Source: Sideroxydans sp. (lineage in GTDB: Bacteria; Pseudomonadota; Gammaproteobacteria; Burkholderiales; Gallionellaceae). From it: a stretch of 34,230 bases of DNA. A program made the translations under genes and the position numbers. The DNA lies in contig PNNY01000008.1 in assembly GCA_013824485.1 (NCBI GenBank), forward strand, positions 1 to 34,230, given 5' to 3'. Below the pieces are notes generated by a model. That model saw only the letters and a list, made by a program, of their open reading frames with translations. It was not told where the DNA came from and did not search any database. Positions 1 through 34,230 of this stretch are shown one piece after another (within the stretch, counting starts at the first letter, position 1; each line of letters starts with the position of its first letter).

Positions 1-49
1 AAGGAACCACGTGGCGCCGTAGTTAGATTCATACTTTCGGGGGGAAGCT

Positions 50-913
50 ATGCGTTGGGAGAATGATCGGGAAAGTAGCAACGTAGAAGATGTGCGCGGT
101 TCGTCTGGCGGCGGTCGTGGCCGCAAGATGGGGTTGTTGGGTACGGTGGCAGTGGGGTTGATCGCGCTGTACTTGGGCGTCGATCCGCAAATGGCCATCG
201 AACAGGTCAGCAACATGCAGGGCGGTGGGCAAGTGCAGACCGCCGATCCTTCCACACGCAGTGCTGAAGAAAACCATCTCGCAAAATTCTCCTCCGTCGT
301 CCTTGGCCAAACCGAAGATACTTGGCAACAAGTGTTCGCTGAAAACAATCGCCAGTATGAGATGCCCAAGATGGTGCTGTTCACAGGGGCGGTGCGCTCT
401 GGATGTGGCGCGGCAGAATCGGCGATGGGGCCGTTCTATTGCCCTGCTGATCAAAAACTCTACCTCGATCTTTCCTTCTTCGATGAACTACACAATCGTC
501 TAGGTGCGAAGGGCGACTTCGCGCAAGCTTATGTCATCGCGCATGAGGTGGGGCATCACGTACAGAACATGCTAGGCATCGCGCAAAAAGTTCACGCCGC
601 TCAACAACGCACGAGCGAAACCGAAGCGAATGCGTTATCGGTCCGTATGGAATTGCAGGCAGATTGTTTGGCGGGTGTCTGGGCGAATCGCACTGATGCG
701 TCGCGCAATTTTTTAGAGCAAGGTGATATCGAGAGCGCATTGAGTGCGGCGGCGGGGGTGGGCGATGATCGCTTGCAACAGCAGTCACGCGGCTATGTCG
801 TACCAGAATCCTTCACCCACGGCAGTTCTGAGCAGCGCATGCGTTGGTTCACTGTCGGTGCACAAAGTGGTGATATGAATCAGTGCAACACGTTCAAGGC
901 GAGTCGGTTGTAG
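50..913 (+). CDS. YpfJ-family neutral zinc metallopeptidase
   Basis: Predicted membrane-anchored zinc metallopeptidase of the YpfJ / 'neutral zinc metallopeptidase' family (Pfam Zn_peptidase); the physiological substrate of this family is not established. The 287-residue protein has a charged, Gly-rich N-terminus, one hydrophobic segment at about residues 28-45 (GLLGTVAVGLIALYLG), and a periplasmic-looking catalytic domain. The HEVGHH zinc-binding/catalytic motif lies at residues 165-170, with a downstream ELQADCLAG segment that fits the third-ligand region of this family. Length is normal for the family. The ATG at 50 is preceded by a purine-rich ribosome-binding stretch (ggggggaag). It converges on the pilus block with only two bases between the stop codons, so it is probably not part of that system. 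The upstream promoter region lies mostly outside the window. Confidence 0.9.
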   Translation: MRWENDRESSNVEDVRGSSGGGRGRKMGLLGTVAVGLIALYLGVDPQMAIEQVSNMQGGGQVQTADPSTRSAEENHLAKFSSVVLGQTEDTWQQVFAENNRQYEMPKMVLFTGAVRSGCGAAESAMGPFYCPADQKLYLDLSFFDELHNRLGAKGDFAQAYVIAHEVGHHVQNMLGIAQKVHAAQQRTSETEANALSVRMELQADCLAGVWANRTDASRNFLEQGDIESALSAAAGVGDDRLQQQSRGYVVPESFTHGSSEQRMRWFTVGAQSGDMNQCNTFKASRL

Positions 914-915
914 CT

Positions 916-1593
916 CTAAGGGAGTTTGCCTGCGGCAACTAGACGATTGAAGAATTGAGGACGTGATATCCAGATCGCAATGTCGTCGAAGGTCGGACTT
1001 GTGGTATCGCTCTGATAGATGCCACTAGTGCCTTCGAAGCTGGCGTTTTGTCCATCTACTGTCAAGTTGGGGCCGGTTGAATAGATGATTGCAATCGGCC
1101 TTTCTATTGTTGAGGTGATGGTATTGTTAGCACTATCTTTGATCGCTAATTGATCGGCTGAAAAAGTAGTGCTCAATGTCACACCTGACGCTGCAAAAGA
1201 TCGGTCTACTCGATATCTCCAATATCCGATCCAAGATGAGGTCGTTGTCGTTCGTTTGATCCCCCATGCATCCGTCTCCGTCACGCCGAGAGTCTTCCAC
1301 GGGATATACCCCTCACTAGTCGGATCAGCTGTGCAAGATGAGGGGGCTATCCCATAGTTGGTATCTGAAGGGTTGGTCGTCGTCGTTGGGCACGGTAGGT
1401 ATCCGTTTATGATGGCGAAACCAAACAGCGCATCTCTAATCTCGTTCAATTGCTTTGTTGTCTCGGTCCTACGTTGATTCTCGATCTGTCCCGATAGTGT
1501 GGGGAGCAAACCTGCCAATAGAAGGCCTACGATGACCAACACGATTGACATCTCAACCAATGAAAAACCTGAATATCTAGCGTGTAAATTCAT
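916..1593 (-). CDS. Pseudopilin-like protein with LPCP/PWKTLG module
   Basis: Type IV pilin-like (pseudopilin) protein of 225 residues. The N-terminus has a textbook prepilin peptidase site: a 9-residue leader ending in Gly9, then FSLVEMSIVLVIVGLL, which places Glu14 at mature position 5. The hydrophobic helix spans about residues 10-31. After it come an amphipathic helix and a module with LPCP (66-69), SSC (85-87) and PWKTLG (98-103), followed by an aromatic segment (W..YWRYRVD). The same module occurs in the neighbouring 541-residue protein. Its ATG overlaps that gene's stop (ATGA), so the two are translationally coupled and probably partner subunits. It is the last gene of the MSHA-like block. 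It could be the main pilus subunit of this system or a minor tip pseudopilin; the sequence alone does not decide. Confidence 0.85.
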   Translation of the reverse strand: MNLHARYSGFSLVEMSIVLVIVGLLLAGLLPTLSGQIENQRRTETTKQLNEIRDALFGFAIINGYLPCPTTTTNPSDTNYGIAPSSCTADPTSEGYIPWKTLGVTETDAWGIKRTTTTSSWIGYWRYRVDRSFAASGVTLSTTFSADQLAIKDSANNTITSTIERPIAIIYSTGPNLTVDGQNASFEGTSGIYQSDTTSPTFDDIAIWISRPQFFNRLVAAGKLP

Positions 1594-3215
1594 GGGGAAA
1601 TTGATATCACTTTGTCATTGAAATCATCGGCGAGCGTCCTATTCTCATAAACGCCTGATGCTGGATTCGTGTGAGGCGTTTCAAGATAGTCTGCCAGAGT
1701 GCCGGAAGGGTGAGATTGAGTGGATAAAGGGGCACCTGTTGCGATTGCAACTGCGCTAACGGGAAGCACGCCAAGGGAGAGGCAGTTCGGCGTGCAAGTG
1801 TGATTCCCCCCGGGTAAGAAATTGGTGGAGACCGCGTAGTACATCACACGTTCCCATTTGTTATCAGAGTACCAAGAGGGTAATAAGTAGTGTTGTAAAC
1901 CTTCTCTATTGAATTGGATCCTGTCGATTGCGTTGTTAGAGCCAGATTTTACTGTTCCAATCAGCGTGATTCGGGCGGTATTCGTGCCGCTATCGAATTG
2001 AGCTGAAATGGTTACGTTGTTCAACTTATCACTTGCTGGATAGTAATCGCTATCAGAGTCCAGCCTGACGCATATTTCTGTGGGAAGAAGGCAAGTGCTA
2101 CTGCCACTGGCTCCGATCCCAGCGCCCGCGGCCTTGTCATACAAACGCCAAAAGCCATTACCTACATTGCTCATGGTGCCGGTCATTTTGATGACGGTTC
2201 CCGGGGCCGGGGGCGAACTGAAGCTACATCTGGCATTCACACAGTTAGTGCTACAAGATGAATCAGAAGCATTTCTTAATGATCCAGACCCTATTGATAT
2301 ATTGCTCATATCGGTACAGCTTGGTGAGGCATTCCAATACGGTTTTGGTGTCGCGTCACCAATTTGCTTGGCTACGGGAAGCAATCCAGAAGAAAAACCA
2401 TTAGTTCCGCGATAAACACTTGCAGGGCCTGTGGGATTCACAAATGAGGCTGCAAATGGATAGGCATGCCAGTCGTTGTAGTAGTTGCTAAAAAATCCCG
2501 AATCTTTGAATTTTTTTAACACGACCTTTTCGGTGGGGCTCATTACATCTGCACGGGTGATGACCTTGATCTTGTCGTTGTAGGTAAAACTGCCATTAGG
2601 CTCATCGTTGGGCGTGAGTGCTTGAAAGATATTGGGGGATGTAATGATACTTTCCAAATAGTGCGAGAAATTGTTGTAATTCGCGGCACTCCGATTTTGA
2701 TTTGGGAGTGGTCTTCCTGGAGAGAATACAATCGCCACTAGGCTGTTTTCTGAAATGTTGCCGCTGATATTGATGGTACCGTCCGTGTCACTGTTCAATG
2801 GAGCGGTTGAGCCCGCATTGTACCGGTCAGATACTGCATACCAAATGCTTTCATTATTTGAGTCTTTTAAGTTGGGTAGCCCCAAGGTCTTCCAAGGTAA
2901 ACGCCCAATCGCCCCGCCAGAGCAGCTAGAGTCGGCGACTCCTACGTTTGCAGATCCCACTGCATGTGTGTCAGGGCAGGGCAATTCGCCCGGACGATTA
3001 GAGTCACTTAAAGCATGACCTATCAAAGCTGATTTGGCTTGGGACAATACATCGGATGTGGAAGTAGCTGAACGTAGTGCGCTGCTTACTTTGTTCAGCG
3101 AAGTCACCAGTACAGCGGAAACACCCAGCACCATGATGACCAACATGACAATGAAAGCGGCGCCCAGTTGCTTTTGTTTGGAAGGATTCCTATGGCCGAA
3201 GCTAGAGAGTGGCAT
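1590..3215 (-). CDS. Large PilX/GspK-like pseudopilin, cysteine-rich
   Basis: 541-residue membrane-anchored protein with a PilX/GspK/MshP-like N-terminus: a 17-residue polar stretch, Gly18, then AAFIVMLVIMVLGVSAVLV. The residue at mature position 5 is Val rather than the usual Glu, a loss also known for GspK, which caps T2SS pseudopilus tips. Residues 78-112 hold the LPCP ... SSC ... PWKTLG module shared with the downstream pseudopilin. The C-terminal two-thirds are Ser/Gly/Asn-rich with several cysteines in short clusters (around CSTNC, CLLPTEIC, CTPNC), which suggests periplasmic disulfides. It is much longer than usual PilX or GspK proteins. The gene lies 2 bases after the mshK-like stop and overlaps the next gene by 4 bases. 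A tip or adhesin-bearing minor pilin is the most likely role (inference). Confidence 0.8.
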   Translation of the reverse strand: MPLSSFGHRNPSKQKQLGAAFIVMLVIMVLGVSAVLVTSLNKVSSALRSATSTSDVLSQAKSALIGHALSDSNRPGELPCPDTHAVGSANVGVADSSCSGGAIGRLPWKTLGLPNLKDSNNESIWYAVSDRYNAGSTAPLNSDTDGTINISGNISENSLVAIVFSPGRPLPNQNRSAANYNNFSHYLESIITSPNIFQALTPNDEPNGSFTYNDKIKVITRADVMSPTEKVVLKKFKDSGFFSNYYNDWHAYPFAASFVNPTGPASVYRGTNGFSSGLLPVAKQIGDATPKPYWNASPSCTDMSNISIGSGSLRNASDSSCSTNCVNARCSFSSPPAPGTVIKMTGTMSNVGNGFWRLYDKAAGAGIGASGSSTCLLPTEICVRLDSDSDYYPASDKLNNVTISAQFDSGTNTARITLIGTVKSGSNNAIDRIQFNREGLQHYLLPSWYSDNKWERVMYYAVSTNFLPGGNHTCTPNCLSLGVLPVSAVAIATGAPLSTQSHPSGTLADYLETPHTNPASGVYENRTLADDFNDKVISISP

Positions 3216-3217
3216 AG

Positions 3218-3655
3218 CTAATCATCATCAGAAGATGGTTTCGCGGGGCTGTTTTTAGCATCACTTGGAGAGGGCGTATCCAACAACAACCTCTGTCCAA
3301 CCTTCACCTGAACATGCTTCGACTTTCCTGGCACGGCAACATCAATGCTTGCTGGGTTGTTGTTCGCGCGCACGGGAGTTTGAGCTTCGCCGTTCAGCCA
3401 CACGGTTCGGTTGCCGCCTTGTTTCTGGATGACGCCGTTGACTACGATGAAGTTGCGTTTTCCGCCCTCGGCAGCTACACCGGTTGTTTTTTGTGTCTCA
3501 AGCTGTACGCGTTGTTCTGGTGTGTAGAACAGACGACCAAGTTCTGAGGCGTGCGCACTTTCTAAGCAGGTGATCGCCGAAATTAAAACGAGTGTACCCA
3601 GCATCATCTTGAGGGGTGGGTTCTTGACAACTCTTTCAAGATGTTGGGTTCTCAT
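3218..3655 (-). CDS. mshK: MshK-like periplasmic pilus biogenesis protein
   Basis: Small exported protein of 145 residues from the chosen start. The ATG at 3655 overlaps the stop of the upstream mshJ gene (ATGA), so it is preferred over a longer in-frame reading from 3697. The N-terminus carries a hydrophobic signal segment (MMLGTLVLISAIT) ending near AHAS. The mature part has a short beta-rich domain with IVVNGVIQKQ and TVWLNGE, like the 'R..VNG..v..Gd....G' core of MshK/GspC-like proteins, then a Lys/Pro-rich tail ending in SDDD. Position after mshI-mshJ is as in Vibrio msh operons. In the MSHA and T4P systems such proteins sit in the periplasm near the secretin. The assignment rests on position and weak similarity, so the exact name is tentative. 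Confidence 0.65.
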   Translation of the reverse strand: MRTQHLERVVKNPPLKMMLGTLVLISAITCLESAHASELGRLFYTPEQRVQLETQKTTGVAAEGGKRNFIVVNGVIQKQGGNRTVWLNGEAQTPVRANNNPASIDVAVPGKSKHVQVKVGQRLLLDTPSPSDAKNSPAKPSSDDD

Positions 3656-4251
3656 GGCGCATTCCTGTTCTTCATGGTGAGCCATCCACCAGCGCAATCA
3701 GCTTTGAGGGATGAAACTTCTCCCGCACCGCTGGTGCCAGTTGATAGGGCGCATCTATCCAAGATGAACCAGCCCTCCATCTGCGTCATCATGGCCGAGA
3801 ATAGGCGATCCAATTGTTCTTCATGCAATAGGTCGATCTGAATGGTCATCGGACTGAGGTTGAGCGCGAAGTTGCCAGCATCGAGCGGCGGGTTGGGGGC
3901 ATAACTTTGCTGCGGCCCAACGGAATATTTGAAATCAAGAACGATGCCTTGTTTGCGAATCTTTTCTAGTCCTTCGATCCAGTCTAGGCGTTGTTCGTTG
4001 CCGATGACTTTTTGTGTCTCTAGTGCTTCGTACTCCAATTTGTAGGTCGCCATGTTCTCAAAGTCATTCTGAGCTGTCGCGACTTGTTCTCGTGCTTTGT
4101 TGAGTTGCTCTTGCGCAGACTGCTTTGCTTGGAGTGCACCACGTCGGTAGTCTTCGCTGAATATGGAAAGCCCAGCCACGACTACGATGCTGAGTACGAA
4201 AGCGCCCAAGCTCCACTTTATTTCAGTGATGTCTGAAACTGAAAAACTCAT
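3652..4251 (-). CDS. mshJ: MshJ-like (PilO/GspM-type) inner-membrane protein
   Basis: Bitopic inner-membrane protein of 199 residues with PilO/GspM architecture: a short cytoplasmic N-terminus, one membrane helix (LGAFVLSIVVVAGLSIF), a Gln/Glu/Ala-rich periplasmic coiled coil, and a small ferredoxin-like periplasmic domain. It probably helps align the assembly platform with the secretin, as PilN/PilO do. The C-terminal part contains two cysteines (in LDRCAL and KADCAGGW) spaced as often seen in MshJ/PilO-type proteins. I chose ATG at 4251 because it forms an ATGA overlap with the mshI stop; an in-frame start at 4266 would lengthen it by five residues. It overlaps mshK by 4 bases, so mshI-J-K look translationally coupled. 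Confidence 0.78.
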   Translation of the reverse strand: MSFSVSDITEIKWSLGAFVLSIVVVAGLSIFSEDYRRGALQAKQSAQEQLNKAREQVATAQNDFENMATYKLEYEALETQKVIGNEQRLDWIEGLEKIRKQGIVLDFKYSVGPQQSYAPNPPLDAGNFALNLSPMTIQIDLLHEEQLDRLFSAMMTQMEGWFILDRCALSTGTSGAGEVSSLKADCAGGWLTMKNRNAP

Positions 4252-5729
4252 GATGGATGCCTCCATATGATCTTCAATTTAAACTGAGCATGCTTGCCAT
4301 CGCTGACACTTGCGTCTCCGCTGATGCTGCCTTTAGAGCTAATGTCTAAGGGCATGGTCTCCGCACTGACGGTATAGCCATGCTGAGTTAACGCTTGCTG
4401 GAAGCGAGCAAGGTAGTCCAATGATTTACGGTGATCGTTGCCGAAGTCAGTCAGTTCACCTTCGAATGAAATGACTTGTGCGGGGTAGGGCGAGGGCGCC
4501 GCATCGGCAGGACTTGCTTGCCAAGAAAGATTGCGCACGGTGATGCGTGGGAAACTATCCATCACTGCACTTAATTCAAAGAGTAATTCTTTCGGTGGGT
4601 GTGAATATTGGCTTAGATTTCGGGCTAGCAATACGGCTGTCTTCATATCTGCTGCGGGCACGGAGGTGTTTCCGAAACTACCTAATATCTGTTGTGTTTG
4701 TTGCTGAATGCGCTCAGTTTGGATATTGATAGGTTCTGTTTCTGCTGAGAATCCTTTACCTTGCATGAAAGCAAGGCCACTCCAAATCGAACCGGCAAGC
4801 AGTGTCACGATGGCGAGGCCGGTGAAGATGCGATTTAGCTGCCATAACAAGTGATAGTGAGTGTGTTCTGAATTCGCGTAGTGGGCCGCAGGTGGCTTAG
4901 TTGCCAGTAGGGCCAACAACAATGGCGTTGCATCCGAATCGGTGAATTCATGCTTGCACTTGTGTCGTTTGGCGAACTCTTGGATATTAATGTAATGGAA
5001 CGCTAAGTCGCTTTCCCCTTCGAGTCTGGCTTGCAACTCTGCCATGTCATTTGCGTGACAGATCAGGTGAACCTCTAGTGTCTCACCAGGTGGAGGCAGG
5101 GATAAGCTCTTTAGATATTGCTGAGTACGAGGTGTTTCTGCCGCTACAGATTCGCTGAAGGAGCTTCCTTGATTGATAGGGATTAGTCGAGAGAAGTGCA
5201 GTCGTTTGTTGTTGAAGTAAGTCTGGCGCAGTCCGGCGCTCTTTTCCCAAGTCAGCAGCAATACGTGTTCAGACGAGATGTCATTTAACAGTGGCGTGCT
5301 AATGTTGGGGACAGAGAAGATGCCCGCTAACGGTATTTTTTTTGCTTGTAAGGCATCCAGCCATGGTGAGATACGCTGGGGGTTAGTTAGCGCCGAGAGT
5401 AAAAATTCATCGTCACGTCTGCCATCTGTCTGACGTTTCAATAACGTGGCTTGATGAAAAGGAGTGCTGCGATAGTACTGTTCAAATTTGCGCGCTAGCA
5501 GGGCAGTACGGCTAGAACCTACTAGGTGCGGTATCGTCTCAAGGTGAAAGTCTTCCTCAATGATGTCAACCAGTAGATAAGCGGGGTAACGGTAGCGTTC
5601 CAAAAATTCAGAGAATTGTTCTCTGCCATCGGAATCATTGGAAAAATTGCGGGCCACTGCAAGGTGTGAGCCCTTCCAAATAAAACCCTGGAAAGAATCT
5701 GCGCTGAGGAATAGGAGTGTGCGTGACAT
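4248..5729 (-). CDS. mshI: MshI-like (PilM/PilN or GspL-type) pilus assembly protein
   Basis: 493-residue protein with an N-terminal cytoplasmic half resembling the actin-like PilM/GspL fold in degenerate form, a single membrane helix at about 299-321 (NRIFTGLAIVTLLAGSIWSGL), and a periplasmic PilN-like C-terminal half with a coiled-coil start and a small alpha/beta domain. In MSHA and T2SS machines this subunit ties the cytoplasmic ATPase to the inner-membrane platform. No clear ATP-binding motifs of the actin family are visible in the N-terminal half, so it is probably structural. The ATG overlaps the mshG stop by one base. The position between mshG and mshJ supports the call. Family assignment comes from architecture and context; sequence conservation in this family is low. 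Confidence 0.75.
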   Translation of the reverse strand: MSRTLLFLSADSFQGFIWKGSHLAVARNFSNDSDGREQFSEFLERYRYPAYLLVDIIEEDFHLETIPHLVGSSRTALLARKFEQYYRSTPFHQATLLKRQTDGRRDDEFLLSALTNPQRISPWLDALQAKKIPLAGIFSVPNISTPLLNDISSEHVLLLTWEKSAGLRQTYFNNKRLHFSRLIPINQGSSFSESVAAETPRTQQYLKSLSLPPPGETLEVHLICHANDMAELQARLEGESDLAFHYINIQEFAKRHKCKHEFTDSDATPLLLALLATKPPAAHYANSEHTHYHLLWQLNRIFTGLAIVTLLAGSIWSGLAFMQGKGFSAETEPINIQTERIQQQTQQILGSFGNTSVPAADMKTAVLLARNLSQYSHPPKELLFELSAVMDSFPRITVRNLSWQASPADAAPSPYPAQVISFEGELTDFGNDHRKSLDYLARFQQALTQHGYTVSAETMPLDISSKGSISGDASVSDGKHAQFKLKIIWRHPS

Positions 5730-6931
5730 TACAGTTGCACCTTACCGATGATGTCGTAGATCGGTGACAGAACGGAGAGCATCACCCAGCCGAGCAGTGC
5801 GCCGAGAATGACGGTCATCATGGGTTCGATCATCACTTGCACTTTTTTGATTGAATCTTTTACATCACGATCGTAGAAGTAACTGACATTGAGCAGGGCT
5901 TGGTCAAGCTGTCCCGTAGCTTCACCGACCTTAAGCATGCGCACCACCAGTGGCGGGAATATGCCAGTCTGTTGGAAGCTTTGTGTCAGGTTTTTGCCAG
6001 CTTCGATCTCTTTCATCACATTTTGCAGGCTTTGTGCGATGACCTGGTTATCAACCAAGTCGCGCGAATTGGCGATGCAATCCAGAATGGTGATACCCGA
6101 ACTGTACATCATGGCGAAGGTGTTGGCGAAGCGAGCTAGAATGATTTTGCGCAGAATGGGGCCAGTGGGCCAGATATTTAACTTTAAATTATCAACGTGA
6201 TACTGAAGTTTTGGATTGGAGATTAATGCGACTTTATATGCGCCGATTAAAACAGGTGGCGCAAGCAGGATGACATACCAGAAGTTCACGAAAAAATTAG
6301 AGGTGGCAAGCAACATGCGTGTCTGTATCGGCAGCTCCCCCCCCATTCCTTTGATGAAGCCGACCAGCTGCGGTACCAGATAGATCATTAGGAAGAAGGT
6401 GATGGCCAACACGATAGTGCCGACGAACAGCGGATAGATCATCATATTTTTCGTTTGCGAGGCCATCTCGTCTTGCCACTTCAAGGACTCGGTCAGGTGT
6501 TCGAACACTTCGACCAAGCGTCCGCTGTCTTCTCCCGCCTTGGTCAGGTTGATGGTGATCTTGTCGAAGGCGTTTGGGTTCTCCGCCATCGCTTGCGATA
6601 ACTTCTTGCCGTTCTCGATAGACTCCACCATGCTCGCGATGATCTCGCGGAATTTGGCTTCTTCCATCGTGTCGCGCAAATCACCCAAACATTCCAGTAG
6701 CGGCACACCTGCACGGCTGAGTTGCCCAAGGTTGAAGAAGAAAGTGATGAGGTCGATACGCTTTACTTTGCTGGCGCCGAAAGAAGCGCTGCTTTCTTCT
6801 TCTTTGCCGCTGATGAGATCGATGCCGCCACGTTTAAGGCGCATCTCCAAGTCGATCAGATTGGCTGCATCTTGCATGCCCTTGACGGACTTGCCGTTAC
6901 TGTCGATCGCCTTGTAGGAATAAAGTGCCAT
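5729..6931 (-). CDS. mshG: MshG, GspF/PilC-family inner-membrane platform protein
   Basis: 400-residue polytopic inner-membrane protein of the GspF/PilC family, the platform on which pilin-like subunits are extruded. It begins MALYSYKAIDSNGKSVKG, a hallmark GspF start, and has two repeated T2SSF domains. The first repeat (about 60-185) contains FFFNLGQLSRAGVPLLE; the second (about 265-395) contains RFANTFAMMYSSGITILD. Membrane helices fall at about 166-190, 213-235 and 370-393. GEDSGRL and GEATGQLD are the paired family motifs. Length is typical. It lies 9 bases after mshE and one base overlaps mshI, giving a fixed E-G-I order as in MSHA operons. Confidence 0.92.
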   Translation of the reverse strand: MALYSYKAIDSNGKSVKGMQDAANLIDLEMRLKRGGIDLISGKEEESSASFGASKVKRIDLITFFFNLGQLSRAGVPLLECLGDLRDTMEEAKFREIIASMVESIENGKKLSQAMAENPNAFDKITINLTKAGEDSGRLVEVFEHLTESLKWQDEMASQTKNMMIYPLFVGTIVLAITFFLMIYLVPQLVGFIKGMGGELPIQTRMLLATSNFFVNFWYVILLAPPVLIGAYKVALISNPKLQYHVDNLKLNIWPTGPILRKIILARFANTFAMMYSSGITILDCIANSRDLVDNQVIAQSLQNVMKEIEAGKNLTQSFQQTGIFPPLVVRMLKVGEATGQLDQALLNVSYFYDRDVKDSIKKVQVMIEPMMTVILGALLGWVMLSVLSPIYDIIGKVQL

Positions 6932-6940
6932 GTGTGTCTC

Positions 6941-8647
6941 TTAGCGGCGATCAGTCAGATCGACCACGCGGGAAACTTCCGCGACAGAAGTGGCGCCCTG
7001 CAATATACGGCGGATGCCATCTTGCGCCAGCGGACGGAAGCCACCTTCCAGCGCGGCATGTTTGATGTCTCGGATACTGGCGCGGCGTGCGACCAAATCA
7101 TCAATGTCCGAGTCCATCTTTAAGATCTCCATGATGGCTTGGCGGCCTGTGTAACCTTGGTGGCGGCAATGCTCGCAACCGGCCGCACGATACAACGTCA
7201 CTTCTTCGTTATGGACTAGGCCGAGTAATTTGCGTTCTACCGTATCGGGTTGATAAGGATACTTGCAATGCTTGCACAACATGCGGATCAGACGTTGCGC
7301 CACGATGCCGATGATATTGCCGGCCAGGATGTCGGGCAGGATGCCGATGTCTAGCAAGCGCGGTATCGCGCCGACAGCGGAGTTGGTGTGTAGTGTCGAA
7401 TAGACTTGGTGACCCGTCATGGCGGCGCGGAAAGCCATCTCGGCTGTTGCGTGATCGCGAATCTCACCGACAAGGATGATGTCTGGGTCTTGTCGCATCA
7501 AGGAGCGGATACCGCTGGCGAAGTCGAGCTTTGCAGCTTCGTTCACTGAGCTTTGACGGATCAGTGGGATCGGATATTCCACTGGGTCTTCCAAAGTCAT
7601 GATGTTCACCGATTCGGTATTCACATGATTCAGCACGGAATACAGGGTGGTCGTTTTACCGCTACCCGTCGGGCCGGTCACTAGCACGATGCCTTCAGGC
7701 TTGGAGATGATGGAGAGTAGGGTAGATAGCGCCGCTTCATCTAGGCCGATCTGATTGACCGGCACGATGCCTTTTTGGCGATCCAGAATACGCAGTACCA
7801 GATTTTCGCCATAAGTCGTCGGGTGTGAAGCGACACGAAAATCGATTGGACGACCAGATAATCTCAATGAGATGCGACCATCTTGTGGCGCACGTGTCTC
7901 TGCGATGTTCATCCCACTCATTACCTTCATACGCACGACCATCGCAGGCCAGAAACTCTTGTGCAAGCTGCGCACTTGGCGCAACACACCATCCACGCGA
8001 TAGCGGATACGCAGGAAGCTGTTTTCTGGCTCGAAGTGGATGTCGGAAGCATTCTGTTGCACGGCTTCAGTCAGCAACGCGTCGATCAGGCGGACGACGG
8101 GCTGGCTGAATTCATTGACTCCCTGTTGCAAACCTTGGTGCTCAAGTTCACCTGGTTCGATCTCATGCAGGATGCCGTCAATGGACAGTTCGAAGCCGTA
8201 GTATTGGTCGATAGCGCGCAGGATATCGGATTCGCTGGCGAGCAAAGTGATGAGTCGATACTCGTCACGCAACAAGGCGCGCACTTGATCGAGCGCGATG
8301 ATGTTGTCGGGATCGGCGATCGCCAGCGTGAGGTTCTTGTTCGCAAGATCGACCGACAAAGGGACCAGCAGGTAACGGCGTGCCACCTCTTTAGGAATCA
8401 TCGAGACGGCAGCAGAATCGACGATGACGTTAGAAAGGTCGACGCTTTCTTGCCCTAGGTTCTCTGACAGTACGTCACGGATAGTGGCTTCCGACAGGAA
8501 GCCTAGACGTACCAACAAACGTCCGAGAGGTTGTGGTGATTTAGCTTGTTCCTGCGTGGCGATGCGCAATTGATCTTCGCTGATGACTCCCTTAGCGATG
8601 AGCAATTGTCCGATAGGCTGCTGGATCTGTTGTTGCGGAACGGCCAT
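6941..8647 (-). CDS. mshE: MshE, GspE/PilB-type assembly ATPase with MshEN domain
   Basis: 568-residue secretion/assembly ATPase that drives subunit extrusion. The N-terminal domain (about 1-150) has the MshEN fold: two 24-residue motifs at 11-34 and 40-63 separated by exactly 5 residues, the geometry known for c-di-GMP binding in MshE. The leading Arg of each motif is Pro here (PIG and PLG). The ATPase core has Walker A GPTGSGKT (325-332), Asp box LEDPVEYP (352-359), Walker B ILVGEIRD (391-398) and His box TGHQVYSTLH (411-420). A zinc-type tetracysteine is present at C458, C461, C491 and C494. All catalytic boxes are intact, so the enzyme should be active. The gene lies between mshN and mshG with short spacers. 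Length is normal for the family. Confidence 0.93.
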   Translation of the reverse strand: MAVPQQQIQQPIGQLLIAKGVISEDQLRIATQEQAKSPQPLGRLLVRLGFLSEATIRDVLSENLGQESVDLSNVIVDSAAVSMIPKEVARRYLLVPLSVDLANKNLTLAIADPDNIIALDQVRALLRDEYRLITLLASESDILRAIDQYYGFELSIDGILHEIEPGELEHQGLQQGVNEFSQPVVRLIDALLTEAVQQNASDIHFEPENSFLRIRYRVDGVLRQVRSLHKSFWPAMVVRMKVMSGMNIAETRAPQDGRISLRLSGRPIDFRVASHPTTYGENLVLRILDRQKGIVPVNQIGLDEAALSTLLSIISKPEGIVLVTGPTGSGKTTTLYSVLNHVNTESVNIMTLEDPVEYPIPLIRQSSVNEAAKLDFASGIRSLMRQDPDIILVGEIRDHATAEMAFRAAMTGHQVYSTLHTNSAVGAIPRLLDIGILPDILAGNIIGIVAQRLIRMLCKHCKYPYQPDTVERKLLGLVHNEEVTLYRAAGCEHCRHQGYTGRQAIMEILKMDSDIDDLVARRASIRDIKHAALEGGFRPLAQDGIRRILQGATSVAEVSRVVDLTDRR

Positions 8648-8655
8648 CGTCGTCC

Positions 8656-9792
8656 TTAGTGGGAAGGGCTTAGTTCATTCAGGCGTCGTTGCGCTTGGGC
8701 GTGATCGAATCCTGCATTGCTTGCGGGGTCGAGCTGTAATGCCTGTTGGTAATACTGCGCCGCCAATTTACTTTGCCCAAGATGGTCGAGACTCACGGCC
8801 AAGTTGTAAGTGAACTGCGCGTTGGATGGCTCCAACATGCGTGCATAGAAGTAGGCTTGTTGTGCATCAGCCCAACGTGATTGATCCGCATACACATTGC
8901 CTAAGGCGTAGTTCAACGAGGCAGAACGCGGTTGTTCAGTAAGCATCTGCTTGAGTTGGCTTTCGGTGTCGACACCGTTGTTGGCACTGTAGGCTGCCAT
9001 CGCACCGAGTGCGACAGGGTCACGTGGATCGAGCAATAACACTTGGCGGTAATAATGTTGCGCCGCCTGATCTTGTGATTGCTGTTGGGCGATCGCACCT
9101 AAGCCGAGTAATGCGTCGCGGTTGCGCGCGTCTTGTTTCAAGACATCCTTGTAGCCTTGCGAAGCAGTTGCATAGTCACCGCGTTGGTAAGCTTGATATG
9201 CGTCCTGCAACGCTGGTGTGATTGTGTCTGATGCCTGCTGGCGTTCGATTGACATGCCAGCAGGTGCTTTAGGAGCGACAGGCTTGGCGGTGTTCTTGGC
9301 GCGAGGCTTTGCAATCGTGTAATTCGGAGCGGCAGGTTTTTCCACAGTTGGGGCTGTTGCAGCAGGCGTCGGTTCTGCCACGGGTGGTTGTGGTGTGGCA
9401 ACTGCGGGTGGCAGATTTGCCACCAATACTGGAGGAGTTGGCGTTGTGATCGGTGTTGGCGCAGGGGGTGTCGGCGGACGTTCTGCTACACGCTGAACTG
9501 GGGGATTCAGTTCTCTCCAAACGTAATAGCCATAGATGCTGCCAATGACGGAGCAGATGAGGAAAGTCGTAGGTACCAACCCCAACTTCCAGCGAAATTT
9601 AGGCGCTTCTTTTTTCTTCTTGGCTGCGAACAAAGTTTGACCTGCGGCGCGTGAAGCCGTTGTGGCGCTTGAATCAGGGGGCGGTGCGCCACGAGACGTA
9701 GCGGGCGCAACTTCTTCCAATGACATCCCTGATAACCCCGTGCTTTGGGATTTGTCGCCTGATTTCTTCATCGCGTCGAGAAGTAGGCTCAT
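8656..9792 (-). CDS. mshN: MshN-like TPR protein
   Basis: 378-residue bitopic protein. It starts MSLLLDAMKKSG, a start typical of MshN/GspB-like proteins, followed by a low-complexity cytoplasmic part with a KKKK cluster, one membrane helix at about 69-91 (KLGLVPTTFLICSVIGSIYGYYV), and a long Pro/Ala/Thr-rich periplasmic linker (about 95-185). The C-terminal half (about 195-375) is a run of tetratricopeptide repeats (for example AYQRGDYATASQGYKDVL and YADQSRWADAQQAYFYA). In MSHA systems MshN is a periplasmic TPR partner of the secretin complex. The start overlaps the mshL stop by 4 bases (ATGA), implying coupled translation. The TPR assignment is firm; the specific MshN role rests on context. 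Confidence 0.85.
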   Translation of the reverse strand: MSLLLDAMKKSGDKSQSTGLSGMSLEEVAPATSRGAPPPDSSATTASRAAGQTLFAAKKKKEAPKFRWKLGLVPTTFLICSVIGSIYGYYVWRELNPPVQRVAERPPTPPAPTPITTPTPPVLVANLPPAVATPQPPVAEPTPAATAPTVEKPAAPNYTIAKPRAKNTAKPVAPKAPAGMSIERQQASDTITPALQDAYQAYQRGDYATASQGYKDVLKQDARNRDALLGLGAIAQQQSQDQAAQHYYRQVLLLDPRDPVALGAMAAYSANNGVDTESQLKQMLTEQPRSASLNYALGNVYADQSRWADAQQAYFYARMLEPSNAQFTYNLAVSLDHLGQSKLAAQYYQQALQLDPASNAGFDHAQAQRRLNELSPSH

Positions 9793-11549
9793 CGTTTGGC
9801 TTTCTCATCTTCGGGTTTCAAGTAGTTCTCATCCGGAAGTGTATCTTTGTAAGCACTGTAATCGCCATCTAGGCTTGAATCTTTGATGACGACTGGGCGT
9901 AGAAAGATGACTAACTCGGTCTTTTGTTTCGAGTCGTCACGACTCTTAAAAGCGTTACCAGCGAAGGGAATGCTCGACAAGCCAGGTATGCCGTCGGTTT
10001 GATTATTGATCTCGTCTTGCATCAATCCGCCAAGGATGGCGATCTGATTGTTCTCGATCTTGAGTACAGATTCCATCTCGCGTGTGGAGACCTGTGGGAT
10101 CTTATTGGTCACGACGAGGCCGGGGGTCGGGTCGGTCACGGAGGCCAGCAAGCGAGTGATGGTTGGGCGCACATTGAGAAGCACAGTGTCGTTCTCATTG
10201 ATCTGTGGCGTGATACTCATCGAGAAACCAACCGGTACCGTGTTCACTGTCGTGGTGTAAGTGACGATGGGTGTGCAAGGAGCAGGAGAGCAAGGTGTTG
10301 TCGTTGAGTTGACGATGAAGTAGACGTTGTTGTCTACCACGCGCAACATCGCTGTTTGGTTATTCAGCACGCTCAATTTCGGGCTGGAAAGAACCTTCAC
10401 ATCGCCGAAAGTCTCTAGCAAAGAGACGCTACCGCTTAGGCTGCCAAACTTTGATGCGGGATCGGTGTAGTTCAATACCAAGGCGCCCACCGTCGCAGCG
10501 GCGGAGTCGGGGCGCAATGCCGTTCCTGCTTGGCCGATAGAGATGCCTTTAGTTCCAGCAGGGACGAGCTTGGACCAGTTGATGCCTTGTTGGTAGCTGC
10601 TGCTTAGCCTGACTTCTGCGATCGTTGCCTCGATCAATACTTGACGGCGTGCATTGCGCATCACGTGCGTGATGAACTCTTGGATCTTTTCGTGTTGGCG
10701 CCCTGTTGCGCGCACGGTGATGATGCCTGATTCTGGATTGGGAATGACAGATGCCGCTTCTCTGAATGTGTTACGTCTAGTGACGGTCGTACCCTCACCT
10801 TCAATGGTTGCAGCCGCCCCACTACCATCGGTAGCATTTTTTGCAGTTGATTTTTTTGCTTGCGGAGTGGTCGTATTAGTCGAGCTTTGTTCGATCACGG
10901 TCTCACTCGATCCCTCTGGCAAGATCTTGTCGGTCTCGCGCAGGATATCGGTGATGTTCTTCACCAAGGTGTCCCAAAAGTGATTCTTGGAAGTGTTGGT
11001 AATCGCAAGCTTGGAATTATTACCACCTGCGGCCCCCCCAGCTGCGCCGCTACCCACTTGGCTGGTATTGGTGATGCCGCCTTCGGCATCGCGTGACATG
11101 TTCACATAATCAATCTTGTAACTCTTGAGATAAGGACTGTCAGGCATCACGACCAAGTTGTTATCGTTGAGCTCGTAACGCATCTCTACCTGCTTGGATA
11201 TGCGGTCCAGTATCTGAGGGAGGGTCTGATTGATCGCGTTGATGGTGACTTCGCCCTCAAGCCCAGGGTGTATGTCTATGTTGAGTTTCGCATCGCGCGC
11301 TAAGGCGAAAAGGATGTCTCTTGCAGGCAGATTGCTGACGACCACACTATAAGTCTCTACCTTCTTTGCAATGGTAGGAGGGGGCAGAACGACTGCATTC
11401 TTGCTGGTCTGAGGTATGACGCCGCTGCTTTGTTTTGCTGCCTCAGGCGTTTGTTGGATGTGTTTGTCGGAGGGCTTGATCGCTTTTGTGCCGCAAGCAG
11501 CAAGCATGGCGCAAGCGCAACCTAGTGTTACTGCGTGGTTTAACTTCAT
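9789..11549 (-). CDS. mshL: MshL, secretin lipoprotein of the MSHA-like system
   Basis: 586-residue outer-membrane secretin (GspD/PilQ superfamily, MshL type) that forms the exit pore. It has a lipoprotein signal with lipobox LAAC, Cys19 being the modified residue, so it probably needs no separate pilotin. A secretin/TonB short N-terminal (STN) domain lies at about 68-137, then a Gly/Asn/Ser-rich low-complexity linker (about 160-265), an N-domain (SGIITVRATGRQHEKIQEF, then RRQVLIEATIAEV), and the beta-barrel secretin domain to about 560, ending with TELVIFLRPVVI. A disulfide-capable pair (PCSPAPC) sits in the barrel gate region. The ribosome-binding site reads aaaggggaaaacgg before ATG. A 113-base AT-rich gap separates it from mshM, so it may have its own promoter. 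Confidence 0.92.
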   Translation of the reverse strand: MKLNHAVTLGCACAMLAACGTKAIKPSDKHIQQTPEAAKQSSGVIPQTSKNAVVLPPPTIAKKVETYSVVVSNLPARDILFALARDAKLNIDIHPGLEGEVTINAINQTLPQILDRISKQVEMRYELNDNNLVVMPDSPYLKSYKIDYVNMSRDAEGGITNTSQVGSGAAGGAAGGNNSKLAITNTSKNHFWDTLVKNITDILRETDKILPEGSSETVIEQSSTNTTTPQAKKSTAKNATDGSGAAATIEGEGTTVTRRNTFREAASVIPNPESGIITVRATGRQHEKIQEFITHVMRNARRQVLIEATIAEVRLSSSYQQGINWSKLVPAGTKGISIGQAGTALRPDSAAATVGALVLNYTDPASKFGSLSGSVSLLETFGDVKVLSSPKLSVLNNQTAMLRVVDNNVYFIVNSTTTPCSPAPCTPIVTYTTTVNTVPVGFSMSITPQINENDTVLLNVRPTITRLLASVTDPTPGLVVTNKIPQVSTREMESVLKIENNQIAILGGLMQDEINNQTDGIPGLSSIPFAGNAFKSRDDSKQKTELVIFLRPVVIKDSSLDGDYSAYKDTLPDENYLKPEDEKAKR

Positions 11550-11662
11550 TCCGTTTTCCCCTTTATAGCCTTTGGTCTTAACAGCTTTGAGCGCAAGGTA
11601 ACATTAAATAGTCGACTGAAGCAACATGCTATTTGGTCTATATATTTTATTGTTTCATCAAG
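11550..11662 (-). promoter_or_regulatory. AT-rich mshM-mshL gap, possible internal promoter
   Basis: The only sizeable gap inside the pilus block. On the - strand it reads through TTGCTT (possible -35) and AT-rich sequence ending in TTACCT, a poor -10 at 17-base spacing. It holds two direct copies of TTTGGTCT (+ strand, 11571-11578 and 11632-11639) and an AAATAG/CTATTT inverted repeat (11606-11611, 11629-11634). No terminator-like hairpin is seen. Confidence 0.4.
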
Positions 11663-13195
11663 TTAGGGCATTTCTTGCGAGCTATCTAGCAAGTGCAAAG
11701 TGGGGGCAAAAGCTTCTTGGTATCGTTGCGGCAATGCGGCGATGCCGTTTCGAGCCGCATCACTGTTCGGGTAGACGCCATAGATAGCGCGATATGCATG
11801 GCGGCCACTGAGCTTGATGGGTAAGACGTATATTTCGTTCAACACGCCTAATTTATCGGCTCTTTTAAGGAATCCCTCCATGCGTTCTGGTTGCGCGTTC
11901 TCGGTGTAGAACAGTTGGATGCTGACGCTTCCTTTTGCGGTCGAACTCAACATGGCATGTGTCGCATCCAATCGTTGTTGTAACAGGCTACTTGGCGCGA
12001 TAGCTGGTCGGGCAGGAGCAGCGATTATTTTTTCGGGCGCAGGTTTGCTGTTCTGCGCAGCATTGATGGTTTGAGTGGTAGGTGTCGTGGCAACTGAACT
12101 TGCTGCCGAAGTGACTGGCGATGTAGAGGCCATGGTTGCCGAAAGTGGCTCCGTGATCGCGGGGGCAGAAGCGGGAGTGGTCGCTAGTGGAGTGGGTTCT
12201 ATATGTGAGCTAGGTACAGAAGCCGCCACTGATGATGTTGCAAGGGTAGTGAGTGAGGCTGTTTGAGGGATTGAAGGAGAGTCTTGATGCTCACGCCCCA
12301 TGAACCATCCAGCGCCTGCAAGGATGGCGGCGAACAGTGTGATTCCGCCGACCATGCCTAGATTGCGTCGGTTGGCCCATTTGTGCATGGGCGTCATCTC
12401 GCTATCGCGGATGGCCGCTTGGACGTGATGTTCGGTAATCGTGTGAGTATTCTCGACAAAGGCGGCCAGCAAGGCTTTGTCTGCCAAGATATTCACGCGT
12501 CGCATGAGGCCGTGAGAAGCTTTGCCGATAAGCTTCTCTGCTGAAGCGGAGAAGTTGTCTGGACCTTTGTAACCTGCCGCACGCATGCGGAACATGAGGT
12601 AGGTGTGAATGACTTTTTGCGAGATGGGCAGGATGGTGAAGTGATGGACGATACGATCCTTCAGTTGACGCATGTTGCTTTGCGACAATTTCTCATCCAA
12701 CTCCGGCTGTCCAAACAGCACTATTTGTAATAGCTTGTGTTTGCCTACCTGCAGGTTGTAGAGCAGGCGAAGTTCTTCCAACGTATCTAGCGGCATGGCG
12801 TGCGCTTCATCCACTAGTACGACACAACGCTCACCTTTTGCATATTTTGCTTCGAGGTCATTCTGCAAATTTTGCAGGATGACGCTGACGCGCTGACCTT
12901 CTAGGTCGAGACCGAGGCGGTCTGCGATGGCGTAGAGCAGTTCGTCACGCGACAAGCTGGGGTTGGCTAGATAGATGGCTTTGATGTTAGTAGGGAGTTT
13001 TTCCAGCAACATGCGGCAAAGCATGGTCTTGCCGCTACCGACCTCGCCGCTGATCTTGACGATGCCTTCGCCGTCCGTGATCGCGTAGACCAATGCATCC
13101 AAGATTTCGCCACGATTCGCTCCCGAAAAGAAGAAATCAGTGACGGGTGTGATTTTGAAAGGCGGCTCGTTAAGCCCGAAATGCTCTAGGTACAT
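11663..13195 (-). CDS. mshM: MshM, ExeA-type AAA+ ATPase with SPOR-like C-terminus
   Basis: 510-residue inner-membrane ATPase of the ExeA/GspA/MshM family. The start is set at ATG 13195 (MYLEHFGLNEPPF, the classic ExeA start) with aagggg just upstream; a longer reading from 13267 would overlap the regulator gene by 62 bases and lacks similarity. Walker A GEVGSGKT is at 50-57, Walker B VVLVDEAHAM at 125-134, a sensor-type FGQPEL at 161-166, and a membrane helix at about 280-299. A Pro/Ala/Thr/Ser-rich periplasmic linker (about 305-420) follows. The last ~80 residues (SIQLFYTENA ... YRAIYGVYPNSDAARNGI) look like a SPOR peptidoglycan-binding domain. ExeA-type proteins help place the secretin through the cell wall, which fits the gene's position directly before mshL. 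Confidence 0.87.
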   Translation of the reverse strand: MYLEHFGLNEPPFKITPVTDFFFSGANRGEILDALVYAITDGEGIVKISGEVGSGKTMLCRMLLEKLPTNIKAIYLANPSLSRDELLYAIADRLGLDLEGQRVSVILQNLQNDLEAKYAKGERCVVLVDEAHAMPLDTLEELRLLYNLQVGKHKLLQIVLFGQPELDEKLSQSNMRQLKDRIVHHFTILPISQKVIHTYLMFRMRAAGYKGPDNFSASAEKLIGKASHGLMRRVNILADKALLAAFVENTHTITEHHVQAAIRDSEMTPMHKWANRRNLGMVGGITLFAAILAGAGWFMGREHQDSPSIPQTASLTTLATSSVAASVPSSHIEPTPLATTPASAPAITEPLSATMASTSPVTSAASSVATTPTTQTINAAQNSKPAPEKIIAAPARPAIAPSSLLQQRLDATHAMLSSTAKGSVSIQLFYTENAQPERMEGFLKRADKLGVLNEIYVLPIKLSGRHAYRAIYGVYPNSDAARNGIAALPQRYQEAFAPTLHLLDSSQEMP

Positions 13196-13205
13196 CCCAT
13201 TCCCC

Positions 13206-14624
13206 TTATTGGTTCGCCCTGTGTTTTTGTAACGCTTCCATGCGGCTGTACAGCGTGGTGCGTGCAATCCCTAGCAGTTTAGCGGCTTCGCTGACGTTTC
13301 CTTGAGCTAATTCCATGGCGGTATCGATGTATTTTTGGGTATAGCCCATCAACATATCGTCCAGATTGAAACCGCCTTGTTGCAAGATACGCTTGAGATC
13401 GCTAGGCGAATCGTTAGAAGTAGTACTTGCTTCGGCGAATTGTTGCTCGAACTCGGCTTCTAGTTGTGATGGGCTGACTTTCGCGCCAGCATACTTAGTG
13501 ACCAAGCGGATCACGATGTTGCGTAGCTCACGTGTGTTGCCAGGGAAGGTGTAACTGCTCCAAGCAGAGTGCGCCGCATCATCTAATGCGAATGGCTTGC
13601 GTTGCATCTGCTTCGAATAGAAATCACGGAAGTGTTCTAGCAGCAACACCTTGTCATTTCCCATCGTGTTTAGCGGAGGCACATTGATGGTGAACACGCT
13701 CATGCGGTGGAATAGGTCGGCGCGGAAGTTGCCGCTACGCACAGCCTGTGCCAAAACCAAATTGGTGGCCGCTATGATGCGGGCATTGCTCTTGCGGGTG
13801 GCCGTCTCGCCTACACGCTGGTATTCACCGTTCTCAAGTACGCGCAGTAACTTGGCTTGCAGTTCCTGAGGTAGCTCGCCGATCTCGTCTAAGAACAAGG
13901 TGCCGTTCTCCGCTTTCTCGAAGAAGCCGATCTGTGCAGTGGTTGCACCTGTGAATGCGCCTTTGGCATGGCCGAAGAGAGTGGACTCCAACAAGTTGGG
14001 GGCGATGGCCGCACAGTTAATGGCGATGAAGGGGGCATTCGGATTGCGGCTTAGGTTTTGAAGGGCTAGTGCGACCAACTCTTTACCGCTCCCCGATTCG
14101 CCTTGGATGAGGACAGGGTAGGGCGTGCTCGCGTAGAGCTTGATTTGCTCACGCAGTGTCTGGATGACCGGACTCTCACCGACGATGCCCAGTTGCGATT
14201 GGCTCAGGGCGGCAGAGCGTTTTTCGCTCTCTTGTGCAGCCAGTGCAGCGTGCAATTGAGCGCGGATGTCATCTGGCTTGCAGGGTTTGGCGACGAATTC
14301 GAACGCGCCCAAGGTGCGCGCATGACGTGCATTACTCTCTTCGCTTTGGCCAGACAGCGTGATGATCTTGATCTGGGGAGAATGCGCCAACAGTTCAGTG
14401 ATCAGTCGGAAGCCTTCCTGTGGGCGATGTGGGGTCGGCGGAAGCCCAAGATCGACCAAAGCCAGTTGCGGAGGGGCGGGCAAGTCGCGTACGAGGCGGA
14501 TGGCCTGTTCGCGGTCTTCGGCCAGTACGATGTCGAAATCGTCCGACAACACCAGATTCAAAGAATCACGTATGAGCGGGTCGTCATCTACGAGCAACAG
14601 GGTTGGCAGTACGTCTTTATTCAA
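13206..14624 (-). CDS. PrsR-like sigma-54-dependent response regulator
   Basis: NtrC-type response regulator. Counting from a TTG at 14687, the receiver has acidic residues DDD (34-36), phosphoacceptor Asp79 (LALVDLGLPP) and Lys134. The AAA+ core has Walker A GESGSGKE (196-203), an intact GAFTGA sigma-54 contact loop (243-248) and Walker B TLFLDEIGE (263-271). A Fis-type helix-turn-helix lies at about 464-485. No ATG occurs before the receiver. I favour TTG at 14624 (MNKDVLPTLLLVDDD) because it leaves a normal 12-residue lead-in; TTG at 14687 is the alternative, and neither has a clear ribosome-binding site. The receiver and linker resemble PrsR, the regulator of PEP-CTERM/exopolysaccharide clusters. 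No histidine kinase is present. It heads the pilus block and probably controls it or surface polysaccharide genes elsewhere (inference). Confidence 0.87.
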   Translation of the reverse strand: MNKDVLPTLLLVDDDPLIRDSLNLVLSDDFDIVLAEDREQAIRLVRDLPAPPQLALVDLGLPPTPHRPQEGFRLITELLAHSPQIKIITLSGQSEESNARHARTLGAFEFVAKPCKPDDIRAQLHAALAAQESEKRSAALSQSQLGIVGESPVIQTLREQIKLYASTPYPVLIQGESGSGKELVALALQNLSRNPNAPFIAINCAAIAPNLLESTLFGHAKGAFTGATTAQIGFFEKAENGTLFLDEIGELPQELQAKLLRVLENGEYQRVGETATRKSNARIIAATNLVLAQAVRSGNFRADLFHRMSVFTINVPPLNTMGNDKVLLLEHFRDFYSKQMQRKPFALDDAAHSAWSSYTFPGNTRELRNIVIRLVTKYAGAKVSPSQLEAEFEQQFAEASTTSNDSPSDLKRILQQGGFNLDDMLMGYTQKYIDTAMELAQGNVSEAAKLLGIARTTLYSRMEALQKHRANQ

Positions 14625-14722
14625 AATATTGGGGTGACTGTAAAATAAGTACGGGCGGAGGATAGCTACTAATGGCGACAAGCTCAAGGGTGATGGAGCG
14701 GAGAATCTAGTGCGGGGGTGAT

Positions 14723-14751
14723 GTTAGAATGCGCGCCTTGAAATCTGGCAA
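14723..14751. promoter_or_regulatory. Possible overlapping divergent promoters, regulator and mlaF
   Basis: On the + strand TAGAAT (14725-14730) followed by GCGCGCC is a -10 candidate for mlaF, without a good -35. On the - strand TTGCCA (14751-14746) and TCTAAC (14728-14723) at 17-base spacing could drive the regulator. The two -10 elements overlap, so the promoters might compete. Confidence 0.4.
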
Positions 14752-14766
14752 AAGCAAAAGGTCACT

Positions 14767-15567
14767 GTGTCAGCACTGGTAGAAATCAACGACGTCAACT
14801 TCTCATACGATCAGCGCGCCATTCTGAAGGGCATCAACATGTCCTTTGGTAAGGGCAAGGTGATTGCCGTGATGGGCGGTAGCGGCTGCGGTAAGACCAC
14901 GCTGTTCCGCTTGATCGGTGGGGCACTCAAGCCTACGCGTGGAGAAGTCAAGATCGACGGACAGGTCATTCACGAACTAGATGAGCGCGGATTGTACGAG
15001 ATGCGCCGCAAGATGGGCGTGTTGTTCCAGTTCGGCGCGTTGTTCACAGATATGTCGGTGTTCGACAACGTGGCGTTCCAGATGCGTGAACATACCGATC
15101 TGCCAGAAGACATCATCCACGATTTGGTGATGCTGAAGCTACATGCGGTTGGTCTACGTGGCACGCATGATCTGATGCCTGCGGAATTGTCGGGTGGCAT
15201 GGCGCGTCGTGTGGCGCTAGCTCGAACGGTTGCACTCGATCCAATGCTGATTCTTTATGACGAGCCGTTTGCCGGACTCGATCCGATCTCGTTGAGTGTG
15301 GTCGGTCAATTGATTCGCCGATTGAACGATGCCTTGGGAGCTACCTCGGTGGTGGTGACGCATGACGTACAGGAATCTTTGAAGATCGTGGATTACGTCT
15401 ACTTCATCGCGGACGGCGTCATCGTGGCAGAAGGCACGCCGGATGAGATTCGCGCCTCAGACAAGCCTTTCGTGCATCAATTCGTGCATGGCGAAATGGA
15501 TGGGCCTATCCCGTTCCACTACCCTGGTGCGACCAGCTATGCGCAAGACCTGAAAGTGAGCGCCTGA
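14767..15567 (+). CDS. mlaF: MlaF, ATPase of the Mla phospholipid transporter
   Basis: ABC ATPase subunit of the MlaFEDB inner-membrane complex that moves phospholipids between the outer and inner membranes and keeps outer-membrane lipid asymmetry. 266 residues, with Walker A GGSGCGKT (37-44), signature LSGGMARRVALAR, Walker B LILYDEPFAGLDP and the switch region VVTHD. The C-terminal tail runs past the nucleotide-binding domain, as usual in MlaF. The start is GTG at 14767 with an aaaagg ribosome-binding site 5 bases upstream. It is the first gene of mlaFEDCB and shares one base with mlaE. The ~79-base gap upstream separates it from the divergent response regulator and carries a -10-like element. 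Confidence 0.95.
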   Translation: MSALVEINDVNFSYDQRAILKGINMSFGKGKVIAVMGGSGCGKTTLFRLIGGALKPTRGEVKIDGQVIHELDERGLYEMRRKMGVLFQFGALFTDMSVFDNVAFQMREHTDLPEDIIHDLVMLKLHAVGLRGTHDLMPAELSGGMARRVALARTVALDPMLILYDEPFAGLDPISLSVVGQLIRRLNDALGATSVVVTHDVQESLKIVDYVYFIADGVIVAEGTPDEIRASDKPFVHQFVHGEMDGPIPFHYPGATSYAQDLKVSA

Positions 15568-16355
15568 TGCCTTTGGTCAAGAGTGTTCGAGCGGTAGGAC
15601 ATCGGACGGTGGATATCGTCTGGCGTGTCGGCGTGGCCTCGCGTTTCTTGTTTCAGACCTTGTTGCAATCTGGCATGAGCTTCCGCCGCTTCAATCTGGT
15701 CGTGAAAGAGTTGTTCGCTAGTGGAGTCATGTCACTGGTCATCATAGGCGTGGCTGGCATGTTCGTCGGCATGGTGTTGGGTTTACAGGGCTTTGAGACG
15801 TTGAAGCGCTACGGTTCGGAGTCGGCTCTAGGTTCGTTGGTTGCGTTGAGCCTGGTGCGTGAATTAGGGCCGGTATTGGCGGCACTACTGTTTGCCAGTC
15901 GCGCGGGTTCAGCAATGACGGCTGAGATCGGATTGATGAAAGCGACAGAGCAGATCGCCGCGATGGAGATGATGGCGGTGAGTCCCATTGCCCGTGTTGT
16001 CGCGCCACGTTTCTGGGCGGGCGTCATCTCTATGCCATTGCTGGCCGCCATCTTCTCGGCGATGGGGGTGTTCGGTGGCTACGTGGTCGGTGTGGTGCTG
16101 ATCGGTGTGGATGAAGGTTCTTTCTGGTCGCAGATGCAGGCGACAGTGGATTTTCAGGCGGACATCATGAATGGCGTCATCAAGAGTTTCGTATTCGGTT
16201 TTGCGGTCACAGTGATCGCCTTGTTTGAAGGTTTCGATGCGCCACCGACGGCAGAAGGCGTATCAGGCGCGACGACGCGCACGGTCGTGCAATCATCGCT
16301 GGCGATATTGATGCTAGATGTCATATTGACCGCGTTCATGTTTCGAGGAGCATAA
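15567..16355 (+). CDS. mlaE: MlaE, permease of the Mla phospholipid transporter
   Basis: 262-residue inner-membrane permease of the MlaE/YrbE family, which forms a dimer with MlaF ATPases below it and the MlaD hexamer above it. About five to six hydrophobic helices are visible. Family-conserved segments include RELGPVLAALLFASRAGSAMTAEI, shown here by RELGPV (residues ~98-103) and AGSAMTAEIG, the coupling-helix region. Length is typical. The ATG overlaps the mlaF stop (TGATG), and the gene is followed 2 bases later by mlaD, so stoichiometric coupled expression is likely. Confidence 0.95.
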   Translation: MPLVKSVRAVGHRTVDIVWRVGVASRFLFQTLLQSGMSFRRFNLVVKELFASGVMSLVIIGVAGMFVGMVLGLQGFETLKRYGSESALGSLVALSLVRELGPVLAALLFASRAGSAMTAEIGLMKATEQIAAMEMMAVSPIARVVAPRFWAGVISMPLLAAIFSAMGVFGGYVVGVVLIGVDEGSFWSQMQATVDFQADIMNGVIKSFVFGFAVTVIALFEGFDAPPTAEGVSGATTRTVVQSSLAILMLDVILTAFMFRGA

Positions 16356-16357
16356 AG

Positions 16358-16819
16358 ATGGAACGTTCAAAATTAGATCTGTGGGTTGGTGCTTTCGTGG
16401 TGGCGGGTATCGCTGCGCTCGTGGTGTTGGCACTGAAAGTGGGGAACCTAAGTACCTACAACGTATCCGAGACCTACCAATTGCAAGCCTATTTCAACAA
16501 TGTTGGTGGTTTGAAGGCGACAGCTTCGGTGCGTAGTGCGGGTGTGTTGGTCGGACGCGTCACCAGTATCACCTTGGATACTGAGCGGTATGAGGCGAAG
16601 GTGACGATGAGTATCGACAAGCGTTACCAGTTTCCTAAGGATACGTTCGCCAATATCCTGACATCGGGTTTGCTGGGTGAGCAATACATCGGTCTATTGC
16701 CCGGTGGCGAGGATGAGATGCTGGCGGATGGTGGCGAGTTCAAGAAGACACAATCCGCCATCGTGGTGGAAGAATTGATCGGTAAGTTCATGTTCAATAA
16801 ATCGGAGAGTTCGAATTGA
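16358..16819 (+). CDS. mlaD: MlaD, MCE-domain periplasmic lipid-tunnel subunit
   Basis: 153-residue protein with an N-terminal signal anchor (DLWVGAFVVAGIAALVVLALKVGNL, about residues 6-30) and a single MCE domain (about 38-120) containing FNNVGGLKATASVRSAGV, the family core VGGL..... V...GV.VG. MlaD hexamers form a hydrophobic periplasmic pore for phospholipids. The segment GLLGEQYIGLLPGGE (about 106-120) matches the pore-loop end of the domain. The C-terminus is short (FMFNKSESSN), as in other betaproteobacterial MlaD proteins. The stop lies 2 bases before the ATG chosen for mlaC. Confidence 0.94.
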   Translation: MERSKLDLWVGAFVVAGIAALVVLALKVGNLSTYNVSETYQLQAYFNNVGGLKATASVRSAGVLVGRVTSITLDTERYEAKVTMSIDKRYQFPKDTFANILTSGLLGEQYIGLLPGGEDEMLADGGEFKKTQSAIVVEELIGKFMFNKSESSN

Positions 16820-16821
16820 TT

Positions 16822-17475
16822 ATGGAAAAGTTGACCATGCGTAAGTTGATTGCAGTGTTGGTGTTGTCGGCAGTAAGCGTATTGCCCGCGTCAGCGATGG
16901 CGGACGAGGTGTCACCGCCTGATTTATTGATCGAACAAACCATGCAAGAAGTGTTAGAGATCATCAAGAAGGACAGCGCCTTGCTTGCCGATGAAAAGCG
17001 CCTGCTTGAACTGGTCGATGCCAAGATCTTGCCGCACTTCGATTTCGGTCGTATGACCAAGTTGGCTGTCGGTAAAGCTTGGCGTACCGCCTCGGTAGAG
17101 CAGAAGCAGTCGCTGACCAACGAGTTCCGTACCATGTTGGTGCGCACCTATACCAAGGTGTTCACCACTTACAAAAATCCAAAGGTAGAGACCAAGCACG
17201 TTCAGGTGGCTGCTGGCGTGGATGAGATCCCTGTGAAGACCATCATCAGTTTCAGTGATGGCCGTTCCGCCAAAGTCGAGTACGAGATGGAAAAGACACC
17301 GACGGGTTGGAAGGCATTCGATGTCACCTTGGAAGGGGTGAGCTTGGTGACCAGCTATCGCGGCTCCTTCGGTGACCAGATCCAGCAGACAGGCATCGAT
17401 GGTCTGATCCAAAAATTGGCAGAGACTAATCGCGGTGCATCTGCTGCCAGTGCAAAAAGGGCGCAAGCGAAGTGA
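16822..17475 (+). CDS. mlaC: MlaC, periplasmic phospholipid-binding protein
   Basis: Soluble periplasmic carrier that shuttles phospholipids between the outer-membrane MlaA complex and inner-membrane MlaFEDB. From ATG 16822 the protein is 217 residues with a Sec signal peptide (MRKLIAVLVLSAVSVLPASA). The mature part follows the MlaC/Ttg2D family: a helical start (IEQTMQEVLEIIK), then FDFGRMTKLAVGKAWR and LTNEFRTMLVRTYTKVF, and the beta part ending near SLVTSYRGSFGDQIQQTGIDGLI. Starts at TTG 16816 (overlapping mlaD) or ATG 16837 are possible; I prefer 16822 because of the ggagag about 12 bases upstream. It overlaps mlaB by GTGA. Confidence 0.93.
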   Translation: MEKLTMRKLIAVLVLSAVSVLPASAMADEVSPPDLLIEQTMQEVLEIIKKDSALLADEKRLLELVDAKILPHFDFGRMTKLAVGKAWRTASVEQKQSLTNEFRTMLVRTYTKVFTTYKNPKVETKHVQVAAGVDEIPVKTIISFSDGRSAKVEYEMEKTPTGWKAFDVTLEGVSLVTSYRGSFGDQIQQTGIDGLIQKLAETNRGASAASAKRAQAK

Positions 17476-17762
17476 TCGTCTGGGCTGACAACAAGTTCGC
17501 CGTATCCGGCGCGTTGACCATCGATTCGGCCAAAGCGCTTCAGCGTTTTCCATTCGGGCAGCATGCCAAAGGGGAACCCTTGGTGGTGGATATGGCGCAA
17601 GTTGCATCGGTTGATTCTGCTGCGGTCAGCTTGATGTTGTCTTGGTTGCGTCAGGCAAAAGCTCAGGGTTTGCAACTTTCATTCATCCATGTCCCCACGA
17701 ATCTGCACAGCTTGGTCGATCTTTACGGTCTGTCTGACGTGTTGCCGTTGAATTATTCCTAA
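17472..17762 (+). CDS. mlaB: MlaB, STAS-domain subunit of the Mla transporter
   Basis: 96-residue cytoplasmic STAS-domain protein that binds MlaF and is needed for activity and stability of the complex. The STAS core is visible in VVDMAQVASVDSAAVSLMLSW: a beta strand, then the VDSAAVS loop equivalent to the phospho-Ser/Thr region of anti-anti-sigma factors, then a helix. The start is GTG at 17472, overlapping the mlaC stop (GTGA). The position after mlaC and before murA is the usual betaproteobacterial order, although the bolA-like gene often found between them is absent here. Confidence 0.9.
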   Translation: MIVWADNKFAVSGALTIDSAKALQRFPFGQHAKGEPLVVDMAQVASVDSAAVSLMLSWLRQAKAQGLQLSFIHVPTNLHSLVDLYGLSDVLPLNYS

Positions 17763-19034
<1,272 letters not shown>

Positions 19035-19046
19035 TAGAAAGACATC

Positions 19047-19682
19047 ATGATCACCATCGCCTTATCTAAAGGACGCATCTTCGAAGAGACCTTGCCGCTA
19101 CTTAAAGCGGCCGGCATCACGCCTCTAGAAGACCCTGAAACTTCGCGCAAACTCATCTTGCCTACGAATCGTGACGACGTGCGTCTCATCATTGTGCGCG
19201 CATCTGATGTGCCGACCTACGTTCAATACGGCGCTGCCGACATCGGTGTGGCAGGCAAGGACGTGCTGAACGAACATGGCGGCGATGGTCTGTACCAACC
19301 GCTCGATCTGAACATCGCCAAGTGCCGAATGATGGTCGCGGTACGTAGCGACTTCGATTACGAATCCGCCGTGAAGCAGGGCGCACGCATCCGCGTGGCA
19401 ACCAAATATGTGAAGACAGCGCGTGAACACTTCGCCTCCAAAGGCGTACACGTCGACCTCATCAAGCTTTACGGTTCGATGGAGTTGGCACCACTGGTCG
19501 GACTGTCCGATGCCATCGTCGATCTGGTGAGCAGTGGTGCGACTTTGAAGGCGAACAACCTAGTCGCAGTGGAAGAGATTGCACAGATATCTTCTCGCTT
19601 GGTGGTGAATCAAGCTTCACTCAAGCTCAAGCGAACCACCATACAACCGATGCTGGATGCATTTGCTGGAGCCGTTCAATGA
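19047..19682 (+). CDS. hisG: HisG, ATP phosphoribosyltransferase (short form)
   Basis: Catalyses the first step of histidine synthesis, condensing ATP with PRPP. At 211 residues it is the short form (HisG-S), which lacks the C-terminal regulatory domain and by family knowledge works only with HisZ. No hisZ is in this window. Conserved segments are [15 protein letters not shown] at the start, [13 protein letters not shown], and [21 protein letters not shown], the PRPP-binding region. It starts 12 bases after murA and overlaps hisD by ATGA, so histidine genes ride on the mla-murA transcript. Confidence 0.96.
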
Positions 19683-20977
19683 ACATCACAAGACTTTCTA
19701 CCCAACAAGCCGACTTCGACGCCACGCTGACCAAACTGCTGGCATTTGAAGAAACGGCGGATGACAAGCTGGAAGCAACGGTCGCCGCTATCCTTGCTGA
19801 CGTGAAGAAGCGCGGCAACGAGGCTGTGCTGGAATACACCCGCAAGTTCGATCGCTTGCCCTCGATCACTGAGGCTTCGATGGAATTGCCGCAGTCCGAG
19901 TTGAAGGCCGCATTCGAAGGATTGCCTGCCGATCAGAAGCTCGCCTTGGAACAAGCGGCACAGCGCGTCACTTCCTACCATAAGAAACAAGTGCAGGCTT
20001 CGTGGACCTATTTGGACGAAGACGGCACCATGCTCGGTCAGCAAGTCACTCCGCTGGATCGCGTCGGCCTTTACGTTCCCGGCGGCAAGGCGGCCTACCC
20101 GTCTTCTGTATTGATGAACGCCTTGCCAGCCAAAGTGGCCGGTGTGGACGAACTCATCATGGTCGTACCGACGCCTGATGGCGTGAAGAACCAGCTGGTG
20201 CTGGCTGCGGCCTACCTGTCTGGCGTGGATCGCGTGTTCACCATCGGCGGTGCACAGGCTGTGGGCGCGTTGGCCTATGGCACGGCGACCATCCCCAAGG
20301 TGGACAAGATCGTCGGTCCTGGCAACGCCTATGTGGCCTCCGCTAAGCGCCGTGTGTTCGGCGTATGTGGCATCGACATGATCGCAGGGCCTTCTGAGAT
20401 ATTGGTCATCTGCGATGGCGGTACCGATCCGGATTGGGTGGCGATGGACCTGTTCTCACAAGCTGAGCACGACGAGTTGGCGCAAGCCATCCTGTTGTCG
20501 CCGGATGCTAAGTTCATCGAGGCGGTGGCAGCCAGTGCCGACAAGCTGTTGGAGCAGATGCCACGCAAAGACATCATCAAGACCGCGCTGGAGAATCGCG
20601 GTGCGTTGATCCATGTGAAAGACATGGACGAAGCCTGCCGCATCAGCAACCGTATCGCTCCCGAACACTTGGAGCTGTCTGTGGCTGACCCGCAGGCATG
20701 GCTGCCCAAGCTGAAGCACGCTGGCGCCATCTTCATGGGGCGTTACACCTCTGAGTCGCTGGGTGACTACTGTGCGGGGCCTAACCATGTCCTGCCTACC
20801 TCTGGCACGGCGCGTTTCTCTTCGCCTCTAGGGGTGTACGACTTCCAAAAGCGTAGCAGCCTCATCCAAGTCTCCGCCAAAGGGGCTCACACGCTGGGGG
20901 CTATCGCCTCTACCTTGGCATTTGGCGAGGGTTTGCAGGCACACGCGCAGTCTGCGCTGTACCGAAAGAACAGCTAG
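19679..20977 (+). CDS. hisD: HisD, histidinol dehydrogenase
   Basis: Zinc- and NAD-dependent enzyme of the last two steps of histidine synthesis (histidinol to histidine). 432 residues, full length. Conserved features include [16 protein letters not shown], the NAD/zinc region [10 protein letters not shown] and [13 protein letters not shown] (zinc-ligand Gln and His), and the catalytic pair Glu329-His330 in [10 protein letters not shown]-terminal [18 protein letters not shown] is also typical. The start overlaps hisG. The operon ends here: hisC and hisB, often next in related genomes, are replaced by rpmB with its own promoter. Confidence 0.97.
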
Positions 20978-20988
20978 GAAACTTTAAG

Positions 20989-21018
20989 TTGTGTACTTTT
21001 CAGGGTTTGGGGTAGAAT
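20989..21018 (+). promoter_or_regulatory. Putative sigma-70 promoter for rpmB-rpmG
   Basis: A -35-like TTGTGT (20989-20994) and -10-like TAGAAT (21013-21018) are spaced by 18 bases, followed by the GC-rich discriminator CCGCGCC. It sits about 35 bases before the rpmB start. The -35 match is weak; the -10 is good. Confidence 0.55.
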
Positions 21019-21054
21019 CCGCGCCTCATTTTTGCAACTGGTCTGGAGTTAGTC

Positions 21055-21291
21055 ATGGCACGCGTCTGTCAAGTAACGGGGAAAGCCCCAATGGTTGGGA
21101 ACAACATCTCCCACGCGAACAATAAAACCAAGCGTCGTTTTTTGCCGAATCTGCAACAACGTCGTTTGTGGGTGGAATCTGAAAATCGTTGGGTTTCTAT
21201 GCGTATAACGAATGCTGCTCTGCGCACCATCGACAAGAACGGCATTGATGCTGTCCTGTTCGAGATGCGTGCTCGCGGCGAGAAGATTTAA
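21055..21291 (+). CDS. rpmB: Ribosomal protein L28
   Basis: 78-residue basic protein of the large ribosomal subunit. The sequence [24 protein letters not shown] is followed by KRRFLPNLQ and the C-terminal [14 protein letters not shown], all conserved in proteobacterial L28. A ribosome-binding site (ggag) lies about 7 bases before the ATG. It is followed 11 bases later by rpmG, the usual partner. It lies behind its own promoter after the hisD stop. Confidence 0.97.
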
Positions 21292-21302
21292 GGGGAACAG
21301 TC

Positions 21303-21470
21303 ATGGCAAAAGGCGCTCGCGAAAAGATCAAGTTGGAATCCTCTGCTGGTACAGGGCATTTCTACACCACTAACAAGAACAAACGCACCACACCAGAAAA
21401 GCTCGAATTCCTGAAATTCGATCCAGTGGTTCGCAAGCACGTCGCATACAAGGAAACCAAGCTGAAGTGA
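21303..21470 (+). CDS. rpmG: Ribosomal protein L33
   Basis: A 55-residue protein beginning [20 protein letters not shown] and ending AYKETKLK; it contains the L33 core [16 protein letters not shown]. It lacks the CxxC pairs of zinc-binding L33, so it is the zinc-independent form common in proteobacteria. The ribosome-binding site is aagggg, 7 bases before the ATG. It is shorter than 60 codons and directly follows rpmB, ahead of a strong terminator. Confidence 0.96.
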
Positions 21471-21496
21471 TTCAGTGAAGTTCCGGTAGGCAAAAG

Positions 21497-21523
21497 AAAA
21501 CCCGCAGCGATGCGGGTTTTTTG
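21497..21523. terminator. Bidirectional rho-independent terminator
   Basis: Perfect 10-base stem aaaacccgca/tgcgggtttt with a gcga loop, followed by a T-run on the + strand; the A-run before the stem gives a T-run on the - strand. It ends rpmB-rpmG (+) and also serves the convergent SpoIIAA-like gene (-). Confidence 0.92.
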
Positions 21524-21542
21524 TTTTGGTCTAACGGAGTTC

Positions 21543-21890
21543 TTAGGCTTTTGCCCAGTTCTGTGCTTCTGCGTAGTCGTTGAACACCCGAATATCCGCG
21601 TCCACAAACAAGCGTGACAACCAAGCCTGCCAGGTGAGCCACTGGTCGTCGGTGACGACAGCGATCTTGTTGAAGTCGTGATTGTGCGTACGGCTGAAGA
21701 ACTTGATCTCTTCCCATGCGACATCCGTCGTGTAGTCGATCATGCCGCGCAGGTCGAATATCAGATTGGTTTGGTCACCGCTCTTGAGTTTGTACAGCGC
21801 GTGTTCCTCGAACTGTTTGAAATCGGCGAGGGTGAAATCACCCATGACGGCGATGTTGACGAGGTTGGGTTTGTCTTCGATGGTGATCAT
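21543..21890 (-). CDS. SpoIIAA-like (STAS/CRAL-TRIO-like) protein
   Basis: 115-residue cytoplasmic protein of the 'SpoIIAA-like' family, a STAS-related fold of unknown function. It has no signal peptide or membrane helix. Core segments are NLVNIAVMGDFTLADFKQFE, NLIFDLRGMIDYT (the strand-turn-helix that holds the phospho-site in true anti-anti-sigma factors; here RGMIDYTTD, without an obvious target Ser), and KIAVVTDDQWLTWQAWLSRLF. I chose ATG 21890 because it forms an ATGA overlap with the upstream transporter stop; a longer reading from 21968 is Arg/His-rich and spurious. Overlap with the transporter suggests coupled expression, but no functional link is known. Confidence 0.82.
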   Translation of the reverse strand: MITIEDKPNLVNIAVMGDFTLADFKQFEEHALYKLKSGDQTNLIFDLRGMIDYTTDVAWEEIKFFSRTHNHDFNKIAVVTDDQWLTWQAWLSRLFVDADIRVFNDYAEAQNWAKA

Positions 21891-22741
21891 TTGCTTACCT
21901 CTGTTTTTGTGGGAGCTAGACGCAAGCTTAACATGCCGCTGGCGATGACGAGTGCGATGCCTAGCCATGCGCTGACGCTCAGCAATTCGTTCCAGAATAT
22001 CAATCCAAAAAGAGCGGAGAAAACCACGGTGCTGTACGCCAAGCTACCGACGACCAAGGTCTGTCCCGTACGGTAGGCACGCGTCATGAAGAGTTGGGCG
22101 AAGGTGGCAGATGCACCGATGGCGATGAGCAAAGGTAGGTCACTGAATGTGAGTGAGTGGAGGGTGTCGGTGAACATCCAGATGCCGCTGATGAGCGTCG
22201 CGATGAGGTTGAAATAAAACACCACGCGTATGCCCGATTCACCCGCCATGCCGAGTTGCCGTACGTTGAGCAGCGCGACACCCGCCAGCACGCCCGAGAT
22301 GAGGCCGAGCAAGCCAGGAAAGAGTTGGTCTTGTTCCAGCGTTGGGTGCAACAACAGGATGATGCCCGCGAAGCCGACCACCAGTGCGCTTGTCAATGGC
22401 GCATGGAATCTGTCTTTCAGAACCAGCACGGTGAAGACGGATAGGAACAAGGACGAGGTGTAGTTAAGCGTGATGGCGGTCGCCAGCGGCAATACGCTGA
22501 TGCAATAGAAGAACAGCAACATGGCGATGGTACCGGACAAGCCGCGCCAGATATGGCCGCGCCAATGCGGGGTGGCGAACGAGAGTTTAGAACGATGCAA
22601 CATCGCGTACACGATGATGAGTCCGAAGATGGAGCGGTAAAAGACTAACTCGCCACTAGTGAAGTCTGCGCCGCCGAGTTTGACCAGTGAACCCATGCAG
22701 GCGAACAACAGTCCGGCCACCAACATCCAAAGTGAGCCCAT
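21887..22741 (-). CDS. EamA/DMT-family transporter
   Basis: 284-residue inner-membrane protein with about ten hydrophobic helices in two repeated five-helix halves, the layout of the drug/metabolite transporter superfamily (EamA domains at about 5-130 and 145-275). Start region MGSLWMLVAGLLFACMGSLVKL is typical of the family, as is the second-half FAQLFMTRAYRTGQTLVVGSL. The substrate cannot be read from sequence; DMT members export amino acids, metabolites or S-adenosylmethionine-like compounds. It follows the Rieske oxygenase gene by about 20 bases and overlaps the SpoIIAA-like gene, so the three probably form one transcript. Confidence 0.88.
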   Translation of the reverse strand: MGSLWMLVAGLLFACMGSLVKLGGADFTSGELVFYRSIFGLIIVYAMLHRSKLSFATPHWRGHIWRGLSGTIAMLLFFYCISVLPLATAITLNYTSSLFLSVFTVLVLKDRFHAPLTSALVVGFAGIILLLHPTLEQDQLFPGLLGLISGVLAGVALLNVRQLGMAGESGIRVVFYFNLIATLISGIWMFTDTLHSLTFSDLPLLIAIGASATFAQLFMTRAYRTGQTLVVGSLAYSTVVFSALFGLIFWNELLSVSAWLGIALVIASGMLSLRLAPTKTEVSK

Positions 22742-22761
22742 GATTTCGGCGGAAGTGACGG

Positions 22762-23859
22762 TTACAGGTGTGGCGCGAGGTTGCGCTTCAAATACTCATG
22801 GAAGTGCAACATGCCATCTTCGGTCGGCGACTGGTATGGTCCGGCTTCTTCGATGCCGCGCTGATAGAGTGACTTGCGGCCTTGGTGCATGCGGTGGCAG
22901 ATGATGTCGTCTTCCACGGCTGTCTCGTTGTAAGCCTTCTGTTCTGCTTCAACGAAATCACGTTCGAACATCGCGATCTCTTCCAAATAGTAGAACTCAA
23001 CCACGTTGGTGCACGCTTCCGTTCCGCGCGGGATGAGCGTGCTGATGACCAGTGTGCCTGGATACCATTCGACGGTGATGTTGGGGTAATAGGTGAGCCA
23101 GATCGCGCCGTACTTTGGTAACTTGTCTCCGTAGTAGCGTAGCACCTGTTCCTGCCATTTGCCGTACACAGGACTGCCTACCTTGCGTAATGCGTTGCTG
23201 ATACCCACGGTCTGTACGCTGTACTGTTCGCCGAACTGCCACTTGAGGTCGTCACAATCCACGAAGTTGCCTAATCCGGGGTGGAACGGCACAACGTGGT
23301 AATCCTCTAGGTACACCTCGATGAAGGTCTTCCAATTGAATGCGTATTCGTCGACTTGGATGCGATCCAGCATGTAGCCCGAGAAATCCAGATCTTTCAT
23401 CACGCCCATATTCGCGAGGTCTTTCGCGATATCGCGCTTGCCCGAGAACAGCAGACCGTTCCAGTTCTGTAGCGGAGACTTGTTCAGATGTAGGCAAGGG
23501 TTCTGCGGGAAGTGCGGCGCGCCCATCAGTTCGCCATCGTTCTTGTAAGTCCAGCGGTGCAAGGGGCACACGATGGTCTTGGCGTTGCCGCGTCCTTCCA
23601 GCATCGTCGCTTGGCGATGGCGGCAGATATTGGAAAGCAATTCCACGCCATTCGGGTTGTGCACCAGCATCTGCGCATTGCCGTCCAGCACGTGATAGTC
23701 ACCAAGATTTGGAACCATCAGTTCATGCCCAACGTAGTTTGGCCCATTCTCAAAAAGCACGCGGCGTTCGATCTCCAATACTTTTGGATCGAAATACCAG
23801 CCCATCGGCGGTTGCGCGATGACAGGATTGAACTGCAGAGTTTTGGCTATTTCGGACAT
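22762..23859 (-). CDS. Rieske non-heme iron oxygenase, alpha-subunit type
   Basis: 365-residue oxygenase from ATG 23859, which has agaggaa about 9 bases upstream; a longer frame to 23988 would run through the promoter region. The Rieske [2Fe-2S] domain has ligands Cys79, His81, Cys98 and His101 (CRHRQ ... CPLHRW). The catalytic domain has the mononuclear iron ligands His188 and His193 (YHVVPFHPG), with Glu185 at the bridging position usually held by Asp in aromatic-ring dioxygenases. DDIICHRMHQG near the C-terminus may supply the carboxylate ligand. No reductase, ferredoxin or beta subunit lies nearby. Substrate is unknown; Glu at the bridge is known in quaternary-amine oxygenases such as CntA, so an N-demethylation or other non-aromatic role is possible (inference). 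Confidence 0.87.
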   Translation of the reverse strand: MSEIAKTLQFNPVIAQPPMGWYFDPKVLEIERRVLFENGPNYVGHELMVPNLGDYHVLDGNAQMLVHNPNGVELLSNICRHRQATMLEGRGNAKTIVCPLHRWTYKNDGELMGAPHFPQNPCLHLNKSPLQNWNGLLFSGKRDIAKDLANMGVMKDLDFSGYMLDRIQVDEYAFNWKTFIEVYLEDYHVVPFHPGLGNFVDCDDLKWQFGEQYSVQTVGISNALRKVGSPVYGKWQEQVLRYYGDKLPKYGAIWLTYYPNITVEWYPGTLVISTLIPRGTEACTNVVEFYYLEEIAMFERDFVEAEQKAYNETAVEDDIICHRMHQGRKSLYQRGIEEAGPYQSPTEDGMLHFHEYLKRNLAPHL

Positions 23860-23892
23860 ACCCACGATTCCTCTGTGAATACGGTTAAACGG

Positions 23893-23928
23893 GGCGGCGA
23901 TTGTCCCCGAATTCAGAGGGAGGGGCAA
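23893..23928 (-). promoter_or_regulatory. Putative promoter for the Rieske oxygenase gene
   Basis: On the - strand, TTGCCC (23928-23923) and GACAAT (23905-23900) are spaced by 17 bases and followed by CGCCGCC. It lies about 35 bases before the chosen start and back-to-back with the xseB promoter. Confidence 0.5.
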
Positions 23929-23934
23929 CAATAA

Positions 23935-23971
23935 TTGGCTCAAGCAATGGGGGTTGGGTAAAATGGCGGCC
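23935..23971 (+). promoter_or_regulatory. Putative promoter for xseB-ispA-dxs
   Basis: TTGGCT (23935-23940), an 18-base spacer and TAAAAT (23959-23964), followed by the GC-rich discriminator GGCGGCC. The xseB ATG is at 23994. Confidence 0.6.
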
Positions 23972-23993
23972 TTTCGCACGCAGGGCATTTTTC

Positions 23994-24227
23994 ATGGCCG
24001 GTAAAGCACAAAAAACAGTTAGTTTCGAGGCGGCAATGACTGAGTTGGATCAGCTCGTCGCTGACATGGAAGGCGGTAAACTCTCATTGGAGGATTCTCT
24101 GGCAGCCTATAAGCGTGGTGCCGAGTTGTTGTCCTTCTGCCGAAGCAAGCTGGACGATGCACAACAACAGGTGCGTGTGTTGGAAGACGGCGTACTGAAA
24201 GATTTTTCCGCAGGTAACGAAGCGTGA
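23994..24227 (+). CDS. xseB: Exodeoxyribonuclease VII small subunit
   Basis: 77-residue small subunit of exonuclease VII, which with XseA degrades single-stranded DNA. The sequence SFEAAMTELDQLVADMEGG is followed by LSLEDSLAAYKRGAELL and then C..KLDDAQQQV, the conserved two-helix pattern of XseB. The ATG at 23994 is chosen from this family start; the frame is open further upstream but runs through the promoter. It shares one base with ispA (TGATG). The xseB-ispA-dxs order is common in proteobacteria. Confidence 0.94.
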   Translation: MAGKAQKTVSFEAAMTELDQLVADMEGGKLSLEDSLAAYKRGAELLSFCRSKLDDAQQQVRVLEDGVLKDFSAGNEA

Positions 24228-25120
24228 TGGCGAAAGAATTCTCTAGCTGGGTTGCTGACCAGCAATCCCGATTCGAAGATGTATTGCGCAACCAGCTGCC
24301 ATCCGCAGAGGTCGCGCCACAACGTTTGCATGCCGCGATGCGTTACAGCGTGTTGGATGGCGGCAAACGCGTCCGTCCCTTATTGGCTTTTGCGGCAGGT
24401 GAGTTGGCTGGCGCAGACGTGGCGCGGGTGAACTACGCCGCCGCCGCCGTCGAACTCATCCACGCCTACTCCTTGGTTCACGACGACATGCCCTGCATGG
24501 ACGACGACGTGTTGCGTCGCGGCAAGCCGACCTGCCATGTGGAATATGACGAAGCGACTGCGCTACTCGTGGGCGATGCGCTGCAAAGTCTGGCTTTCCA
24601 ATTCCTTTCCGAGCAGCGTCTGAGCGATGAACCCAGCAAGCAATTGCAGATGGTGAAGTTGCTGGCGGTCGCTTCCGGTTCGCGCGGTATGGCGGGCGGC
24701 CAAGCCATCGACCTTGCCAGCGTGGGCAAGCAACTGACATTGCCAGAGTTGGAACAGATGCACATCCACAAGACGGGTGCATTGATTCGTGCTGCCATCC
24801 TGTTAGGTGCCCATTGCGGTAACGGACTGAGTGACGCCCAACTCGACAAGTTGGATCGCTTCGGTAAGCTCATCGGCTTGGCCTTCCAAGTGGTGGATGA
24901 TGTGTTGGATTGCGAGGCGGATACCGCGACCTTGGGCAAGACCGCTGGCAAGGATGCCGACAACGACAAGCCGACCTATGTGAGCTTGCTAGGATTGCAA
25001 GAAGCAAAAGCGATGGCGCACCGTTTGCACAGCGAGGCGTTGGAATCCTTGAGTGAATTCGGCGAATCTGCACGCCGTCTACGTGAGCTGGCCGACTTCA
25101 TCGTGCTACGGAAATTCTGA
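24227..25120 (+). CDS. ispA: Farnesyl diphosphate synthase (IspA-type)
   Basis: Short-chain trans-prenyl diphosphate synthase of 297 residues that condenses isopentenyl and dimethylallyl diphosphates to geranyl and farnesyl diphosphate. The first Asp-rich motif is DDMPCMDDD (86-94), with the two-residue insertion typical of bacterial FPP synthases; the second is [15 protein letters not shown] (45-53) holds the diphosphate-binding Lys and Arg. ATG 24227 overlaps the xseB stop; a GTG three bases earlier is also possible. It shares one base with dxs, joining precursor supply to prenyl elongation in a single transcript. Confidence 0.95.
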
Positions 25121-26967
25121 TGTACACCCTTCTCGATACCATCAAATCTCCCGAAGATCTGCGCAAGCTGGATCGCGAACAATTGCCGCAACTCGCCGCC
25201 GAGTTGCGCGAGTTCTTGGTCGAATCGGTGAGCAAGACAGGCGGACACTTGTCGTCCAATCTCGGCACGGTCGAGTTGACCCTCGCGCTACACACCATCT
25301 TCAACACGCCGCAAGACAAGATGGTGTGGGATGTGGGCCACCAGACTTACGTACACAAGATATTGACGGGCCGCCGCGCAGCGATGAGCACGCTGCGCAT
25401 GAAAGGCGGCATCGCCGGTTTCCCCAAGCGCGAAGAGAGTCCTTACGATACGTTCGGTACAGGGCATTCCAGTACCTCCATCTCGGCAGCGCTCGGTATG
25501 GCGGCTGCGGCGAAACTGCGTGGCTCGGATGAACGCGCGGTCGCCATCATCGGCGATGGCGCGATGACCGGCGGCATGGCATTCGAAGCCTTGAACAATG
25601 CAGGTGCGATGGATGCCAACGTCCTCGTCATCCTGAACGACAACGACATGTCCATCTCGCGCCCAGTCGGCGCACTCAACAACTATCTGGCGAAGCTGAT
25701 GTCGGGACGTTTTTATGCTGCCGTGCGTAGCCGCAGCGAGAAGATGCTGAAGGGCATGCCGCCCGTTCTTGAGTTCGCTAAACGAACCGAGGAACACCTC
25801 AAAGGCATGGTCATCCCTGGCACCATGTTCGAGGAGTTCGGTTTCAATTACATCGGTCCCATCGATGGACATGACATCAATGTGTTGCTCGACACACTTA
25901 GCAACATCCGCAAGTTGGAAGGCCCTCAGTTCCTGCACATCGTCACTCAAAAGGGTAGGGGATACGACAAAGCAGAGGCGGATTGCCTGCTCTATCACGG
26001 CGTATCCAAGTTCGACCGTACCAGCGGTATCGTTCCCAAGCCGACCAAACAACAGACTTACACGCAGGTGTTCGGCGATTGGCTATGCGACATGGCTGCT
26101 GCGGATGAGAAGTTGGTCGGCATCACGCCTGCGATGTGCGAAGGGTCGGGTATGCCCGATTTCGCCGAGAAATTCCCTCAACGCTATTTCGATGTGGGCA
26201 TCGCCGAGCAGCATGCGCTCACCTTCGCGGCGGGTATGGCATGCGAAGGCTACAAACCTGTGGTGGCGATCTACTCGACCTTCCTGCAACGCGCTTATGA
26301 CCAACTCATACACGACATCGCCATCCAGAACCTGCCGGTGATGCTGGCCATCGACCGTGGCGGTCTGGTCGGTGCGGATGGCGCGACGCACGCGGGCAGT
26401 TTCGATCTGAGCTTTTTGCGCTGCATCCCCAACATGACGGTGATGACGCCGAGCGACGAGAACGAATGCCGCCAGATGTTGAGCACGGCTTATCAAATGA
26501 ACTCACCGACCGCAGTGCGTTATCCGCGCGGTTCAGGCCCGGGTGTGGCGACAGAGAAAGATTTAAAAACCATCCCAGTCGGGAAAGGTGAAGTGCGCCG
26601 AGCCGGTAAAGACATCGCTATCCTCGCCTTCGGTTCAATGTTGGAGCCAGCCTTGGACGCGGGTAAGCAGTTAGGTGCAACCGTCGCCAACATGCGCTTC
26701 GTCAAACCGTTGGACGAAGAATTGATTTTGCAGCTGGCACGTGAGCACGCACTCTTGGTGACGGTGGAAGAGAACACCATTCAAGGCGGTGCGGGCAGTG
26801 CAGTCGCGGAGTGCCTTGCAAAGCACGGGTTTGCCGTGCGGTTGTTGCATCTCGGCCTGCCAGATCACTTCATCGAGCAAGGCGAGCACAAGTTGTTGCT
26901 TGCCGAATGTGGGCTTGATGCCGCCGGCCTGGTTGATTCCATCAAGTCAGCCGCAGTAGGAAAATAG
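25120..26967 (+). CDS. dxs: 1-Deoxy-D-xylulose-5-phosphate synthase
   Basis: First enzyme of the MEP isoprenoid pathway: thiamine-diphosphate-dependent condensation of pyruvate and glyceraldehyde 3-phosphate. 615 residues, full length. The thiamine-diphosphate motif runs from GDGAMTGG (145-152) to NDNDMSIS (173-180); His43 sits in [11 protein letters not shown]; the transketolase-like middle domain has DVGIAEQHA and [18 protein letters not shown]. The C-terminal domain contains [11 protein letters not shown] and the ending [15 protein letters not shown]. The ATG overlaps the ispA stop by one base. Confidence 0.97.
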
Positions 26968-27006
26968 CTTGAGTGAAACAGTGGGGCATTGGCTATAATC
27001 CGCTCC
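26968..27006 (+). promoter_or_regulatory. Putative promoter for folE2
   Basis: A consensus -10 TATAAT (26994-26999) is followed by CCGCTCC. The best -35 is TTGAGT (26969-26974), at a long 19-base spacing. It begins right after the dxs stop and precedes the folE2 ATG by 30 bases. Confidence 0.55.
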
Positions 27007-27029
27007 ATACTCAATTTAGAAAGCACGAA

Positions 27030-27827
27030 ATGAATTCCACAGCACCTATCCCAGACGTACAGAGCAGTGCAGACACTCGTCATCTGGCGATCAACAAGGT
27101 CGGCATCAAGAGCATCCGTCACCCTGTCGTCGTCAAAGACAAGAGTGTCGGCGTGCAGCACACCGTCGCTACTTTCAATATGTACGTGCACTTGCCGCAC
27201 AACTTCAAAGGCACGCACATGTCGCGCTTCGTGCAGATATTGAACCAACACGGACGTGAGATATCAGTCGAATCGTTCGAGAGCATCCTGCGTGAGATGG
27301 TGGAGAAATTGGAAGCGCAATCGGGCTACATCGAGATGTCTTTCCCCTATTTCGTGAATAAGACTGCGCCAGTATCGGGTGTGCAAAGCTTGCTCGATTA
27401 TGACGTCACCTTCATCGGTGAGATCGTCGAAGGCCAATATCGCTTCACCATGAAAGTATTGATCCCTGTGACCAGCTTGTGCCCTTGCTCCAAAGAAATC
27501 TCCGAGCGCGGCGCGCACAACCAGCGTTCACACGTCACCCTGTCCGTGCGCACCAAGCGTGTGGTGTGGATCGAGGAATTGGTGCGTTACGCTGAAGAGC
27601 ATGCATCGAGCGAACTGTACGGTCTGTTGAAACGTCCAGATGAGAAGTTCGTCACCGAGCGTGCTTACGACAATCCTAAGTTCGTTGAAGACATGGTGCG
27701 TGATGTAGCCGCCGCACTGAATGCCGATGATCGTATCGAAGCATTCGTGGTCGAATCAGAGAACTTCGAATCGATCCACAATCATTCAGCCTATGCGTTG
27801 ATCGAGCGCGACAAGAGCAAGGAATAG
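27030..27827 (+). CDS. folE2: GTP cyclohydrolase FolE2 (type IB)
   Basis: 265-residue enzyme that converts GTP to 7,8-dihydroneopterin triphosphate, entry to folate (and queuosine) synthesis. FolE2 is unrelated in sequence to FolE and can use metals other than zinc. Family features are [12 protein letters not shown] near the start, and the CPCSKEIS segment with metal-binding/catalytic Cys151 and Cys153, followed by [19 protein letters not shown] near the C-terminus is also conserved. ATG 27030 is chosen because the frame upstream (from GTG 26973) crosses the promoter. The ribosome-binding site is weak (agaaag). No folE is visible in the window. Confidence 0.95.
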
Positions 27828-27840
27828 GATTCAGGAATGT

Positions 27841-27875
27841 GGATTGAGTAAAAGCAGGGCGGCGTACCTCAATCC
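27841..27875. repeat. 8-bp inverted repeat upstream of htpG
   Basis: GGATTGAG (27841-27848) and CTCAATCC (27868-27875) form a perfect 8-base inverted repeat with a 19-base spacer, between folE2 and the htpG promoter. It could be a weak folE2 terminator or an operator; the T-content after it is modest. Confidence 0.4.
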
Positions 27876-27886
27876 TGTTTATCCCT

Positions 27887-27914
27887 CTTGAAAAATCCCT
27901 AGTCACCCTCAGAT
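27887..27914 (+). promoter_or_regulatory. Candidate sigma-32 heat-shock promoter of htpG
   Basis: CTTGAAA (27887-27893) matches the sigma-32 -35 consensus exactly. After a 12-base spacer, CCCTCAGAT (27906-27914) resembles the CCCCATNT -10. It lies 33 bases before the htpG start. Confidence 0.6.
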
Positions 27915-27946
27915 AGGCGGCACCGTATTTTTCAAGGAGCTACCCT

Positions 27947-29848
27947 ATGACAACGAGCACCACTGCCAGCCGCGAGACCCTAGGTTTCCAGACCGAAGTA
28001 AAACAGCTGCTACAGCTGATGATCCACTCGCTGTATTCCAACCGCGAGATATTTCTAAGAGAACTGATTTCCAACGCATCCGATGCCTGCGATAAGTTGC
28101 GCTTTGAGGCGCTGCACAACGCTGCGCTGTACGAGAACCAGTCCGACCTCAACATCCGTATCAGCTTCGACAAAGAAGCGCGTACGCTGACCATCAGTGA
28201 TAGCGGTATCGGCATGAGCCGCGACGAAGTGATCGCTAACCTCGGCACCATCGCCAAATCCGGCACCCGCGACTTCTTCACCAAACTTTCAGGCGACCAA
28301 CAAAAAGATGCCAACCTCATCGGTCAGTTCGGCGTGGGTTTCTATTCCGCATTCATCGTGGCGGATAAGGTCTCTGTGCTGACACGCCGTGCAGGCGAGA
28401 AGTCCGATCAAGGCGTGCGCTGGGAATCGGACGGTGGTGGTGAGTTCTCTATCGAGATGGTGGAGAAGGGAGCACGCGGCACTGAGATCACATTGCATCT
28501 GCGCGAAGGGCAGGACGATCTGCTGGCTGGTTACAAACTGCGCGAGATCATCAAGAAATATTCCAACCACATCGTGCAACCCATCCTGATGAACAAGGAA
28601 GAGTGGAAGGACGGTAAGTCCGAGACGCTGGCAGAAGACGAGACCGTCAATCAAGCCTCTGCTTTGTGGGCGCGTAGCAAGAACGACATCACCGAAGAAG
28701 AGTACAAAGAATTCTACAAACACGTCGGCCATGACTACGGCGATCCGCTGGCGTGGAGCCACGCGCGTGTCGAAGGTCGTCAGGAATACACACAACTGTT
28801 GTACATCCCTGCGCGTGCGCCGTTCGACCTGTATGACCGCCAAGCGCGTCACGGCATCAAACTGTATGTGCGTCGCGTGTTCATCATGGACGATGCCGAA
28901 CAGCTGATGCCGCAATACATGCGCTTCGTGCGCGGCGTGGTCGATTCTGCCGACCTGCCACTCAACGTCTCACGCGAAATTTTGCAAGAGTCGAAAGACA
29001 TCGAAGCGATCCGCAAAGGCTGTACTGGAAAAGTATTGGGCTTGCTGTCCGATCTGGCAGAGAACGACAAAGACAAATACGCCAAGTTCTGGGGCGAGTT
29101 CGGTGCGGTGTTGAAAGAAGGTGTGGCTGAAGATCGCGCCAACAAAGATAAGATCGCCGCCCTGTTGCGTTTCGCCACCACCAAGACAGACACCAACGAA
29201 GAGACCGTCTCGCTGAAGGAATACATCGCGCGCATGAAAGACGGGCAGGACAAGATCTATTACGTCACTGCCGATAGTTTCAACGCCGCCAAGAACAGCC
29301 CGCATCTGGAAGTGTTCCGCAAGAAGGGTATCGAAGTGCTGCTGCTGTCTGCGCGTGTAGATGAATGGCTGGTAAGCAGCCTGTTCGAGTTCGAAGGCAA
29401 GTCGCTGGTCTCCGTCGCCAAGGGCGGCCTCGATCTGGGCGCGTTACAAGACGAGGCCGAGAAACAAGAGCAGGCAAAACAGGCCGATGAATTCAAATCC
29501 CTCACCGACAAGATCAAGACCAGTCTGGGCGACAAGGTGAAAGAAGTGCGCATCACACATCGTCTCACCGACAGCCCAGCATGCTTGGTCGCGGACGAAC
29601 ACGACATGAGCGCCAACCTCGCGCGACTATTGAAATCAGCCGGACAGAAAGCGCCGAACTCGCAGCCCATCTTGGAGATCAATCCGACGCATCCCGTGGT
29701 GACGCGCCTGCAAGCCGAGAGCGCTCACTTCGACGACTGGACGGCCGTGTTGTTCGACCAAGCGATGTTGGCAGAAGGCGGGCAGTTGGATGATCCTGCT
29801 GGCTTCGTCAAACGCATCAACCAATTGATGTTGGAGATGGGCAAATGA
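27947..29848 (+). CDS. htpG: HtpG, bacterial Hsp90 chaperone
   Basis: 633-residue ATP-dependent chaperone, full length. The GHKL ATPase domain shows Glu39 and Asn43 ([13 protein letters not shown]), DSGIGM (85-90) and the glycine-rich lid/G-box [11 protein letters not shown] (126-136). The middle domain holds the gamma-phosphate-contact Arg in [11 protein letters not shown], and the C-terminal dimerisation domain ends near [12 protein letters not shown] 27947 is preceded by aaggag. The promoter upstream looks sigma-32-dependent, which fits heat-shock control. The stop overlaps the next gene by ATGA. Confidence 0.97.
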
Positions 29849-30558
29849 AATTGAAGCCGGTGGCCATCTTTCGACATGCAGAGACAGAAGGCCCCGGCTA
29901 CTTCGCCTTGTTCCTGAACCAACACGCCATCCCTTGGCAGATGATCCACATCGACCAAGGCGATGCAGTACCTGCAGACGCTAGCCAGTTTTCCGGATTG
30001 GTGTTCATGGGCGGGCCGATGAGTGTGAATGACGCCCTGCCGTGGATTCCGCAAGTGCTGGCACTGATTCGTGATGCACATGCCAAGGACATTCCATTAC
30101 TCGGTCACTGTCTCGGTGGGCAACTCATCTCCAAAGCGCTGGGTGGTGTGGTGAGCAAAAATCCCGTGAAGGAGATCGGTTGGGGCTTGGTCAGCGTCGC
30201 AGATAACGACATCGCACGTCAGTGGTTCGGCGATATCAGATCCTTCGATTCATTTCACTGGCATGGCGAGACCTTCTCCTTGCCTCAAGGCGCGGTACAT
30301 CTTCTGTCCAGCGCACACTGCGCGAACCAAGCCTACGCCATTGGTAAGCATCTCGCGCTGCAATGCCATGTCGAGATGACAGAGCCGATGATCCGCGATT
30401 GGTGTGAGGTCGGCGCGGACGAGGTCGCTGCTGCGAGTGGCAGCCTTGCCGTACAGTCTGCGGAAGTCATGCAACAGCAGATGCATGACAAGTTGCCTCC
30501 GCTCCATCACGTTGCCGAACATCTATATCGTCATTGGCTGCGCGGCATCGCACACTAG
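29845..30558 (+). CDS. Class I glutamine amidotransferase-like protein
   Basis: 237-residue cytoplasmic protein of the GMP-synthase-like class I glutamine amidotransferase family (PuuD/GuaA fold). The nucleophile elbow GHCLGGQ contains Cys89, and [11 protein letters not shown] (137-147) is the hallmark of this stand-alone subfamily. His and Glu of a triad may be His175 and Glu177 in CHVEMTE. It has no synthetase domain, so the acceptor is unknown; relatives are annotated as GMP synthase-like or gamma-glutamyl hydrolases. The ATG overlaps the htpG stop, so it may rise with heat shock (inference). Confidence 0.88.
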
Positions 30559-30582
30559 CCCTCTTCTGGGTACTTGGTCTAA

Positions 30583-30632
30583 TTGCGGTCAAAATTCCTG
30601 AGCGTAGAATCTCGCGACCTGTAGAGGGGTCG
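30583..30632 (+). promoter_or_regulatory. Putative promoter and leader hairpin of the psiF-like gene
   Basis: TTGCGG (30583-30588), a 16-base spacer and TAGAAT (30605-30610). Just downstream, CGACC (30615-30619) pairs with GGTCG (30628-30632), giving a small hairpin near the expected 5' end of the transcript. Confidence 0.5.
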
Positions 30633-30666
30633 TGCAGGCAACTTGTTACATATCAAGGAGATTCAT

Positions 30667-30969
30667 ATGAAGAAATTGATAGCTCTGGTCAGTTTGGGAA
30701 TCGCACTTTCAGTATCTGCAACTGCATTCGCAGGAGAACAACAAAACAAGATGAAGACTTGCAATGCCGATGCTAAAAAGCAGGCATTGAAAGGGGATGA
30801 ACGTAAAGCCTTTATGAAGGAGTGTCTGAAGAAAGATGCCGCCTTGGATACAGCAGCAGCTCCATCTTCGCAGCAGAACAAGATGAAGACTTGCAATGCG
30901 GATGCAAAGACCAAGGCGCTGAAAGGCCAAGAACGCAAGGACTTCATGAAGTCTTGTTTGAGCGCATAA
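30667..30969 (+). CDS. PsiF-repeat secreted protein
   Basis: 100-residue exported protein. It has a clear Sec signal peptide (MKKLIALVSLGIALSVSATAFA). The mature part consists of two near-identical PsiF repeats, each of the form QQNKMKTCNADAK...ALKG.ERK.FMK.CL with two cysteines, joined by a short Ala/Asp/Pro/Ser linker. PsiF in E. coli is a phosphate-starvation-induced periplasmic protein of unknown function; I have no evidence of a Pho box here. ATG 30667 is preceded by a perfect aaggag, and this start gives the signal peptide; an upstream in-frame start at 30643 is unlikely. A rho-independent terminator follows, so it is monocistronic. Confidence 0.9.
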   Translation: MKKLIALVSLGIALSVSATAFAGEQQNKMKTCNADAKKQALKGDERKAFMKECLKKDAALDTAAAPSSQQNKMKTCNADAKTKALKGQERKDFMKSCLSA

Positions 30970-30992
30970 GCGGGTAAAGATGCAGTACGAAG

Positions 30993-31015
30993 AACGCGCC
31001 GCAAGGCGCGTTTTT
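30993..31015 (+). terminator. Rho-independent terminator of the psiF-like gene
   Basis: Stem aacgcgcc/ggcgcgtt with a gcaa tetraloop, followed by a T-run (31011-31015). Confidence 0.9.
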
Positions 31016-31017
31016 CA

Positions 31018-31048
31018 TTGGGGGAAGAGAAAGACTGGCGTGTACAAT
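31018..31048 (+). promoter_or_regulatory. Weak candidate promoter for the ferredoxin gene
   Basis: TACAAT (31043-31048) is a good -10; the nearest -35-like TTGGGG (31018-31023) is 19 bases upstream and weak. A short inverted repeat ATTCG-ACT-CGAAT lies just downstream. Confidence 0.35.
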
Positions 31049-31082
31049 TCGACTCGAATAGTTGATAGATCGTGAGTGCAGA

Positions 31083-31406
31083 ATGACCTTCGTAGTGAGC
31101 GAGAATTGCATCAAATGCAAATACACCGACTGTGTCGAAGTGTGTCCGGTGGATTGTTTTCGCGAAGGGCCGAATTTCCTCGTCATCGATCCCGATGAAT
31201 GCATAGATTGTTCCCTCTGTGTCCCAGAATGCCCAGCCAATGCCATCTATGCTGCCGACGATGTGCCCGAGGCAGAGAGGCAGTTCATCGCCATCAATGC
31301 CGAGTTGGCGAAGCAGTGGAAGACCATCACCCAAAAGATAGACGCGCCAGCCGATGCGGATGAGTGGCGTGAAGTCAAAGCAAAGATACATCTGCTTGAG
31401 CGGTGA
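31083..31406 (+). CDS. fdxA: 7Fe ferredoxin (FdxA type)
   Basis: 107-residue ferredoxin with two cluster-binding motifs near the N-terminus. [18 protein letters not shown] fits the [3Fe-4S]-type site of Azotobacter FdI-like proteins (a CxxxxxxC gap replaces one cysteine of the standard site), and [12 protein letters not shown] is a canonical [4Fe-4S] motif. The acidic C-terminal tail (about 60-107) with [18 protein letters not shown] is typical of FdxA. ATG 31083 is chosen for the [12 protein letters not shown] start; an upstream TTG at 31062 is unlikely. The ribosome-binding site is poor. It overlaps the AddB-like gene by GTGA. Confidence 0.93.
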
Positions 31407-34066
31407 GTATCTCAACGAAATATTTTGATGCTGTCGCGCGGCGTATCCTTGCCGCGCATCCCGCGCCCGATCTGTGCGGCATCACCATCCTGTTGCCCAA
31501 CTTTCATGCGGCGCAACCGCTGGCGCAGGCGCTGATGCGCAACCACACATCAAGTCGGTTTCAATACGAAGGCGAGACAAGGCGGCAACGAGCGAGCGAC
31601 GCAGACAGTACAAGTAGTACGGCTAGGAGCGAGCGAGGAAGCCAACGCAGTATCGCCGATGCAGTGGAAGCGATATTGTTGCCGCAGATGGTCACGCTCA
31701 ATCAATGGGCGCAGACCATCGCGCTTGATGCGCCCATCGTCACCGATAGCCAACGCAGCGCATTGCTTTACGATGAGTTGAAGCACAGGCAATGGTTCGA
31801 TAACGCCGACCTGTGGAGCATGACGCAAGAGCTGCTCAAACTGTTCGACGAGCTCACCCATGCGATGGATGCCTTGCCTGACGATGAAGCTGCATTCATC
31901 GCGGCCGTGGAGCGCGCCTACCAAGCGCGGCAGAACATCACGTTGCAACTCGAAGCGCGCTTGGTGTTCGAGCTATGGCGCGCCATGCAAGCGGGGCAGG
32001 AGTTGGATGCGGCGCGCGCCTATCAGCAACGCTTGGCAAAACTGGCGGCACAAGCGCAGTCGCCACTGTATGTGTTGATGGCCTCTGAATGGGAGGCGGT
32101 AGAGAAACGCTTCCTCCAAGAATATGAACAGCGTGCGATGGTGAAGGTGTTCGATCTGCGCGAGATGGATGCGCAGCCTTCGGCACCACGTTTCTTCGCT
32201 GCAACCTCCCTCGAACAAGAAGCTCATGCTGCTGCCATGCAAGTGCGGCTGTGGTTGCAACAAGGCAAACGCGACATCGCCGTCGTGGCGCAAGACCGAG
32301 TGGCGGCACGGCGCATGCGTGCCTTGCTGGAGCGCGCCGAAGTGTTGGTGGCAGACGAGACGGGATGGACCTTCGCCACGCTCTCCGTCAGCACGGTGTT
32401 GGATCGTTGGCTCACCGCCTTGCAGAGCGATTTCTACCATCACGACTTGCTCGATCTACTCAAATCGCCATTCATCTTTGCCGATATGACTGCTGGCGAA
32501 CGGAAGTCTGCCGTGTATGAGTTGGAGAAACTGCTACGCAAGCATGGTGTGGTTTCTGATCTAGAGAAGTTCATCGATCTCGTGCCGCATGAGGTGGCTT
32601 TGCATGTGCCACTGGCGCGCTTGCGGCAGGCTGCCGCATTGTTGGATCAAAGCAAGAAACGCACACTCACCGAATGGCTCGCCGCTCTGCGCGAGAGTCT
32701 GAACGTATTGAGCATAGCCAAAGGTTTGCAACAAGACGATGCAGGTCAACAGTTGTTGAGTGCCTTGGAGACTTGGCAGCAAGAGTTGGCGAACGATGCT
32801 GGGCGTTACGCTTTTCATGAATGGCGACGCTGGTTGGCGCAGCAACTGGATGTGCAGACCTATCGCGACAGCAGCATCGATAGCCCTGTGCGTTTCACTC
32901 ATTTGGCCGCGACGCGTTGGCGGGCCTTCGATGCGGTGATCTTGCTAGGTTGCGACGCGGAACATCTGCCAAGTTCTGGTGATGGTGGCCGCTGGTTCAA
33001 TGACGCAGTGCGCTCGGTGTTGAATCTGCCCACACGTGCCACCCATGCCGCGCGGCAACGTGCCGACCTGATGGCCTTGCTGGCGCTGAACGACACCGTC
33101 CTAGTCACGTGGCAGAAAGACAAGAGTGGCGAAGCGCGTCTGTTGAGTCCTTTCTTGCAGATGCTGCGCGATGACTATGAGCAAGTGCATGGAGACGACC
33201 TCGCCGAGACTGAGCTGCTTTCCTATCTAACGGCCGAAGATGTTCGACACGTCTCGCTACCCCCATCAGCGCAACCTGTACCAAGTGTGGCGACAGATTC
33301 TGTGCCTATCAGCGTTTCCATCAGCGGCTACAACTCGTTGGTCGCCTGCCCCTATCAATTCTATGCGCGTCACATCTTGAGATTGAATGAACTCGACGAG
33401 GTGCAAGAAACCATCGAGAAGAGCGATTACGGCGAGCGCGTGCATGAAGTGTTGCAACGCTTCCATGAGTCTTATCCGCAGGTGAGCGGACAAGACTCGG
33501 CAAAGATGGAAGCCGCCTTGCGCGACATCAGCGAGCAGGTTTTCGCCGATCTGTTGGCGCAGGACTTCGCCGCGCGTGCATGGTTAGCGCGCTGGTATAA
33601 ATCATTGCCAGCCTATCTGGAATGGCAGCAAGAAGGCGAAGCCGAGGGCTGGCGCTATGCCGAAGCCGAGACGAAATTCGATTGGCCGCTGGAAGGCGTG
33701 AACCTGCGCGGACGTATCGACCGCTTGGATGTGCGTGGCGATGAGAAGCGTGTACTCGACTACAAGACGCAGAGCGACATCGTGCTACGCAACAAACTCA
33801 AAGAGCCGGGTGAAGACGTACAACTTGCCTGCTATGCCTACGCACACGAGGCAGCGGATGTCGCCTTCGTCAGCATCGATAGTGGCAAGGTGAAGTCGGT
33901 CGCGCCAAAAGAAGATGCATCGCAACTTGCGCAGCTCAATGTCGAGCGCCTAGAACAGGTGATGGGCGCGCTGCGTGACGGAGCAGGGTTGCCTGCGAAC
34001 GGCATCGATGCGGTGTGCGGCTATTGTGAAATTAGAGGCGTATGCCGGAAAGGGGAATGGACATGA
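31403..34066 (+). CDS. AddB-like PD-(D/E)XK exonuclease with Fe-S staple
   Basis: 887-residue protein of the AddB/RexB-like 'PD-(D/E)XK nuclease family', partner of an AddA-like helicase in double-strand-break end resection. The N-terminal helicase-like part lacks a Walker A motif. The C-terminal nuclease has GRIDRLD (Asp773) and VLDYKT (Asp786, Lys788). Cys649 (ACPYQFY) plus Cys872, Cys875 and Cys881 ([10 protein letters not shown]) match the four-cysteine Fe-S staple of AddB-type nucleases. The start is GTG 31403, overlapping fdxA; ATGA couples it to the next gene. Residues ~47-85 form a Ser/Arg/Glu/Asp-rich segment out of keeping with the rest and encoded by a repeat-like insertion (see repeat). 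The frame stays open, so the protein is probably still made. Confidence 0.88.
31556..31653. repeat. Repeat-like element inserted in frame in the AddB-like gene
   Basis: A ~100-base segment whose composition differs from the flanking coding DNA. It contains two direct copies of GAGCGAGCGA (31590-31599 and 31626-31635 approx.) either side of a core CAGACAGTACAAGTAGTACGG, with a small GTAC-aagta-GTAC hairpin and GGCT...AGCC pairing. From memory, the core resembles a dispersed Neisseria repeat (reverse strand reads GCCGTACTACTTGTACTGTC). It is translated as a low-complexity Ser/Arg/Glu stretch, residues ~52-84. Exact ends are uncertain. No other copy was seen in the window. Confidence 0.6.
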
Positions 34067-34230
34067 GCGTCGCCCTCGACCCTCGCCGCAGCGTCGTCGT
34101 CGAAGCCTGTGCGGGCAGCGGCAAGACTTGGTTGCTGGTGTCGCGCATCGTGCGTCTGTTGCTGGATGGCGCACAGCCTTCACAGATACTCGCCATCACT
34201 TTCACCCGCAAAGCTGCGCAAGAGATGCAA
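34063..34230 (+). CDS. AddA-like UvrD/REP helicase-nuclease, N-terminal part
   Basis: Partial gene cut by the window end; 56 codons are visible. [20 protein letters not shown] includes the start of Walker A ([11 protein letters not shown], residues ~15-25), and [11 protein letters not shown] matches superfamily 1A helicase motif Ia. Both are typical of the AddA/RecB/UvrD group. Together with the preceding AddB-like gene (ATGA overlap) it forms an AddAB-type end-resection pair. Whether it has the C-terminal AddA nuclease domain cannot be seen. Confidence 0.9.

Follow-up and report, generated by a model that had tools for sequence, protein, structure and literature searches.

A short palindromic element lying in frame within an AddB-like gene of Sideroxydans sp. 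most probably belongs to a family of non-autonomous, hairpin-forming mobile elements with a Correia-type core, which regenerate a stop codon when inserted in one direction and add an in-frame linker when inserted in the other. The initial annotation of the window (the whole stretch of DNA analysed, 34,230 nt) had taken it for a dispersed palindromic element, a view borne out by the 131 copies that we recovered at 81 sites and by the folding of 53 aligned copies into one covarying hairpin. This hairpin, the association with stop codons and the restriction of the linker role to one orientation go beyond that annotation. Within the literature searched, a Correia-like family outside Neisseria, the strong regeneration of stop codons and the orientation logic seem to be new; Rickettsial palindromic elements and GTAG repeats are precedents.

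The insertion in the AddB-like gene

The AddB-like gene extends over positions 31403..34066 of the forward strand, starts with GTG and encodes 887 amino acids, with no stop across the element. The protein, presumably an AddB in function, has a PDDEXK_1 match in its C-terminal part (E 4.4e-37); models of the AddB type and of related repair proteins find it too, with scores under their curated cut-offs. In all, 47 of 61 genomes (its own and relatives) contain a match to it. An in-frame gain of about 35-40 residues had been predicted, and 38 are found after residue 46, all of them absent from the 28 homologues that reach the site in the alignment (29 were fetched; one, L030, begins downstream of the insert site and is left out of this count). 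The three closest homologues, with 93-94% identity across the first 420 residues, possess in the DNA alignment 18 nt encoding VAKTPT or similar at the place where the window has 132 nt (31541..31672, forward strand), a net difference of 114 nt or 38 codons that keeps the frame. Since the covering homologues lack the insert and 132 nt stand against 18 nt, it is an in-frame insertion of the source lineage itself.

A profile built from 31 copies places the element at 31550..31678 on the forward strand (model positions 1-129, of which 5-127 are matched); its last ~6 nt are conserved gene sequence as well. The annotation had put the repeat in the right place and given it too short a range, and the features it had picked out are present: the direct repeat GAGCGAGCGA occurs twice within 31583-31644, and the core CAGACAGTACAAGTAGTACGG lies at 31602-31622. 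The inverted-repeat ends of this copy are imperfect and eroded. In the DNA alignment with the three closest relatives a target duplication is not readable, owing to the replacement of 18 nt of the former linker and the erosion of both ends of the element. A longer second copy (183 nt by the model) occupies the same addB site in G101, which belongs to another genus and in which the identity of the gene upstream of the insert was established by alignment.

The model that AlphaFold built for the first 420 residues of the AddB-like protein is weak (mean pLDDT 62.9). Blocks containing the bulk of the insert have scores of 53, 51, 33 and 39 and are flanked by better-modelled parts; the insert-free stretch 256-357 is of equally low confidence.

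The genome is a draft of 197 contigs and the window a single 34 kb contig, which might raise the suspicion of an artefact of assembly or chance. The probability of this is negligible: the reading frame is intact, copies occur in many independent assemblies, and the core pattern, allowing up to 3 mismatches, has a single match in the window but no match in 100 shuffled sequences.

Structure and length of the element

The profile search yielded 133 unique copies, two of which were dropped for their short flanks; clustering by flanks assigned the other 131 to the 81 sites. The loci behind this search were 30 derived from blastn, 30 derived from a pattern and 80 others, partly overlapping, and the copies are a sample from the listed matches, to which all counts of copies and sites refer.

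The terminal arms of the family are of the TTCCAATTCCATTTCG type. In the addB copy, which is absent from the 53-copy fold alignment, the eroded arms of the outer helix (the terminal inverted repeat) are placed by model position at 31553..31567 (left) and 31661..31675 (right). The conserved core GCAGACAGTACAAGTAGTACGG, common to the Neisseria repeats, lies at 31601..31622, and the apical hairpin GTAC-AAGTA-GTAC, taken from the fold of the aligned copies, at 31608..31620, all on the forward strand. The element is short, dispersed, bounded by inverted repeats and without a protein of its own, as MITEs are.

Among 129 near-complete copies, 86 measure 129 nt by the model, which counts one TTA-like triplet at either end, and 9 fall into the next class, of 189 nt; as incomplete matches were given the full model ends, small end deletions are invisible in these lengths. 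Overall, a short class of 129 nt and a long one of 183-195 nt can be distinguished, from which, after subtraction of one dinucleotide duplication and one flank base, we infer net insertions of 126 or 186 nt, each divisible by three. The annotation had suspected selection on the insertion length and on the lack of stops in addB. This was not supported: over all sites, genic or not, 82 of 101 site-by-length combinations are multiples of three (59 are exactly 129 nt), and frames +0, +1 and +2 are open in 42, 40 and 2 of 59 copies across the family. Judged from these sequences, length and open frames are traits of the family and not an adaptation of addB.

RNAalifold, given one copy for each of 52 sites and a further recG copy, predicts a single long stem of 33 pairs that takes in the entire element. 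In this alignment 96.3% of the cells are paired, compared to 89.5% in shuffles, and 27 of the 33 pairs show changes on both sides, compared to 12.1 in shuffles, none of 500 shuffles being as high. Versions of the hairpin slid along the alignment are 27-42% paired, a control that favours a structure derived from the same alignment. Between copies at the same site, 792 pair comparisons comprise 36 double compensatory changes, 60 one-sided changes, 64 pairs broken in one copy and 632 unchanged pairs, which suggests that co-evolution of the arms continues once a copy is in place, unless a site was hit twice. The asymmetry of G-U versus A-C pairs was not used to tell which strand folds; by eye it concerns mostly a few outer-arm columns. 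A search of 31400-31800 against Rfam, up to E 10, gave a single match, to asX3; it lies off the element and does not reach the gathering score of that family.

Covariation of the whole element over independent sites, like the 36 double compensatory changes between same-site copies, would also suit an element retained for its function as a structured RNA or a binding site (for mRNA stability, or control of the RNase III or IHF type), its location at gene ends then reflecting this function; for Correia repeats, the accessible parts of two publications describe roles in RNase III processing (PMC2649163, PMC10969869). The distribution of the element makes this explanation unlikely. The element is scattered, being present in 72 of the 158 source-family genomes, in 4 of 16 accC-prmA loci and in full in 3 of 30 recG loci, and its ten in-frame host genes are of diverse kinds. 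Moreover, template-switch correction of quasi-palindromes can keep pairing, and the pairs could persist in this way or through the need for a hairpin in transposition.

Dispersal and relationships

The source genome contains one further copy, on contig C11, with 88% identity over 106 bases; it lies directly 3' of the last sense codon of efp, at the efp stop codon. By blastn, with at most five candidates scored per genome, the element is present in at least 77 of the 158 genomes of the source family, in line with the further copies that the annotation had anticipated. A 25-base pattern with up to 3 mismatches matches in 72 of these genomes, with 1 to 11 copies in carriers, and its reversed control gave a single match across all rows. 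The plasmid collection searched held no match to the element. The variant ACAAGGCGATGACGAGCGAACGAGG is identical in nine genomes (G081, G086, G087, G102, G117, G125, G130, G138 and G139), and two of its copies, L162 and L165, are at one site; it may represent a single old inherited insertion.

The core GCAGACAGTRCANNTAGYRCGG, with at most one mismatch, is found in 46 of 399 genomes of the order, one of which has 168 copies. A scan with GCAGACAGTACANNTAGTACGGCNAGG gave at least 114 stretches. Among the 80 matches listed, Neisseria predominates, accompanied by Vogesella, Crenobacter, Conchiformibius, Cupriavidus, Accumulibacter, Avibacterium, Rappaport and Cardiobacterium and by unnamed Neisseriaceae, Nitrosomonadaceae and Burkholderiaceae. 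In Neisseria and these eight further named genera the core is exact among the matches listed, which agrees with the match to a Neisseria repeat proposed in the annotation. The idea of an element shared across Betaproteobacteria stands for several of their members, and the matches listed also include Avibacterium, Rappaport and Cardiobacterium, which we take to be Gammaproteobacteria.

The terminal arms are clade-specific among 23 loci examined, and for 20 loci from across the order the profile scores are weak (at most 24 bits). Such differences could mean that the Neisseria-like core is convergent and that the element families are unrelated. We consider this quite unlikely, given the exact core in Neisseria, Vogesella, Crenobacter, Cupriavidus, Accumulibacter, Nitrosomonadaceae and the three gammaproteobacterial genera among the matches listed. 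Exactly complementary arms also flank the core; they measure 8-24 nt in 20 of the 23 loci and 5-7 nt in the other 3, and two Nitrosomonadaceae copies join a Neisseria-type core to TTCCAATT-like arms as in the source family. In another family, locus L213 (G360:C11:56595-57057) shows five core-bearing units ~110 bp apart.

We also compared the element with the Correia repeat (CREE, NEMIS). The two share the core GCAGACAGTACANNTAGTACGG, inverted-repeat arms around the core, the lack of an encoded protein and the existence of short and long forms, and for Correia a TA or sometimes CA target (TG on the other strand) is reported in the accessible part of PMC2649163. However, the arms here are of the TTCCAATT type and those of Neisseria of the TATAGTGGATTAA type, and the element is therefore a relative of the Correia repeat, not the Correia repeat proper. 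It differs further in its inferred net length (~126 and ~186 bp, compared to 104-108 and 153-157 bp in the same source), in its 1 to 11 copies per carrier by the pattern, in stop-codon regeneration and in in-frame reading. The part of this 2009 source available gives the Correia repeat as known only from Neisseria (PMC2649163), and our literature search, of partial coverage, found no report of a Correia-type repeat outside this genus; the present data extend it to other Betaproteobacteria and some Gammaproteobacteria.

Insertions at stop codons

Coding frames were assigned with a hexamer model, which gave the true frame the top score for 229 of 245 test windows drawn from its own training loci. 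For 97 copies a minus-strand coding frame is open up to the right end of the element; the first stop lies at most 6 nt from this end in 71 (exactly there in 57) and inside the element in 20, and 6 frames pass through, some of them shadow frames. Counted by site, a stop codon coincides with the right end in 43 of 81 and with the left end in 5. These 48 of the 71 non-genic sites greatly exceed a null of 3.9% (TA+TG) or 9.1% (TA), the share of stop codons among such positions in the stop codons and non-coding DNA of the same loci, in a test that is rough for its use of our own gene calls and of loci chosen around the elements. The next gene on the same strand often begins shortly past the far end of the element. 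Locus L036, regarded by ORF length as an in-frame gene, was rejected as such: coding scores place the gene on the opposite strand, which makes it a stop site.

At the element end stands TAA or TGA (TAG once) as the stop triplet, with TTCC or a variant of it next. Of 41 right-end stop sites tested, 33 have triplets at the two ends that share their first two bases, TAA being paired mainly with TAA, TAG or TAT, and TGA with TGA or TGG. In a simple reading of these sequences, the end triplets would consist of a TR duplication plus an A supplied by the element, by which TAA, TAG and TGA targets would all yield a stop.

Some sites could be compared among relatives. At efp the stop codon is in the same place in 7 of 14 relatives examined (those whose C-terminus was recognised by the search); in the empty efp sites the duplication is unreadable, the downstream spacer being too diverged. 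Between accC and prmA, 23 loci were examined; of 16 for which the sequence was laid open, 4 carry the element, 3 another sequence and 9 are empty. Filled sites have one additional A compared to empty ones, and neither a 2-bp nor a 3-bp duplication is exact. In one of these loci (L358, G079) another palindrome-like sequence, GGGGCGCGATTCATCGCGCCCC, stands at the stop codon where relatives carry the element.

The 23 sites (of 81) that belong neither to the stop-codon nor to the in-gene class include copies just 5' of genes. At one of the unclassed sites (L079, L122, L140 and L168), some copies are flanked on either side by plus-strand coding sequence with a stop or a shift between, and some of the unclassed sites are possibly broken genes. 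In L040, L041 and L046 the element lies directly 5' of a gene whose product starts with MRIIT or similar, which we read as a putative second exonuclease III gene.

Palindromes near gene ends whose terminus often gives a TAG stop are known as GTAG/CGTC REP sequences, with copies in DNA-repair genes of several species and same-site copies in recB, according to the available part of PMC3733652. The element is like them in its location near gene ends, the stop supplied by its end, its copies in DNA-repair genes and its recurrent sites. However, their units measure 20-40 bp and give TAG, whereas the element measures ~126 bp and gives TAA or TGA. By description, not by sequence, it can also be likened to ERIC/RU of enterobacteria in size (~127 bp there), in the TA target, putative for our element, and in ORFs across the element; for ERIC/RU gene fusions are described as well, and in the RU-1 case given in the accessible text the insertion removed a stop codon, whereas the element here restores it (PMC2759123).

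Insertions within genes

Entry into coding regions and into other genes, as the annotation had proposed, is evident at 10 of the 81 sites, where 20 copies, all in plus orientation, are read through in frame. This count comprises 17 copies by the hexamer rule and three placed by hand (L055 and L136 in recG, L058 in cobD). The host genes are addB, aat, xthA, recG, prlC, comEC, copA and cobD and those for a P-type ATPase and an FAD-dependent protein. For every in-frame site, NCBIfam or Pfam models recognise a representative protein; in the FAD-dependent protein they match only 3' of the insert, its 5' side being assigned from the coding score. Gene-internal copies are mostly without the terminal TR triplets.

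The consensus peptides of the two open plus frames are hydrophilic (GRAVY -1.23 for +0 and -0.82 for +1). On the other strand, 5 of 59 copies have minus frame 1 open and 4 have minus frame 2 open. Minus frame 0 is internally open in 53 of 59, but starts with a stop triplet, and was rejected as a usable frame for this reason. The plus orientation of all gene copies is to be expected, only this orientation offering usable open frames.

In-frame palindromes within conserved genes are described for the Rickettsia palindromic elements (RPE; PMC10969869, available in part), to which the 10 in-frame sites can be likened by description, not by sequence; unlike RPE, the element inhabits other hosts and lies at a stop codon in 48 and within a gene in 10 of 81 sites. 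BRE, a dispersed repeat of Bordetella and other Betaproteobacteria, likewise has some copies in coding sequences and also forms tandem arrays, as stated in the accessible part of PMC3110155. Compared by description only, BRE might be a relative: both are small dispersed betaproteobacterial repeats with some copies in genes, but BRE measures ~90 bp. For Coxiella, MITE-derived segments are reported (PMC5896051, in the part available).

A possible mode of insertion

We propose that the element enters, presumably by transposition, where the target has TA or TG. The A at its end would, in one orientation, turn TR into TRA, so that insertion into a stop codon would restore the stop and leave the upstream protein unchanged. 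Copies in minus orientation would end translation and persist at stop codons. In plus orientation, with two of three frames open and 3n bases added, an insertion within a gene would add about 42 hydrophilic residues, and such copies would persist at tolerant linkers; harmful insertions would be purged by selection. The addB insertion would later have been trimmed to its net 38 residues and have survived in a linker. A broader reading is conceivable, if somewhat doubtful: both faces of the element might be gene-safe, insertion might be steered to TRA stop codons beyond selective filtering, and the family might form part of a wide, hairpin-bound Correia superfamily.

A search for two candidate mobilisers, Y1_Tnp and DDE_3, gave no mobiliser: neither domain has a match in the source genome, and further carriers are without one or the other (Y1_Tnp is absent from G088, G091 and G101, DDE_3 from G014, G020 and G030, among others). 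The many natural in-frame and stop-codon insertions, some of them with empty sites, provide material on target choice, linker tolerance and the mobiliser.

Other repeats in the same linkers

The addB, recG, xthA and aat sites are recurrent, which, together with the 183-nt copy at the addB site of G101, might speak for an insert that is adaptive in AddB and selected there as a useful linker. This is very unlikely, considering that all 28 homologues covering the site lack the insert, that its peptide is what the element encodes in general and that the recG linker takes unrelated repeats or nearly nothing. Thirty recG loci from the genus of G116 illustrate the latter. The linker is nearly empty in four (L395, L402, L408 and L411), it contains the full element in L384, L386 and L391 and a degraded one in L385 (blastn), and L392, L394, L398 and L399 have apparent remnants, judged by eye. 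The remaining loci have other in-frame sequences, many of which match other loci as dispersed repeats (blastn); across L384-L413 (genus g32) dispersed repeats of three or more further kinds occur in different species. Some of these, starting with GTAGGTCGGGC, look like GTAG repeats.

The single RecG linker and several places in AddB gather unrelated repeats, so that proteins of the source family seem to gain insertions from repeat-derived peptides on a regular basis. In the AddB homologues L013, L031, L032, L033 and L199, other repeat-like in-frame insertions are found near residues ~260 and ~593 of the window protein. The in-frame xthA copy of L169, 210 nt by the profile, includes an internal proline/glycine-rich stretch that resembles a nested repeat and is absent from the short copies at the xthA site.
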